Origin: Lysobacter sp. cf310
Lineage (GTDB): Bacteria; Pseudomonadota; Gammaproteobacteria; Xanthomonadales; Xanthomonadaceae
DNA: 64,000 nucleotides
Direction: 5' to 3'
Assembly (NCBI RefSeq): GCF_900114355.1
Contig: NZ_FOSS01000001.1
Coordinates: 124,001-188,000, forward strand
The notes under the pieces: generated by a model
Database searches by the model: none
What the model was told of the DNA's origin: nothing
What the model saw: the letters and a program-made list of their open reading frames with translations, nothing else
Shown here: positions 1-64,000 of the stretch, in pieces
Numbering within the stretch: position 1 is the stretch's first letter
Layout of the letters: every line of letters begins with the position of its first letter
Made by a program: the position numbers and the translations under genes

Positions 1-117
1 CGATGGCCGCGCGGCAGGGCACAATGCCGGCAGCTCAGCCCCCGAGCCGACGCCCGCAGCGCGCGACCCGTTCGACCGCGCGACCTGCGAGCACGAAACT
101 GGAGCGCCACTCGCCCG

Positions 118-1341
118 ATGAACGCCACCGCCCCCGCCGCCGTCATCGACGACATCTTCCCGGCCCCGCCGCCGCCCGCGCTGCGCATCGCCCTGGTCGC
201 GGGCGAGGCTTCGGGCGACCTGCTGGGCGCCGGACTGATCGCCGAACTCAAGCGCCGTCACCCGGGTGCGCTGTTCGTCGGCATCGGCGGCGAGCAGATG
301 CAGGCCGCCGGCCTGGACGCCTGGTACGACGCCTCCGAATTGGCGGTGATGGGCCTGGTCGAAGTGCTCAAGCATCTGCCGCGGCTGCTGCGCCTGCGCA
401 GCGAGCTGCGCAAGCGCGTGCTGGACTGGAAACCCGACGTGTTCATCGGCATCGACGCGCCGGATTTCAATCTGGGCGTGGAGCGCTGGCTCAAGCAGCG
501 CGGGGTGAAGACCGTGCACTACGTGAGTCCCTCGGTCTGGGCCTGGCGCGAGAAACGCGCGGAAAAGATCGGGCAGTCGGCCGATCGCGTGCTGTGCCTG
601 TTTCCGATGGAGCCGGCGATCTACGAACGCCACGGCGTCGATGCGCGCTTCGTCGGCCACCCGCTGGCCGATGAGATGCCCCTGCACCCCGATCGCGACG
701 ACGCCCGCATGTGCCTGGGCCTGGACGACGAGGCGCCGGTGCTGGCGCTGCTGCCGGGTTCGCGGGTCGGCGAGGTCGAACGCCTCAGCGGCGACTTCCT
801 GGCCGCCGCGGCGCGTCTGCGCGCGGCCGAACCACGCTTGAGCATCGTCGCGCCGATGGCCAACGCGCAGGCGCGTGCCGCATTCGAGCGCGTGCTGGCC
901 GCGCACCCCGACGCGGCGGTCCTGCGCCCCGCGTTGCACGTCACCGACGGCGGCGCGCGCACGGTGATGACGGCCTGCGACGTGGTCCTGCTGGCCTCCG
1001 GCACCGCCACCCTGGAGGCGATGCTGGCCAAGCGCCCGATGGTGGTCGCCTACAAGATCGCGCCGCTGACCTACACCCTGGTCAAGACCTTCGGCCTGCT
1101 CAAGACCGACACCTATTCGCTGCCCAACGTGCTCGCCGGCGAGCGCGTGGTGCCGGAACTGATGCAGGCCGACTGCACGCCCGAGAAACTGGCCGAGGCC
1201 ACGCTCGCGCTGCTGCGCGACCGCGAGCGCGCGAGCGCGCTGCCGGCGCGTTTCGAACAGATCCACCTCAGCCTGCGTCGCGACGCCTCCGCACGCGCCG
1301 CCGACGCGGTCGCCGATCTGCTGCCGACCGGCCATGGCTAA
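118..1341 (+). CDS. lpxB: Lipid-A-disaccharide synthase LpxB
   Basis: Glycosyltransferase family 19 enzyme that condenses UDP-diacylglucosamine with lipid X to give the tetraacyl disaccharide 1-phosphate of lipid A, at the inner face of the cytoplasmic membrane. The 407-aa length fits the family (about 380-390) plus a short proline/alanine-rich N-terminal extension. The family signature VAGEASGD is at residues 27-34, and the C-terminal half carries the SGTATLEA and MVVAYK stretches typical of the nucleotide-sugar-binding domain. The ATG follows directly on a GC-rich leader. The last 8 bases overlap the rnhB start, so the two genes are probably translationally coupled. The order lpxB-rnhB-dnaE-accA is the classical gammaproteobacterial lpx operon tail; lpxA would be expected just left of the window. 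Confidence 0.97.
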
Positions 1342-1966
1342 GGCCGGCGGCCAACTCGCGCTCGACCTGAGCCTGGCCCGCGGCGCCCAGCGCATCGCCG
1401 GCGTCGACGAGGCCGGGCGCGGCCCGCTCGCCGGCCCGGTGGTGGTGGCCGCGGTGGTGCTGGGCCCGGGACGCACGCCGGTCAACGGCCTGGACGATTC
1501 CAAGCAGCTCAGCGCCGAGCGCCGCGAAGCGCTGTACGCGCGCATCGTCGAACGCGCGCTGGCCTGGAGCGTGGTCTACGTCGAGGTCGAGGAAATCGAC
1601 CGCATCAACATCTTCCAGGCCACCATGGCCGGCATGCGGCGCGCGGTCGAAGCGGTCGCGCACGCAGCGGAACTGGCGCGCATCGACGGCAACGCCCTGC
1701 CGCGCGGCCTGCCCTGCCCGGCCGAGGCCCTGATCGGCGGCGACGCGCGCGATCGCGCGATCATGGCCGCCTCGATCCTGGCCAAGGTCTCGCGCGACCG
1801 CCACATGCGCGAGCTGCATGCGCAGTGGCCGCAATACGGTTTCGACGAACACAAGGGCTACGGCACGCCCGCGCACCTGGCCGCGCTGGCCACGCACGGC
1901 CCCTGCCCGCAGCACCGCCGCAGCTTCGCGCCGGTGCGCGCGGCGCTGGTGACCGACGTGCCCTGA
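1334..1966 (+). CDS. rnhB: Ribonuclease HII
   Basis: Cytoplasmic endonuclease that cuts 5' of ribonucleotides embedded in duplex DNA and RNA of RNA-DNA hybrids. The signature [13 protein letters not shown] begins at residue 24, giving the metal ligands D25 and E26. The LIGGD and [13 protein letters not shown] blocks supply the remaining acidic residues, and the C-terminal HKGYGTPAH and HRRSF motifs are intact. The 210-aa length is normal. The start codon lies inside the 3' end of lpxB (ATGGCTAA overlap). A hairpin element shared with the leuS 3' end follows immediately downstream. Confidence 0.97.
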
Positions 1967-2019
1967 GCCCTGCCGAACGCCTGCGCCGGCAGCGACAGCC
2001 AATCGCCTCCCTTCGCCCG

Positions 2020-2098
2020 GCCCGCGGGCACCGCCCGCGGGCGTTCGGTCGCACCCGAACCCGCGGTTCGTAAACGCGCGCCGTCACCCTTTGCGCAA
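2020..2098 (+). repeat. Two-part hairpin element at the rnhB 3' end, copy 1
   Basis: Fills much of the 333-base gap between rnhB and the next gene. It starts with a perfect 10-bp stem (GCCCGCGGGC, loop ACC) at 2020-2042. This is followed by GTTCGGTCGC, a variable middle, and GGTTCGTAAACGC...TCACCCT. A homologous element lies at 33101-33173, just past the 3' end of leuS, in the same orientation relative to its gene. The rest of the 1967-2299 gap shows no convincing gene. Confidence 0.7.
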
Positions 2099-2299
2099 GG
2101 GAAAGACCAGCGCGCGAGCGCGTGTGAAGACCGCCTGTCGGCTGAACAGGCTGGACCTGTCCTACGTCACGGCGACTTTCCGCAGGCGCGCCCATGCTGA
2201 GCAACCACGCATGCTGCCGCGGCATCCCTAAGGATGAGGGTCGACGCACACCGGCCGTGCCCGACGCCCCGCCCCCATGGCCGGAACCGGAGGTGCTCC

Positions 2300-2929
2300 A
2301 TGCGCATGCCCCATCCGACCCCGACCCCGCAGCCCCTGCCGTTCGAGTCCGACACCGCCCCGGTGGTGTCGCTGGAACCGGCCATGGCGGTCACGCCGGC
2401 GGCGATCGCCGCCTTCGACGCCCTGGTCCACGAACTCCATCCCGATGCCGCGCGCGTCGACGCCACCCGCCTGCAGCGCCTGGCCGTATGGCTGAGCGCG
2501 ATGCCGAAGGAAGCAGCGCGCGCGGTGGTCGATCAACGCCTGCAGCGTCTGCAGGAGCTGCGCGCCATGCTGGCCGATCCCGACTGGGACTGCGCGCCGG
2601 CGGTACGCGCGCGCCTGGACAAGCTGCTGGCCTATGTCGACAACGGCGACGACCTGATCCCGGACCGGATCCCGCTGCTGGGCCTGCTCGACGACGTGCT
2701 GCTGATCGAACTGGCCTGGCCCGCCTTCGCCGAGGAGGCCGAGGACTACCGCGACTTCTGCGCCTACCGCGAGGTCCGCCACCCGGACGCCAACGGCGCC
2801 GAATTGCGCGCGTCCTGGGTGCGCGAGCGCCTGGACGAGATCGCCCTGCTGCAACAGCGCGTGCGCATCCACGAACACCACTACGCACCGGCCTTCCATG
2901 CCGCGCAGTCGCCGTTCCGGGTGACCTGA
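2300..2929 (+). CDS. YkvA/DUF1232-like protein
   Basis: A 209-aa protein whose middle part (from about residue 118) reads DLIPDRIPLLGLLDD. This resembles the DLIPDFIPVLGYLDD core of DUF1232/YkvA proteins, a family with no settled function. The ATG at 2300 is chosen because GGAGGT lies 6 bases upstream; an in-frame ATG at 2234 would add 22 low-complexity residues without a ribosome-binding site. There is no signal peptide, and unlike typical short YkvA proteins no clear membrane helix. It sits between rnhB and dnaE, which are directly adjacent in E. coli, so it is a lineage-specific insertion in the operon. The DUF1232 link rests on one motif. Confidence 0.7.
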   Translation: MRMPHPTPTPQPLPFESDTAPVVSLEPAMAVTPAAIAAFDALVHELHPDAARVDATRLQRLAVWLSAMPKEAARAVVDQRLQRLQELRAMLADPDWDCAPAVRARLDKLLAYVDNGDDLIPDRIPLLGLLDDVLLIELAWPAFAEEAEDYRDFCAYREVRHPDANGAELRASWVRERLDEIALLQQRVRIHEHHYAPAFHAAQSPFRVT

Positions 2930-3104
2930 AGCGGACGCGTTCGAGCCGGCCCGGGGCGCTCGAACGCACACGAAAGCGCGGCGATCGGCGCGCAACGGCG
3001 CCGATTCGCGCGCTCCCGCGCGGGCCAGGCGCGGTCGCCGCGATGTCAAGCCTTGTACGCGGCGGCCGGGCTGCTAACCTGCTGGCTGTCACGCCGGTTG
3101 TCGC

Positions 3105-6100
3105 ATGTCCGCACGCTTCGTTCATCTCCACCTGCACAGCGAGTATTCGCTAGCCGACTCGACGATCCGCATCGACGAGTTGGTCAAACGCTGCGCGAGC
3201 CTGGGTCAGCCCGCGGTCGCCCTGACCGACCTCGACAACCTGTTCGCGACGGTCAAGTTCTACAAGGCCGCCGAGAGCGCGGGCCTGAAGCCCATCATCG
3301 GCGCCGACGTCGGCCTGGCCGACGGCAACGAAACGCCCTCGCGCATGACCCTGCTGTGCCGCGACCGCGGCGGCTACCTGACCCTGTCGCGCCTGCTCAG
3401 CCGCGCCTGGCTGGAAGGCCATCGCGTCGACGGCGTGGTGCTGCGCCCGGAATGGCTGCGCGAGGACAACGGCGGCCTGTTCGCCCTGGCCGGCCGCCAC
3501 AGCCTGGGCGGACGCCTGGCGATCGGCGGCCGCCACGAACTGGCCGAAGCCTGGATCGCCGACTGGCAGAGCGTGCTCGACGACCGCCTGCATCTGGAAC
3601 TCACGCGCAGCCGCCGCGACGGCGAGGACGCGTTCAACGCCTTCGCCCTGCACGCCTCCGGCAAGCGCGGCCTGGCCGTGGTCGCCAGCAACGACGCGCG
3701 CTTCCTCGACCGCGACGGTTTCGAGGCCCACGAAGCGCGCGTGTGCATCGCCTCGGGCCGCGTGCTCGACGATCCCAAGCGGCCGCGCGACTACAGCGAA
3801 GAGCAGTACCTGAAATCGTCGGAGGAGATGGCCGAGCTGTTCGCCGACATCCCCGACGCGATCGACAACGCGGTGGCATTGGCCACGCGCTGCAACGTCG
3901 AACTCAAGCTGGGCGAGTACGCGCTGCCGGCGTTCCCGGTGCCCAGCGAGCACACCATCGAGAGCTGGCTGCGCAACTCCGCGCGCGAGGGCCTGGAAAA
4001 GCGCCTGGAGAAGGCCCCGCTGGCGGACGGCAAGAGCCGCCAGGATTACGACGACCGGCTCGAGATCGAGCTCGACGTCATCATCAAGATGGGCTTCCCC
4101 GGCTACTTCCTGATCGTCGCGGACTTCATCAACTGGGCCAAGGACCACGGCATCCCGGTCGGTCCGGGCCGCGGTTCGGGCGCCGGCTCGCTGGTGGCCT
4201 GGGCGCTGGGCATCACCGATCTGGACCCGCTGCCCTACGACCTGCTGTTCGAGCGATTCCTCAATCCCGAACGCGTGTCGATGCCCGACTTCGACATCGA
4301 CTTCTGCATGGATCGGCGCGACGAGGTGATCGACTACGTCGCCGCCAAGTACGGCCGCGACCGCGTCAGCCAGATCATCACCTACGGCACCATGGCCGCG
4401 AAGGCGGTGGTGCGCGACTCCGGACGCGTGCTCGGCCATCCCTACGGCTTCGTCGACGGCATCGCCAAGCTGATCCCGAACACCCTGGGCATCAGCCTGG
4501 ACGACGCGCTGGGCAACACCGACGCCGCCAAGCAGAACCCGATGCTGGCCTCGGCCGATCTGATCGACCGCTACCGCACCGAGGACGACGTCCGCGACCT
4601 GCTCGACCTGGCGCTAAGCCTGGAAGACCTGACCCGCAACGCCGGCAAGCACGCCGGCGGCGTGGTGATCGCGCCCTCGCCGCTGAGCGACTTCTGCCCG
4701 CTGTTCGCCGAACACGACGGCGAAGGCCGCGGCCGCAACCCGGTCACCCAGTTCGACAAGGACGACGTCGAAGCCGTCGGCCTGGTCAAGTTCGACTTCC
4801 TCGGCCTGCGCACGCTCACGATCATCGATTGGGCGGTGAAGGCGATCAATCTGCGCCGCGCCGCGGCCGGCGAAGCGCCGTTGGACATCACCGCGCTGGA
4901 GCTGGACGACAAGCTCAGCTACGAGCTGTTCGCGCGCGGCGATACGGTCGCGGTGTTCCAGTTCGAATCGCGCGGCATGCGCGAGCTGCTCAAGCGCGCC
5001 AAGCCCGACACCTTCGAAGACATCATCGCGCTGGCCGCGCTGTTCCGTCCCGGCCCGCTGGGCTCGGGGATGGACCGCGAATGGGTCGACCGCAAGCACG
5101 GCAATACCGAAGTCACCTACCCGCACGATTCGCTGGAACCGGTGCTGTCGCCGACCTACGGCGTCATCGTGTACCAGGAACAGGTGATGCAGATCGCCCA
5201 GGTGCTGGCGGGCTACACGCTCGGCGGCGCCGACATGCTGCGCCGCGCGATGGGCAAGAAGAAGCCCGAGGAGATGGCGAAGGAGCGCGCCAAGTTCGAG
5301 GCCGGCTGCGCCGAGCGCGGCATTCCGGCCAAGCAGGCCAGCCCGATCTTCGACTTGATGGAGAAGTTCGCCGAGTACGGCTTCAACAAGTCGCACTCGG
5401 CCGCCTACGCCCTGGTCGCGTATCAGACCGCCTGGCTGAAGGTGCATTACCCGGCCGAATTCATGGCCGCGGTGCTGTCCTCGGACATGGACAACACCGA
5501 CAAGATCGTCGGCTTCCTCGACGAAGCCCGCACCATGGGCCTGGAAGTGCTGCCGCCGGACGTGGACGCCTCGGCCTACATGTTCGAGGCCAAGGACGCG
5601 CGCACCATCCGCTACGGCCTGGGCGCGGTGAAGGGCGTCGGCCGCGGCGCCTGCGAGGCGATCGTCGACGCACGCCGCGCCGGCCCCTTCGACGACCTGC
5701 TGGATTTCTGCAAACGCGTCGACAGCGGCAAGCTCAACCGGCGCGCGCTGGAAGCGATGACCCAGGCCGGCGCCCTGGATCGGCTGGGCAAGAACCGCGC
5801 GAGCCTGATGCTGCAGCTGCCGGAAGTGCTGAAGGCCACCGACCAGCTCGCGCGCGAGCGCGATGCCGGCCAGGTCTCGCTGTTCGGCGGCTTCGAAGCC
5901 GCCGCGCCGGCGCTGCACCTGGACCTGTCGGAGGCCGACGAGTGGCCGCTGGCGCAGCTGCTGGCCGGCGAGCGCGAGACCCTGGGCCATTACCTCAGCG
6001 GCCACCCGTTCGACCCCTATCGCGACGAGCTGCGCGGCCTGGTCGGCAACGATCTGGGCGAACTCGACCGGATCTGGGAGAACCGCCCTGAGAGCGCGCG

Positions 6101-6629
6101 CAGCGGCTGGCGCCCGGAACTGGAAGTGGTGGTGGCCGGCCAGGTCGTCGGCCTGCGCAAGAAGGGCGACAGCCAGATGTTCGTGCAGATCGAGGACGGC
6201 CGCGGCCGGCTCGAATGCGCCTTCTTCGCCGAGACCTACGGCGAGTTCGCCTCCCTGCTCGCGCGCGACCGCCTGCTGGTCGTGCAGGGCGGCCTGCGCG
6301 AGGACGCCTTCAGCGGCGGCTTCGCCCTGCGCGCGCAGCGCTGCTGGGAGTACTCGCAGGTCTGCGCCAAGCACGCGCAGCGCCTGTCGATGCGCCTGGA
6401 CCTGCGCGTGCCCGGCACCTGGCAGCGCGTGGACGCGCTGCTGGCCAAGAACCGTCCCGGGCAGACGCCGATCCGCCTGGACCTGCTGCGCGCGGGCGCA
6501 GCCGGCATGCTCGACCTCAACGGCGGCCAATCGGTGCGCGTGGACGCCGACCTGGTCGGCACGCTGCGCGCCCAGCCGGGCGTGCGCGCGGTCAAGCTGA
6601 CCCTGGCCAAGCCCTGGGCTGGAGGCTAG
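3105..6629 (+). CDS. dnaE: DNA polymerase III subunit alpha
   Basis: Catalytic subunit of the replicative polymerase holoenzyme. At 1174 aa it matches the proteobacterial DnaE1 length. An N-terminal PHP domain (HLHLHSEYS from residue 7) is followed by the palm with VGPGRGSGAGSLV and PDFDIDFCMD. D397 and D399 correspond to the E. coli catalytic pair D401/D403. KKKPEEMAKER and the fingers region follow, then the tandem HhH and OB-fold parts in the C-terminal third. This is the PHP-containing essential type, not the error-prone DnaE2/ImuC. The ATG at 3105 opens directly with the conserved RFVHLHLHSEYS start. The gap to accA holds a 55-base inverted repeat instead of a standard terminator. Confidence 0.98.
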   Translation: MSARFVHLHLHSEYSLADSTIRIDELVKRCASLGQPAVALTDLDNLFATVKFYKAAESAGLKPIIGADVGLADGNETPSRMTLLCRDRGGYLTLSRLLSRAWLEGHRVDGVVLRPEWLREDNGGLFALAGRHSLGGRLAIGGRHELAEAWIADWQSVLDDRLHLELTRSRRDGEDAFNAFALHASGKRGLAVVASNDARFLDRDGFEAHEARVCIASGRVLDDPKRPRDYSEEQYLKSSEEMAELFADIPDAIDNAVALATRCNVELKLGEYALPAFPVPSEHTIESWLRNSAREGLEKRLEKAPLADGKSRQDYDDRLEIELDVIIKMGFPGYFLIVADFINWAKDHGIPVGPGRGSGAGSLVAWALGITDLDPLPYDLLFERFLNPERVSMPDFDIDFCMDRRDEVIDYVAAKYGRDRVSQIITYGTMAAKAVVRDSGRVLGHPYGFVDGIAKLIPNTLGISLDDALGNTDAAKQNPMLASADLIDRYRTEDDVRDLLDLALSLEDLTRNAGKHAGGVVIAPSPLSDFCPLFAEHDGEGRGRNPVTQFDKDDVEAVGLVKFDFLGLRTLTIIDWAVKAINLRRAAAGEAPLDITALELDDKLSYELFARGDTVAVFQFESRGMRELLKRAKPDTFEDIIALAALFRPGPLGSGMDREWVDRKHGNTEVTYPHDSLEPVLSPTYGVIVYQEQVMQIAQVLAGYTLGGADMLRRAMGKKKPEEMAKERAKFEAGCAERGIPAKQASPIFDLMEKFAEYGFNKSHSAAYALVAYQTAWLKVHYPAEFMAAVLSSDMDNTDKIVGFLDEARTMGLEVLPPDVDASAYMFEAKDARTIRYGLGAVKGVGRGACEAIVDARRAGPFDDLLDFCKRVDSGKLNRRALEAMTQAGALDRLGKNRASLMLQLPEVLKATDQLARERDAGQVSLFGGFEAAAPALHLDLSEADEWPLAQLLAGERETLGHYLSGHPFDPYRDELRGLVGNDLGELDRIWENRPESARSGWRPELEVVVAGQVVGLRKKGDSQMFVQIEDGRGRLECAFFAETYGEFASLLARDRLLVVQGGLREDAFSGGFALRAQRCWEYSQVCAKHAQRLSMRLDLRVPGTWQRVDALLAKNRPGQTPIRLDLLRAGAAGMLDLNGGQSVRVDADLVGTLRAQPGVRAVKLTLAKPWAGG

Positions 6630-6647
6630 AAGCGAGAAGTGAGCGTG

Positions 6648-6702
6648 GAGGAGTGAGGAGTGAGCGAAAGCTGGCACCGCCCTTGCTCACTCCTCACTCC
6701 TC
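6648..6702. repeat. Inverted repeat between dnaE and accA
   Basis: Perfect 18-base inverted repeat (GAGGAGTGAGGAGTGAGC at 6648-6665, its complement at 6685-6702) around a 19-base loop. It is built from GAGTGAG-type units. Similar ctcactcctcactcct text recurs near 42998-43030 after cnoX. No U-tract follows, so it is not a standard intrinsic terminator; it may act as an mRNA-stabilising or REP-like hairpin. Confidence 0.6.
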
Positions 6703-6789
6703 TCCGCTCACTCCTGCCCCTCCCCCTACCCCTCGGTACGGTCCGCCCCCCTGGGCTAGACTGTGCCCCTTTCCGGCCCCGGCCCGAGC

Positions 6790-7749
<960 letters not shown>

Positions 7750-7765
7750 GCGCGCGGCCCGGGAC

Positions 7766-8461
7766 GTGAGCAGCTGGCCGAAATGGATCGTCGGCACTGT
7801 GGCGCTGCTGGCCGCCTTGTTCGTTTGCCTGATCTACGGCTTGTACTGGTACGGCGCCAGCGCGTTGCCGGCTGAGCTGCCAACGGCGCAGCGTGCATAC
7901 CCCCCCGAAGTGCGGCAGGCGTACTGGCGGTCTGAGAGCGGTCGCGAGCCAATCGAGATCGAACGCATGGACCCGTTAAAGCTGGTCTGGCGCGTTTTCG
8001 TCCTCACTCGCGACGAGCACATCCCCAAACCTACGGCAGAGGAGCGAGTGTTAACGCACGCTTCGCGTCTAGCGACGATCCGGAGAACGGATCACATTTC
8101 GATGATGCGCCATCATCTGGCTAGCGTCGCGTCCTGGATACGTTTCAGCAACGAAAGGACGCCGGAACAGATCATCGACCTGCTCTTGGAGCAGTCGGCA
8201 TTCGGACGCGACGCCTTCGGCTACGATGCGGCGGCCGAGGCCTACTTCGGCCTGCCCGCACAGCGACTAACCAGAGCGGAACAGCTCGCTCTCTTTACCG
8301 TGATGGGCAATCCCTCGATCAACGATCCGGATCGCCATCCGGATCGCTTTCGTAGGCATTACTTGCGCATCGCCGAACGGTCGGGCGTCGATACCTCCAC
8401 GATCGACTTCGAACGCGATTTGGCGCGTTTGAAGCCTGCCTCGAAGCCGGCCGCCCCATGA
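7766..8461 (+). CDS. Membrane-anchored degenerate GT51 transglycosylase-like protein, copy 1
   Basis: A 231-aa protein with a GTG start, chosen because it then aligns with the neighbour's start (SxWPKWIVGT in both). One N-terminal membrane helix (residues 8-28) precedes a periplasmic part. Its C-terminal half reads like the second half of GT51 peptidoglycan transglycosylases: EQIID...AFGRDAFGYDAAAEAYFGLPAQRLTRAEQLAL, compare the family's ILE-YLN-fGrgayGi-aAa-YFgk-LtlaEaAlL. The catalytic motifs EDxxFxxHxG, GGSTITQQ and RKxxE are not recognisable, so enzymatic activity is unlikely. The last 4 bases overlap the next gene (ATGA). The region looks less GC-rich than its surroundings, with rarer codons, suggesting transfer or relaxed constraint. 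The relation to GT51 is my inference from pattern. Confidence 0.7.
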   Translation: MSSWPKWIVGTVALLAALFVCLIYGLYWYGASALPAELPTAQRAYPPEVRQAYWRSESGREPIEIERMDPLKLVWRVFVLTRDEHIPKPTAEERVLTHASRLATIRRTDHISMMRHHLASVASWIRFSNERTPEQIIDLLLEQSAFGRDAFGYDAAAEAYFGLPAQRLTRAEQLALFTVMGNPSINDPDRHPDRFRRHYLRIAERSGVDTSTIDFERDLARLKPASKPAAP

Positions 8462-9150
8462 GTGCGTGGCCGAAATGGATAGTCGGCACGATCTTGGTAC
8501 TGGCTGCGGCGTTCGTGTCGATGGTGTATGGCCTCTATTGGCAAGGCGCCAGCGCACTGCCGCGAGAGTTGTCGCGCGCGCAGCATCAGTACTCGGACGA
8601 TGTACGCGGTATCTATTGGGCATCGCTGGGCGGCGAAGGCCCGATGCGCGTGGAGCGCCTGGACCCGCTGAAGCTGTGCTGGAAGGTATTGCACGCAGTC
8701 AGTATCGACGACCGAGAGCCGCTCGGCCCGCGCGCATCGCACTCCCTGATGAGCGAAGCGGCGCGCTTGATCTTATCCCGGGCTCGCACTGATTCGCGCC
8801 CCGCCAACCGGATAGTTGCGGAAATCGCAGCGATGATCCGTCTGAGCAACGAGTGGCGGCCGGAGCAGATCGCCGACTACAGTCTGGATACGGCTTGGTT
8901 CGGCCGGAATGCGCGTGGATTACGAGCCGCCGCGCCCGCTTACTTCGGCGTTCCGGCTGATCGACTGACGCGAGCCGAAACCATCGCATTAGTCGGGATG
9001 ATGAAGTTCCCATCCCGCGAGCCTATGCGTAATCGCGAGCAGTTCAACGAACGTTACGCTTATCTCGCCGGCGAGCTCGGAATCGACCCTGCGCATATCG
9101 ATCCGCAGCGAGATTTAGCCCGCCTCACTCCCGCCGCAGTCACGCAGTAG
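8458..9150 (+). CDS. Membrane-anchored degenerate GT51 transglycosylase-like protein, copy 2
   Basis: A 230-aa tandem paralogue of the preceding gene. They share SxWPKWIVGT, LYWxGASALP, the xDPLKLxW block, and the C-terminal FGRxAxGxxAAxxAYFGxPAxRLTRAE block. It has one N-terminal membrane helix and a periplasmic remainder. The GT51-like half (EWRPEQIAD, AWFGRNARGL, AYFGVPADRLTRAET) is clearer here than in copy 1, but the first catalytic glutamate motif and the STxTQQ motif are again missing. ATGA overlap with copy 1 implies coupled translation. A pseudo-enzyme role in cell-wall regulation is one possibility; an envelope toxin or immunity role is another. Neither is shown by the sequence. Confidence 0.7.
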   Translation: MSAWPKWIVGTILVLAAAFVSMVYGLYWQGASALPRELSRAQHQYSDDVRGIYWASLGGEGPMRVERLDPLKLCWKVLHAVSIDDREPLGPRASHSLMSEAARLILSRARTDSRPANRIVAEIAAMIRLSNEWRPEQIADYSLDTAWFGRNARGLRAAAPAYFGVPADRLTRAETIALVGMMKFPSREPMRNREQFNERYAYLAGELGIDPAHIDPQRDLARLTPAAVTQ

Positions 9151-9163
9151 TCGCACCTCCAAG

Positions 9164-9457
9164 ATGAAGATCAACACAACGCACATCGACGTGCATTGGC
9201 ATCATGCCGAGCCCGACTACCCCATCCGTCTGGTCTCGGAAATCGACGCCGACGGCTACGAGACCCGCAAGCTCGAATTCTTCCTCGATGGCCGGGTCGC
9301 ATCGGCTTCGAGCCGTGAAGACGACTTTTCGGACACTCGACTGGGCGAGGTTCCTGTCCCATCGCTGCTAGAGATCAACAGCGACCCACAGTTTGAAGGC
9401 ATCGCCATCAGTGCAGCCGTGTTCGAAGCCTTGTGGGCGGAACACGTACCACGCTAG
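9164..9457 (+). CDS. DUF6881 domain protein
   Basis: A 97-aa soluble protein, 13 bases after the second transglycosylase-like gene. The pattern HIDVHWHHAEPDYPIRLVSEID, then DGYETRKLEFFLDGRV, matches the short DUF6881 family (typically IxVxWxHxxPdePvxlysEld-dgxExRkvexfxdGr). The family is small, standalone and uncharacterised, often found near polymorphic-toxin or immunity genes; that context is suggestive only. It shares the lower-GC composition of the two preceding genes and probably their transcript. No signal peptide or membrane helix. Confidence 0.75.
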   Translation: MKINTTHIDVHWHHAEPDYPIRLVSEIDADGYETRKLEFFLDGRVASASSREDDFSDTRLGEVPVPSLLEINSDPQFEGIAISAAVFEALWAEHVPR

Positions 9458-9470
9458 CCGCGGCGACGGA

Positions 9471-11934
<2,464 letters not shown>

Positions 11935-11994
11935 GCGCGGCGCGCGACACGCGCACGCGTTGACCCCGCGCAGCCCGCGCCGCACACTTGTCGC

Positions 11995-12261
11995 ATGCCA
12001 CGTAAAGCCGCCAACGAGCCCTCGCCCGTGACCGATTTCGAGCAGTCGCTGGACGCGCTCGAACAGTTGGTCGAGAAGATGGAACACGGCGAGATGAGCC
12101 TGGAAGATTCGCTCGCCGCCTACGAGCGCGGCGTGGGCCTGTACCGCCGTTGCCAGACCGCGCTGGAACAGGCCGAACTGCGCGTGCGCCTGCTCAGCGA
12201 CCCGCAGGATCCGGCCAGCGCCGAACCCTATTCCGGCTCGCCCAACGCCTCCGATGCGTGA
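11995..12261 (+). CDS. xseB: Exodeoxyribonuclease VII small subunit
   Basis: Small subunit of the ssDNA-degrading ExoVII complex; several copies bind along each large XseA subunit. At 88 aa with the family core [33 protein letters not shown], it is a textbook XseB helical hairpin. xseA is not in this window. The stop overlaps the ispA start by 8 bases, the usual xseB-ispA coupling in proteobacteria. Confidence 0.96.
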
Positions 12262-13135
12262 TCCGCGCCTGGCCGTCTGGCGCGAACGCGCCGACGCCGC
12301 GCTCGCACGCGCGCTGCCCGACCCGAACGCCTCGCCGCAGGCGCTGCACGCGGCCATGCGCCATGCCGTGCTGCTCGGCGGCAAGCGCCTGCGTCCGCTG
12401 CTGGTCTACGCGACGGGCGCGCTGTTCGACGCCGACGAGGCCGCGCTGGACGCGCCCGCGGCCTCGGTCGAACTGATCCACGCCTATTCGCTGGTCCACG
12501 ACGATCTGCCGGCGATGGACGACGACGCCCTGCGCCGCGGCCAACCGACCGTGCACGTGGCCTACGACGAAGCCACCGCGATCCTGGCCGGCGACGCACT
12601 GCAGTCGCTGGCCTTCTCGGTGCTGGCCGACACCGCGACCGCCGACGGCGTGCGCGTGGCCCTGCTGCGCACCCTGGCCGAGGCCGCCGGCGCGGCGGGC
12701 ATGTGCGGCGGCCAGGCCCTGGACATCGCCGCCACCGGCACCGGCGCGGCGCTGGACCTGTCCGCGCTGGAACGCCTGCACGCGCTCAAGACCGGCGCCC
12801 TGATCCGCGCGGCGGTACGCATGGGCGCGCTCTGCGGCGGTGCCGATGCGGCGGCGCTGGACGCGCTGGACCGCTACGCGCACGCCCTGGGCCTGGCCTT
12901 CCAGGTCCGCGACGACATCCTCGACGTCGAAGGCAGCAGCGCCACGCTGGGCAAGACCGCCGGCAAGGACGCCGCCCAGGACAAAGCGACCTTCCCCGCC
13001 CTGATCGGCCTGGACGGCTCGCGCGCGCGCCTGGACGCGCTGCTGGAAACCATGCACACCGCGCTGGCACCCTTCGGCGCCAAGGCCGCGGCGCTGGCCG
13101 AACTGGGCGAGTTCGCGGCGCGACGCAATCATTGA
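12254..13135 (+). CDS. ispA: Farnesyl diphosphate synthase (polyprenyl synthetase)
   Basis: Makes farnesyl diphosphate from isopentenyl diphosphate and dimethylallyl/geranyl diphosphate, feeding undecaprenol and quinone side-chain synthesis. The first aspartate-rich motif DDLPAMDDD starts at D83, GGKRLRPLL precedes it, and the second aspartate-rich motif DDILD follows QVRDDI. The 293-aa length is normal. Translation is probably coupled to xseB through the 8-base overlap; dxs, often next in this operon, is absent. The last codons (EFAARRNH) and the DNA just downstream are duplicated 209 bases on. Confidence 0.96.
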
Positions 13136-13517
13136 CTCGCGCGAGCGACGCTCGCGCGAGCGCGTGCGCCACACGGCAATGCGGTCCGCCCCAAAAATCC
13201 GCGGCGCCCGCTCGGAGCGCGCCTCGCAGGATGCGGTGACGCCCGCATCATCGCGATCACCCGGAGCCCCGCGACGATGCGGTTCGCCTAAGGCTCACTG
13301 CATCCTACGGACTGGCCGGATTCACGGCGCGACGCAATCATTGACTCGCGCGAGCGACGCTCGCGCGACCGCAGGCTCCGCACAGCAATGCGGTTTACCC
13401 AAACATCCGCAGCGCCCGCTCGGAGCGCGCCTCGTAGGATGCGGTGACAACCGCATCATCGCGATCACCCGGAGCCCCGCGACGATGCGGTTCGCCTAAG
13501 GCTCACCGCATCCTACG
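13099..13517. repeat. 209-bp tandem duplication spanning the ispA 3' end
   Basis: Two imperfect units with an offset of 209 bases. Unit 1 covers the last 12 codons of ispA and downstream DNA (about 13099-13307); unit 2 is about 13308-13517. GCGCGACGCAATCATTGACT at 13119 recurs at 13328. Each unit ends with a palindromic segment reading as aggatgcggtga...gatgcggttcgcc...catcctacgg. This segment belongs to the same family as the repeats near 45906-46083. Confidence 0.8.
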
Positions 13518-13556
13518 GGCGAATAGCGTCGCAGTTTCGGCCGCGATCTAAAGTCA

Positions 13557-13586
13557 CTGGATCTCCGCTTTCGCCGGGATGACGAC
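13557..13586. repeat. Short REP-like palindromic segment
   Basis: The text CTGGATCTCCGCTTTCGCCG followed by GGATGACGAC is a version of the short palindrome (GGATCCCCGCTTTCGCGGGGATGACG) dispersed in many beta- and gammaproteobacterial intergenic regions. Only one copy was seen here. Confidence 0.55.
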
Positions 13587-13604
13587 AAAGGAGCGATGCG
13601 CGGC

Positions 13605-13670
13605 GGTTGCGGTTACGAGTTCGGTTACGAGTGCGGTTGCGTCGCCGTTGCCGTTGCCGTTGCCGTTGCC
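13605..13670. repeat. Hexanucleotide microsatellite
   Basis: Four perfect GCCGTT units at 13644-13667, preceded by degenerate six-base units (GGTTAC, GAGTTC, GGTTAC, GAGTGC, GGTTGC). It lies within the gene-free stretch 13136-14135, so length variation would not shift a reading frame. Confidence 0.75.
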
Positions 13671-13747
13671 CCGGCATTGAAGCCCAAAAGCCCCGCACTC
13701 ACCCGACCAACCGTAGACCCGAAGGGCGGCGCGCAGGACGCGCGCCG

Positions 13748-13781
13748 TTTTTCGAATGGACAGGGATGTCCATTCGAAAAA
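13748..13781. repeat. Perfect 15-bp inverted repeat
   Basis: TTTTTCGAATGGACA, loop GGGA, then its exact complement. The stem ends in A/T runs on both sides, so it could terminate transcription on either strand. It is followed 58 bases later by a second hairpin (13839-13874). Confidence 0.75.
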
Positions 13782-13838
13782 TCCCCGCGCCAGCTCCGAA
13801 CCCGCAGGGGAGGTTTGGTCCCGCTAGCCCTTCTCTTT

Positions 13839-13874
13839 GGTTACTTTCTCTTGGGCTAGCAAGAGAAAGTGACC
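13839..13874. repeat. 15-bp inverted repeat with 6-base loop
   Basis: GGTTACTTTCTCTTG, loop GGCTAG, then CAAGAGAAAGTGACC; the arms match except for one position. This 'ctttggttactttctcttg...caagagaaagtgaccc' text is a familiar intergenic element of Xanthomonadaceae; that familiarity is recall, not a search. Confidence 0.7.
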
Positions 13875-13929
13875 CGCATGCGCAGCAGGCGGAAGCCTTT
13901 GACCTTCGGTCAGAAGAAGCGACAGCAAG

Positions 13930-13977
13930 GCAAAAGCAAATCCTCCCCAACCCTCCTTTTCCAAAGGAGGGAGCTAG
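13930..13977 (+). repeat. CAAATCCCCCC-type dispersed palindromic element
   Basis: AAAAGCAAATCCTCCCCAAC followed by a CCTCCTTTTCCAAAGGAGGG hairpin. The same element recurs at 27397-27585, 29824-29935 and 32950-32990 in both orientations. The rest of 13136-14135 contains only the other repeats listed here and the DUF4870 terminator; no gene is seen. Confidence 0.75.
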
Positions 13978-14077
13978 GAGCAAAAAAAAGAAGGGAGCCA
14001 GAAGCGAAGCGTAGGACTCGTCTGTAGAAGGGCGCCAAAGACACCAGCCCCCCGCCTTCGCGGAGATAGCGAGCCCC

Positions 14078-14112
14078 CAAAACGCAACGGGCCCGGCAAT
14101 GCCGGGCCCGTC
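14078..14112 (-). terminator. Intrinsic terminator of the DUF4870 gene
   Basis: On the minus strand, ACGGGCCCGGCATTGCCGGGCCCGT forms a strong stem about 20 bases after the stop codon, followed by a T-rich stretch (TGCGTTTTG). Confidence 0.75.
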
Positions 14113-14135
14113 GGGCACTACGTTTGCGCGATCGA

Positions 14136-14519
14136 TTACTTGATCAGGCGCAGCGCGAACGGATAGCGATAACGCTCCCCGTTGTTGGCCTTGATGCCGC
14201 CGATGATGAACAGCACGATCGAACCCAGCCAGACCAGCCAGATCAGGATCGACAGAACGCTACCCAGGCCCAGCGTGACGATCGTGAGGATCGTGATGAC
14301 CACGGTCAAGATCACATAGACGATCAGCAGCGTGATGTTGAAGTTCAACGCCTCCTTCGCCTGATCGATCAGGAACGACTTCTCCGGCTTGTCCTTGTTG
14401 ATCAACCAGATGATCAGCGGGACCACGAAGCCTGCCACGATGGCCGACAGATGGGTGATCAGCGCCAGGGTCCGATCTTCGGAGCTGCCGTCGGCCGATG
14501 ATTCGTTGATATCGCTCAT
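14136..14519 (-). CDS. DUF4870 membrane protein
   Basis: 127 aa, with the DUF4870 (Tic20-like) pattern. An acidic N-terminus is followed by THLSAIVAGFVVPLIIWLI (first helix), then KSFLIDQAKEALNFNITLLI and two further helices, with a basic C-terminus. Three to four membrane helices predicted by eye, inner membrane. Function unknown. The gene stands alone, with its own terminator; the codon use and AAAGGGGAAACAAGGA-like leader suggest normal expression. Confidence 0.85.
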   Translation of the reverse strand: MSDINESSADGSSEDRTLALITHLSAIVAGFVVPLIIWLINKDKPEKSFLIDQAKEALNFNITLLIVYVILTVVITILTIVTLGLGSVLSILIWLVWLGSIVLFIIGGIKANNGERYRYPFALRLIK

Positions 14520-14745
14520 TCCTTGTTTCCCCTTTCCAGTTCCCGTTTGGATGGCATTGGCGACGACCGTACGGCCGCCCCAGCCGGCCCACTCTCAGCC
14601 GCGTAGCCACCGCTGTCAAGGACGGCGACGCACGATCCGCAGGGCGCGGCCCTCGTAGCAACGCAGGCGCCGCCCGGCAACGGCCAGACGGCTACGGTGG
14701 CGCAGCATGACCGGTCAGGATGACAAGCCGGCGTCGGCGCCGGGC

Positions 14746-16149
14746 TCAGCCCTCGCCGGCATCGCCGGCCACCGTCATGCGTCCGACCAGGATCGAGCCG
14801 GTGTGCAGGTGCGAGCGCGGATCGACATCGCTGCCGACCGCTTCGATGGCCTCGAACATGCGCTTGAGATTGCCGGCGATGGTGATGCCGTCGACCGGAT
14901 GCTGGATCTGTCCGTGTTCGACCCAGTAGCCGGCCGCGCCGCGCGAGTAGTCGCCGGTCACCGTGTTCACGCCCTGCCCCATCAGCTCGGTGACCAGCAG
15001 GCCGCGGCCCATGCCGCGCAGCATGGAGTCGAAATCGCCGGCGTTGGCGGCGACCTCGAGATTGTGCACGCCGCCGGCGTTGGCGGTGGTCTGCAGCCCG
15101 AGCTTGCGCGCCGAATAGCTGCCCAGCAGATAGCGTTGCAGCACGCCGCCGCTCACCAGCGCCGATTCGCGCGTGGCCACGCCCTCGGCGTCGAAGGCGC
15201 TGGAGCGGAAACCGCGCTGCAGGAACGGATGCTCGCGGATCGAGAACCACTCCGGAAACAGACGCGTGCCGGCGGCATCCAGCAGGAAGCTCGCGCGCCG
15301 GTACAAGGCGCCGCCCGACACCGCGCCCAACAGATGACCGATCAGCGAACGCGCCGATTCCGCCGCGTACAGCACCGGATACTCGCCGGTCGCGATCTGC
15401 CGCGGCGCCAGCCGCGACACCGCGCGCTGCGCGGCTTGGCGGCCGATCGCGGAGGCCGCTTCCAGGTCGCCCTCGGCCAGGGCGATGCTGTACCAGCCGT
15501 CGCGCTGCATGGCCTCGCCGCGGCCGGCGATCAGGGCGCAGCTCATGCTGTGCTGGGTGCTGCCCTCGCGGCCGATGAAGCCGTGCGAATTGGCGTACAC
15601 GCCCAGGCTGGCGCCGGTGCCGATCGAGGCGCCGTCGGAGTTCTCCACCCGCGCATCGTATTCGCGGCCGGCGGCCTCGCAGGCCAGGGCCAGATCGACC
15701 GCGCGATCGGCCTCGAGCATCCAGGGGTGCCAGCTGTCGAACGCGCGCCAGCCGCCCTCGTCCTGGGCGAGGGCCATCAGTTCGGCGTCGGCCAGCCCGG
15801 CGGCGGGGTCGTCCTCGGTGTAGCGCGCGATCGCGCAGGCCTGCTCGACCGTGGCCTCCAGGCTGTCGTCGCGCAGGTCGGCGGTGCTGGCGCTGCCCTT
15901 GCGGCGGCCGAAGTAGACGGTGATGGCGATGCCGCGGTCGCGGGTGGCCTCGACGGTCTCGACCTCGCCCATGCGCACGTTCACGTTCAGGCCGGCCTCT
16001 TCCGAGCACGAGACCTCGGCCTGGCTGGCGCCGCGCGCGCGCGCGGCGGCGAGCAGGCGCTGGGACAGCCCGGACAGGGCGTCCAGGCGCGCTTCCGGAT
16101 CGGTGATGACGTGGGCCGGAGCGGGCTGACGGAGGGCGACTGCGTTCAA
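14746..16149 (-). CDS. pmbA: Metalloprotease PmbA/TldE
   Basis: PmbA (TldE) partners with TldD in a heterodimeric zinc protease that degrades unfolded peptides and matures some RiPPs such as microcin B17; PmbA itself lacks the zinc motif. The N-terminal half (GASQAEVSCSEEAGLNV, GEVETVEATRDRGIAITVYFG, KGSASTAD) and the C-terminal half (NAGGVHNLEV, GVNTVTGDYSRGAAGYWVE) are both typical. The TTG at 16149 is chosen because AAGGA lies 7 bases upstream and MNAVALRQ begins there; a GTG at 16185 would extend it by 12 residues. The gene is divergent from darP, as in E. coli. Confidence 0.93.
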   Translation of the reverse strand: MNAVALRQPAPAHVITDPEARLDALSGLSQRLLAAARARGASQAEVSCSEEAGLNVNVRMGEVETVEATRDRGIAITVYFGRRKGSASTADLRDDSLEATVEQACAIARYTEDDPAAGLADAELMALAQDEGGWRAFDSWHPWMLEADRAVDLALACEAAGREYDARVENSDGASIGTGASLGVYANSHGFIGREGSTQHSMSCALIAGRGEAMQRDGWYSIALAEGDLEAASAIGRQAAQRAVSRLAPRQIATGEYPVLYAAESARSLIGHLLGAVSGGALYRRASFLLDAAGTRLFPEWFSIREHPFLQRGFRSSAFDAEGVATRESALVSGGVLQRYLLGSYSARKLGLQTTANAGGVHNLEVAANAGDFDSMLRGMGRGLLVTELMGQGVNTVTGDYSRGAAGYWVEHGQIQHPVDGITIAGNLKRMFEAIEAVGSDVDPRSHLHTGSILVGRMTVAGDAGEG

Positions 16150-16226
16150 TGTCTTATCCTTAGCTGCCGTGGCGCCGTGCGCCACGGGATTTCGATTCAG
16201 TTTGACGGTACGAGAGGTGGTTTGCG

Positions 16227-16781
16227 ATGCGCGGCAGAGACGAAGAAACCGGCGAATTTTTCAGCCCCAGCCGCAGCCAGAACCGGCGCGAGGCGCTGGA
16301 AGTGTTGTCCCTGGGCGAACAGCTGTCCAAGCTGACCGACGCCCAGCTGGCGCGGCTGCCGATCCCGGAGGGCCTGCTGCCGCATATCCGCGAATGCCGG
16401 CGCATCACCGCGCACATCGCCCATAAGCGCCAGCTGGCCTACCTGGCCAAGCAGATGCGGCGCGAGGACGACGCCACCCTGGAAGCGATCCGCGACGCGC
16501 TCGACGTCAACGGCGAGGCCGGCCGGCGCGAGGTCGCGGCCATGCACCGCGCCGAGTCCTGGCGCGACCGCCTGCTCGAAGGCGGCGACGCGGCCCTGGC
16601 CGAACTGATCGACGAACACCCGCAAGCGGATCGCCAGCGCCTGCGCCAGCTCGTGCGCAACACCCTGGAAGAGCGCAAGCGCAACAAGCCGCCGCACTCG
16701 TTCCGCGAGCTCTACCGCGAACTGCGCGCGGTGATGATGGGCGGCAACGATGCCGGCGGCGACGACGACGAGGCCGAATAA
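16227..16781 (+). CDS. darP: Ribosome-associated protein DarP (YjgA, DUF615)
   Basis: Factor that associates with late 50S precursors and promotes 50S maturation. At 184 aa, the family pattern is complete: [20 protein letters not shown] near the N-terminus, then the helical core with [36 protein letters not shown]. The C-terminal [28 protein letters not shown] block is present. The tail is acidic (GGDDDEAE). GAGAGGTGG precedes the ATG. It is transcribed divergently from pmbA, with only 77 bases between starts. Confidence 0.95.
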
Positions 16782-17040
16782 ACCCCGTCTCGAACCAGCC
16801 GACGCAGGCGCCGCCACGGCGATTTCCGAACAGTTGCGCCGCATCGAAGCCTGTCGCGCCCGCTTCCTGGAAACGGGGATCGAGGCCATCGACGCCTTCC
16901 TGCTGGAATACCCTGCGGCGGACAAGAAAGCACTCAAGCGGCTGGTACAACAGGCGCAGGCGACGCATCGCCACTACGGCACGCCGCGCCGCTTGTTGCG
17001 TTACCTGCGCGCCCTGGACGATGCGCGCGGGATCCCCTAG
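16750..17040 (+). CDS. Small DarP C-terminus-like protein
   Basis: A 96-aa frame overlapping the end of darP by 32 bases. Residues 45-90 ([20 protein letters not shown]..., then [13 protein letters not shown]) resemble the C-terminal block of DarP next door ([18 protein letters not shown]..., [11 protein letters not shown]). This suggests a duplicated or truncated paralogue. No good ribosome-binding site is seen, but coupling to darP could serve. Whether it is made is uncertain; codon bias is normal for the region and the frame fills the gap to tldD exactly. Confidence 0.55.
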
Positions 17041-17046
17041 CGCGGC

Positions 17047-18489
17047 TCACGACTGAGTGCCGCCCACCGTCAGCCCGTCGATCAGCAACGATGGCTGGCC
17101 GACGCCCACCGGAACGCTTTGCCCGTCCTTGCCGCACACGCCCACGCCCTCGTCCAGCGCCAGGTCGTGGCCGATCATGCGCACCTTCTGCATGGTTTCC
17201 GGGCCGTTGCCGATCAGGGTCGCGCCCTTGACCGGCGCGGTGATCCTGCCGTCTTCGATCAGGTAGGCCTCGGTGGCCGAGAACACGTACTTGCCGCTGG
17301 TGATGTCGACCTGGCCGCCGCCGAAATTGACCGCGTACAAGCCCTTTTTGACCGAACGGATCATCTCTTCCGGATCGTGCTGACCGGCCAGCATGTAGGT
17401 ATTGGTCATGCGCGGCATCGGCAGATGGGCGAAGGATTCGCGGCGGCCGTTGCCGGTCGGCGCCATGCCCATCAGACGCGCGTTGAGCGTGTCCTGCATG
17501 TAGCCGACCAGCACGCCGTCCTCGATCAGGGTCGTGCAGTTGGTCGGCGTGCCTTCGTCGTCGATGTTGAGCGAGCCGCGCCGGCCCGGCAGGGTGCCGT
17601 CGTCGACGATGGTCACGCCGGGCGAGGCCACGCGCTGGCCCATGCGGCCGGCGTAGGTCGAGGTGCCCTTGCGGTTGAAGTCGCCTTCCAGGCCGTGGCC
17701 GACCGCTTCGTGCAGCAGCACGCCCGGCCAGCCGCTGCCCAGCACCACCGGCATCACGCCGGCCGGCGCGTCGATCGCCTCCAGATTCACCAGCGCCTGG
17801 CGCAGCGCCTCGCGCGCCAGCGCCTCGGGCTTGCCGCCGGCGAACAGTTCGGCGTAGCCGTAGCGTCCGCCGCCGCCGGCGTAGCCGCTTTCGCGGCGGC
17901 CGTTGTGCTCGACGAACACCTGCACGTTGAGCCGCACCAGCGGGCGCACGTCGGCGGCGAGCACGCCGTCGCTGCGCGCGACCAGGATGGTGTCGACGCC
18001 GCCGGACAGGCTGACGGTGACCTGCTGCACACGCGGATCGGCGGCGCGCACCAGCTGATCGAGCCGGCGCAGTTGTTCGACCTTGTCTTCGTTGCCGATG
18101 CCGTCGATCGGATCCTCGGCCGGATACAGCGAACGGCCGCCCCCGCGCACCAGCGCGCGCGCGCTGTGCGCGGCGCCGTCGCGCGCGATCGCGCGCGCGG
18201 ACTTGGACGCCGCCAGCAAGGCGTCGCCGTTGATTTCGTCGGAATAGGCGAAGCCGGTCTTCTCGCCGCTGATCGCGCGCACGCCCACGCCCTGCTCGAT
18301 CGAATGCGAACCGTCCTTGACGATGCCGTCCTCGACCGTCCAGCTCTCGCGGCGGCCGTGCTGGAAGTACAGATCGCCGAAATCCACGCCCGGCCCGAGC
18401 AGGGTGCCGAAGGTGCGTTCCAGGCCGCTGGCGTCCAGACCGGCGGGCAGCAGCAGGCGGGTTTCGGCGAGTTGCAGGGGCAGCGTCAT
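17047..18489 (-). CDS. tldD: Metalloprotease TldD
   Basis: Zinc-bearing subunit of the TldD/TldE protease. [11 protein letters not shown] supplies the HExxxH ligands, and [20 protein letters not shown] and [15 protein letters not shown] are further family blocks. 480 aa from the ATG at 18489; an in-frame TTG two codons upstream is less likely. It lies downstream of yhdP on the same strand, as in E. coli (rng-yhdP-tldD), but separated by about 200 bases. Its partner pmbA is 0.9 kb away beyond darP, so both halves of the heterodimer are encoded here. Confidence 0.97.
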
Positions 18490-18693
18490 GGGCAATCCGG
18501 GGGCGGTGAAGGAGACATGCTAACCAACCGGGGCCGGCGCGGCCTGGGCGGCCGCTGGGCAGTTGGGGCTGATAGTGAAGATGGAGCCTGGGCGGGACCG
18601 GTTCAACCGTGGGCACGCCGCGGTTGGGCGCTGCGCTCAGGATTCGGGCGCGGTTCCCACTGGCCGTGGGCACACCGACCCCGCGCGGGCCGT

Positions 18694-21600
18694 TCAGCCC
18701 GCCGGAGGCGCCTCGCGCCCGGCATTGCGGGTCTGCTCGCGGGTCATCACCTCGACCTTGGGCTCCTTCCAGGGGCCGGTCACCCGGTAGGTCTTGGCGC
18801 CGATCTGGCTCAGCGGCTTCTGCAGCACGGTGCCGGCGGCCGCGCCGATCGCCGCGCCGACCGGCCCGGCCGCGATCGCGCCCACCGCGGTCAGCAGGTT
18901 GCCGGTCTTGGGCCGCACCTCGATGGTCTGGTCGTAGCTCTGCGCGCGCAGGTTGGTGGAGCCGCGGATGTTCACGGTCGCGGCCGGACCGTCCATGACC
19001 AGATCGTCGCTGCGCGCGCTGCCGGCGCCGATGGCGATGTGGCCGCCGACGCGGTTGAAGGCGAAGCCCTTGGAGAACAGGTCGCGGAAATCCAGGCCCA
19101 GGCGCCGCGGCAGCTGGGCGATGCTGAGCAGGCCGATCACGCGCCCGGTGCCGGGCTCGACCTCGAGCAAACGCCCGTCGCGCACGTCCAAACTCAGGCC
19201 GCCGTCCAGCGAGCCCAACGCGAACGCGGCCGGACTGCCGGGCCAACCGGCATCGAAACGGATCTTGGCCTTGCCGCCGGCGACCAGGCCGCCGAAACCG
19301 AAGCCGGTGAGCAGCGCGCCGGTGTCGCCGCTGTCGATGTTCATGGTCAGGCGCGTGCGCGCGGCCGCGCCGCGGCCGTTCCAGTCGCCGCTGATGTCGA
19401 TGGCCTGCTTGTCGCCGCGGGTCTGGATCTGTTCCAGGCGCATGCCGCTCGCGGTCGGGCGGGTGCGCACGCGCGCGCTGCCCATGCGCGCGTCGCCCAG
19501 GCGCAGATCGGCGATGTCGATGGTCAGCGGCGGCACCTTGGCGGGGTCGAAACTGTTGTCGACGGAATTGACGGCCGGCGCCGGAGTCGTTGGCGCGGGC
19601 GCGAACGCGCCGATCGCCGGGCTACCGGCGGAGGCCGACGCGCTCGGCGCGCGCCAGTACACGCGCTCGAACTTGCCGGCCAGCGGCGCGGAGGGATCGG
19701 CCGGTGCCAGCACCGCACCCTCCAGCGACGGGCCTTCGACGCGCACCGCGGTGGCGCCGCGCGGCGCCGGCGCCACCACCAGGCGCGTATCGGCGAACAC
19801 GCCGCCCAGCAATTGCAGCTTCTGCGCGGTCACGTCGACGCGCTGCAGGGGCAGCCCCTCGCCTTCGCCCTTCTTGCCGCCCTCGGCGAACGCGATCCAT
19901 TCGATCGCATCCAGGGTGCCGGTGCGGCCGCTGGCGATCAGGCCGTGCGCGGGCGGCGCTTCGTCCACGCGCGTGGCGCCCAGGGCGACGCGCACGCCGG
20001 TGCGGCCGTTGACGGTGCGCGCGCGCAGCGCCATCACGTTGCCGAAGCCGACCCGGATGTCGCCGCTGCCCACCGGCAACGGCGTTTCGACGGTGGTCGC
20101 CAAGCTGCCGGCGGCCGGCTTGCGTAGCGGCGCCGGCAATTCCAGGGCGGTGCCGACCAGATTGGAATGCAGTTGCAGCAGGGTCGGCGGCGTCGCGCCG
20201 GCGATCGCCTTGGGAATCGCGATGCCGATGGTCCAGTTCGAGCGGCCATCCAGATAAGGCTTGAGCCAGCCCAACTCGGGCGCGCGCTCGATCAGCGACT
20301 GCGCGCCGACGCTGGCGTCCAGCCCGGCCTCGAACACGTTGCCGCGATCGCGCACGTAGTCGCCCGCGCGCAGCGAAAGCTTGCCGGGCTGGCCCTCGTG
20401 ACGCACCGCCAGGTCGTTGGCGCCGAAACCGCCGCGCGCGTACTCGGCGCGGCCGCGCACGTCCTCGAACGCGAGTTTCCAACGCGCGTCGGCGAGCTTG
20501 GCGCCGGCCAGATCGACCGAGCCCGAGATCGCGGTGACGCTGCCCGGCTTCAGCGGCAGTTTCATGTTGAAGCCGACCTGGGCCGGACCGCTGGCGCTGA
20601 GATTGGCGAAGGTGTCGGCGTGCTGCTTCTGCAGCGGACTCTGGCGCAGCATGGTCAGCAGTTGCGCGGCGTCGGAGGCGGCCTGCGCCTGCACCGTCAG
20701 CGTGCCGTCCTTGTAGTGATCGATACCGGCATGGATCTGCTGGATGCCGACGCCGGCGAGCTTGCCGACGCCGTCGACGCTGAAGCCGTCGGCGATGAAG
20801 GCGACGTCGGCGTCCAGGCCTTCGGCCGCCGGCCATTCGGGCTGGAACTTGACCACCGCCTGGTGCAGCTTCGCGGTCGCCTCGAAGCGGCCGTTGCGGT
20901 CGCGGAACGGCCAGTTGTCGAGATCGCCGGACACGATCGCATGGCCGTTGCGCACGCTGCCGCCGATCAGCGCCGAGTCCAGCCAGTGAACCAGATTCGG
21001 CGACATGCTGTGACGGATCCAGAAGCCCTTGGCCACCGGCACCGCGGCCTCGTCCAGATCGGCGGCGATGTCGATCCACGGCCGCGTGCCGTCGCCTTGC
21101 CACCACATGCCGCCGCGCGCGCGCGCGCCGAAGCCCTCGCCCTTGATCGTCAGCGCATGCGTGCCGATGCGCCAGCCCGCGCCTTCGCGCCAACCGGCGA
21201 CGGTGCCGTCCAGAGTCACGGTGTGGACCACGCCGAAGCCCGACGGCCAGTCGAAGCGCATCGGCGAGGCCTGGTCCAGACGCAGACTGAAACCGTCGGC
21301 GTCGGCGTCGATGTCGCCCGACAGGCCGCTCAAACCCGGCGCGGTGCCGACCGCGGCGAAACCCAGGCCGTCGATGCGCGCGCTCGCGCGCAGCGGACCG
21401 TCGCGACGGCCGGCCAGCGAGATGCGTTGCAGCGATACCTGCGGCCGGGTCTGGTGCAGCCAGCGCCGCAGGCCCGCGGGCACGCGATCGCTGAGCGCGG
21501 CGGCCTGCAGCAGCGGGCCGGCATCGATGCGATCGGCCAGCAAGGCGTAACGCTGGCCGCCGGCGATCGCCAGGCCGTCCAGCACTTGTTGCTTGGCGCC

Positions 21601-22572
21601 GCCGCCGATGCGCAGGCGCGGCGCGTCGAAGCGCCAGCCGCCCTCGTCCAGGCGCCAGCGCGCGCGCGTTTCGACGCTGTCGAATCGCACCCGCGGCACG
21701 GCGTCGTCGCCGTCGCCCAGCGGCGCGCCGCGCAAGGCGACACGCTCCAGCGCGGCGTCGACGGTGACCATGGCGACGCGGTGGCCGCGCAGCTCGGCCC
21801 AGGCCTCGGCGCGGCCCTGCCCGCTCTCGGCGCCGATGCCGGCGACCTGCAGCAGCGCCGCCCAGGCGCTGAGATCGGCGCGGCGCGCGCCGGCATAGGC
21901 GCGGCCGTCGCCGCGCTTGCGGTCGAAATCCAGAGCCGCATCCAGGGGCGACGCGGGCGCGCCGGCGACGCCGACGCTGGGCCAGGCGCGCAGGCCCGCG
22001 CGCACGCGGTCGCCGTCCACGCGCAGGCGCAGATTGATCTTGGGAATGCGCGCATCGACGCCGAGCTTGGGCGCGATCACCGCCAGCTTGCCGTCGATCA
22101 CCTGCAACTCGCCCAGGCCTTCCAGCGCGGCCAGCGGATCCTTGCTCGGCTGTTCCTGCCCTGGCAGCCCGCGCACCTTCCAGCGGCCGTCGTCGGCGCG
22201 TTCCAGGGTCAGGTCCAGACCGTGCAGGCGCAGTTCCGAGAAGGAATGGCCGGGCAGCAGACCGGCATAGATCGACACCAGCATTTCGGTATCGCCGACC
22301 ACGAACGCCTGCGCGCCCTCGCCGACCCGCAGCCCATCCAGTCGCAGCAGCGGCCCACGCCGCGTCCACTGGGTCTCGACCCGGTCGAACGCGACCGGCC
22401 GTCCGGCGCGCTGGCTCAACCACGCCGCGATCCGGTCCGGATTGCGCTCCGCCATCGGCAGGATCTGACTGGCCACGCCCAGCAGCACCGCCAGCAGCAC
22501 CAACAGCACCGCGCCGGTGTAGGCGACGCTACGGCGGGCGAAACGCAGACGGCGGCGCAGCGGGGTCGGCAC
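18694..22572 (-). CDS. yhdP: YhdP family AsmA-like phospholipid transport protein
   Basis: Very large envelope protein (1292 aa). An N-terminal membrane helix (RRSVAYTGAVLLVLLAVLLGVA, about residues 15-36) is followed by a long periplasmic part of the DUF3971/AsmA_2 family. In E. coli, YhdP with TamB and YdbH bridges the inner and outer membranes and carries phospholipids outward. The C-terminal block (LLSIAQLPRRLGLDFRDLFSKG, YRVTGPWKEPKVEV) is typical. The GTG at 22572 starts MPTPLRRRLRF and sits 8 bases from a 144-bp tandem array. The GATGAGGG that precedes the start codon is part of the first array unit. The frame stays open far upstream through the array, but that extension is repeat translation and is rejected. 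Confidence 0.93.
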   Translation of the reverse strand: MPTPLRRRLRFARRSVAYTGAVLLVLLAVLLGVASQILPMAERNPDRIAAWLSQRAGRPVAFDRVETQWTRRGPLLRLDGLRVGEGAQAFVVGDTEMLVSIYAGLLPGHSFSELRLHGLDLTLERADDGRWKVRGLPGQEQPSKDPLAALEGLGELQVIDGKLAVIAPKLGVDARIPKINLRLRVDGDRVRAGLRAWPSVGVAGAPASPLDAALDFDRKRGDGRAYAGARRADLSAWAALLQVAGIGAESGQGRAEAWAELRGHRVAMVTVDAALERVALRGAPLGDGDDAVPRVRFDSVETRARWRLDEGGWRFDAPRLRIGGGAKQQVLDGLAIAGGQRYALLADRIDAGPLLQAAALSDRVPAGLRRWLHQTRPQVSLQRISLAGRRDGPLRASARIDGLGFAAVGTAPGLSGLSGDIDADADGFSLRLDQASPMRFDWPSGFGVVHTVTLDGTVAGWREGAGWRIGTHALTIKGEGFGARARGGMWWQGDGTRPWIDIAADLDEAAVPVAKGFWIRHSMSPNLVHWLDSALIGGSVRNGHAIVSGDLDNWPFRDRNGRFEATAKLHQAVVKFQPEWPAAEGLDADVAFIADGFSVDGVGKLAGVGIQQIHAGIDHYKDGTLTVQAQAASDAAQLLTMLRQSPLQKQHADTFANLSASGPAQVGFNMKLPLKPGSVTAISGSVDLAGAKLADARWKLAFEDVRGRAEYARGGFGANDLAVRHEGQPGKLSLRAGDYVRDRGNVFEAGLDASVGAQSLIERAPELGWLKPYLDGRSNWTIGIAIPKAIAGATPPTLLQLHSNLVGTALELPAPLRKPAAGSLATTVETPLPVGSGDIRVGFGNVMALRARTVNGRTGVRVALGATRVDEAPPAHGLIASGRTGTLDAIEWIAFAEGGKKGEGEGLPLQRVDVTAQKLQLLGGVFADTRLVVAPAPRGATAVRVEGPSLEGAVLAPADPSAPLAGKFERVYWRAPSASASAGSPAIGAFAPAPTTPAPAVNSVDNSFDPAKVPPLTIDIADLRLGDARMGSARVRTRPTASGMRLEQIQTRGDKQAIDISGDWNGRGAAARTRLTMNIDSGDTGALLTGFGFGGLVAGGKAKIRFDAGWPGSPAAFALGSLDGGLSLDVRDGRLLEVEPGTGRVIGLLSIAQLPRRLGLDFRDLFSKGFAFNRVGGHIAIGAGSARSDDLVMDGPAATVNIRGSTNLRAQSYDQTIEVRPKTGNLLTAVGAIAAGPVGAAIGAAAGTVLQKPLSQIGAKTYRVTGPWKEPKVEVMTREQTRNAGREAPPAG

Positions 22573-22579
22573 TAGAGCG

Positions 22580-23212
22580 CCCTCATCCGACCCTGCGGTC
22601 CAGCTTCTCCCAGGTTCGGGAGAAAGGAACACGAAAGCACCGCCCCCCTCTCCCGCTTGCGGGAGAGGGGGGCGGTGAGGGGACGCGAGGTAGCGAGTCG
22701 CGACGCAGCTGCGATCGCGCGTGCCCTCATCCGGTCCTGCGGACCACCTTCTCCCGCTAGCGGGAGAAGGGAACACAAAAGCACCGCCCCCCTCTCCCGC
22801 TTGCGGGAGAGGGCTGGGGTGAGGGCACGCGAGGTTGCGAGTCGCGACGCAACTGCCACCGCACCTGCCCTCATCCGGTCCTGCGGACCACCTTCTCCCG
22901 CTAGCGGGAGAAGGGAACACGAAAGCACCGGCCCCCTCTCCCGCTTGCGGGAGAGGGCTGGGGTGAGGGGACGCGAGGTTGCGAGTCGCGACGCAACTGC
23001 TACCGCGCGTGCCCTCATCCGGTCCTGCGGACCACCTTCTCCCGCTAGCGGGAGAAGGGAACACGAAAGCACTCGCACCCTCTCCCGCTTGCGGGAGAGG
23101 GTTGGGGTGAGGGGACGCGAGGTAGCGAGTCGCGACGCAACTGTGGCCGCGCGTGCCCTCATCCGGTCCTGCGGCCCCCCTTCTCCCGCTAGCGGGAGAA
23201 CGGGCGCTGCAA
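22580..23212. repeat. 144-bp tandem repeat array between rng and yhdP
   Basis: Units begin with CCCTCATCC at 22580, 22724, 22868, 23012 and 23156, a constant period of 144 bases, with about 4.4 copies. Each unit carries two palindromes, TTCTCCCGCTAGCGGGAGAA and CCTCTCCCGCTTGCGGGAGAGG, joined by a less conserved stretch with GCGAGTCGCGACGCA. The first unit is the most diverged. 144 is a multiple of 3, so minus-strand frames stay open across it. The 651-base gap between rng and yhdP is almost entirely this array. Confidence 0.92.
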
Positions 23213-23223
23213 GAGGCGTTTTT

Positions 23224-24711
23224 TTAAAGCAACACGACATCGAACTGCTCCTGCGCGTACTGGTCGTCCGGCTGGAAGCGGATCGACTTGCCCAGGAACT
23301 CCTCGAGTTCGGCCACCGCCGCCGACTCTTCGTCGGTGATGCGCGCGACCACTTTCGGCGATGCGATCACCAGCAGCCGCGGGGCGTCGAATTGACGCAC
23401 CTGGCGCACGATGTCGCGGAAGATTTCGTAGGTCACCGTCTCCGGCGTCTTCAAGGTGCCGCGGCCGCCGCACTCGTGGCAGGGCTCGCTGAGCTGGCGC
23501 TCCAGGCTTTCGGTGGTGCGCTTGCGCGTCATCTCGACCAGGCCCAGCGGCGAGAACTCGTACACCGTGGTCTTGGCATGGTCGCGCGCCAGCGACTTCT
23601 CGAGCTGGCGCAGCACCTGACGCTTGTGCTCGGCGTCGGTCATGTCGATGAAGTCGATGATGATGATGCCGCCGAGGTTGCGCAGGCGCAGCTGTCGGGC
23701 CACCGACTGCGCCGCTTCCAGGTTGGTGCGGTAAACGGTCTCCTCCAGGTTGCGTTGACCCAGGAAGGAGCCGGTGTTGATGTCGACCGTGGTCATGGCC
23801 TCGGTCTGGTCGATCACCAGGTAGCCGCCGGACTTCAGCGGCACTTGCTTGTCCAGGGCGCGCTGGATCTCGTCCTCGACCCCGTACAGGTCGAAAATCG
23901 GACGCGCGCCGGTGTAGTGCTCGATCTTCTCGTCCAGGCCCGGCATGTACTGGGCTGCGAACACGCGCAGGCGCTCGCAGGTCTCGCGCGAATCGACCTT
24001 GACCTTCTCGACGTCGCGCCGCATCAGATCGCGCACCGCGCGCAGCGGCAGGCTCAGATCCTCGTACACGCGCTCGCCCACGCGCGAGCTGCGCGATTTC
24101 TCGGCGATCAGCGCCCAGGCGCGGCTGAGGTAGGCCACGTCCTCGGCCAGGGCCTCGGCGGGCTGGCTTTCGGCGTTGGTGCGCACGATGTAACCGTGGT
24201 TCTCGCCGGCCGGCGCCAGCGCGGTCACGTGCGCCTTCAGGCGTTGCCGTTCGGCCTCGTCCTCGATCCGCGCCGACACCCCGACCACGCGCGTGCGCGG
24301 CAGCAGCACCAGGTAGCGCGAAGGAATGCTGAGCTGGGTGGTCAGACGCGCGCCCTTGCTGCCGATCGGGTCCTTGACCACCTGCACGATGATTTCCTGG
24401 CCCTCGCGCAGCAGCTCGGCGATCGGCCGGGTCGGGGTCGGCGGCAGCGGGGCCTCGTCGCCCTCGCCTTCGCTGACCTGGGTCGGCTTGACGATGTCGG
24501 CCGCGTGCAGGAACGCGGCGCGCTCCAGGCCGATCTCGACGAAGGCTGCCTGCATGCCCGGCATCACCCGCTGGACCTTGCCCTTGTAGATGTTGCCGAC
24601 CACGCCGCGGCGCCAGCCACGCTCGATGTGCAGCTCCTGCAGCATGCCGTTTTCGACCACCGCGACTCGGGTTTCGCGCGGGGTGACGTTGACGAGTATT
24701 TCTTCGGTCAT
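23224..24711 (-). CDS. rng: Ribonuclease G
   Basis: Endoribonuclease of the RNase E/G family that matures the 5' end of 16S rRNA and processes some mRNAs. At 495 aa it is RNase G, not RNase E, with no long C-terminal degradosome scaffold. An S1 domain near the N-terminus (GNIYKGKVQRVMPGMQAAFVEIG) precedes the catalytic core with GGIIIIDFIDM and FSPLGLVEMTRKR. The zinc-link-like CHECGGRG is in place. The ATG at 24711 gives the conserved MTEEILVNVTPRETRVAV start. It is transcribed with maf upstream, and the 144-bp array follows downstream. Confidence 0.97.
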   Translation of the reverse strand: MTEEILVNVTPRETRVAVVENGMLQELHIERGWRRGVVGNIYKGKVQRVMPGMQAAFVEIGLERAAFLHAADIVKPTQVSEGEGDEAPLPPTPTRPIAELLREGQEIIVQVVKDPIGSKGARLTTQLSIPSRYLVLLPRTRVVGVSARIEDEAERQRLKAHVTALAPAGENHGYIVRTNAESQPAEALAEDVAYLSRAWALIAEKSRSSRVGERVYEDLSLPLRAVRDLMRRDVEKVKVDSRETCERLRVFAAQYMPGLDEKIEHYTGARPIFDLYGVEDEIQRALDKQVPLKSGGYLVIDQTEAMTTVDINTGSFLGQRNLEETVYRTNLEAAQSVARQLRLRNLGGIIIIDFIDMTDAEHKRQVLRQLEKSLARDHAKTTVYEFSPLGLVEMTRKRTTESLERQLSEPCHECGGRGTLKTPETVTYEIFRDIVRQVRQFDAPRLLVIASPKVVARITDEESAAVAELEEFLGKSIRFQPDDQYAQEQFDVVLL

Positions 24712-24779
24712 GGCGTGGAAGGCGCTCTGCGGGTCGTCAACGGTGGAGGGAAGGCAGCGCGGCGGCCGGCGCGCGCGGG

Positions 24780-25349
24780 TCACGCATCGAGTCCGGCCTC
24801 GCGCAGCAGACGCACGGTTTCGTGCAGGGGCAGGCCCATCACGCCGGAATAGCTGCCCGACAGACGGATCACGAAGGCCTCGGCGCGGCCCTGGATGGCA
24901 TAGGCGCCGGCCTTGCCCTGCCATTCGCCGCTGGCGACGTAGGCGGCGATGCGCGCCTCGTCCAGGGCTTCGAATTCGACTTCGGACACCGAGACGGTCT
25001 GCGACTCGCGCGCCGGCGAGACCAGCGACACCGCCGAGATCACCCGGTGGCTGCGTCCGGACAGGCGGCGCAGCATGGCCGCGGCATCGTCGCCGTCGCG
25101 CGGCTTGCCGAACACCTCGTCGTCCAGCACCACCTCGGTGTCGGCGCCCAGCACCAGCGCGCTCGGATTGGCGACCACGGTCAGCAAACCGGCGCCGGCC
25201 TTCTCGCGTGCGACCCGGCGCACGTAGTCCTCGGCGGGCTCGCCGGGCTGGCGATGCTCGGGGATATCGAGGTCCAGGACCCCGAACGGCAGGCCCAGGC
25301 GGCTTAGCAATTCGTGGCGTCGTGGCGATTTGGAGGCGAGATAGAGCAT
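24780..25349 (-). CDS. maf: Maf-family nucleotide pyrophosphatase
   Basis: House-cleaning pyrophosphatase acting on dTTP, UTP and modified nucleotides. The N-terminal signature [16 protein letters not shown], the conserved [15 protein letters not shown], and the C-terminal [11 protein letters not shown] and [11 protein letters not shown] mark the YhdE branch. 189 aa from the ATG at 25349; an ATG 12 bases upstream would add MLRR and cannot be excluded. It lies 68 bases before rng, as in E. coli (yhdE-rng). Confidence 0.93.
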
Positions 25350-25474
25350 CCTGCGAAGCATAACCCGCGCTGACTGAGCGCCGGCCCACGCGGGTTGCGA
25401 CAACCCCGCCGTGGATCACGATTCGTTCACTGGATCGGCAACACCCTAGTTCCCATCATCAACAGGAGTTGAAA

Positions 25475-26257
25475 ATGTCGTCCTCGCCAAGCCGGCACCA
25501 CGCCTCGCCGTCCAAGTCCCGTTTCGCCCTGCGCCCCCTGGTGCTGGCCGCCACCCTCGCCTTCGGAGCCGTCACCGCCATGTCCGCCACCGCCCAGACC
25601 GCTCCGGCCTATGTGGCCTCCGACGGCACCCTGCTCTCGGTCTCGGCCGAGTCCCAGGTCAAGCGCGTCCCCGACATCGCCGTGATCTCGACCGGCGTGG
25701 TCACCCAGGCCGCCGACGCCAATGGCGCCATGCGCGCCAATGCCGACCAGATGGCCAAGGTCGTGGCCGCGATCAAGGCCGCCGGCATCGCCGACCGCGA
25801 CATCCAGACCAGCGGCGTGAACCTCAACCCGCAGTACCGCTACGCCGAGAACCAGCCGCCGGTGATCACCGGCTACCAGGCCAGCAACACGGTCAACCTG
25901 ACCGTGCGCGACATCGCCAAGCTCGGCAAGATCCTCGACGCCCTGGTCGCCACCGGCGCCAATCAGATCAACGGCCCGACCTTCGACATCGACGACAAGG
26001 TCAAGGACGTGGCCTACGACGAGGCCCGCCGCGGCGCCGTCGACAAGGCCCAGGCGCGCGCCGAGATGTACGCCAAGACCCTGGGCATGAAGGTGCGCCG
26101 CATCGTCAGCATCAGCGAAGGCGGCCGTTTCAACCCGCCGGTGCCGATGATGGCCATGCGCATGGAGAAGGCCGGCGCCGCCGCCGACACCTCGATCTCG
26201 CCAGGCGAAAGCGCGTTGTCGGTCAACCTGGATGTGGTGTTCGAGCTGGGCAAGTGA
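25475..26257 (+). CDS. SIMPL domain periplasmic protein (DUF541)
   Basis: Exported protein of the SIMPL family, whose members (E. coli YggE, for example) are linked to oxidative stress protection but lack a known enzyme activity. A signal peptide (about residues 1-42, ending SATAQT) follows a basic, serine-rich start. Then VSAESQVKRVPDIAVISTGVVTQA, IKAAGIADRDIQTSGVNLNPQY and ARAEMYAKTLGMKVRRIVSISE give the family core. 260 aa. AGGAG 6 bases before the ATG at 25475 decides the start over a TTG two codons earlier. Divergent from maf. Confidence 0.93.
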   Translation: MSSSPSRHHASPSKSRFALRPLVLAATLAFGAVTAMSATAQTAPAYVASDGTLLSVSAESQVKRVPDIAVISTGVVTQAADANGAMRANADQMAKVVAAIKAAGIADRDIQTSGVNLNPQYRYAENQPPVITGYQASNTVNLTVRDIAKLGKILDALVATGANQINGPTFDIDDKVKDVAYDEARRGAVDKAQARAEMYAKTLGMKVRRIVSISEGGRFNPPVPMMAMRMEKAGAAADTSISPGESALSVNLDVVFELGK

Positions 26258-26262
26258 GCGCC

Positions 26263-26424
26263 ATGACCGCCCCCGACCCGCGCAAGCCCACGCCCGGTTA
26301 CCCCGAGCCGCAGCCGCGCAACCCGGACGACGCGCGCCAGCCGCACCCCAAGCGGCCGCCGAATCCCGACGAGGGCGGTCTGGACCGCGAACCGGTGACC
26401 GAGCCCGATCCGTCCAAGGATTGA
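26263..26424 (+). CDS. 53-aa proline-rich protein
   Basis: Small frame starting 3 bases after the SIMPL gene stop. The product begins MTAPDPRKPTPGYPEPQ, continues with repeated P/R/D-rich text, and ends EPVTEPDPSKD. It has no hydrophobic segment and is probably disordered. It shares the SIMPL transcript and is followed 18 bases later by a strong terminator, which supports a real gene at the operon end. I do not recognise a family with certainty; similar short proline/aspartate proteins are common in xanthomonads. Function unknown. Confidence 0.6.
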   Translation: MTAPDPRKPTPGYPEPQPRNPDDARQPHPKRPPNPDEGGLDREPVTEPDPSKD

Positions 26425-26442
26425 GCAAGCCGCTTTGTCGCA

Positions 26443-26474
26443 CCGAAGGCCCGCGCAAGCGGGCCTTCGGCTTT
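26443..26474 (+). terminator. Intrinsic terminator after the SIMPL/proline-rich pair
   Basis: Perfect 12-bp stem CCGAAGGCCCGC, loop GCAA, then GCGGGCCTTCGG and CTTTG. It lies 18 bases after the stop of the 53-aa gene. Confidence 0.75.
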
Positions 26475-26678
26475 GTGGGGCCCGAAACCGGCCGCCCTAC
26501 GCAGGTCCGCACCGCGCCGCCCGCGCCCCGGCAGGCAGGCGCGACCGCGTCGGCGCGCGCGACCCAAGGCTCTGCCCGACCGGCCTCGCGGCAGCCCCGA
26601 AAAAAATTTCGTCGTGCTTAACCCCACCCGCAATTCCGGTCCGTTTCGATCCGTGCAGACCACTCCAGGAGAGCTTCC

Positions 26679-27338
26679 ATGGCGCACGCGATCGAACACC
26701 CCGACCGTCAACTGGACCCCAGCCGCATCGTCGGCACCGCAGGCGCGATCGCCGTCAACGTCGCGCTGCTGATGCTGCTGATGGTGCCGATGTCGGCGCC
26801 GCAATGGATGGAAATGCCCGATGACGTCATCGTCAATTTCATCCCTCCTGAAAAGGAGAAGGTCGACCCGCCCAAGCCTGAAGTCGTGAAGGTCGAGAAG
26901 ATCCGCCCGAACACGCCGACGCCCAAGCCGGTGCCGATCGAGATCCCGCCGACCCCGCCTATCGTCGACCCGATCGCGAGCGACAGCATCGTCGTGCCCG
27001 ACACGCCGCCGCAGCCCGAGACCTTCGCGCGCAACGACATAGGCCGCGGCGAAGTCCTCACCGGCGTGACCCTGCAGGTGGTCAACAACCCGCCGCCCAC
27101 CTACCCCGGCGAGGCGGTGCGCAATCAGCTCACCGGCACGGTGATGCTGGAGATCCTGGTCGGCATCGACGGCAAGCCGATCGAGGTGACCGTGGTCAAG
27201 AGCAGCGGCCATCGCGTGCTCGACCAGGCCGCCAAGCGCGTGGTCATGTCGCGCTGGACCTTCCAGCCAGCGATGGAAGGCGGCCAGCCGGTGCAGGCGC
27301 GCGGCCGGGTGCCGATCGAATTCACTTTGGAACGCTAG
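26679..27338 (+). CDS. tonB: Energy transducer TonB
   Basis: Links the inner-membrane proton motive force (through ExbB/ExbD) to outer-membrane TonB-dependent receptors. At 219 aa: a cytoplasmic N-terminus, one membrane helix (about residues 25-45), and a proline/lysine-rich spacer (PPKPEVVKVEKIRPNTPTPK, then IPPTPP) that spans the periplasm. The C-terminal TonB domain reads PPTYPGEAVRNQLTGTVMLE and SSGHRVLDQAAKRVVMSRWTFQPA. AGGAG is 8 bases before the ATG. exbB/exbD are not in the window, so this is one of probably several TonB paralogues. Confidence 0.93.
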   Translation: MAHAIEHPDRQLDPSRIVGTAGAIAVNVALLMLLMVPMSAPQWMEMPDDVIVNFIPPEKEKVDPPKPEVVKVEKIRPNTPTPKPVPIEIPPTPPIVDPIASDSIVVPDTPPQPETFARNDIGRGEVLTGVTLQVVNNPPPTYPGEAVRNQLTGTVMLEILVGIDGKPIEVTVVKSSGHRVLDQAAKRVVMSRWTFQPAMEGGQPVQARGRVPIEFTLER

Positions 27339-27353
27339 GTCCTTTGGCGAGGG

Positions 27354-27387
27354 GCGGCCCGGGCCGGTATGGACGGGCCGTTTTTTT
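27354..27387 (+). terminator. Intrinsic terminator of tonB
   Basis: GCGGCCCG pairs with CGGGCCGT around a 12-base loop and is followed by seven T. It begins 15 bases after the tonB stop codon. Confidence 0.75.
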
Positions 27388-27396
27388 GCGCCGCGA

Positions 27397-27585
27397 AAAG
27401 CAAATCTCCTCCGCCCCCTCTTTGCAAAGAGGGGAAACCAGCGCAGGCAGACCTGCCGCAGCGAAAATGCCGCTGTCATCCCCCCTTTGAAAAAGGGGGG
27501 CTAGGGGGGATTTGCTTTTGCCCCGCCCCCAAAGAAGCGAAAAGCAAATCTCCCCCGGCCCCTCTTTGCAAAGAGGGGAGACAAG
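27397..27585. repeat. Three CAAATCCCCCC-type elements in alternating orientation
   Basis: Copies at about 27397-27430 (+), 27478-27520 (-) and 27538-27585 (+). Each has GCAAATCTCC/CCCC-rich text followed by a CCTCTTTGCAAAGAGG or CCCCTTTTTCAAAGGGG hairpin. Together with the tonB terminator they fill the 309-base gap to rlmH; nothing gene-like remains. Confidence 0.8.
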
Positions 27586-27647
27586 CAAAGAGGTGAGACG
27601 CGTAACGAGACGGCGCGACGGCACGCGGCCAACAGCCGAGCGCACGC

Positions 27648-28118
27648 TCAAGCGCGGTGATACGGATGATTCGCCAGCAGCGCCGCCGCGCGATACAGCT
27701 GCTCGGCCGCGACCAGCCGCACCAGCATATGCGGCAGGGTCAACGGCCCCAGCGACCATTGCTCGTCCGCGCGCGCCAGCACCTCCGGCGCGTGGCCTTC
27801 GGGGCCGCCGATCAGGAACGCGAGATCGCGCCCCTGCCCGCGCCAATGTTCCAGGCGCTGCGCCAGTTGCTCCGAGGTCCACAGCCGCCCGCGCCCTTCC
27901 AGCGCGACCACGCAGGCGCTCTTGGGCAAGGCTGCGATCACGCGCGCGCCTTCGTCGGCGGTCGCGCGCGCGGCGTCGCGGCCCTTGCCGCGCAGGCCGG
28001 GTTCGATTTCGACCAGGTCCAGCGGCAGCCAGTGCGAGAGCCGCTTCTGGTACTCGCCGAAGCCTTCGGCGACCCAGCGCGGCGCGCGTTCGCCGACGGC
28101 GATGAGTTTCGCTTTCAT
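27648..28118 (-). CDS. rlmH: 23S rRNA m3-pseudouridine1915 methyltransferase RlmH
   Basis: SPOUT-class methyltransferase that acts on pseudouridine 1915 of 23S rRNA in assembled 70S ribosomes. 156 aa, exactly the usual size. The SAM-binding knot reads FLIGGPEGHAPEV and SLGPLTLPHMLVRLVAAEQLYRA, ending HPYHRA as in the family. The ATG at 28118 begins MKAKLIAVGERAP; upstream in-frame residues are unconserved. In E. coli rsfS-rlmH are adjacent; here a plus-strand phoX-like gene lies between them. Confidence 0.96.
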   Translation of the reverse strand: MKAKLIAVGERAPRWVAEGFGEYQKRLSHWLPLDLVEIEPGLRGKGRDAARATADEGARVIAALPKSACVVALEGRGRLWTSEQLAQRLEHWRGQGRDLAFLIGGPEGHAPEVLARADEQWSLGPLTLPHMLVRLVAAEQLYRAAALLANHPYHRA

Positions 28119-28260
28119 CGCCACATGGTAGCGGTCCGCGACGCAGGCACGGACTAAACGCCGTCTGCGTCGCATTCAGACGCGATGTCGCCGAGGTGTC
28201 ATCGAACGGTTACCGCGCCGACCTAGCGTGCAGGCTCCCCCAGCCAGCAGGAGCCGCACC

Positions 28261-29808
28261 ATGGATGCTTTCGATCCCTCCCGCCGCCAGGTCCTCAAGG
28301 GCAGCGCCGCCGCGATGGCGATCGGCGCGATGGGCTCGCTAGGCGCTTTGTACTCGCGCCAAGCGCTCGCCGCCCACGACCCGACCCGGCTTGCCCCCAT
28401 CCCCAGCCGCTACGGCCCGCTCGCCCCGGTGGCCGACCGCAGCACCGGACTGCCGCTGCTGCAGCTGCCGCGCGGCTTCAGCTACCGCTCCTTCGGTTGG
28501 AGCGGCGACCGCATGGACGACGGCCAGCCCTGCCCCGACCGCCACGACGGCATGGCGGTGGTGAGCGTGCGCCCGGGCCGGCGCCGTCCGCATGGCGGCG
28601 GCGCCGAGCGCTTCCGTCCGCACGGCCCGGAATACGTGCTGATCCGCAATCACGAGCGCGGCGCCGCCAGCCCGATCCAGGCCCCGGGCATGTACGACAC
28701 CGGCGACCTCGGCGGTGGCCAGCATGCCGGCGGCGGCACCACCACCCTGAGCTACCGCAACGGCGAATGGGGCAGCCTGGAACCCAGCCTGGGCGGCACC
28801 CTGGTCAACTGCGCGGGCGGCCCGACCCCGTGGGGCACCTGGCTGAGCTGCGAGGAGATCAAGAGCGACGCGGTCTCCAGCACCGGCCGCAAGCACGGCT
28901 ACGTGTTCGAGGTCGATCCGCGCAGCGAGCGCACCAGCGGCCGGCCCCTGATCGGCCTGGGCCGTTTCAGCCACGAGGCGGTCGCGATCGATCCGCGCAC
29001 CGGCATCGTTTATCTCACCGAGGACGACCGCAACAAGGCCGGCCTCTACCGCTTCATCCCCAACGACCGCGCCGGCCGCTACGGCTCGCTGGAGCACGGC
29101 GGCCGTCTGCAGGCGGCGCGCGTGCGCGGACGCCGCAACGCCGACCTCACCGTCGCCAGCATCGGCACCGAGTACGCCTTGGAATGGGTGGATGTGCCCG
29201 ATCCGGATCTGGACTCGATCGCCGCGCCCGCCGGCTACCCCGATATCTCCGCCGGCGAAACCCTGAGCGGCACCTTCGCCCAGGCCTGGAGCGAAGGCGC
29301 GCTGCGCATGAGCCGCGGCGAAGGCATCTGGTACAGCTACGGCAAGATGTTCATCGTCGACACCAGCACCGGCGTCGACGCCCAGGGCCGCAAAGGCCGC
29401 GGCAACGGCGCGGTGTGGGTGCTGGACTTGGCCAGCCAGCGTCTGCGCGCCTTGTTCGTGAGCGGCAACCAACTGGCCGCGCACAATCCCGACAACATCA
29501 GCGTGAGCGCGCGCGGCGGCGTGATCCTGTGCGAGGACGGCGGCGAGAGCCCGGACGAGTACGGCCCCGGCGCACGCCTGATCGGCCTGACCCGGGCCGG
29601 AGAATCCTTCTACTTCGCCAAGAACAACGTCGCCCTGACCTCGCAGCAGATCGCCGATGCCGGCAAGACGGTGCCCGAAGGCGACTACCGCGACACCGAG
29701 TTCTGCGGCGCCTGCTGGGATCCGTTCGCGCGCACCTTGTTCGTGAACATGCAGACGCCGGGGATCACGGTGGCGATCACGGGGCCTTGGGAGCGTGGGC
29801 CGTTGTAG
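28261..29808 (+). CDS. PhoX-family (DUF839) Tat-exported protein
   Basis: 515 aa. The N-terminus SRRQVLKGSAAAMAIGAMGSLGAL is a twin-arginine-type signal, with an alanine-rich cleavage region ending RQALAAHD. The body is the DUF839/PhoX type: IRNHERG, AGGTTTLSY-like GGGTTTLSYRNGEW, CAGGPTPWGTWLSCEE, GRFSHEAVAIDPRTG, YLTEDDRNKAGLYRF and CEDGGESPDEYGPGARL. PhoX enzymes are Ca2+/Fe-dependent alkaline phosphatases, folded as beta-propellers in the cytoplasm before Tat export. Many DUF839 members are uncharacterised, so phosphatase activity is only inferred. AGGAG lies before the ATG at 28261. Dispersed repeats sit on its right side. Confidence 0.85.
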   Translation: MDAFDPSRRQVLKGSAAAMAIGAMGSLGALYSRQALAAHDPTRLAPIPSRYGPLAPVADRSTGLPLLQLPRGFSYRSFGWSGDRMDDGQPCPDRHDGMAVVSVRPGRRRPHGGGAERFRPHGPEYVLIRNHERGAASPIQAPGMYDTGDLGGGQHAGGGTTTLSYRNGEWGSLEPSLGGTLVNCAGGPTPWGTWLSCEEIKSDAVSSTGRKHGYVFEVDPRSERTSGRPLIGLGRFSHEAVAIDPRTGIVYLTEDDRNKAGLYRFIPNDRAGRYGSLEHGGRLQAARVRGRRNADLTVASIGTEYALEWVDVPDPDLDSIAAPAGYPDISAGETLSGTFAQAWSEGALRMSRGEGIWYSYGKMFIVDTSTGVDAQGRKGRGNGAVWVLDLASQRLRALFVSGNQLAAHNPDNISVSARGGVILCEDGGESPDEYGPGARLIGLTRAGESFYFAKNNVALTSQQIADAGKTVPEGDYRDTEFCGACWDPFARTLFVNMQTPGITVAITGPWERGPL

Positions 29809-29823
29809 AGGCTTGTCGCGACT

Positions 29824-29935
29824 CGAAGCAAATCCCCCCTAGCCCCCCTTTTTCAAAGGAGGGAACAACTTTCCCCTCGCAAATGAGAACCGGCCTCCCC
29901 CTTTGAAAAAGGGGGATTGAGGGGGATTTGCTCTT
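29824..29935. repeat. Inverted pair of CAAATCCCCCC-type elements
   Basis: A plus-oriented copy at 29824-29870 and a minus-oriented copy at 29897-29935 face each other between the convergent phoX-like and rsfS genes. Both have the CCCCCTTTTTCAAAGG hairpin core. Confidence 0.8.
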
Positions 29936-29950
29936 ACGCCATCGCGCAAA

Positions 29951-29975
29951 CGAAAACGGCGCCCATGGGCGCCGT
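29951..29975 (-). terminator. Intrinsic terminator of the leuS-to-rsfS operon
   Basis: ACGGCGCC, loop CATG, GGCGCCGT, followed on the minus strand by TTTTCG. It lies about 25 bases after the rsfS stop. Confidence 0.75.
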
Positions 29976-29999
29976 CGTCTGTTGCGAACGAAGAACGGC

Positions 30000-30392
30000 T
30001 TACAGCCGATCTTCCTCGTCCGTCTCCAATTCGTCGTCGTAGCTGGGCGGCTGATCGCCGACCGTCCACAGGCGCTCCAGCGCGTAGAACTCGCGCACGC
30101 GCGGCAACATCACGTGCACGACCACGTCGCCGAGGTCGACCAGCACCCATTCGGCCTCGCGCTCGCCTTCCACGCCCAAGGGCATGACGTCGAGGTTCTT
30201 GGCGAATTTGACCACTTCGTCGGCGATCGACTTGACGTGGCGGGTCGAGGTGCCCGAGGCGACGACCATGTAGTCGGTGACGCTGCTCTTGCCGCGCACA
30301 TCGATCTCGACGACGTCCTTGGCTTTGAGCTCCTCGACCGCGGCGCGCACCGTGCTCAACAGCGCGTCGGTGGACGGGGGCGGGGTCGGCAT
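30000..30392 (-). CDS. rsfS: Ribosome silencing factor RsfS
   Basis: Binds ribosomal protein uL14 on the 50S subunit and blocks subunit joining in stationary phase or starvation. 130 aa from the ATG at 30392; the core KAKDVVEIDVRGKSSVTDYMVVASGTSTRHV, then GEREAEWVLVDLGDVVVHVM and REFYALERLW, is complete. The acidic tail (DDELETDEEDRL) is common in the family. A TTG at 30425 would add TSQAHVIKTR and could be the true start. Neither start has a strong Shine-Dalgarno sequence. Downstream of nadD, as in E. coli. Confidence 0.94.
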   Translation of the reverse strand: MPTPPPSTDALLSTVRAAVEELKAKDVVEIDVRGKSSVTDYMVVASGTSTRHVKSIADEVVKFAKNLDVMPLGVEGEREAEWVLVDLGDVVVHVMLPRVREFYALERLWTVGDQPPSYDDELETDEEDRL

Positions 30393-30465
30393 GCGGGTCT
30401 TGATGACGTGGGCTTGGCTGGTCAAGGAAAGGACTCTGGGGGGCTCGCGGAGGTTTGCCAGGAGA

Positions 30466-31131
30466 TTATAGCGGAGCGCCGGCCCCGGCCTGTCCCGCGT
30501 ACAGGCCATGGCGCTCGATATAGACCGCCACCGGCGCCGGGACCAGGTCCTGCCAGGGCTGGCCGGCGGCGATGCGCTGGCGCACCTGACTGGCCGATTC
30601 GGTGTGCAGGGGCTGGTTCAGGCGCAGCACCAGGCCGGCCGGAGCGCGCCGCAGGGCGTCCGCGCCGGCGGCCTCGCGGCCGGCGATCCGGGCGCTCAGT
30701 TCCGGGGCCAGGCCCTGTTCCAGCGGGCTGCCGGGGCGCTGGGCGACCACGAAATGGGCCAGATCGAACAAAGCCTGCCATTCGCGCCACTGCGGCAGGC
30801 CCAGGAAGCTGTCGGCGCCCACCAGCAGCGCGACCGGCGCGTCCGCGCCGATCTGGGCGCGCAGTTCGCGCAGGGTTTCGACGGTGTAGGAACGGCCGGC
30901 GCGCGCGAGCTCGCGCGTATCCACGACCAGACCAGGCTCGCCGGCGACCGCCAGGTCGAGCATGCGCGCGCGCTGGGCCGCGTTCGCGCCCGGCGGCGCG
31001 CGATGCGGCGGATCGGCCGCGGGCATCAGGCGCACCGTGGCGTCCAGGGCGTCGCGCGCGGCGCGCGCGATCGCCAGGTGACCGTCGTGGATCGGATCGA
31101 AGGTGCCGCCGTAGAAGACCAACAGGCTCAT
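30466..31131 (-). CDS. nadD: Nicotinate-nucleotide adenylyltransferase
   Basis: Adenylates nicotinate mononucleotide in NAD biosynthesis. 221 aa from the ATG at 31131. The nucleotidyltransferase signature YGGTFDPIHDGHL starts at residue 6, and the GADSFLGLPQWREW and TESASQVRQRIA blocks are typical of bacterial NadD. It lies between holA and rsfS in the conserved leuS-lptE-holA-nadD-rsfS order. Confidence 0.96.
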   Translation of the reverse strand: MSLLVFYGGTFDPIHDGHLAIARAARDALDATVRLMPAADPPHRAPPGANAAQRARMLDLAVAGEPGLVVDTRELARAGRSYTVETLRELRAQIGADAPVALLVGADSFLGLPQWREWQALFDLAHFVVAQRPGSPLEQGLAPELSARIAGREAAGADALRRAPAGLVLRLNQPLHTESASQVRQRIAAGQPWQDLVPAPVAVYIERHGLYAGQAGAGAPL

Positions 31132-31177
31132 GCCGCCGCCGTCGCGACCGCCGCGCAACTGCGCGGAACGTGGCGGC

Positions 31178-32224
31178 TCACGCGCTGCCCGCGGTCAGCA
31201 GGCGCGCCGCGCGCGGTTCGGCCACGGCCAGCAGCAGGCGCTCCAGCGCGACCCAGGCATCGCCGGCCTCGCGGCCCTTGGCCATGCGGTCGACGCGACC
31301 GGCCTGAGCGACGAACACGTCCCAGCGCCGCGCGTCGTGGCGCTGCAAGGCGCGCCGGTACATCGGCTGTTTGGAATCCCACACGCGCTGGGCCTTGAAC
31401 TCCGCCGCCAGGTTGCCGCCGCGTGCGTTCACGCGCGCGAGCGCGGCGCCGCGCTGCAACTCGATCACCACCATGCCCAGCAGCGCCGGCACCGCTTCGC
31501 CTTCGGCGCGCAGGCCGGCGAGCATGCGCGAGACCTGTGCGCCCTGCCCGTTCATGGCCGCATCGACCACCCGGAACACGTCGTAACGCGCGGCGTCGGC
31601 GACCAGGGATTCCATGCGCGCCAGATCGATGCTCTCGCCGTCCGACAGCAGGGCCAGTTTGTCGACTTCCTGCGCGGCCGCGAGCAGGTTGCCCTCGACG
31701 CGGTCGGCCAGGCTCTGCACCGCATCGCGGTCGGCGCGCAGGCCGCGCGCGCGCAGGCGGCGCTCGATCCATTCGGGCAGTTCGTGCGGCTTGATCTGCC
31801 AGGCGATCGCGACCCGGCCGACCCGGCCGATCGCCTCGCTCCACTTGCCGCCGTGCTGCTTGCTCCACTCCCCGCACGTCACCAGCAGGCACACGTCCTG
31901 CGGCGGGTCGGCGCAGAAACCGGAAATGACTTCGGCGCCGTCCTTGCCGGGCTTGCCGGTAGGCAGGCGCAGCTCGACCAGGCGCCGGCTGGCGAACAGG
32001 CTGGGCGCGCGGAAACTGGCTTCGAGCGCGTTCCAATCCGGTTCGCGCTGATTGCCTTCGGCTTCGAACACTTCGCGCTCGGCGATGCCCTGCTGGCGCG
32101 CGGCGGCGCGCACGGCGTCGGCGGCTTCGAGCACGCGCAGCGGCTCGGGGCCGGCGATCAGGTAGGCGGGACGCAGCGGCTCGGACGCGACTTGGGTCGC
32201 CAGCTGTTCCGGCTTGAGCTCCAT
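31178..32224 (-). CDS. holA: DNA polymerase III subunit delta
   Basis: Clamp-loader subunit that opens the beta clamp. 348 aa. The N-terminal YLIAGPEPLRVLEAADAVR, the RRLVELRLPTGKPG stretch, and the middle-domain ADRVEGNLLAAAQEVDKLALL are family landmarks. It starts 3 bases after the lptE stop (31178-32224 versus 32227), consistent with coupled translation. Confidence 0.95.
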   Translation of the reverse strand: MELKPEQLATQVASEPLRPAYLIAGPEPLRVLEAADAVRAAARQQGIAEREVFEAEGNQREPDWNALEASFRAPSLFASRRLVELRLPTGKPGKDGAEVISGFCADPPQDVCLLVTCGEWSKQHGGKWSEAIGRVGRVAIAWQIKPHELPEWIERRLRARGLRADRDAVQSLADRVEGNLLAAAQEVDKLALLSDGESIDLARMESLVADAARYDVFRVVDAAMNGQGAQVSRMLAGLRAEGEAVPALLGMVVIELQRGAALARVNARGGNLAAEFKAQRVWDSKQPMYRRALQRHDARRWDVFVAQAGRVDRMAKGREAGDAWVALERLLLAVAEPRAARLLTAGSA

Positions 32225-32226
32225 CG

Positions 32227-32871
32227 TCAGCGCGGCTTGGGCGGTGCCGGTTCGGTCTTCGCGGGGGCTTGCGGCGCGACCGATTCGGCCGCTTCCATCG
32301 CCGCCTGCGCGGCATCGGTGGCGATCGGACGTTCGCGGCGGGCGCTGGGCGCGGCGGCGCCGCCGTCGACCTTCTTCACCACCGCGTCGATGCGGCGCAG
32401 CACCGAGGCGCTCATTTCGCGGCGCATTTCGCGCTGCAGGACTTCGCGCTCGCCTTCGGTGCCCAGCGAGTTGACCGGGTTGGAGACGTAGTCGCGCGAG
32501 AGTTCGACGGTCTGGCGCGGCACCAGGGCAGTGCCGTCGGCCTTGCGCAGCTCGAAGATCACCGCGTAGCGCAGGCTGTATTCCTGGGTACGGCCAAGCT
32601 GGTCCAGCGCGACCGGGGTATCGCCCCAGCGCTCGGACAGCAGGTCCAGCACCGCCGCCGATTCGGTCTCCGGCGTGGCCGGTACCGCGCCTGCGCGGGT
32701 CAGCGCGGTGGCCAGCGATTCGGCCAGCGGACTGTAGCGGTCCACCGACACCACGCGCACCGGACCCAGGTCCGGCGGCAGCGTCAGCGCGCTACGCAAT
32801 TGGAAACCGCAAGCCGACAAGGCCAGCACGAGGGCAGCCGTAGCGGCGGCGATGAACGGACGACGGGTCAT
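32227..32871 (-). CDS. lptE: LPS-assembly lipoprotein LptE
   Basis: Outer-membrane lipoprotein that plugs the LptD barrel in LPS export. 214 aa. A lipoprotein signal with lipobox LSAC (cysteine at about residue 21) leads into GFQLRSALTLPPDL, the standard LptE beginning. The C-terminal part is enriched in alanine and proline and differs from E. coli, as usual in the family. A 325-base repeat-rich gap separates it from leuS, although the order leuS-lptE-holA is conserved. Confidence 0.92.
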   Translation of the reverse strand: MTRRPFIAAATAALVLALSACGFQLRSALTLPPDLGPVRVVSVDRYSPLAESLATALTRAGAVPATPETESAAVLDLLSERWGDTPVALDQLGRTQEYSLRYAVIFELRKADGTALVPRQTVELSRDYVSNPVNSLGTEGEREVLQREMRREMSASVLRRIDAVVKKVDGGAAAPSARRERPIATDAAQAAMEAAESVAPQAPAKTEPAPPKPR

Positions 32872-32949
32872 GCGCGAAGTCTGGACGAGCGGGCCGCGCG
32901 CATCAATAGCGGGGCGGACTTGGGCTGAACGAGGCTTCAGGGGTTGCGA

Positions 32950-33110
32950 GTAGCAAATCCCCCCTGCCCCCCTTTTCCAAAGGGGGGAACGACAAAGGCG
33001 GAACCGCCGATTGCTCGCTCGGCTTCGCTTCCGCTTTTCCAAGGGGGGAACAGCAAAGGCGGATCAGCCGATTGCTCGCGCGGCTTCGCTTCCCCTTTGA
33101 ATAGGGTGAA
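32950..33110. repeat. CAAATCCCCCC-type element followed by a 61-bp tandem duplication
   Basis: A plus-oriented element at 32950-32990 (AGTAGCAAATCCCCCCTGCC and its CCTTTTCCAAAGG hairpin). It runs into two imperfect units of about 61 bases, each reading GGGGGAAC-(gaca/agca)AAGGCGGA-...-CCGATTGCTCGC-(t/g)CGGCTTCGCTTCC. This fills most of the gap between lptE and leuS; no gene seen. Confidence 0.75.
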
Positions 33111-33173
33111 GGCGTGCGTTTACGAACCGCAGCTTGCTGCGCGACCGAACGCCAGCGGGCCATGCCCGCTGGC
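33101..33173 (-). repeat. Two-part hairpin element at the leuS 3' end, copy 2
   Basis: Read on the minus strand from the leuS stop: a perfect 10-bp stem GCCAGCGGGC/GCCCGCTGGC (33151-33173, 3-base loop), then GTTCGGTCGC, a small GCAGC-AAGC-type inner repeat, GGTTCGTAAACGC and TTCACCCTATT. This matches the element after rnhB (2020-2098) in order and orientation. Confidence 0.75.
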
Positions 33174-33196
33174 CGGAGCGGGATATGCGCGCGGGC

Positions 33197-35953
33197 TCAG
33201 CTCGCGACGATGTTGACGATCTTGCCCGGCACCACGATCACTTTGCGCACGGTCAGGCCTTCCAGGTACTTGAGCACGTTCGGCTCGGCCAGGGCCAGGC
33301 GTTCGGCGTCTTCCTTGGCGACGTTGACCGCGACCTCGATGGTGCCGCGCAGCTTGCCGTTGACCTGCACCGCCAGCGTCACCGCGTCGCGCTGCAGCGC
33401 CGAGCGATCGGCCTGCGGGAAGCTCAGATCCTCCAGCAGGGTCTCGGCGTGGCCCAGGACCTGCCACAGCGCGTGGCTGGCGTGCGGGGTGATCGGATTG
33501 AGCAGCAGCACCGCCGCCGCCAGCGCTTCCTGGCGCAGGGCGCGGCCGTTGGCGCTGGCATCGTCGAACTTGGACAGATGGTTCAGCAGTTCCATCACCG
33601 CGGCGATCGCGGTGTTGAAACTGTGGCGGCGGCCGTAGTCGTCGCCGACCTTCTGGATGGTCTCGTGCAGCTGGCGGCGCAGGGTCTTCTGCGCGGCGTC
33701 CAGCGTGGCCAGGTCCAGCGCCGGCGCGGGGCCGTCGGCGACGTGCTTGTGCACCATGGTCCACAGCCGGCGCAGGAAGCGCGCCATGCCTTCGACGCCG
33801 GCCTCGTTCCACTCCAGCGACTGCTCCGGCGGCGCGGCGAACATCGAGAACAGGCGCACGGTGTCGGCGCCGTACTTGCCCACCATCAGCTGCGGATCGA
33901 CGCCGTTGTTCTTCGACTTCGACATCTTCTCGGTGCCGCCGATCTCGACGGGCTGGCCATCGGCCTTGAGCGTCGCGCCGGTGATGCGGCCGCGCTCGTC
34001 GCGGATCACGTCCACGTCGGCCGGATTGAACCAGTCCTCCGAGCCCTTCGGGCCGCGGTAGAAGGTTTCCGCGATCACCATGCCCTGCGTCATCAGGTTG
34101 ACCGCCGGCTCGTCGCTGTCGACCAGGCCCTGGTCGCGCATGAGCTTGTGATAGAAGCGGAAGTACATCAGGTGCAGGATCGCGTGCTCGATGCCGCCGA
34201 TGTACTGATCCACCGGGGTCCAGTACTTGGCGCGCTCGTCGACCTGCGCGGCCGCGCCCGGCGAGGTGTAGCGCGCGTAGTACCAACTCGATTCCATGAA
34301 GGTATCGAAGGTGTCGGTTTCGCGCTCGGCATCGCCGCCGCAGCTCGGGCAGGTGGTCTTGCGCCACTGCGGGTCGGACTTGATCGGCGAGGCCACGCCG
34401 CTGAATTCCACGTCTTCGGGCAGCACCACCGGCAGCTGATCCTCCGGCACCGGCACGTCGCCGCAGCGCGGGCACAAGATCACCGGAATCGGACAGCCCC
34501 AATAGCGCTGGCGGCTCACGCCCCAGTCGCGCAGGCGGTAGTTGACCCGGCGCACGACCCGGCCGTCGTCGCCGTAGCGGGCGGCGATCGCGTCCAGGGC
34601 CTGCTGAAAATCCATGCCGTCGAAGTCGCCTGAGTTCACCAGCCAACCGCGCTCGGTGTAGGCGCTTTCCTCGGCGATGCGACGCTGGAAGTCCTCGACC
34701 ACCTGCACCGCGGCGCCGGTGTCGTAGACGTCGACCGCGCCCGCCTCGCCCAGCGCGCTGCGCATCGGGTCGTCGTGGCGGGCGACGTGGCGGCCGATTT
34801 CGTCCAGCGCGTCGCGCACTTCGTCGGGCACGATCACCATCTTGATCGGCAGCGCGTAGCGCAGGGCGAATTCGTGATCGCGCTGATCGTGGCCGGGCAC
34901 GGCCATGACCGCGCCGGTGCCGTAGTTCATCAGCACGAAGTTGGCCACGTACACCGGCAACTCCTCGCCGGTGACCGGATGCAGCGCGCGCAGGCCGGTG
35001 TCCATGCCGCGCTTTTCCTGGGTCTCCAGCTCGGCTTCGGTGACGCCGCCGCGCTTGAGGTCGGCCAGGAACGCGGCCAGGTCCGGATCGCTCTGCGCGG
35101 CCTGCAGCGCCAGCGGATGCTCGCCGGCGATCGACACGTAGGTCACGCCCATCAGGGTGTCGGGACGGGTGGTGAACACGGTCAGCGGCTCGACCGCGTG
35201 GCCGGCCTCGTCGCGCACGTCGAAGCGGATCTCCAGACCCTCGCTGCGGCCGATCCAGTTGCGCTGCATGGTCTTGACCGCATCCGGCCAGCCCGGCAGC
35301 GCGTCCAGGCCGTCCAGCAGCTCCTGCGCGTAGGCGGTGATCTTGAGGAACCACTGCGGGATCTCGCGCTTCTCCACCAGCGCGCCGGTGCGCCAGCCGC
35401 GGCCGTCGATCACCTGCTCATTGGCCAGCACGGTCTGATCGACCGGGTCCCAATTGACCACCGAGTTCTTGCGGTAGGCCAGGCCCTGCTTCATCAGGCG
35501 CACGAACATGCGCTGCTCGTGCACGTAGTAGTCCGGACGGCAGGTCGCGAACTCGCGCGACCAGTCGATGGCGTAGCCCATGGTCTTGAGCTGCGCCTTC
35601 ATGTGCTCGATGTTGGCGTAGGTCCACTTGGCCGGCGCGGTCTTGTTCTTGATCGCGGCGTTCTCGGCCGGCAGACCGAACGCGTCCCAGCCCATCGGCT
35701 GCAGCACGTTGTGGCCGGTCATGCGCTTGTAGCGGCTGATCACGTCGCCGATGGTGTAGTTGCGCACGTGACCCATGTGCAGCGCGCCCGAGGGGTACGG
35801 CAGCATCGACAGGCAGTAGTACTTGGGCTTGTCGGAGCGCTCGTCGACCTCGAAGGCGCGGGTGCCGTCCCAGTAACGCTGGGCGGCGGCCTCCACGGAC
35901 TTGGGGTCGAAGGCGTTGCTGTCGGTGGGGGCTAATGCGACGTCGCTGGACAC
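33197..35953 (-). CDS. leuS: Leucyl-tRNA synthetase
   Basis: Class I aminoacyl-tRNA synthetase charging tRNA(Leu). 918 aa from the GTG at 35953. The HIGH motif is HMGH (residues 59-62) in [19 protein letters not shown]. The KMSKS motif is intact at about residue 675 ([15 protein letters not shown]), and the CP1 editing domain ([18 protein letters not shown]) lies between. A cysteine-rich ZN-1-like insert ([17 protein letters not shown]) is present. The GTG is taken because upstream residues are unconserved; a short N-terminal extension relative to E. coli remains. Confidence 0.97.
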
Positions 35954-36088
35954 GGAGGGGGTCTGGCAGGGCAAGGAAAGACCGGAAAGCCTACCGCAGC
36001 GCACAAAAGCCCGCCATGGCGGGGACGAATCCGACGCGCCCCGATCCGCGTATGGGATAGTTTCCGACGTCCCCCAGGAGTCCCGCCC

Positions 36089-37801
36089 TTGTCGACGGAC
36101 CGCCCCCACCGGCGCCCCAGCAACCGCCGCTACCGCCTGCCCGCGTTCGTTCTGGCCGCCGTGCTGCTGATGTCGGTCGGCGTGGCCACGATCTGGGGCA
36201 TCCGCAGCTTCGCCAGCAGCAGCCGCTGGGTCGATCACTCCTACCAGGTCATGACCACGCTGGAATCGGCGCTGGCCTCGACCCGTTCAGCCGAATCCAG
36301 CGCCCGCGGCTACCGCCTGACCAGCCGCGCCTCGCTGCAGGCCGAGTACCTGGCCGCGGTGCCGGCGGCCCAGGCCGAGGCCGGTCAGCTGATCCGCCTG
36401 ACCCGCGACAACCCCGATCAGCTGCGCGACACGCGCCTGCTCGAACGCCGGATTCTCGAGCGCCTGAACGAGATCCAGGGCCTGGTCGAGCTGCAGAACC
36501 GCGAGGGCGCGGAAAAGGCGCGCGAGGCCTCGCTGACCGGCCAGGGCAGCGAGCAGATGCAGCGGATCGTGAGCCTGGCCCAGACCGTGCGCGAGCGCGA
36601 AGCGGGCCTGCTGCAGGCCCGCCTGCAGCGCACCGAGCACCGCGCGAACCTGCTGATCTCCCTGGTCGTGGCCGGCATCGTGCTGCCGCTGATCCTGCTC
36701 GGCCTGCTGTTGATCGGCCTGATGCGCGAGAACCGGCGCAGCCGCGCCCTGGAGCGCGACGCCCGCCGCGCCCTGGACGAACTGCAGACCACCCTGATCC
36801 AGCGCGATCGCCTGTCCGAGCAACGGCGCGCGCTGAGCGGCTACGCCAGCATGCTGCAAAGCTGCCAGAGCCTGCAGGAGGCGATGGACATGACCGCGCA
36901 CGTGATCGCCGACCTGATCCCGCAGGTCGGCGGCCGCTGCTACGTGCTGCGGGCCTCGCAGAACCTGGCCGAAACCGCGGCGCGCTTCGGCGCCGAGGCC
37001 GTGACCAGCAACGACGTGCTGCACCCCGACGACTGCTGGGCCCTGCGCCGCGGGCAGCGCCATCTGGTCGAGGCCCGCCACACCGCGATGCGCTGCAACC
37101 ACCTGGGCGCGCTGGACGCCGAGCACGACGATTGGACCCTGTGCGTGCCGCTGATGGCGCAGAGCACCTCGTTGGGCCTGCTCTACCTGTGCGGCGACGG
37201 CGAGCATCCGCTGGACCCCAGCGATCAAGGCCTGATCCAGGCCGTGGCCGAGCAGCTGAGCCTGGCGATCGTGAACCTGCAGTTGCGCGAGTCCCTGCGC
37301 GTGCAATCGCTGCGCGACGCCATGACCGGGCTGTACAACCGCCGCTATCTGGAAGAGAACCTGCAGCGCGAACTGCTGCGCTGCCAGCGCCGCGGCCTGC
37401 CGCTGTCGGTGCTGATGCTGGACATCGACCACTTCAAGCGCTTCAACGACCAGAACGGCCATTCCGCCGGCGACGCGCTGCTGGCCAAGGTCGGCCAGAC
37501 CCTGGAGGCGATGACCCGCAACGAGGACATCGCCTGCCGCTACGGCGGCGAAGAGTTCACCGTGGTCATGCCCGAGGCCGACGCCGAGACCGCGCTGCGC
37601 CGCGCCGAGGAAATCCGCGAGGCGATCGCCTCCACCACGATTCTGCACCTGCGCAAGACCTTCGGCCCGGCCACCACCTCGATCGGCGTCGCCACCAGCC
37701 ACGGCGACCGCGAAACGCCGCAGCAATTGCTGGAGATCGCCGACGTCGCGCTGTACCGGGCCAAGGCCGAGGGCCGCGACCGCGTGGTCGCCGGCGGCTG
37801 A
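36089..37801 (+). CDS. Diguanylate cyclase with CHASE3, GAF-like and GGDEF domains
   Basis: Makes cyclic di-GMP at the inner membrane. 570 aa from a TTG start that follows CCAGGAG by 8 bases. Domains: a membrane helix (about residues 17-37), a CHASE3-type extracytoplasmic helical sensor ([16 protein letters not shown]), and a second helix (about 190-214). Then a short coiled linker, a GAF-like region (about 250-400) and a GGDEF domain. The active site is GGEEF (486-490), and the inhibitory site RxxD is RNED (477-480), so product inhibition is likely. The gene is divergent from leuS and stands alone. Confidence 0.93.
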
Positions 37802-37815
37802 TCGCGCCCGGCAAT

Positions 37816-37847
37816 GCGCCGCGGCCGGCCGAAGCCGGCCGCGGCGC
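37816..37847. terminator. Strong hairpin between convergent genes
   Basis: Perfect 14-bp stem GCGCCGCGGCCGGC with a CGAA tetraloop (UUCG on the minus strand). It has no T-tract on either side, so termination is probable but not certain. It separates the cyclase gene from the convergent small secreted-protein gene. Confidence 0.6.
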
Positions 37848-37867
37848 GCCTTGCCGGCGCAGAGGAT

Positions 37868-38029
37868 TCAGCGCTTGGTGCACACCCAGGCAATCACCTT
37901 GCCGTTGCTGTCGTATACCGGCGTCGCCCTTTGCCCGATCGGGCACAGGAGCAGGGGCTGGTTTGCCGCGATGGCCAGGGTCGGCAACAGCGCGACGACG
38001 GCGAGGAGCAGACAGAGCGTCAGTTTCAT
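37868..38029 (-). CDS. Small secreted protein, 53 aa, two cysteines
   Basis: Starts [21 protein letters not shown], a clear Sec signal peptide. The mature part is only about 31 residues, with [15 protein letters not shown] and a C-terminal WVCTKR. Two cysteines could form one disulfide in the periplasm or outside. AGGAGT lies 7 bases before the ATG. No family recognised. The strong ribosome-binding site, signal peptide and converging terminator support a real gene. Confidence 0.7.
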
Positions 38030-38206
38030 GGACGAACTCCTGTTGATTTCCGCAAAGGTTCGCTTGCATGCTGCGGCGGCCCATTCCCGGGCCGCGCGGG
38101 CGATTGTCACCGCATTCGGACCGGCATGTGCGAAGTCGGTCGCATTCTCTGCCGGTGCGCCAGCGTATGGCGCGCCCCAATTTCACGTGTACAGCCGGAA
38201 TCCACG

Positions 38207-39517
38207 ATGACTCGTCCGTCCGCCGCCGTATCGTTCGTCCTCGCCGCCCTCCTCGCCCCGCCCGCCTTGGCCGCCGCCGAAGCCCCGACCGCGCTGCACT
38301 GCGGCAAGCTGTTCGACGCGCGCAGCGGCCAGCTGCTCGATGCCCGCACCGTGGTCGTGCGCGAGGGCAAGGTCGCCGAAGTGCTGCCCGGCCGCGCCGA
38401 GGTCGCCGGCGCGCGCGCGATCGACCTGAGCAGCCACACCTGCACCCCCGGCTGGACCGACCTGCACGTGCACCTGGGCTCGCAGTCCAGCCCGCAGAGC
38501 TACTCCGAGGGCTTCCGCCTGGACGACGTCGACTTCGCGTTCCGCTCGGTCGGATTCGCCAAGAAGACCCTGATGGCCGGCTTCACCAGCGTGCGCGACC
38601 TCGGCGGCGAAGTCAGTCCGCACCTGCGCGACGCGATCAACCAGGGCCTGGTCGACGGGCCGCGGATCTGGGCCGCGGGCAAGTCCATCGCCACCACCGG
38701 CGGCCACGCCGATCCCACCAACGGCTACAACGACGCGCTCTCGCACCTGATCGGCCCGCCCGGTCCCACCGAGGGCGTGATCAATTCGATCGACGACGCG
38801 CGCCAGGCCGTGCGCCAGCGCTACAAGGACGGCAGCGACGTGATCAAGATCACCGCCACCGGCGGCGTGCTGTCCTACGCCAAGTCCGGCGACGCGCCGC
38901 AGTTCACCGTCGAGGAGGTCAAGGCCATCGTCGACACCGCCAAGGACTACGGCTATCGCGTCGCCGCGCACGCGCACGGCGAGGAAGGCATGAAGCGCGC
39001 GGTGCTCGGCGGCGTCACCAGCATCGAGCACGGCACCTACATGAGCCCGGAAGTGATGTCGCTGATGAAGCAGAAGGGAACCTGGTACGTGCCGACCATC
39101 TACGCCGGCCGCTTCGTCGCCGAGAAGGCCAAGATCGACGGCTACTTCCCGGAAGTGGTGCGCCCCAAGGCCGCGCGCATCGGCGCCCAGATCCAGGACA
39201 CCGCCGGCCGCGCCTACCACGGCGGGGTCAAGATCGCGTTCGGCACCGACATGGGCGTGGGTCCGCACGGCGACAACGCGCGCGAGTTCGTCTACATGGT
39301 CGAAGCCGGCATCCCGGCCGCCACCGCGCTGCAGGCCGCGACCATCCGCGCCGCCGAGGTGCTGGGCGTGGACGACCAGGGCGTGATCGAAGCCGGCAAG
39401 CGCGCCGACATCGTCGCCGTGCCCGGCGACCCGATCGCCGACATCAACGCGGTGATGAAGGTCGACTTCGTGATGAAGGACGGCAAGGTCTACCGCCAGC
39501 CCGGCGCGACCGACTGA
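38207..39517 (+). CDS. Secreted metal-dependent amidohydrolase (prolidase/carboxypeptidase-like)
   Basis: 436 aa with a signal peptide ([18 protein letters not shown]). Binuclear amidohydrolase ligands are all visible: HVH (H87 and H89), the lysine in [24 protein letters not shown], and FGTDMGV. The overall pattern ([41 protein letters not shown]) matches the amidohydrolases annotated as Xaa-Pro dipeptidase or L-lysine/L-arginine carboxypeptidase relatives. Substrate unknown, likely dipeptides or acyl-amino acids in the periplasm. Its stop overlaps the next gene's proposed CTG start. Confidence 0.9.
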
Positions 39518-40212
39518 GGCCGCCCGCGTCGCGGCGCCTGGCGGCGCTGATCCTCGCGCTGGCGCCGGCCTGGGCCGGCGCGGCCGACAGCGTCTGCTAC
39601 GGCACGCCGGGCAATGGCCGGCTCGAGCACGGCGTGCAGCTGCCGGTCTCGGGCCGCAACTTCGTGCCCTACAGCAGCGTCGGCGTGGGACTGGGGCGCA
39701 CCTACGCGCATGCCAAGGTGCGACGCTCGATCGTGGATGCCTATGCGGAGCTCGCACGCACGCGCCCCGCGACCACCTACATGTACGGCGAATCCGGCTG
39801 GGCCCGGGGCGGTCGCATCCAGCCGCACCGCACCCATCAGAACGGTCTGGCCGTGGATTTCATGGTGCCGGTGCTGGACGCACGCGGACGCTCGCTCGCC
39901 TTGCCCACCAGCCTCGCCAACCGGTTCGGCTACGACATCGAGTTCGACGCCCAGGCGCGTTACGGCGAGCTGCGCATCGATTTCGAGGCGATCGCCGATC
40001 ACCTGCACGCCGTGCATGTCGCGGCCGCGAAACAGGGCGTCGGCATCTCCCGCGTGATCTTCGAACCGGCCTACCTGCCGCAGCTGTACCGGACCCGGCG
40101 CGGCGCCTACCTCAAGCGGCATATCCGCTTCATGCAGGGCCAAGCCTGGGTGCGCCACGACGAGCACTATCACATCGACTTTCTGCTGCCCTGCAAACCC
40201 CTGCGGGGCTAG
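39514..40212 (+). CDS. Murein endopeptidase-like protein (MepA/M74-type)
   Basis: A frame with a signal peptide ([20 protein letters not shown]) and the MepA-like zinc motifs [12 protein letters not shown] and HDEHYHIDF. These match the H-x(6)-D and HxH pattern of LAS-type DD-endopeptidases that cut peptidoglycan cross-links. Conserved beginning: [23 protein letters not shown]. 232 aa if translation begins at the CTG at 39514, which overlaps the amidohydrolase stop as CTGA; no ATG, GTG or TTG lies in a suitable position. The two periplasmic hydrolases are probably co-expressed. Penicillin-insensitive activity is inferred from family only. Confidence 0.8.
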
Positions 40213-40264
40213 CATGAGGCGCTAGCTTCGGCCTCCAGGCCGGGCAACCACGGGGAGCGCCGCG

Positions 40265-40516
40265 ATGGATCTGGAATGGATGGGTTACGTCGCCGCGACC
40301 CTGACCACGCTGTCGTTCCTGCCGCAGGCGGTGAAAACCATCCGCAGCCGCGACACGCGCGGCATCTCGCTGGGCATGTACGTGGTGTTCACCGTCGGGG
40401 TCGGCTTCTGGTTCGGCTACGGCCTGGCCCTGCACTCCTGGCCGATGATCGTGTCCAACGCGATCACCTTCGCGCTGGCGGCGACCATCCTGGGCCTGAA
40501 ACTCAAGTACGGCTGA
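40265..40516 (+). CDS. SemiSWEET sugar transporter
   Basis: Bacterial half-SWEET of 83 aa with three membrane helices; it works as a homodimer that lets sugars move down their gradient. The PQ-loop core LSFLPQAVKTIRSRDTRGISLGMY is exact, followed by GVGFWFGYGLAL and ITFALAATILGLKLKYG. GGGAGCGCC precedes the ATG. Convergent with the DUF998 gene, with only 3 bases between them. Confidence 0.95.
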   Translation: MDLEWMGYVAATLTTLSFLPQAVKTIRSRDTRGISLGMYVVFTVGVGFWFGYGLALHSWPMIVSNAITFALAATILGLKLKYG

Positions 40517-40519
40517 GGC

Positions 40520-41131
40520 TCAGCGAGGCGCCGCCCGCGCGCGCGCCGCGACCAGCCACCACAGCAGCCAGGTCGCGAACGCCGCGCGCTGGGCCAGGCC
40601 CGCCGGCAGCAGCGAGGGCAGCACCAGCGCGAACAGCAGCACCGCCAGCGCGGCGACCAGGCTGGCCAGGCTCAGCGTGTGCAGCTCCGGGCGCGCGCGG
40701 CTGCGGCTGCCCAGCGCGATCGCGAATGCGCCCGCGGCGAAGGCCAGCCACCACAGCAGCCACACCGTCGCATGCAGGCGGCTGGGCGCGGAGTCGAAGT
40801 CCTGCGTGTCCAGCGGCAGCAGGCCTTGCGCAGCGAAAGCCAAGGCCGACAGCAACACCAACTGCGAGCCCACGCGTACGCTCCAACGCGTGCCGGCCAG
40901 CGCTTCGCGCAGCCCCAGCGCCACCGCCGCGGCGAGCAGGCCCGGCAGCGCGAACGCGAACAGGTTGAACCACCGCGCGTAAGGCACCCCCGAACCGCCC
41001 AGCCAGGCGACCGGATGCTGGGTATGCGCATAGCCGTCGAACAGCGCGCCGAAACCCGCCAGCGCCAGCACGAAGGACAGCAGCGCGGCCGCGGCCGCGA
41101 TCGTTTTCCAGGCTTTCACGACAACTCCCAT
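40520..41131 (-). CDS. DUF998 membrane protein
   Basis: 203 aa with about six membrane helices. The pattern [32 protein letters not shown] and [10 protein letters not shown] is typical of DUF998 proteins, inner-membrane proteins of unknown function. Its ATG lies inside the end of the XRE regulator gene (16-base overlap), so it is the third gene of a tightly packed operon with the regulator and the 209-aa membrane protein. Confidence 0.85.
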
Positions 41132-41331
41132 ACGAATACGTCCTCGACTCCGACTTCGAACGCGCGCGCGATCCGGAACGCCAGTTCCAGCGATGGCGCG
41201 TAGCGTCCGGCCTCCAGCGCGATGATGGTCTGGCGGGTCACGCCGCAGGCATCGGCCAGCGCCTGCTGGGTCATTTCGCCGCGCTCGAAGCGCAGGCGGC
41301 GGATGTGGTTGCGGATCGGGGTGGCGACCAT
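41116..41331 (-). CDS. XRE-family transcriptional regulator (HTH, 71 aa)
   Basis: Minimal helix-turn-helix regulator of the YozG/XRE type. [49 protein letters not shown] is a full HTH_3 domain, followed only by [11 protein letters not shown]. Starts MVATPIRN at 41331, 8 bases after the upstream membrane-protein gene. Such regulators commonly sit in operons with small multi-pass membrane proteins. A palindrome in the operon promoter (41992-42006) is a probable operator for it. Confidence 0.92.
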
Positions 41332-41339
41332 GCGCGCGC

Positions 41340-41969
41340 TCAGTGCCGATCGCGCCAGTAGTAGACCGCGCTGGCCGCGTACTCGCACAGCCAGCCCCAC
41401 ATCAGCGCGAACACCAGCAGGCTGGACACCATCGCCGGCGTCGCCCAGGCCAGGCGCGAGGCCGGACTCAGGCCCAGCGTCACCGCGATTCCGATCACGC
41501 CGAAAATCAGCGCACCGTGGCCCCAGTCGGCGGCGTGGCGGGCGATCTCGCGATCGCGCTCGTCCTCGCCGACCGCGCCGCGCCAGCGCGAGCTCAGCAC
41601 CTGCGACAGCACCGCCCAGGCGATCAGCAGCAGGACCAGATGGCGGCCGACCGCGCCGGCCTCCGGATTGCGCCACAGCTCGGCGCCCTGGAACACCTGC
41701 ACCTTGGCCAGGTAATAGGCGACCGCGACGAGCATGAAGCCCAGGCCGATCCAGGCCCGCCATTCGCCGAGCGCGGCGCGGCCCTCGAACTCGGAACGCG
41801 GCACCCGATGCAGCAATAGCAGCGAGCCCCAGGCCGTGGTGACCAACAGGGCCACCCCGAGCTTGCCGCCGTCGAAGCCCAGCAGCGCCGAGGGGCTGGC
41901 GATCAGCAGCCACAGCGACAGCCCCGCCACCGCCAGCAAACCGGCCAGACCCCAGCTACGCGTCATCAT
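41340..41969 (-). CDS. Multi-pass membrane protein upstream of XRE regulator
   Basis: 209 aa with about six membrane helices. A cytoplasmic loop with [26 protein letters not shown] resembles the 'DERE...A' segment of DUF2178/DUF3796-type membrane proteins that accompany YozG-like regulators. The assignment is tentative. The ATG at 41969 follows CAGGGG by 7 bases. First gene of the membrane-XRE-DUF998 operon; function unknown. Confidence 0.75.
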
Positions 41970-41991
41970 GGTGTACCCCTGACCAGACAAT

Positions 41992-42030
41992 ATGTACGCT
42001 GTACATTACATTCACTCCAAAGCATGTCAA
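41992..42030 (-). promoter_or_regulatory. Promoter with palindromic operator for the XRE operon
   Basis: Minus strand: a perfect -35 TTGACA (42025-42030), a 16-base spacer, and a -10-like TAATGT (42003-42008). The perfect 15-base palindrome ATGTAC-AGC-GTACAT (41992-42006) overlaps the -10. The stretch is strikingly AT-rich for this genome. Autoregulation by the XRE protein encoded in the operon is the simplest reading. Confidence 0.7.
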
Positions 42031-42102
42031 GTATTTTTTACATGTCTTGGATTCGCCCCGGGCTGGCACCATGTCCGGCTGATCGTTTACGCAGGACCGC
42101 CC

Positions 42103-42975
42103 ATGACCGTCTCCGCTCCGCAGCCGCACGTCTTCGACGCCACCACCGACCGCTTCGAGGCCGAGGTCCTGCAGCGTTCGCTGCAGACGCCGGTGCTGGT
42201 CGATTTCTGGGCCGCCTGGTGCGAGCCCTGCAAGACCCTGGGCCCGCTGCTGGAAAAGCTGGCCGGCGAGTACAACGGCGCCTTCGTCCTGGCCAAGGTC
42301 GACGTGGACGCCGAGCAGCAACTGGCCGGCATGTTCCAGATCCGCTCGATCCCGACCGTGTACCTGGTCAAGGACGGCCAGCTCGTCGATGGCTTCCCGG
42401 GCGCCCTGCCCGAAGGCCAGCTGCGCGAATTCCTCAGCCACCACGGCATCCAGCCGGCCGCGGCCGTCGAGGAACCCGTGGCCGACGAGGCCGAGCCCGC
42501 GCTGGACCCGCACGCCGAAGTGCTGCGCCTGCGCGCCGAAGTCGCGGCCGAGCCCGATCAGGCCGAGCGCAAGCTCGAACTCGCGCTGGCCCTGCTGCGC
42601 ACCGGCGCCGCCCACGAGGCCGAACAGCTGCTCGACGCGCTGCCCGCCAACCTGGCCACCGACGACCGCGCCCTGCGCGCCCGCGCGCGCCTGGGCTTCG
42701 CCGCCCTGCTCAAGGACGCGCCCGCGCCGGAGGTGCTGGAAGCGGCGATCGCCAGCGACGAGACCGACCTGCGCGCACGCCACCTGCTCGGCGCGCACCG
42801 CCTGATCGGCGGCCAGTCCGAGGCCGCGCTGGAGCAGTTCATCGAGATGCTGCGGCGCGACCGCGCCTACCAGGACGGCCTGCCGCGCAAGGCCCTGATC
42901 GACGCCTTCCGCGTGGTCGAGGACGAAGATCTGGTCGGCCGCTACCGCCGCAAGATGTCCTCGCTGCTGTTCTGA
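42103..42975 (+). CDS. cnoX: CnoX/YbbN-type thioredoxin with TPR C-terminus
   Basis: 290 aa. An N-terminal thioredoxin domain (about 10-115) with DFWAAWCEPCKTLGPLLEKL, cysteines C40 and C43, and the cis-proline in SIPTVYLVKDG. A C-terminal TPR-like helical region follows (about 165-290). In E. coli this protein is a holdase that hands substrates to GroEL and its thioredoxin motif is incomplete; here the CxxC is intact, so redox activity is plausible. It is divergent from the XRE operon; its leader includes the AT-rich regulator region. Confidence 0.92.
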   Translation: MTVSAPQPHVFDATTDRFEAEVLQRSLQTPVLVDFWAAWCEPCKTLGPLLEKLAGEYNGAFVLAKVDVDAEQQLAGMFQIRSIPTVYLVKDGQLVDGFPGALPEGQLREFLSHHGIQPAAAVEEPVADEAEPALDPHAEVLRLRAEVAAEPDQAERKLELALALLRTGAAHEAEQLLDALPANLATDDRALRARARLGFAALLKDAPAPEVLEAAIASDETDLRARHLLGAHRLIGGQSEAALEQFIEMLRRDRAYQDGLPRKALIDAFRVVEDEDLVGRYRRKMSSLLF

Positions 42976-43101
42976 GCCGCACGCTCACCCGGGAGCGAGC
43001 GTCCGCTTTCGCTCGCTCCTCACTCCTCCAAACTCACTCCCCGCCCTTGACTATACGCATGCGTATGGCAGGCTGAACGCCCCCGCCCGCCACGACCGCG
43101 C

Positions 43102-43554
43102 ATGAAAGCCAGCACCCTGAAACTCGGCCTCAACCTGTGGCCGCCGTTCCTGTTCAGCGGCATCCGGGTCTGCCGGATCGCAGCCGACTACCGCCACGCG
43201 CGGGTCGAGCTGCGAATGCGGCCGTGGAATCGCAACTACGTCGGCACCCACTTCGGCGGCAGTCTGTTCTCGATGACCGATCCGTTCTGGATGTTGCTCA
43301 CGCTCAACGCGCTGGGCCGCGACTACATCGTCTGGGACAAGGCCGGCGCGATCGAATTCGTGAAGCCCGGACGCGGCACGGTGCACGCCGAATTCACGCT
43401 CGACGAGCAGGTGCTGCAGCAACTGCGCGAGGCCACCGCCGGCGGCGAAAAAACCCTGCGCTGGTTCGACACCGACGTGATCGACGCCGGCGGCGACGTG
43501 GTCGCGCGCGTGCGCAAACAGCTCTACGTGCGGCGCAAACCCGGCCGCGACTGA
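43102..43554 (+). CDS. DUF4442 hotdog-fold protein
   Basis: 150 aa of the DUF4442 (PaaI-like thioesterase fold) family. LNLWPPFLFSGIRVCRIAADYRHARVELRMRPWNRNYVGTHFGGSLFSMTDPFWML has the WNRNYxGTHFGGS landmark; LDEQVLQQLREA and a basic C-terminus follow. A thioesterase-like role on acyl-CoA is inferred from the fold only. The ATG at 43102 is the first in frame. The 265 bases after it, up to the kinase, hold no recognisable gene. Confidence 0.88.
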   Translation: MKASTLKLGLNLWPPFLFSGIRVCRIAADYRHARVELRMRPWNRNYVGTHFGGSLFSMTDPFWMLLTLNALGRDYIVWDKAGAIEFVKPGRGTVHAEFTLDEQVLQQLREATAGGEKTLRWFDTDVIDAGGDVVARVRKQLYVRRKPGRD

Positions 43555-43819
43555 ACCCCGGCACTGTGCGCAACAGGTCGGCTGGCAGGATGTGAAGACC
43601 GGCCACGGTCTATTTCTGACGCGGTGGGTCCATTCCCGACGCAGTCGCGGCGTCTGCGCGCCCGCCGCCATGCTGTGGCCTGTCGCCTTGCGCTTCCGAC
43701 GAGGCACAATAGGCGTGCGCGACAATGGATGGCGCGTCTTCACGTAGTTTGCGTGATGTGAGTGTGGTCAGTCCCGGCGCGCATCGGCGTATGCTGGGCA
43801 CTCGCGACAGGGGGCCGCG

Positions 43820-45835
43820 ATGTCCAGGTCTACACAAAATCCGCACGAAGAATCAGCGCCGTTGCCGGAGATCGCCGGCTATCGCCTGCGCCGCGTGATC
43901 AATCACGGCGGCATGTCGACCGTGTACCTGGGCGAACAGATCGGCTTGGCGCGCGAAGTCGCGATCAAGGTCATGCTGCCGTTGGCGCTGTCGGACGAAG
44001 TCAGCCGCCGCCGCTTCGAAAACGAAGTGCGCACCATCGCCAGACTCGAACACCCCAACGTCGTGGTCATCCACGAAGTCGGACGCACGCGCGAAGGCCT
44101 GCCCTACTACGCCATGCCGTATCTGGCGCGCGGCCATCTGGGCCAGCGCGATCTGAGCAAGGACGAGCCGCGCGCGATCGCGATCATGGAAACCCTGTTG
44201 TCGGCGCTGGATTACGCGCATGCGCGCGGCGTCGTGCATCGCGACGTCAAGGCCGAGAACGTCTTGTTCGACGACGCCGAGCGTCCGCTGCTGGCCGACT
44301 TCGGCATCGCCCTGCGCCGCGGCTTCGGCCCGCGCGTGACCGCGGCCGGTCTGGCCGTGGGCAGCACCGCCTACATGGCGCCGGAACAGGCGCGCGGCGA
44401 AGACGTCGACGGCCGCGCCGACCTCTACAGCCTGGGCGTGCTGGGCTGGGAAATGCTGACCGGCCGCCTGCCCTTCGAAGCCGCCGACGCGCTGTCGATG
44501 GCGGTGATGCACGCGCAGGACCCGATTCCCAAACTGCCGCAGCACCTGCGTCACTGGCAGCGCTTCATGAACCGCGCGCTGGCCAAGCAACCCGGCCAGC
44601 GTTTCCAGGACGCGGCCGAAATGACCGAAGCGCTGGCCGACGTGCAGCGCAGCGGTTTCGTGCACAGCCTCAAGCGCCTGCTACCGCGCGCCCAACGCTT
44701 GCGCCAGTGGGCGGTGCCGCTGTGGGCCGGCGTCGCGGTGGCCGCGGTGGCGGTGGTCGCGATCGGCTTCGGCCTCAGCAGCGCCCAGGACGACGAATTC
44801 TTCCGGGTCGAGCGCGCCGCCGCGCCGGCCAGCGCCGCCGCCAGCGCGGCGGTCGGCGACCCCACCGACGCCATGCTCGCGCCGCTGCCCGAAGCGCCGC
44901 TGCAGCGTTCGCTGGAGGAGGCGCGCCGCTACATCCGCCAGGGCAAGCTGACCGCGCCCGCCGACGGCAACGCCTACAACAGCCTGCTGACCGCCTGGCA
45001 CGCCGACAGCACCAGTCCCGACGTGCGCGCGGGCGTGACCGAACTCACCCGCGCGCTCGGCGACCAACTCGCCGTGGCCGTGCGCGAGCGCAACGACCAG
45101 CGCGCACGCGAACACATGCTCAACGCCACCACCCTGGCCCAGCAGACCGGCAGCGCCGATTCGCCCGCGATGCGCGCGTTGCGCGATCAGGCCGCGGCCG
45201 CGCTGCAGGCGCGCATCGAACTGGACGGCAAGCGCAACGATCGCGAGGACGCGCAGCGCTCGGCCGCGCTCGCGGCGGAACTGGACCTGCCCAAGGCCAC
45301 CTCCGCGCGCCTGATCGCGCAGGCCAAGGCGATCGGCGGTCTGCGCCCCGGCGAGACCGTCGCGGTCGGCAGCGTGATCCAGGACAACAGCCGCATCACC
45401 GTCGCGCTCAGCCCGCGTCCGGTCAGCCGCGCCGAGTACGCGCGCTTCGCCAGCGCCAGCAACCGCAGCCCGGCGCTGTGCCGCGAACGCGCCTCGCTGC
45501 TGCGTGTGCTGGCGCCGCGCAACTGGGAATCGCCGGGCTTCAAGCAGAGCGACGGCGAGCCGGTGGTCTGCGTGTCGCAGGCCGACGCCGAGGCCTATGC
45601 GCAGTGGTACAGCCAGCAGACCGGCCGGCGCTACCGCCTGCCGTCGGCGGCCGAAGCCGAGAACCTCAACGACACTCCCGGCCGCGCGCTGTCGATGTGG
45701 CTGCGCGACTGCGGCCGCGACTGCCAGCAGCGCCAGGCTAGCGGCGCCTCCTGGCGCAGCGGCCAGGCCCAGCGTCCGCTGGCCGCCGCGCGCGGTTACG
45801 ACGACGTCGGTTTCCGCCTGGTGCGCGAACGCTAA
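43820..45835 (+). CDS. Ser/Thr protein kinase fused to a formylglycine-generating-enzyme-like domain
   Basis: 671 aa. The N-terminal Hanks-type kinase is complete: glycine loop INHGGMSTVY (27-36), K50 in EVAIKV, catalytic HRDVKAEN with D142, DFG, and YMAPEQARG. Then one membrane helix (about 295-318), a periplasmic helical stretch rich in A/R/Q (about 330-520), and a C-terminal FGE/SUMF1-type domain (PVSRAEYARFASAS, EPVVCVSQADAEAYAQWYS, GRRYRLPSAAEAE, GASWRSG, DVGFRLVRER). The FGE-like domain is short and would lie outside the membrane, so it is probably a ligand-binding sensor instead of a sulfatase activator. The gene stands alone. Confidence 0.93.
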   Translation: MSRSTQNPHEESAPLPEIAGYRLRRVINHGGMSTVYLGEQIGLAREVAIKVMLPLALSDEVSRRRFENEVRTIARLEHPNVVVIHEVGRTREGLPYYAMPYLARGHLGQRDLSKDEPRAIAIMETLLSALDYAHARGVVHRDVKAENVLFDDAERPLLADFGIALRRGFGPRVTAAGLAVGSTAYMAPEQARGEDVDGRADLYSLGVLGWEMLTGRLPFEAADALSMAVMHAQDPIPKLPQHLRHWQRFMNRALAKQPGQRFQDAAEMTEALADVQRSGFVHSLKRLLPRAQRLRQWAVPLWAGVAVAAVAVVAIGFGLSSAQDDEFFRVERAAAPASAAASAAVGDPTDAMLAPLPEAPLQRSLEEARRYIRQGKLTAPADGNAYNSLLTAWHADSTSPDVRAGVTELTRALGDQLAVAVRERNDQRAREHMLNATTLAQQTGSADSPAMRALRDQAAAALQARIELDGKRNDREDAQRSAALAAELDLPKATSARLIAQAKAIGGLRPGETVAVGSVIQDNSRITVALSPRPVSRAEYARFASASNRSPALCRERASLLRVLAPRNWESPGFKQSDGEPVVCVSQADAEAYAQWYSQQTGRRYRLPSAAEAENLNDTPGRALSMWLRDCGRDCQQRQASGASWRSGQAQRPLAAARGYDDVGFRLVRER

Positions 45836-45905
45836 GGGCGCAGCGGCGGAGCGCCGCTCCGCTTCAAGCCAAGCCCCTCGTAGCACGCCATGCGCCAAAA
45901 TCGCC

Positions 45906-46083
45906 CGGTGACCAGCCCCATGGCGACGGTGCGGTTATCACCGCACCCTACAGCCTTCGTAGGATGTGGTGAGCCAAAGGCGAACCGCATCGCACGGCGA
46001 CCGGCCCGAGGACGACGGTGTGGTTATCACCGCACCCTAGGACCTTCGTAGGAGGTGGTGAGCCAAAGGCGAACCGCATCGCC
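45906..46083. repeat. Two tandem 89-bp palindromic repeat units
   Basis: Units about 45906-45994 and 45995-46083, each with GGTTATCACCGCACCCTA, then CCTTCGTAGGA(t/g)GTGGTGAGCC, then AAAGGCGAACCGCATCG. The outer parts pair as a cruciform. The same family, inverted, forms the end of each unit near 13442-13517. The remainder of the 409-base gap (45836-46244) shows no gene; TACAAT at 46231 is a possible -10 for the next gene, which would make its mRNA nearly leaderless. Confidence 0.75.
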
Positions 46084-46244
46084 GCGCCATCGTCCCGACG
46101 ACACCGGCCCGACTCCTGACGCCCCTGGCCGCGCCATTCGCGCCAGCCCGTCGCCCCCCCGCACGACCGCCCGCGCCCACGCCGACCCCAAGCCCCCATC
46201 GCGGCACCGCCGCGCATGCCCGCGCTCGCCTACAATCTGGCGCC

Positions 46245-46916
46245 ATGCGCATGTCCAATCTGCAACGCCTGTTCCTCACCGGTCTGCTCACCCTGCTGCC
46301 GATCTGGCTGACCTGGGTGGTGGTCAAGTTCGTGTTCGTGCTGCTGTCCGACACCAGCCGGCCGCTGATCGACCCGCTCCTGGCCAACCTCGCCGCGACC
46401 AATCCGCAGGCGCTGGGCTGGCTCACCGAGCGCTGGTTCGCCACCGCGCTGGCCCTGGCCGCCACGCTGGGCGTGATCCTGCTGTCGGGCGTGATGGCAA
46501 GGCGCGTGTTCGGCCAGACCCTGCTGCGCGGCTTCGAGGCGCTGATCAAGCGCATCCCGCTGGCCAGCACCATCTACTCCAGCGCGCGCCAGTTGCTCGA
46601 CATCCTGCAGACCAAGCCCGACGGCACCCAGCGCGTGGTCCTGATCGACTTCCCGCATACCGAGATGAAGTCGATCGGCTTCGTCACCCGCGTGCTCAAG
46701 GAACAGGGCACCGGCCGCGAACTCGCGGCGGTGTACGTGCCGACCACGCCCAACCCGACCTCGGGCTATCTCGAGATCGTGCCGGTGGAAAAGATCACGC
46801 CCACCGATTGGAGCGTCGACCAGGCGATGAGTTTCATCATCTCCGGCGGCGCGGTATCGCCGGAGACGATTCCGTTCTCCGTTCCCGTCGCCACCGACAC
46901 CCAGACCGCGAACTGA
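46245..46916 (+). CDS. DUF502 membrane protein
   Basis: 223 aa, inner membrane, with two helices (about residues 8-32 and 65-88) and a C-terminal cytoplasmic domain. The family markers are LTLLPIWLTWVVVKFVF, PLASTIYSSARQLLDIL, RVVLIDFPHTEMKSIGFVT and VYVPTTPNPTSGYLEIVP. Function unknown; DUF502 proteins occur widely in bacteria and plants. An alternative ATG lies two codons later (46251). Upstream of the sugar dehydrogenase gene by 4 bases, so probably one transcript. Confidence 0.9.
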   Translation: MRMSNLQRLFLTGLLTLLPIWLTWVVVKFVFVLLSDTSRPLIDPLLANLAATNPQALGWLTERWFATALALAATLGVILLSGVMARRVFGQTLLRGFEALIKRIPLASTIYSSARQLLDILQTKPDGTQRVVLIDFPHTEMKSIGFVTRVLKEQGTGRELAAVYVPTTPNPTSGYLEIVPVEKITPTDWSVDQAMSFIISGGAVSPETIPFSVPVATDTQTAN

Positions 46917-46920
46917 CCTT

Positions 46921-48132
46921 ATGCGCACGCACGGACGCACCGCCCTTTCCATCCTCCGCCGCGGCGCCGCGCTCGCGTCGCTCGCCATGGCGCTGGCCCT
47001 GCCCGCCGGCGCCACCGAATCGGTCGCCCTGCTGCCGCAGACGATCAAGCTCGAAGACGGCCGCAGCTTCAAGCTCACCCTGCCGGCCAACCTCGAAGTC
47101 GTGCCGGTCGCGCAGGGCTACAAGCGCATCCGCTTCTTCGCGCGCAGCCCCGACGGCCGCATCTTCCTCACCGACATGCGCGACCTCAGCGACAACCGCA
47201 AGGGCCGCGTGCTGATCCTCGACGGCTGGGACGAGAAGAAGGCCAAGTTCGCCCGCATCACCCCCTACCTGACCGATCAGCGCAACCCCAACAACCTGGC
47301 CTTCCATACCGACAAGCAAGGCCAGCAGTGGCTGTACCTGGCGCTGACCGACAAGCTGGTGCGCTACCGCTACCGCGCCGGCGATCTCGCGCCCAGCTCG
47401 GCGCCGGAAACGCTGGCGACCTATCCCGACTACGGACTGAGCTACAAGTACGGCGGCTGGCATCTCACCCGCACGGTCGCGTTCGCCAACAACGGCAAGA
47501 TGTACGTCTCGGTCGGCAGCAGTTGCAACGCCTGCATCGAGAAAGAGCCGGTGCGCGCGACGGTGATGGAGTACAACCCCGACGGCAGCGGTGCGCGCGT
47601 GTACGCGCGCGGCCTGCGCAACGCGGTCGGCCTGATCGCCCACGACGATCGCCTGATCGCGACCAACCAGGGCGCCGATCACCTCGGCCTGGACAAGCCC
47701 GACGAGACCTTCTTCAAGCTGACCGACGGCGCCGACTACGGCTGGCCGCATTGCTACCACAGCCGCGGCAAGGTCTACGCCGATCCCAAGTTCCCGCGTC
47801 CGGCCGGCTGCGCCAAGGTGCCGCGCGCGTTCGGCTGGTTCCCCGCGCATGCCTCCGCGCTGGGCGTGGACTGGTTCCCGGCCGGCGACGGCAGCCTCGC
47901 CAATCAGTACGTGGTCGCCCTGCACGGCTCCACCAACGCCAAGATCGGCCACGGCTACAAGCTGGTGCGGGTCAACGCCGACGGCAGCAACGGCGGCGAC
48001 CTGATCACCGGCTTCCTCGACGGCGCCAAGGTCAACGGCCGCCCCTGCGGCGTGCTGCGCATGGGCCGCGACGCGTTCCTGTTCACCGACGACAAGTACG
48101 GCGTGATCTATTACGTGAGACCGAAACGATGA
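46921..48132 (+). CDS. PQQ-dependent sugar dehydrogenase-like protein
   Basis: 403 aa with a signal peptide (LRRGAALASLAMALALPAGATES). The soluble six-bladed propeller type: GYKRIRFFARSPDGRIFLTDM, NPNNLAFH, YVSVGSSCNAC, GLRNAVGLIAHDDRL, GADHLGLDKPDETF, DYGWPHCYH and GVLRMGRDAFLFTDDKYGVIYYV. The histidine and cysteine pattern fits the GDH/Asd family, and periplasmic sugar or aldose oxidation with PQQ is inferred. The stop overlaps the next start (ATGA). Confidence 0.9.
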   Translation: MRTHGRTALSILRRGAALASLAMALALPAGATESVALLPQTIKLEDGRSFKLTLPANLEVVPVAQGYKRIRFFARSPDGRIFLTDMRDLSDNRKGRVLILDGWDEKKAKFARITPYLTDQRNPNNLAFHTDKQGQQWLYLALTDKLVRYRYRAGDLAPSSAPETLATYPDYGLSYKYGGWHLTRTVAFANNGKMYVSVGSSCNACIEKEPVRATVMEYNPDGSGARVYARGLRNAVGLIAHDDRLIATNQGADHLGLDKPDETFFKLTDGADYGWPHCYHSRGKVYADPKFPRPAGCAKVPRAFGWFPAHASALGVDWFPAGDGSLANQYVVALHGSTNAKIGHGYKLVRVNADGSNGGDLITGFLDGAKVNGRPCGVLRMGRDAFLFTDDKYGVIYYVRPKR

Positions 48133-48920
48133 GCGCATCCGCGCCCGGGATCGTGACCAAGACGCTGGAAGACCGCGCGCTGCGCTTGTTCATCGTTCTG
48201 TCGGCGTTCTTCTGCGTGAACGCGGTGCTGGCCGAGTTCATCGGGGTCAAGATCTTCGCGCTCGAGGACACGCTCGGAATCGCGCCGCTGCAATGGAACC
48301 TGTTCGGCCAGAGCGGTTCGCTGAGCTTCACCGCCGGCACCCTGCTGTGGCCGGTGGTGTTCCTGATGACCGACGTCATCAACGAGTTCTTCGGCCGCCG
48401 CGGCGTGCGCACGATCTCCTGGCTGGCCGCGCTGTTGATCGTGTACGGCTTCGTGTTCGCGTTCGCCGCGATCTCGCTGGCGCCGGCCGGCTGGTGGGTG
48501 AAGGCGGCTCAGTCGCAGGGCGTAGCCGACTACCAGGCCGCGTTCGCGGCGGTGTTCGGCCAGGGCCTGTGGACCATCGCCGGCTCGCTGGTCGCCTTCA
48601 TGCTCGGTCAGCTGATCGACGTGGCCGTGTTCCACCGCATCCGCAACGCCACTGGCGAGAAGCACATCTGGCTGCGCGCGACCGGCTCGACCGCGGTCTC
48701 GCAGCTGGTCGACAGCTTCGTGGTGCTCTACATCGCCTTCGTGCTGGGGCCGCAGAAGTGGCCGACCTCGCTGTTCCTGGCGGTCAGCACGGTCAACTAC
48801 GCCTACAAGATGCTCGCGGCGATCGCGATGATTCCGCTGATCTACCTGGTACGTGCGGCGATCGTGCGCTATCTGGGCGCCGCACGGGCGCAGCAATTGC
48901 GCGACGAAGCCGCTGCCTGA
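48129..48920 (+). CDS. Queuosine precursor transporter (YhhQ/DUF165 family)
   Basis: 263 aa with about six membrane helices. The family signature FVNAVLAEFIGVKIFAL-like SAFFCVNAVLAEFIGVK, PVVFLMTDVINEFFGRRGVR, and GSTAVSQLVDSFVVLYIAF is clear. Transports preQ0/preQ1 for tRNA queuosine synthesis. Translationally coupled to the sugar dehydrogenase by ATGA overlap, although the functions look unrelated. Confidence 0.92.
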   Translation: MSASAPGIVTKTLEDRALRLFIVLSAFFCVNAVLAEFIGVKIFALEDTLGIAPLQWNLFGQSGSLSFTAGTLLWPVVFLMTDVINEFFGRRGVRTISWLAALLIVYGFVFAFAAISLAPAGWWVKAAQSQGVADYQAAFAAVFGQGLWTIAGSLVAFMLGQLIDVAVFHRIRNATGEKHIWLRATGSTAVSQLVDSFVVLYIAFVLGPQKWPTSLFLAVSTVNYAYKMLAAIAMIPLIYLVRAAIVRYLGAARAQQLRDEAAA

Positions 48921-49044
48921 ACGCGACGCGCGCCGCGGTTCGGCGCATCCGGAGCCCCGCCGCGCGCGATCCGTGACTTCCGACCGGGGCGGCTGCGCGG
49001 ACGCTCGGCCATGCTGGGCGTCTTATCGCTCCGGGGAACCCGTA

Positions 49045-50850
49045 ATGACCTTGCGTCCGCTCGCTCTCGCACTCGCTCTTACGGTCGCCGCCGCGACCGC
49101 CGCGCCCGCCTACTCCGCGCAGGCGCCCAAGGCCGCCGCCGTCGATCAGGCCAAGGCCGCCAAGCTCAACACCCTGTACGGCCAGTACTGGGAAGAAGTG
49201 CTGAAGCTCAACCCCGTCCAGGCCACCTTCCAGGGCGACAACCGCTACAACGATCAGCTGCCCGATTTCGGCACCGCCGAATACCGCAAGGAATCGCACG
49301 ACTTCACCGTGCGCTGGCTCAAGACCGTGCAGGACATCGGCCCGGCCGGCCTCCAGGGCCAGGACCTGCTGAGCTACGAGACCTTCGTGCGCGACTCAAA
49401 GAGCTCGCTGGACTCCGAGCAGTTCCCCGACTGGATGATGCCGATCAACCAGATGGGCAGCATGGCCAGCTTCGCCGTGCAGATGGGCTCGGGCACCGGC
49501 CCGCAGCCGTTCAAGACGGTCAAGGACTACGACAACTGGCTCGCGCGCGGCAACAAGCTGCCGGTGCTGTTCGACACCGCGATCGACAACATGCGCCAGG
49601 GCATGAAGGCCGGCGTGGTCCAGCCCAAGGCGCTGATGATCAAGGTGATTCCGCAGCTGGACGCGCTGATCAAGGACAAGCCGGAAGAGACGCTGTTCTG
49701 GGGCCCGATCAGCAACCTGCCCAAGGACTTCTCCGACGCCGACAAGCAACGCCTGACCGCGGCCTACCGCGAGATGATCGCCAGCCGCCTGATGCCGGCC
49801 TACAAGAAGCTGCGCACTTTCATCAACGACGAGTACCTGCCGGCCACGCGCGACAGCGTCGGCATCGACAAGCTGCCCAACGGCCAGGCCTGGTACGCGT
49901 TCAACGCGCGCCAGCGCACCACCACCAACCTCAGCCCGGCGCAGATCCATCAGATCGGCCTGGACGAGGTCGCGCGCATCCACGGCGAGATCCGCAAGGT
50001 GATGACGCAGGTCGGCTTCAAGGGCTCGCTGCAGGACTTCTTCAAGTTCATGCAGACCGATCCGCGCTTCAGCTTCAAGAGCGAGGACGCCCTGCTGGCG
50101 CACTACCGTGCGCTGGAAGCCAAGATCAACCTGAAGATTCCGCAGCAGTTCTCGCTGGTGCCGAAGGCGCCGTTCGAGATCCGCGCGGTCGAGCCCTTCC
50201 GCGCGCAGTCCGCGGCCGGCGGCGAATACCGCAGCCCCAGCGAGGACGGCAGCCGTCCGGGCGTGTTCTACGTGAACACCTACGACCTGCCCACGCGCAA
50301 GACCTGGGACGCCGAGGATCTGTACCTGCACGAGGCGATTCCGGGCCACCACTTCCAGCTCGCGCTGCAGCAGGAGCTGACCGGCATTCCGGCCTTCCGC
50401 CGCTTCGGCGGCGAAACCGCCTTCATCGAGGGCTGGGGCCTGTACGCCGAATCGCTGGGCAAGGACCTGGGCGTCTACACCGATCCCTACGACTACTTCG
50501 GCTACCTGCAGAACGAGCTGTGGCGCGCGATCCGCCTGGTCACCGACACCGGTCTGCACAGCAAGGGCTGGACCCGCGAGCAGGTGATCAAGTACATGCT
50601 CGACAACTCCGCCGAAAGCGAAACCCAGTCCACCGCCGAGGCCGAGCGCTACATCGCCTGGCCGGGCCAGGCCCTGGCCTACAAGATCGGCGAGCTCAAG
50701 ATCCAGGAACTGCGCCGCAAGGCCGAAAAGGAGCTGGGCCCGAAGTTCGACGTGCGCGAGTTCCACGCCGAAGTGCTGAAGGACGGCTCGGTGGCGCTGG
50801 ACGTGCTGGAGCAGAAGATCGACCGCTGGATCGCCAGCAAGCAGGGCTGA
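49045..50850 (+). CDS. DUF885 family secreted protein (zinc peptidase-like)
   Basis: 601 aa with a signal peptide (about 1-25, LALALALTVAAATAAPAYSAQ). The DUF885 core is LYLHEAIPGHHFQLALQQEL: H429, E430 and HH435-436 look like metal ligands, and FIEGWGLYAE supplies a possible third. The tail VRDSKSS...AWPGQALAYKIGELKIQELRRKAE is characteristic. Activity is inferred: likely a periplasmic peptidase. Followed by a strong intrinsic terminator. Confidence 0.9.
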   Translation: MTLRPLALALALTVAAATAAPAYSAQAPKAAAVDQAKAAKLNTLYGQYWEEVLKLNPVQATFQGDNRYNDQLPDFGTAEYRKESHDFTVRWLKTVQDIGPAGLQGQDLLSYETFVRDSKSSLDSEQFPDWMMPINQMGSMASFAVQMGSGTGPQPFKTVKDYDNWLARGNKLPVLFDTAIDNMRQGMKAGVVQPKALMIKVIPQLDALIKDKPEETLFWGPISNLPKDFSDADKQRLTAAYREMIASRLMPAYKKLRTFINDEYLPATRDSVGIDKLPNGQAWYAFNARQRTTTNLSPAQIHQIGLDEVARIHGEIRKVMTQVGFKGSLQDFFKFMQTDPRFSFKSEDALLAHYRALEAKINLKIPQQFSLVPKAPFEIRAVEPFRAQSAAGGEYRSPSEDGSRPGVFYVNTYDLPTRKTWDAEDLYLHEAIPGHHFQLALQQELTGIPAFRRFGGETAFIEGWGLYAESLGKDLGVYTDPYDYFGYLQNELWRAIRLVTDTGLHSKGWTREQVIKYMLDNSAESETQSTAEAERYIAWPGQALAYKIGELKIQELRRKAEKELGPKFDVREFHAEVLKDGSVALDVLEQKIDRWIASKQG

Positions 50851-50870
50851 TCGACGCCCCGATCGAACGG

Positions 50871-50898
50871 AAAAAGCCGGGCTAGCCCGGCTTTTTCT
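50871..50898 (+). terminator. Intrinsic terminator after the DUF885 gene
   Basis: AAAAAGCCGGGC, loop TA, GCCCGGCTTTTT, then CTTT. It begins 20 bases after the stop and could act on both strands. Confidence 0.85.
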
Positions 50899-51011
50899 TT
50901 GCCCGGCGCCGCCCGCCCCAACCGGTGCCGGCGTACAGGCCTTGTCCGCGCCCTCACCCCAGCCAGCGTAAGTTCCGCCTGGGTGCCGTAGCCGGCGCCC
51001 GGGAGGCCGTC

Positions 51012-51272
51012 ATGCCGCCGGTGCTGTTCTTCCTGTGCATCGCCCTGGGCGCGCTGCTGCTGGCGACCCTGTTCGGTCTGGCCTGGCGCCGCCGCGGGCA
51101 TCCGGTGCTGCTGGTCGCCTCTGTGGCCTGGCTGGCTTACGCCCTGTACGAGGCCGCCATTCAGCTCCACACCCCGCAGGCCGCGCTCCGCGCCGACCTG
51201 CTGCTGCTCTGGCCCCTGCTGGTCCTGATCAGCCTGTACGCGCTGTGGCGCGCCCGCCGCCCCGCGCGTTGA
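51012..51272 (+). CDS. Small membrane protein, 86 aa
   Basis: MPPVLFFLCIALGALLLATLFGLAW forms the first helix, then two more hydrophobic segments (HPVLLVASVAWLAYALYEAAI and ADLLLLWPLLVLISLYALW), ending in a basic RARRPAR tail. GGGAGG is 5 bases before the ATG. Three membrane helices; no family recognised. Single gene, its own terminator region unclear. Confidence 0.7.
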   Translation: MPPVLFFLCIALGALLLATLFGLAWRRRGHPVLLVASVAWLAYALYEAAIQLHTPQAALRADLLLLWPLLVLISLYALWRARRPAR

Positions 51273-51428
51273 CGGCGCCCGGACGCGAACCCGGCGTGGC
51301 GTGCGGCCACGCCCCAGGCGGCGAAAAAATCGCCACAGGGCACCCTCAAGCCCCATAATAGTGGGCGGCCCGTCACATTTTGGGCTCGATATCCCGCCCT
51401 AGCCCTTTGCGCCAGCCACGGAAGACGG

Positions 51429-53102
51429 ATGTTCGCCATTGCAGTGCCGCCCCACCACGCCAGGCCATGGCGTCCGCTGGGCCGATTTCTCGTCACTCTC
51501 CTGATCACGCTCCTGCTCTCCGCCACGGCTTCGGCCCAGGAGTGGACGTATCGGGTGCGGCCGGGCGACAACCTGTGGGAGCTCAGCGCGCGCCATCTGC
51601 GCGCCGATGTCGACTGGCGCCGTCTTCAGCAGCTCAATCGCGTCGCCGATCCCTACCGCCTGCCCCCGGGCACCTTGCTGCGTTTCCCGGTGTCCTGGCT
51701 GCGCATCGAGCCGGCCAAGGCGCGTCTGGTCGCGCTGCGCGGCGCGGTGCGCGCGCAGGTGTCCGCGCGCGCGGGCGTGGCCGCGGCCAGCCAGGGCCTG
51801 CGCCTGAGCATCGGCGGCTGGCTGGAAACCGGACCCGGCGCCAGCGCCACCTTGGAGTTCGCCGACGGCTCGCGCCTGATGCTGATGGACAACAGCCGCA
51901 TCGTGTTCGACCGCCTCAGCGCCTACGGCCAGACCGGCATGGTCGACACCCGCATGCGCCTGCAGCGCGGTCGCGCCACCAACCGGGTGATCCCGGCGCG
52001 CGGTCCGGCCTCGCGCTACATCATCGAAACGCCGTCGGCGACCTCCAGCGTGCGCGGCACGCGTTTCCGCGTGAACGCCGGCGACGAAGCGCAGCCGGGC
52101 AGCACCGAAGTGCTGGAAGGCAAGGTCGAGGTCGGCGGCGCGCGAGGCGCCGGCGTGCTGGTGCGTCCCGGCTACGGCAGCGTCGCAGCCAGCGGCGCGG
52201 CGACCTCGGCGCCCACGCGGCTGCTGCCGGCGCCGACCCTGGAGGACGCCGGCACCCAATTGGCCTCGTTGCCGATGGCCCTGAGCTGGACCGCGATGCC
52301 CGACGCGGTCGCGTATCGGATCGAAGTGGTGCGCGACGACGCGCCCGACGTGCTGCTGTTCGAAGCGGCCACCGCCGCCACTCGCCTGCGCATCGCCGAC
52401 CTGCCGCCCGGCCGCCATCGTCTGCTGTTGCGCGCGGTCGCCGCCAACGGCTTGGGCGGCGAAGACGCCGAGCGCGTGCTCGAAGTCAGCGAGCATCCGC
52501 TGCCGCCGCTGACCCTGCGTCCGCTGGACGGCGAGACCGTGCACACGCCGCGCCCGCGTTTCGAATGGGCGCGCATCGAAGACGCCGCCGGCACCACCCT
52601 GGAACTGGCCGACGACCCTGCCTTCGAACGCCTGCGTCTGCAGACCCGTCTGCACGGCCAGCGCTATCGTCCGTCCGAACCGCTGCCGCCGGGTCGCTAC
52701 TACTGGCGCCTGGCCTCGCACGACGGCAACGGCCGCAGCGGCCCTTACGGCGACGCGCTCCCGTTCGAGGTCAGCGACGCGCCGCCGGATCCCGGCCTGC
52801 AGCCGCCCGAAGCCGCGCAAGGCCAACTGACCCTGCGTTGGAAGAACGCGGCGCCGGGCCAGCGTTTCCATATCCAGATCGCGCGCAAGGCCGACTTCGC
52901 GCAGCCGCTGCTGGATCGCGAAGTCGAACAGCCTCAAGTCAGCCTGGACCGTCCCGGCGGCGGCCGCTGGTACGTGCGCGTGCAGACCATCGACGACGAC
53001 GGTTACGCCGCGCCCTATGGCCCGGTCCAGGACATCCGCCTGCCCTGCCGCGTCTGCTACGCCGGCGCCGGCGCCGCCTTGCTGTTGCTGCTGACCTTGT
53101 GA
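51429..53102 (+). CDS. LysM-FecR domain periplasmic protein
   Basis: 557 aa. A signal/anchor (LGRFLVTLLITLLLSATASAQ) is followed by a LysM domain (YRVRPGDNLWELSARHLRADVDWRRLQQLN, residues about 40-85). A FecR domain follows (GGWLETGPGASATLEFADGSRLML, TPSATSSVRGTRFRV, EGKVEV, about 100-260), then fibronectin-like repeats and a hydrophobic C-terminus with two cysteines (PCRVCYAGAGAALLLLLTL). LysM suggests peptidoglycan binding, and the last segment may hold it in the membrane. Its stop overlaps the GTG start of the CHASE2 cyclase, a pairing seen elsewhere for FecR and CHASE2 proteins, pointing to a sensing complex. Confidence 0.9.
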   Translation: MFAIAVPPHHARPWRPLGRFLVTLLITLLLSATASAQEWTYRVRPGDNLWELSARHLRADVDWRRLQQLNRVADPYRLPPGTLLRFPVSWLRIEPAKARLVALRGAVRAQVSARAGVAAASQGLRLSIGGWLETGPGASATLEFADGSRLMLMDNSRIVFDRLSAYGQTGMVDTRMRLQRGRATNRVIPARGPASRYIIETPSATSSVRGTRFRVNAGDEAQPGSTEVLEGKVEVGGARGAGVLVRPGYGSVAASGAATSAPTRLLPAPTLEDAGTQLASLPMALSWTAMPDAVAYRIEVVRDDAPDVLLFEAATAATRLRIADLPPGRHRLLLRAVAANGLGGEDAERVLEVSEHPLPPLTLRPLDGETVHTPRPRFEWARIEDAAGTTLELADDPAFERLRLQTRLHGQRYRPSEPLPPGRYYWRLASHDGNGRSGPYGDALPFEVSDAPPDPGLQPPEAAQGQLTLRWKNAAPGQRFHIQIARKADFAQPLLDREVEQPQVSLDRPGGGRWYVRVQTIDDDGYAAPYGPVQDIRLPCRVCYAGAGAALLLLLTL

Positions 53103-54760
53103 ACATCCGCGCGCCGTCGTGGCCGCTGCGCATCGTCGCCGCCTTCGCCGCCGCGGGGCTGGCGGCGCTGATCAGCGTCAGCGGCACGTTCTGGTGGCTG
53201 GACGACGCCTTCTACGACCAGCACCTGGCGGCCTGGACCTATCCGCCCGACGACGACGTCATCGTGGTCGCGGTCGACGACCAGAGCCTGAGCGAACTCG
53301 GCCAATGGCCCTGGCCGCGCGACCTGCACGCGCAACTGCTGGACCGCTTGCACCGCGCCGGCGTGCGCGGCGTCGCCCTGGACCTGGTGTTCGCCGAACC
53401 CGACCGCAGCGGCGAAGCGCACGACGTCGCGCTGGCCGAGGCGCTGCGCCGCAATGGCCGCGTGGCGCTGCCGGTGATCGCCGCCGCGCCCAGCCAGAAC
53501 GGCCCGCCGGTGGAAGTGCTGCCGACGCCGGTGCTGGCCGCGGCCGCGGCCACGCTGGGCCATACCGACATCGAACTCGACGCCGAAGGCACCGCGCGCG
53601 GCATCTATCTGCGTGCCGGTCTCGGCGAAGCGCGCTGGCCGGCGCTGGCGCTGGCCACCATCGGGCTGGATCCGGAGTACGCGCGCCGACAGCTGCCCGG
53701 CTTGCGCCGGCCATCGAGCGAAGGCGGATCGCCTTATCAATGGACGCGCGACCACTACGTGCGCATCCGCTATGCCGGTCCGCCCGGCAGCTTCGCCCAG
53801 GTCTCCTATGCCGATGTGATCTCCGGCCGGGTACCGGTCGAACTGTTGCGCGGTCGCTGGGTCGTGGTCGGCGTGACCGCGGCCGGTCTGGCGCCGCCGT
53901 TCCTGACCCCGATGTCCGACGAACTGCGCATGCCGGGCGCCGAGTACCAGGCCAACGTGATGGAGATGCTGCTGCACGGTCGCGCGATCGTGCCGCTGGC
54001 GCCGCGATGGGCCGCCGCGCTCACCGCCGCGGTGGTGCTGGTGGTGGTGCTGTGCATCCTCGTGCCCGGCTTTCCGCGGCCCTTGCTGTTGGCCTCCGCC
54101 GCCGCGGTCGCCACCCTCGCCGCCAGCATCGCGCTGCTGCGCATGGGCAATCTGTGGTTCCCGCCGGCGACCGCGATCGTCGCGATCGCGTTGGCGTATC
54201 TGGCCTGGATGATCGGGCATCTGCGCCACTGGCGCCGTCAGGCCCATCTGGACACCCTCACCCGCCTGGCCAACCGCCGCCGCTTCGATCATGTGCTGGA
54301 ACGCGAGCTCGCCAGCGCGCGCCGCACCCGCGCGCCGCTGACCCTGGCCCTGATCGACGTCGACCACTTCAAGGCCTACAACGACGCCGAAGGCCATCGC
54401 GCCGGCGACAAGGTGCTGCGCCAGGTCGCCCACATCATCGCCGCGCATGCGCGCCGCCCACGCGACCTCGCCGCGCGCTTCGGCGGCGACGAATTCGCCA
54501 TCGTCCTGCCCGACACCGCCGCCGACGGCGCGGCCCTGGTCGCCGAGGCCCTGCTCGCCGACATGCGTGCCCTCAACCTGCGTCACGGCGACGCCCTCGG
54601 CGGCGCCAAGGTCAGCATCAGCATCGGCCTGCACACCTGCGTGCCCGGCAACCACACCCGCGAACGCACCTTGTTCGACGCGGCCGATGCGGCTCTCTAT
54701 CGCGCCAAGGAGAACGGCCGCGACGGCTATGCGGCGACGCGGGCGGTCGAGGCCGAGTAG
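53099..54760 (+). CDS. Diguanylate cyclase with CHASE2 and GGDEF domains
   Basis: 553 aa from a GTG overlapping the FecR gene stop (GTGA). A first membrane helix (about 8-30), then a CHASE2 extracytoplasmic sensor (DDAFYDQHLAAWTYPPDDDVIVVAVDDQSL, WPWPRD, GRWVVVGVTAAGL). Three C-terminal membrane helices (about 300-375) lead to a GGDEF domain: FGGDEF with G462-F466. The inhibitory site RPRD is at 453-456. It makes cyclic di-GMP; the sensor would respond to the periplasm, probably through the coupled LysM-FecR protein. Confidence 0.93.
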   Translation: MNIRAPSWPLRIVAAFAAAGLAALISVSGTFWWLDDAFYDQHLAAWTYPPDDDVIVVAVDDQSLSELGQWPWPRDLHAQLLDRLHRAGVRGVALDLVFAEPDRSGEAHDVALAEALRRNGRVALPVIAAAPSQNGPPVEVLPTPVLAAAAATLGHTDIELDAEGTARGIYLRAGLGEARWPALALATIGLDPEYARRQLPGLRRPSSEGGSPYQWTRDHYVRIRYAGPPGSFAQVSYADVISGRVPVELLRGRWVVVGVTAAGLAPPFLTPMSDELRMPGAEYQANVMEMLLHGRAIVPLAPRWAAALTAAVVLVVVLCILVPGFPRPLLLASAAAVATLAASIALLRMGNLWFPPATAIVAIALAYLAWMIGHLRHWRRQAHLDTLTRLANRRRFDHVLERELASARRTRAPLTLALIDVDHFKAYNDAEGHRAGDKVLRQVAHIIAAHARRPRDLAARFGGDEFAIVLPDTAADGAALVAEALLADMRALNLRHGDALGGAKVSISIGLHTCVPGNHTRERTLFDAADAALYRAKENGRDGYAATRAVEAE

Positions 54761-54807
54761 CCGCATCGCGCCCGACGCTTCATCCCCCGGCATGCGCTCG
54801 CCGGACC

Positions 54808-55833
54808 CTACCGCTGTTCGGCCATCCGCACCAACAGCTCGAACGCGCGGCTCTGCGCCTCCTCGATCGCACCGCTGATGGCGTCCCAACCCATCTGCCA
54901 AGCCTGGTCGTACAGCGCCCCATCGCCGTCCACGGCCCGCTCCGCGATACGACGCACTTTCCGCCAGGCCTTATCGAACTGGGCCTCGCTCCGGGCCTGC
55001 GAGAAATCGACGCCGGCGCGTTCCAGCGCAGGCACGACCAGCGCTTCGATCCTGGGCGAGAGGCCCTCGTGCACCGCCAGCAGGATGCGCCCGTGCATCG
55101 AGCCGGTGGCGATGGACAGGGCATCGGACATCACCGTTTCCCAAGCCTCGGCCAAGGCCGCGTCGGTGCCGATCGCGACGGCCGCGGCCCGGCCGGCGCC
55201 GTCTCCTTCGGCGGTCGACTTGATGACCTGCGAAGCCGCTACGCCCAGCACCGATGCCTGTTCGCCCGCCATCGCGTGGAGCGTGCTGTCGGCGACGCGC
55301 GAGACCCTGTCGAACTGGGCGTCGGGCAGTACGCCTGCGGCCGCGACGATGGGCCCCAGGTTGGAGCGCATCCACACATCGAACGGATCGTCCGTCGTCG
55401 ACAAGGCAGGCAACGCTCGCAGCGAACGCGCATGCGCGACCAGTTGCGGCCGGCCATCGACGTCCAGCCACAGCGGCGCATATTCGCGCACCAGCCAATC
55501 CATCGCCTGGATGCAACGGACGCTCTGCACCGTGGCGCTCGCACGGGTGTTGCGTACGACATCGCGCAGCGGCGGCAGCCAGTGGCGGCTCTGCTCGTCG
55601 GGCATGGCCTCGCACCAGGCCTCCAAGAAAGAGACGATCACCGGACAGGCCGCGTGCTCGGGATCGTTCCAGTAGCGATGCATCTCCATTCGATCCTTAT
55701 CGCTCTTCCGACTCGGGGCCGGGTCCCATGTACTCGCGAAACGCCGCATCAGATCGCGCTCAGCCGCCGCACGATCCGCGAACGTATCCCGCCATCGCGT
55801 CCGCAGGCTCGAAATTCCGGACTCGGGCTCCAC
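54808..55833 (-). CDS. Unrecognised helical protein, 341 aa
   Basis: GTG start at 55833; no ATG lies upstream in frame. No signal peptide or membrane helix is evident; an N-terminal DMRRFASTW-type segment and long amphipathic helices run throughout. The C-terminus reads DQAWQMGWDAISGAIEEAQSRAFELLVRMAEQR. Composition is less GC-biased than neighbours, with several rarer codons, suggesting accessory origin. It is convergent with the GGDEF gene and has no partner nearby. Function unknown. Confidence 0.65.
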   Translation of the reverse strand: MEPESGISSLRTRWRDTFADRAAAERDLMRRFASTWDPAPSRKSDKDRMEMHRYWNDPEHAACPVIVSFLEAWCEAMPDEQSRHWLPPLRDVVRNTRASATVQSVRCIQAMDWLVREYAPLWLDVDGRPQLVAHARSLRALPALSTTDDPFDVWMRSNLGPIVAAAGVLPDAQFDRVSRVADSTLHAMAGEQASVLGVAASQVIKSTAEGDGAGRAAAVAIGTDAALAEAWETVMSDALSIATGSMHGRILLAVHEGLSPRIEALVVPALERAGVDFSQARSEAQFDKAWRKVRRIAERAVDGDGALYDQAWQMGWDAISGAIEEAQSRAFELLVRMAEQR

Positions 55834-55916
55834 ATCGAAATCCAGGCCGATGCCGAAAGAACTTCAGGCGATCCCGTTGCCGACCCTTGCAGCGGCTGGC
55901 ATCTCCCCGCGTGGCC

Positions 55917-56627
55917 TCAGAAGCGCTCGCCCACCGGCAGATAACGCCATTCGCCCACCGGCATCTTGCTCAGCGGAATGCGGCCGATGCGCAGGCGCTT
56001 GCTGGACACGACCTGCAAGCCGACTTGCGCGCACATGTGCCTCAGCTGCCCACCCATCGGGTTCTTGATCGCGAAGCGCAGCCGGTTCTCGTTCGCCCAG
56101 CTGACCTTGCACGGCGCCAGCGGGCGGCCGCGATACTCCAGACCGTGAGCGAGCCGCTTCAGACCGTAAGGGCCGAGCTCGCCGCTGACCTCGACCACGA
56201 ACTCCTGCTCGATCTGGGCGTAGTCCTCGGTCAGGCGCCGCCAGGTGCGGCCGTCCTGGCTCAGCACCACCAGGCCGGAGGCGTCGGCGTCGATCGGCAT
56301 CAGCGGGGTCAGGCTGTGGAAATGGCGCTTGAGCATGCGCACGCCGGACAGATCGCCTTCGGCGTGCGCGGAGGCCAGGGCCAGGCCCGGCGCGTCCTTG
56401 AAATCCACGCCGGCGGGCTTGTGCAGCAGCAGGGTCGCCGGCTCGGCCGGTTCCAGCCGCGCTTCCGGGTCCAGTTCGACCTGTTGGCTCGAAATCGGCG
56501 CCTGCGGCTCTTCCACCACCTCGCCGTCGACCCGGACCCAACCGCCCTCGATGTATTGCTGGGCCTGAGCGCGCGAACAGCCCGTCAGTTCTGCGACGCG
56601 TTTATCTAGACGTAGGGGCTGAGACAT
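55917..56627 (-). CDS. RNA pseudouridine synthase, RsuA/RluF-like
   Basis: 236 aa from the ATG at 56627. An N-terminal S4 RNA-binding domain (RLDKRVAELTGCSRAQAQQYIEGGWVRVDGEVV) and a pseudouridine-synthase fold follow: LLLHKPAG, then the catalytic aspartate region PIDADASGLVVLSQDG. The usual family motif is GRLDxxTxGL; here the R is lost, though the Asp is kept. The NRQIRRM motif near the C-terminus is also changed (GGQLRHMC). It is a divergent RluF-type enzyme; target site unknown. About 80 gene-free bases separate it from the helical protein. Confidence 0.88.
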   Translation of the reverse strand: MSQPLRLDKRVAELTGCSRAQAQQYIEGGWVRVDGEVVEEPQAPISSQQVELDPEARLEPAEPATLLLHKPAGVDFKDAPGLALASAHAEGDLSGVRMLKRHFHSLTPLMPIDADASGLVVLSQDGRTWRRLTEDYAQIEQEFVVEVSGELGPYGLKRLAHGLEYRGRPLAPCKVSWANENRLRFAIKNPMGGQLRHMCAQVGLQVVSSKRLRIGRIPLSKMPVGEWRYLPVGERF

Positions 56628-56723
56628 GGAAAAAGTCGGCGGGAAAGGCGTTAAGTGTAAAGATACGCCCGCGCCCGGCGGAAAACCCCCTTTCCACCGG
56701 ACCAATCGCGCTCATAGGACTAG

Positions 56724-57581
56724 ATGAAGACTCCCTCCGGCTTGCAGGCGCTGATCGACGACGGCGTGATCGATGAAGTGATGCGCCCGCTCAAAAGCGG
56801 CAAGGAGGCCGCGGTCTACGTGGTCCGCTGCGGCAACGAGGTGCGCTGCGCCAAGGTCTACAAGGACATGGCCCAGCGTAGCTTCCAGCAACGCGTGCAG
56901 TACCAGGAAGGCCGCAAGGTGCGCGGCAGCCGCGAGGCGCGCGCGATCGGCAAGGCCACCAAGTACGGGCGCAAGCAGCAGGAAACCGCCTGGAAGAACA
57001 CCGAGGTCGACGCGTTGTACCAGCTGCGCGACGCCGGCGTGCGCGTGCCCGAACCCTACGGCTATTTCCATGGCGTGCTGGTGATGGAGCTGGTCACCGA
57101 CGCCGACGGTCACTCCGCGCCGCGCCTGGGCGAAGTCGAGCTGGCGCCGGACCAGGCGCGCGGCTTCCACCGCTTCCTGGTCCGCCAGGTGGTGAAGATG
57201 CTGTGCGTGGGCCTGATCCACGGCGACTTGTCCGAATACAACGTGCTGGTCGCGCCCGACGGGCCGGTCATCATCGACTTTCCCCAGGTCGTCAGCGCCG
57301 CCGGCAACAACGCCGCGCGCGCGATGCTGCTGCGCGACGTCAACAACCTCACCGCCAGCCTGGGCGCTTGGGCGCCGGAGCTGCTGGACACCTGGTACGC
57401 CGAGGAAATGTGGGCCCTGTTCGAGGCCGGCGAGCTGCACCCCGACAGCGAACTCAGCGGCACCTTCGTGCACGACGAATCGACGGTGGACCTGGGCAGC
57501 GTGCGAGACGCGATCAACGACGCGCGCGAAGAAGCGCTGATCCGCCAACAGGGACGCGAAGCGGCAGCGGCGGAAGAGTGA
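56724..57581 (+). CDS. RIO1-like protein kinase (PA4780 family)
   Basis: 285 aa atypical kinase. LKSGKEAAVYVVRCG is the ATP-binding loop with K35-region lysine, ARAIGKATKYGRKQQ the flexible loop, HGDLSEYNVL the catalytic loop (D168), and VIIDFPQVV the metal-binding motif (D185). The latter two are RIO hallmarks. In archaea and eukaryotes RIO1 helps mature 40S; the role of bacterial members is not settled. Divergent from the pseudouridine synthase gene, another RNA-related function. Confidence 0.94.
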   Translation: MKTPSGLQALIDDGVIDEVMRPLKSGKEAAVYVVRCGNEVRCAKVYKDMAQRSFQQRVQYQEGRKVRGSREARAIGKATKYGRKQQETAWKNTEVDALYQLRDAGVRVPEPYGYFHGVLVMELVTDADGHSAPRLGEVELAPDQARGFHRFLVRQVVKMLCVGLIHGDLSEYNVLVAPDGPVIIDFPQVVSAAGNNAARAMLLRDVNNLTASLGAWAPELLDTWYAEEMWALFEAGELHPDSELSGTFVHDESTVDLGSVRDAINDAREEALIRQQGREAAAAEE

Positions 57582-58006
57582 GCGCCGAGACGTCACGATC
57601 GCGGACGCAAGCGGCCATGGCGAGGCGGTAACCGGACTCGTCGACCTCGGCCCGGCCGGGTCGCCGAAATGCCATTCGAGCGGCTCCACGCGTCAGCCGC
57701 ACAGGCGCAGACAGAGATCGCCTGCCTGCAACTCGCAAATGCCTACCGATCGCCGCCACGCAGGCCCAGCCGAATCGCCAGGCGCGGTCCGGCGATGGCC
57801 TGCGCGACTAGCGCGCATTCAGACTTATGAATTCAACGAGGCCATCCCATTTCCGCGTTCACGGGTAGGGGTGATCGCATCGCGCGGCGTTCTATCCCTG
57901 CGGCCCAACCCAGCGCTGCCCAAATCGCCGGCCCCCGACCCAGCGTTGAACTACACCCGCCGCAACGACTGTTCGCATCCCTCTCTTTGCCAAGGAGCTT
58001 TTGGAT
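57582..58006. other. 425-base gap upstream of the protease gene
   Basis: No convincing gene, RNA or repeat. Near its right end it has an AAGGAG ribosome-binding site (57992-57997), 9 bases before the protease ATG. A less GC-rich patch around 57815-57850 (ttatgaattcaacgag) could hold a promoter. Long leaders are common before secreted protease genes. Confidence 0.5.
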
Positions 58007-59215
58007 ATGCGCAAGTTCAGTATGTCGGTTATCGCTGCGACGGCAGCCATGCTGGTTTCCGGTGCGGCCCTCGCCGCCGACGACCTCGCCCCCGCGTTGA
58101 AGTCGGCCATGCAGCGCGACCTCGGGCTCTCCGGTGCCCAGCTGGCCCAATACCTCAAGGCCGAACGTTTGGCCGGACAACAGGAAAAATCCGCGGAAAG
58201 GCAGTTGGGCCGCAACTTCGCCGGCGCCTGGCTGGAACGCAAGGCCGACGGCTCCTTCGGCTTCGTAGCCGCCAGCACTTCGGCCAAGGGCAAGGTCGAC
58301 GGCGTCGAAACGCGGCAGGCCCGTTACAGCCTGGCCGCGCTGAACTCCGCCAAGGGCCAGCTCGACGGCCAGCTCGCTCGCAGCGCCAGGGCGCCGAAGG
58401 GCGTGTACAGCTGGGCGGTGGACCTGCCCAGCAACAGCGTGGTCCTCGGCGTCGCTCCGGGCGCGGAAGAGGCCGCCGTCGATTTCGTCGCACGCAGCGG
58501 CATCGATGCGAGCACCGTGCGTTTCGAAACCCTCAATGAAGCGCCGCAACGCCGTATCGCGGTGCAGGGCGGCCGCGGCTACCTGCGCGATCCGGGCGAC
58601 GGCTACCTGTACGCCTGCTCGGTTGGCTTCAGCGTGACCCAGGGCAGCACCCCGGGCTTCGCCACGGCCGGTCACTGCGGCACCACAGGCGAAGTCGTCT
58701 ATCACGAAGTCTCGCAATGGACGCCGGGCGTACGCATCGGTTCATTCGCTTCCTCCACGATGCCCAATGGCAATCAGACCGGGCCCGACCGCGGCTGGGT
58801 CAAGGTGGACAGCACCCACACGCTGTCGCCCAGCGTCTACGGTTACGGCAGCGGCGACGTCAACGTGCGCGGCAGTACCGAAGCCGCAGTGGGCGCCGCG
58901 CTGTGCCGTTCCGGGCGCACCAGCGGCTGGCGTTGCGGTGCGATCCGCAGCAAGAACATGACCGTGTCCTACGTGGACGATGCGGGCAATCCGGACGGCA
59001 CCGTGACCGGCCTGACCCAGACCACCGCATGCGCGGAGGGCGGAGATTCCGGCGGCTCCTTCATCACCGGCGTCGGCCAGGCCCAGGGCGTGCTGTCGGG
59101 CGGCAGCGGCAGCTGCAAGGGCCGTCAGGGCCGGACCGGCGGCGGCAACAGCTACTTCACGCCGATCAACCCCATCCTCAGCACCTACTCCCTGACCCTG
59201 CGCACCAGCCCCTGA
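58007..59215 (+). CDS. Secreted alpha-lytic-type serine protease (S1E)
   Basis: 402-aa prepro-protease. A signal peptide (about 1-23, AAMLVSGAALAA), then a pro region of about 165 residues (foldase-type Pro_Al_protease) and a mature domain of about 200. The catalytic triad is H223 (TAGHCG), D261 (GPDRGWVKV) and S348 (GGDSGGS). Three cysteine pairs are as in alpha-lytic protease (ACSVGF/GHCG, ALCRSGRTSGWRCG, TACAEGGD/GSCKG). RGSTEAAVGAALCRSGRTSG is nearly identical to the Lysobacter enzyme. Residue 190 (chymotrypsin numbering) is Ala and 213 is Leu instead of Met, which would widen the S1 pocket. Secreted for predation or nutrient release. Confidence 0.97.
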   Translation: MRKFSMSVIAATAAMLVSGAALAADDLAPALKSAMQRDLGLSGAQLAQYLKAERLAGQQEKSAERQLGRNFAGAWLERKADGSFGFVAASTSAKGKVDGVETRQARYSLAALNSAKGQLDGQLARSARAPKGVYSWAVDLPSNSVVLGVAPGAEEAAVDFVARSGIDASTVRFETLNEAPQRRIAVQGGRGYLRDPGDGYLYACSVGFSVTQGSTPGFATAGHCGTTGEVVYHEVSQWTPGVRIGSFASSTMPNGNQTGPDRGWVKVDSTHTLSPSVYGYGSGDVNVRGSTEAAVGAALCRSGRTSGWRCGAIRSKNMTVSYVDDAGNPDGTVTGLTQTTACAEGGDSGGSFITGVGQAQGVLSGGSGSCKGRQGRTGGGNSYFTPINPILSTYSLTLRTSP

Positions 59216-59240
59216 TCGACACGAGACACGCGTCGATTCG

Positions 59241-59263
59241 AGCGCCCCGGTTTCCGGGGCGCT
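59241..59263 (+). terminator. Intrinsic terminator of the protease gene
   Basis: AGCGCCCCGG, loop TTT, CCGGGGCGCT, then TTTA, 25 bases after the stop. Confidence 0.8.
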
Positions 59264-59308
59264 TTTACATGGGCGAAGAGGCGACGGCGAAGCGTGTGGC
59301 CACGCGGA

Positions 59309-59764
59309 TCAGTTCGAAACCGAAACCCCGCCTGGCTGCTCCGCCAGCCACTTGCTCCAGTGGTACAGCGCCAGGCCCACGCCTTCGGACGCCTTGTCGC
59401 TGACACGGGTGATCGGCATCGCCTCTATCCAGGCGGCGTTCGACAGCTCCTGCAAGGTGCTCTCGGGCGCCTGGCAGAAGCCCATGTGCCAACGATCGAA
59501 CTGCCGTTGCGCCACAGGGCCGTGCAAGAGTTCGGCCAGATCCCGATGCGCACGCGCGTTGCGGATGCGCTCGTAGACCTGATTCAGGCCGGCCGCCTCG
59601 CCTTCGATGTACTGAAAGAAGCGCCCGTCGTGATGAAACAGCACGCCGGTCACGCCCACCGCGGCGTTGAACACGCGCGCGTCCACCAGCAAGGCGTCGA
59701 GTTCCGGGGACGACAGCAGCCGCGCGGCGGTGCTGCGGTAGGCGATGGCGACGAGATCGGTCAT
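59309..59764 (-). CDS. BLUF domain blue-light sensor
   Basis: 151-aa single-domain BLUF protein that would bind FAD and respond to blue light. The key residues are present: Y9 in AIAYRST, N33 (ARVFNAAVGVTGVLF), Q51 (FFQYIEG), and W92/M94 in RWHMGF, equivalent to the AppA Trp/Met. About 55 residues after the core form the usual C-terminal helices. There is no attached output domain, so it must act through a partner. It is convergent with the protease gene and has an ATG at 59764. Confidence 0.94.
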   Translation of the reverse strand: MTDLVAIAYRSTAARLLSSPELDALLVDARVFNAAVGVTGVLFHHDGRFFQYIEGEAAGLNQVYERIRNARAHRDLAELLHGPVAQRQFDRWHMGFCQAPESTLQELSNAAWIEAMPITRVSDKASEGVGLALYHWSKWLAEQPGGVSVSN

Positions 59765-59888
59765 GCGATTACCCTAGCACGCGCAAGAATTGGCCCGCGC
59801 ACGAGCGCGATCGCCGAAGCGCAGCCTCTCCCTGCCCACGTCGATCGCTAGACGCGGACGCAGGATCGATGCGCAAGCCGCATCCGCT

Positions 59889-60203
59889 TCACAACGCCGC
59901 CTGCTGCAGCAACTTCGCCACTTCCAGGGCCTGCGCCTTGGTCAGCCGGTACGGCACCATGCTGATCGCCAGCGGCGCCTTGGACACCACCGACAGCGCT
60001 ACGAAGTTCTGTCCGTCGGAGTCCTCCATGCGGATCACGTTGAGCGTCTGCGAGGTGAACGCGCCTCCGGTCAATTCGACCTTGCCCACTTCGCGCTTGA
60101 TGGTACCGCCCAGCAGCGCACCGGTGAGACTGCCGCTGCGCACGTAGCGCAGCAGGAAGTAAGCGACGATCCCGAAAAACAAGATAGGAAACACGTAATC
60201 CAT
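59889..60203 (-). CDS. Membrane-anchored small protein, 104 aa
   Basis: MDYVFPILFFGIVAYFLLRYV is a single N-terminal helix; the remainder (GSLTGALLGGTIKREVGKVELTG, then RMEDSDGQNFVALSVVSKAP) is soluble. The ATG at 60203 is chosen because upstream residues are charged and unlikely to precede a membrane helix. Family not recognised. The 180 bases to the next gene hold no obvious feature. Confidence 0.65.
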   Translation of the reverse strand: MDYVFPILFFGIVAYFLLRYVRSGSLTGALLGGTIKREVGKVELTGGAFTSQTLNVIRMEDSDGQNFVALSVVSKAPLAISMVPYRLTKAQALEVAKLLQQAAL

Positions 60204-60383
60204 TCGACCCTCGTTTTTTGCTTGTCCTTGCACGCCTCGGTGCGATTCGCGTCGCGCCGCCGCTTTCTTGGCCCGCTGTTGGGCCTAGTGACGCCTCAAG
60301 CCCGCGCCGATCTACAGCGCGTCGATTGAATTGGCCTGGAAACGCGTCGCAATCCTACTTCCCGTCCCCGCGGCCATGACCGC

Positions 60384-60752
60384 TTACATCTGCCAGTTCG
60401 CCTTCGACACAATGCGCCGACCCGCCAGGGTCAGCACCGCCTCGGTTTCGGTCATGACCAGCGTGAACGAGGGAATGCCGGGGGCTTCGTCCGTAGCGGT
60501 GTAGCGCAGCTTGAGACGCTTGCGCTGGGTATCGAATTCCTCGACGCGCACCCGCTGCCTGGGCACCGCCTGCCCCTTATCGCCAGGCTGATAGAGGAAG
60601 ACGCTTCCGATCACGGGGCGTTTGTCGTAGCCGACTTCCAGATTCAGCGAGTACCCGTCGCCGTCGAACAGCAGGGATGAGGTGGCATGCGCGAGGCGCG
60701 CGGGCGCGAAGGCCAGCACCAAGGCGGCAAGCAGAGCGAGCAATGCCTTCAT
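60384..60752 (-). CDS. Secreted protein of unknown function, 122 aa
   Basis: Sec signal peptide (ALLALLAALVLAFAPARLAHA) from the ATG at 60752, then a compact beta-rich sequence (SSLLFDGDGYSLNLEVGYDKRPVIGSVFLYQPG) ending IVSKANWQM. No cysteine in the mature part. I do not recognise the family. It may be co-transcribed with the 104-aa membrane protein. Confidence 0.65.
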   Translation of the reverse strand: MKALLALLAALVLAFAPARLAHATSSLLFDGDGYSLNLEVGYDKRPVIGSVFLYQPGDKGQAVPRQRVRVEEFDTQRKRLKLRYTATDEAPGIPSFTLVMTETEAVLTLAGRRIVSKANWQM

Positions 60753-60828
60753 GGATGTATTCCTAGCCCTCCGTGGGAAGGCCAATCCTAACGCGCGACG
60801 CGGTCTGCCCGCCTGCGCGCCGCCAAAG

Positions 60829-60855
60829 AAAAAGGCCGGCGATGCCGGCCTTTTT
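60829..60855 (-). terminator. Bidirectional terminator beside rhlE
   Basis: AAAAAGGCCGGC, loop GAT, GCCGGCCTTTTT. It lies 20 bases after the rhlE stop (minus strand) and has an A/T run on each side. Confidence 0.85.
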
Positions 60856-60874
60856 CATCGACGCTGCGAAACGC

Positions 60875-62206
60875 TTACGCGCCTTCGCGACGCTGGCCGT
60901 TGCCCGAACCCGAGCGGCCGCCGCTGCGGTGCTGCGGACCGGCGTGGGCGTGGCGCGGAGCCGGCTTGCCGTGCGGACGGTGGGCCGGCTTGCGCGGGCC
61001 GTTGTTGCCGCCCGGACGCTGACCGCCGGGGCGACGCGCGCCCGGGGCGTCGGAACCCATGCGGATCGGACGGCTGGGCTCGAAGCCTTCGACCGTGACC
61101 ATCTGGATGTCGTCCTTGAGGATGCGCTGGATCTGGCGCAGCAGGCCGCCTTCGTCCGGCGACACCAGCGACAGGGCTTCGCCGGTCGCGCCGTTGCGGC
61201 CGGTGCGGCCGATGCGGTGCACGTAGTCCTCGGCCACCATCGGCAGGTCGAAGTTGATCACCAGCGGCAGGCTGGGGATGTCCAGACCGCGTGCGGCGAC
61301 GTCGGTGGCGACCAGCACGCGGGCCTTGTTGGCCTTGAAGTCGCGCAGGGCTTTCTGGCGCTGGGCCTGGCTCTTGTTGCCGTGGATGGCGACGGCCTTG
61401 AAGCCGGCGTCTTCCAGCTGTTCGGCCAGGCGGTTGCAGCCGTGCTTGGTACGGCCGAACACCAGCACCTGGTCGGTGCTGCGCTCGGCGAGGATGCGCA
61501 CCAGCAGGTCGCGCTTGCGGCCGCCGTCGACCGGATGCGCCTTGTGGGCGATGGTGTCGGCGATGGTGTTGTTGGCCGCGACCTGGACCTGCTGCGGCTC
61601 GCGCATGAACTCCAGCGCGAGCTTCTTGATCTCGGTTTCGAAGGTGGCCGAGAACAGCATGGTCTGACGCTGCGGCGGCACGCGGCCGAGGATGCGCTTG
61701 ATCGCGGGCAGGAAGCCCATGTCGAGCATGCGATCGGCCTCGTCCAGGACCAGGATTTCGATCGCGTCGAGCTTGGCGGTGCCGCGCTCCATGTGATCGA
61801 TCAGGCGGCCCGGGGTGGCGACCAGCACGTCGACGCCGCGACGCAGCATGTCGACCTGCGGGCCCATGCCGGCGCCGCCGTAGATCGAACAGATGCTCAG
61901 GCGCAGATGCTTGGCGTAGCTGCGCAGGCTGTCGTTGACCTGCACCGCCAGTTCGCGGGTCGGCACCAGCACCAGCGCGCGCGGCTTGCGCGGGCCGTTG
62001 CTGCCGGTGAGCTTGGACAGGCGGTTGAGCAGCGGCAGGCCGAACGCGGCGGTCTTGCCGGTACCGGTCTGGGCGCCGCCCAGCAGATCGTGACCGGCCA
62101 TGGCCAGCGGGATCGCTTCGGCCTGGATCGGGGTCGGGGTGTTGTAATTCTGCTCGACGAGCGCGCGCAGCAACGCGGGCGCAAGCCCGAGGGATTCAAA
62201 CGTCAT
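60875..62206 (-). CDS. rhlE: DEAD-box RNA helicase RhlE
   Basis: 443 aa. The helicase core is complete: Q motif (NTPTPIQAEAIPL), AQTGTGKTAAF, PTRELA, DEADRMLDMGF, SATF, HGNKSQAQR, and HRIGRTGR. The C-terminal tail is basic and low complexity (GGNNGPRKPAHRPHGKPAPR, then HAGPQHRSGGRSG), as in RhlE proteins, probably an RNA-binding extension. Role in ribosome assembly and mRNA decay, often cold-induced. The ATG at 62206 follows GGAG by 8 bases. Confidence 0.95.
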   Translation of the reverse strand: MTFESLGLAPALLRALVEQNYNTPTPIQAEAIPLAMAGHDLLGGAQTGTGKTAAFGLPLLNRLSKLTGSNGPRKPRALVLVPTRELAVQVNDSLRSYAKHLRLSICSIYGGAGMGPQVDMLRRGVDVLVATPGRLIDHMERGTAKLDAIEILVLDEADRMLDMGFLPAIKRILGRVPPQRQTMLFSATFETEIKKLALEFMREPQQVQVAANNTIADTIAHKAHPVDGGRKRDLLVRILAERSTDQVLVFGRTKHGCNRLAEQLEDAGFKAVAIHGNKSQAQRQKALRDFKANKARVLVATDVAARGLDIPSLPLVINFDLPMVAEDYVHRIGRTGRNGATGEALSLVSPDEGGLLRQIQRILKDDIQMVTVEGFEPSRPIRMGSDAPGARRPGGQRPGGNNGPRKPAHRPHGKPAPRHAHAGPQHRSGGRSGSGNGQRREGA

Positions 62207-62760
62207 GTGGAACTCCAAGTACTAAGGATCCGCGGACCGGAGTCGCGGAGTCACTCGGAGCGTTCCCTAGAACCGCGCTGCGAGTAATCGAAATGACGGT
62301 GCCGGATGCTCCGGACCGTGTCGGCGCTACGAAAGACGTGCGGGATAAAGCCGATCGCCTAAGAGCATTGGGCTCTTGCGATGCGGCGGGCAACCTGGGA
62401 AACGTACCCCTTGCGGGGAGGCAGCCGTGCGCTGAACAGGCGGCACTGTACGCGAAAGCCGCCGCTACCGCCAGCGCTAAATTCTTGTCGGGCTTGGAAA
62501 AACGTGCGCGGCCGGCGCGGCCCCGAGCGGACGGGCGCCGGCCCGCCAGCGTGCCTGCCGGCCGTACAGGGGGCTCCACGGCCCCCTAGCGCTGGCACCG
62601 CCCCGCCTCCTCCAGAGCGGCCGCGGCGCAAGCTAAATGCACGCTAAATACTCACTGAATGTGCTACAGAGGCGGCGTCGCCGCAGGACGCGAGCCACCG
62701 CTGGCTGCGACGCCGCCCGACCTTGCCCGATCTTCCCCCAATCGGTTTCAGGAGGCTTTC
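62207..62760. other. 554-base gap between divergent rhlE and autotransporter genes
   Basis: No gene supported. It carries the long leader of rhlE on the minus strand, with the hyphenated palindrome CCGCGGACCGGAG...CTCCG-type near 62229-62250. An AT-richer patch at 62632-62670 (gctaaatgcacgctaaatactc) may contain the autotransporter promoter; GCTAAAT occurs three times in this gap. AGGAGG at 62750-62755 precedes the autotransporter ATG. Confidence 0.5.
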
Positions 62761-64000
62761 ATGGATGTCGCGCCCGTCGGCCGACCGCATGCGCTGGCCA
62801 TCGCCATCGTCGCCGCGCTGTTCGCCCTACCCCCGCTCACCGCCCGTGCGACTTGCACGCCCGCGCCCACCTCCGGCGACGACATCATCAACTGCGACGG
62901 CAGCGCGCCCGATCCCACGCCCTCGCTGGTCCTCAGCGGTGGCGGCAGCGACCGCGTCACGGTGACGGGCGGCACGATCAGCGGCGTGGTCACCTTCGGC
63001 ACCCGCAACGACGGCTTCAGCATCAGCGACGGCATCGTCGGCGGCCTGATCGACCAGGGCTCGGGCCAGGACAGTTTCAGCATGACCGGCGGCACCATCC
63101 AGGCCCTGGATCAGGGCGCCGATCGCGACACCGCGGTGATCCGCGGCGGCCGCATCATCGGCGCGTTCAACGAAGGCGACGTGGTCGACATGAGCGGCGG
63201 GCGGATCGGCTCGGTCAATCTGCGCGTCGGCGACAACATCATGAACATGAGCGGCGGCAGCATCGACGGCGTGCTCAACGCCGAGCAAGGCAACGACCTG
63301 CTCAACCTCAGCGGCAGCGCCGCGATCGGCGGCAACGTCGACTTCGGCAACGGCAACAACACCCTCAACATAGCCGGCGGCAGCGTCGCCGGCAGCCTGC
63401 TCACCGGCGCCGGCAGCGACGCCTTGAGCTGGGCCAACGCGGGCACGGTCGGCGGCAGCATCTCGCTGGGCGCGGGCAACGACAGCGCCGCGCTACGCAA
63501 TCTGACGGCGGCGGCGATCGCCGAGGTCGATGCCTTCGATGGCGGCGCCGGCTCGGACCGCCTGCTGTTCGCCAACGCCACGGTCGCCGGCGTGTCGCGG
63601 CTGCGCAATTGGGAAACCCTGGACCTCAACACCGGCACCCGTCTCACGCTCGATGCGGACCTGGTGCTCGGCGACGCCGGCACCGGCGGCGGCGCCCTCA
63701 ACATCGACGCCACCAGCACCCTGCTGGTCAGCGGCGCGCGCTCGTTGCGGCCGTTCGGCGCCGGCCAGTTCGGCAACCTCAACAACGCCGGCTACATCGA
63801 TCTCGGCGTCGGCGGCGCGGTCGCCGGCGACAGCCTCACGGTGATCGGCAACTACATCGGCAACGGCGGGCAGTTGCATCTGCAGACCGTATTGGGCGCC
63901 GACAACTCGGCCTCCGACAAACTGGTGATCTCCAACGGCCTGGCCAGCGGCAGCACCTCGATGCGGGTGACCAACCTCGGCGGCAGCGGTGCGCAGACCC
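62761..64000 (+). CDS. Autotransporter, 5' part (runs off the window)
   Basis: Open frame of at least 413 codons from the ATG at 62761 (AGGAGG 6 bases before) to the window end. A signal peptide (HALAIAIVAALFALPPLTARA) is followed by a short cysteine pair (TCTPAP, INCDG). A passenger domain of beta-helix type comes next: repeated turns such as LSGGGSDRVTVTGGTISG, MTGGTI, MSGGRIGSV and MSGGSIDGV, spaced about 20 residues. The last part (YIGNGGQLHLQTVLGADNSASDKLVISNG, TSMRVTNLGGSGAQT) is the typical pertactin-like stem before the beta-barrel. The barrel itself lies beyond the window. It is a surface or secreted adhesin-like protein; substrate or target unknown. Confidence 0.9.
   Translation, partial: MDVAPVGRPHALAIAIVAALFALPPLTARATCTPAPTSGDDIINCDGSAPDPTPSLVLSGGGSDRVTVTGGTISGVVTFGTRNDGFSISDGIVGGLIDQGSGQDSFSMTGGTIQALDQGADRDTAVIRGGRIIGAFNEGDVVDMSGGRIGSVNLRVGDNIMNMSGGSIDGVLNAEQGNDLLNLSGSAAIGGNVDFGNGNNTLNIAGGSVAGSLLTGAGSDALSWANAGTVGGSISLGAGNDSAALRNLTAAAIAEVDAFDGGAGSDRLLFANATVAGVSRLRNWETLDLNTGTRLTLDADLVLGDAGTGGGALNIDATSTLLVSGARSLRPFGAGQFGNLNNAGYIDLGVGGAVAGDSLTVIGNYIGNGGQLHLQTVLGADNSASDKLVISNGLASGSTSMRVTNLGGSGAQT

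Follow-up and report, generated by a model that had tools for sequence, protein, structure and literature searches.

In Lysobacter sp. cf310, rng and yhdP are separated by 651 nt, a gap occupied by a tandem array of a 144-bp unit. On balance, we favor the reading that a dispersed REP/BIME-like element without a tag, lodged at the rng 3′ end, has recently expanded in tandem, and that the array would probably protect this end and leave yhdP expression lowered or uncoupled. The locus offers a well-resolved case of a dispersed palindromic repeat expanding in one lineage at a gene junction and, apparently, joining a translation start, and relatives with zero dimers, one dimer, or another hairpin at the same place form a natural series with which to probe intercistronic REP/BIME-like elements. 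Positions below are those of the window, by which we mean the whole 64,000-nucleotide stretch of DNA that was analyzed.

Architecture of the 144-bp Array

Both flanking genes lie on the minus strand: rng, encoding ribonuclease G (23224–24711, stop codon TAA at 23224–23226), matches the NF008689 equivalog above cut-off (697 bits), and yhdP, encoding an AsmA2-domain protein (18694–22572), matches the TIGR02099 equivalog above cut-off (947 bits), with the gap running from the rng TAA to the yhdP GTG. The array (22579–23206, minus strand) comprises four full units and a partial fifth of only ~52 bases. The first-pass annotation had described five starts at exact 144-base spacing between the two genes, and this is borne out both by direct repeats at a spacing of 144 and by Tandem Repeats Finder (22579–23200, period 144, 4.3 copies, 92% matches, score 1023), with unit starts at 22579, 22723, 22867, 23011, and 23155, although the copy number depends on the assembly, since the genome is a draft in 12 contigs. 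The array contains eight exact CTCCCGCnnGCGGGAG palindromes, compared to an expectation from shuffling of 0.18 in the whole 64-kb window with up to one mismatch allowed.

On the sense (minus) strand, each unit runs from a TT′ half through a ~41-nt linker to a CT′ half and a 16-nt spacer. The TT′ half consists of the hairpin TTCTCCCGCtaGCGGGAGAA, a small side hairpin (GGTCC-gca-GGACC), and the tail GGATGAGGG, and the CT′ half of the head CCCTCACC followed by the hairpin CTCTCCCGCaaGCGGGAGAG; the two halves are mutually inverted with near-complementary tails, in the fashion of a BIME dimer. The array holds five TT′ halves, the last of them degenerate, and four CT′ halves. Starting from the side of rng, the TT palindromes (all minus strand) lie at 23181–23200, where the stem starts ~20 nt past the rng stop codon, 23037–23056, 22893–22912, and 22749–22768, with the degenerate one at 22605–22624 in the unit adjoining yhdP, and they alternate with CT palindromes at 23080–23099, 22936–22955, 22792–22811, and 22648–22667, the last of which (in unit 1) extends to an 18-bp stem (22638–22677) and then a weakly U-rich tail. 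The tail GGATGAGGG occurs five times on the minus strand, the final occurrence (22588–22580) ending 7 nt before the yhdP GTG.

Interior units share 91–96% pairwise identity, while the unit adjoining yhdP shares 85–88% with the others. The earlier description of a first unit abutting yhdP needs qualifying: this unit is the most degenerate of the set and its TT palindrome is broken. The pattern of identities is as expected if interior units are homogenized and edge units escape. Each full unit carries both of the palindromes that had been proposed to form mRNA hairpins, and the RNA hairpins of the array are very strong by prediction, with the gap folding at −441 kcal mol–1 (z of −38, 10 shuffles). 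We note that the window contains three further tandem repeats: a 208-bp unit in two tandem copies at 13112–13518 (Tandem Repeats Finder score 695, 91% matches), a 61-bp repeat with CCCCTTTTCCAAAGGGG at 32969–33098, and an 89-bp repeat in two copies at 45900–46102.

A Dispersed Palindrome Family and Its Known Counterparts

The array units are members of a family of perfect palindromes, TCTCCCGCnnGCGGGAGA, that is spread across the genome. Exact YTCTCCCGCnnGCGGGAGAR palindromes number 92 in the 4.7 Mb genome, compared to 0 for the backwards control, and a BLAST search of the genome with its own array returned 81 matches. Tandem arrays also occur at seven or more further loci, each with a locus-specific period (mostly 139–220 bp), and because these arrays have periods of their own, amplification is local. 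The wider distribution is patchy, with the palindrome family found in 35 of 398 Pseudomonadota genomes and counts within the genus (20 genomes) ranging from 11 to 204, and copies of the same layout are present on Sinorhizobium and Xanthomonas sacchari plasmids. Gene contexts were taken from a crude GC3-based gene caller, the same that extended yhdP into the array, and by this caller 24 of 27 palindrome sites in this genome are intergenic. These 24 gaps, which are mostly the better BLAST matches and a subset of all copies, comprise 18 between co-directional genes, 6 between convergent genes, and none between divergent genes, and the palindrome lies at a median distance of 86 nt from a 3′ end vs 272 nt from a 5′ end.

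With its short palindromes, many copies, extragenic location, and alternating orientation in dimers and arrays, the family has the features of REP/BIME elements. As in the BIMEs built from REP palindromes in E. coli, two palindrome subtypes stand in opposite orientation, extragenically and 3′ of genes, and occur as dimers and as longer arrays of regular spacing. The sequence, however, is different, and the unit sequences and dimer alignment, inspected by eye, showed no GTAG/CGTC tag beside the palindromes, the termini being CCCTCATCC and GGGGTGAGGG. Nor did we find the palindrome at any of the 30 Y1_Tnp loci examined for a RAYT link (two of them from this genome, as a rule with 1.5 kb on each side), where the genus holds 38 such loci and this genome three. 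A ~110-bp copy of the same layout lies on pSymB of Sinorhizobium meliloti; it reads CCCTCATCCGG..CCACCTTCTCCCCGC/GCGGGGAGAAGG, spacer, CCCTCTCCCCGC/GCGGGGAGAGGG..GGGTGAGGG, is 77.5% identical to the 144-bp unit over bases 2–103, and differs in having one extra C-G pair per palindrome. This Sinorhizobium-type copy is RIME1-like and may be RIME1 itself, the Rhizobium-specific intergenic mosaic element, a rhizobial element of ~108 bp with two large palindromes that was reportedly described by Osteras in 1995.

Closer to Lysobacter, the SMAG repeats of Stenotrophomonas maltophilia, which belongs to the same family (Lysobacteraceae), likewise occur as palindromic monomers, dimers, and clusters (PMC2613905), but they are GTAG-tagged, with the consensus GTAGTGCCGGCCGCTGGCCGGCA, and have no sequence kinship to the array unit. 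Their numbers differ between isolates, and the element at a given locus can be replaced by a member of another family (PMC2613905). Taken together, the family is an untagged BIME/RIME-like palindromic repeat, and the array is an ordinary local tandem expansion of a known kind of repeat. A text search of the literature with the letters of the palindrome returned unrelated papers only, and comparison with Rfam families gave only sub-threshold matches, mostly of microRNA families, to the GC-rich hairpins, which we discounted.

The rng–yhdP Slot in Relatives

We compared the slot across 20 genomes of the genus, one per species, with the genome of the window designated G000. A single TT′-linker-CT′ dimer occupies the gap in G003, G010, and G011, and G014 retains a degenerate dimer in a flank (TAAAAA...CTTGCAGCGCCC past the rng stop) that resembles that of the window, while G005 has one intact palindrome. 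In G012, G013, and most others, the slot instead holds an inverted pair of GGGATTC-type heptamers unrelated to the palindrome. GGGAATC heptamers of this kind have been described in xanthomonads, where they often form inverted pairs and lie near stop codons (PMC4692102); they fill the rng–yhdP slot in most relatives, but are G-quadruplex-capable simple repeats with no sequence kinship to the 144-bp unit. The closest relative, G013, with 95.3% identity over rng and yhdP, has a slot of the heptamer type and no dimer. Given that the slot holds a single dimer in three congeners, a degenerate one in a fourth, and the GGGATTC repeat in the closest relative and most others, the expansion seen in the array is recent and specific to this lineage.

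On a tree built from rng and yhdP with the gap excluded, slot type changed at least seven times among the 20 species, with unrelated inverted-repeat families occupying the slot in different species. The gap folds at z of −4 or below in 17 of the 20 species, corresponding to 17 of the 18 with an inverted repeat there; the remaining one of these is G014 (z of −2.5), and values are near zero in G018 and G019. A hairpin in the gap is thus not essential, as these two of the 20 congeners have no unusual one. Beyond the genus, several other Lysobacteraceae have heptamer-type hairpins in the slot, and others have gaps of 6–30 nt.

Differences between species extend to further arrays of the family. The array at C6:540 kb (C6:538500–542500 in G000) has eight palindromes, one of them imperfect, at mixed spacing, its counterpart in the sister species G013 has nine at a clean 143-bp period, and it is absent from G010, G012, and G014. 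The array at C7:162 kb is present in G000 and G013 with equal palindrome number but differing spacings, and is likewise absent from those three species; we note that CCCCTTT/AAAGGGG-type repeats fill the slot of this array in G014 and G010. These two arrays support fast turnover between species. The first-pass annotation had suggested that copy number may vary between strains; at rng–yhdP, the range from no dimer in G013 through one dimer to the array of the window supports copy-number change between species.

Translation Start of yhdP and Possible Effects of the Array

The yhdP GTG (22570–22572) aligns with an ATG in all 19 congeners, followed by MPTPLRRRL-like sequence, and ten of the 19 have no in-frame ATG, GTG, or TTG upstream, with a stop 12 nt upstream of the start in G003. 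The start is well supported by this shared codon and by the ten congeners with no upstream in-frame start, in agreement with the first-pass annotation, for which a start codon elsewhere would have been damaging. It had further proposed that the repeat provides the ribosome-binding region of yhdP. The best anti-Shine–Dalgarno (anti-SD) match is GAGG, 8 nt before the GTG and inside the tail, GGATGAGGG, that closes the last TT′ half (22580–22588, minus strand), and its predicted duplex (−6.1 kcal mol–1) is similar in strength to that of GCGGAGCG, the SD-like motif that in most relatives lies between the hairpin and the ATG, outside any repeat. No GCGGAGCG precedes the yhdP start in the window. 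In G014 and G003, the best SD match likewise lies, as judged by eye, in or against the purine-rich arm of the repeat. When we looked for start codons behind repeat tails, matches were numerous, and several lay within arrays. Based on sequence, the last array copy therefore appears to supply the yhdP ribosome-binding site: the position of the motif and the conserved start hold, and actual use of GAGG as the Shine–Dalgarno sequence is what we infer from them.

The course of events that we favor would begin with a single TT′-linker-CT′ dimer in the slot, as seen in relatives, copied in register to about four, presumably by unequal crossing-over or slippage, such that the array would come to terminate in an unpaired TT′ half abutting the start of yhdP, with the GAGG in its tail taking over from the usual GCGGAGCG. 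On a shared rng–yhdP transcript, which we assume, the units would fold into successive stable hairpins, none with a strong U-tract behind it. These could keep exonucleases off the 3′ end of rng and could lower or partly uncouple yhdP expression. According to work cited in PMC5082802, E. coli REPs protect mRNA from 3′–5′ decay, take part in termination, and stall ribosomes when no more than 15 nt from the stop codon, and the first hairpin of the array, ~20 nt past the rng stop, lies beyond this E. coli limit. By analogy with these REPs, protection of the rng 3′ end with partial uncoupling of yhdP would be the most likely effect.

The main rival is that the array is a neutral passenger, that is, a repeat family that lands 3′ of genes and, wherever the site tolerates it, grows in copy number through slippage or unequal crossing-over, leaving rng and yhdP expression essentially unchanged. 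We regard this as a real possibility, though the less probable one: it is consistent with the patchiness of the family (35 of 398 genomes, 11–204 copies within the genus), with the seven or more changes of slot content, and with the two species that have no unusual hairpin, but sits less well with the strong folding in 17 of 18 species with an inverted repeat (G014 being the exception at −2.5) and with the replacement of the SD region by the array, to which the translation start, at least, must have adapted. Alternatively, the slot could be kept hairpin-filled regardless of sequence, with GGGATTC pairs and TCTCCCGC palindrome dimers swapped, and copy number here could tune yhdP relative to rng via the repeat-derived SD. 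We consider this quite doubtful. Weighing also on our favored reading, predicted SD accessibility is only moderate (~0.3–0.4 unpaired) and, in predicted folds, showed no steady trend with the length of the upstream array and no steady fall with unit number; a dependence of translation on copy number is thus not predicted by the fold, and this counts against simple dosage via SD masking.

Slightly less doubtful, yet still unlikely, is that each unit acts as a terminator or attenuator that splits rng from yhdP, the latter having its own promoter. The 18-bp stem at 22677–22638 with the tail CTTTCGTGTT is the one clear, if weak, terminator-like site on the sense strand, and in E. coli, BIMEs have been tied to attenuation of transcription (Espeli 2001, as cited in PMC5082802). 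However, no long U-tract was found behind any of the array hairpins, nor was a sigma-70-like promoter found in 22500–23300, where the scan is a poor test given the high GC content of the organism. Finally, yhdP might begin at an upstream in-frame GTG, giving YhdP a repeat-coded N-terminal extension, since the unit length of 144 is divisible by three, no stop codon interrupts the frame back to that of rng, and in-frame GTGs recur once per 144 nt (60, 204, 348, and 492 nt upstream). This we consider highly improbable, as the homology starts exactly at MPTPLRRRL in all relatives, upstream in-frame starts are missing in ten of 19, a stop lies 12 nt upstream in G003, and the extension would sit before a hydrophobic N-terminal segment.

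For annotation, we note that the repeats contain no stop codons and give rise to long frames, spurious or extended, at 22657–24852 on the plus strand and 18694–23064 on the minus strand. An automatic annotation could mistake such frames for genes or for additional N-terminal sequence of YhdP. Annotators should be aware that the repeats carry the yhdP frame across the array as far as a probably false start at 23064, and that this longer frame is most likely spurious.
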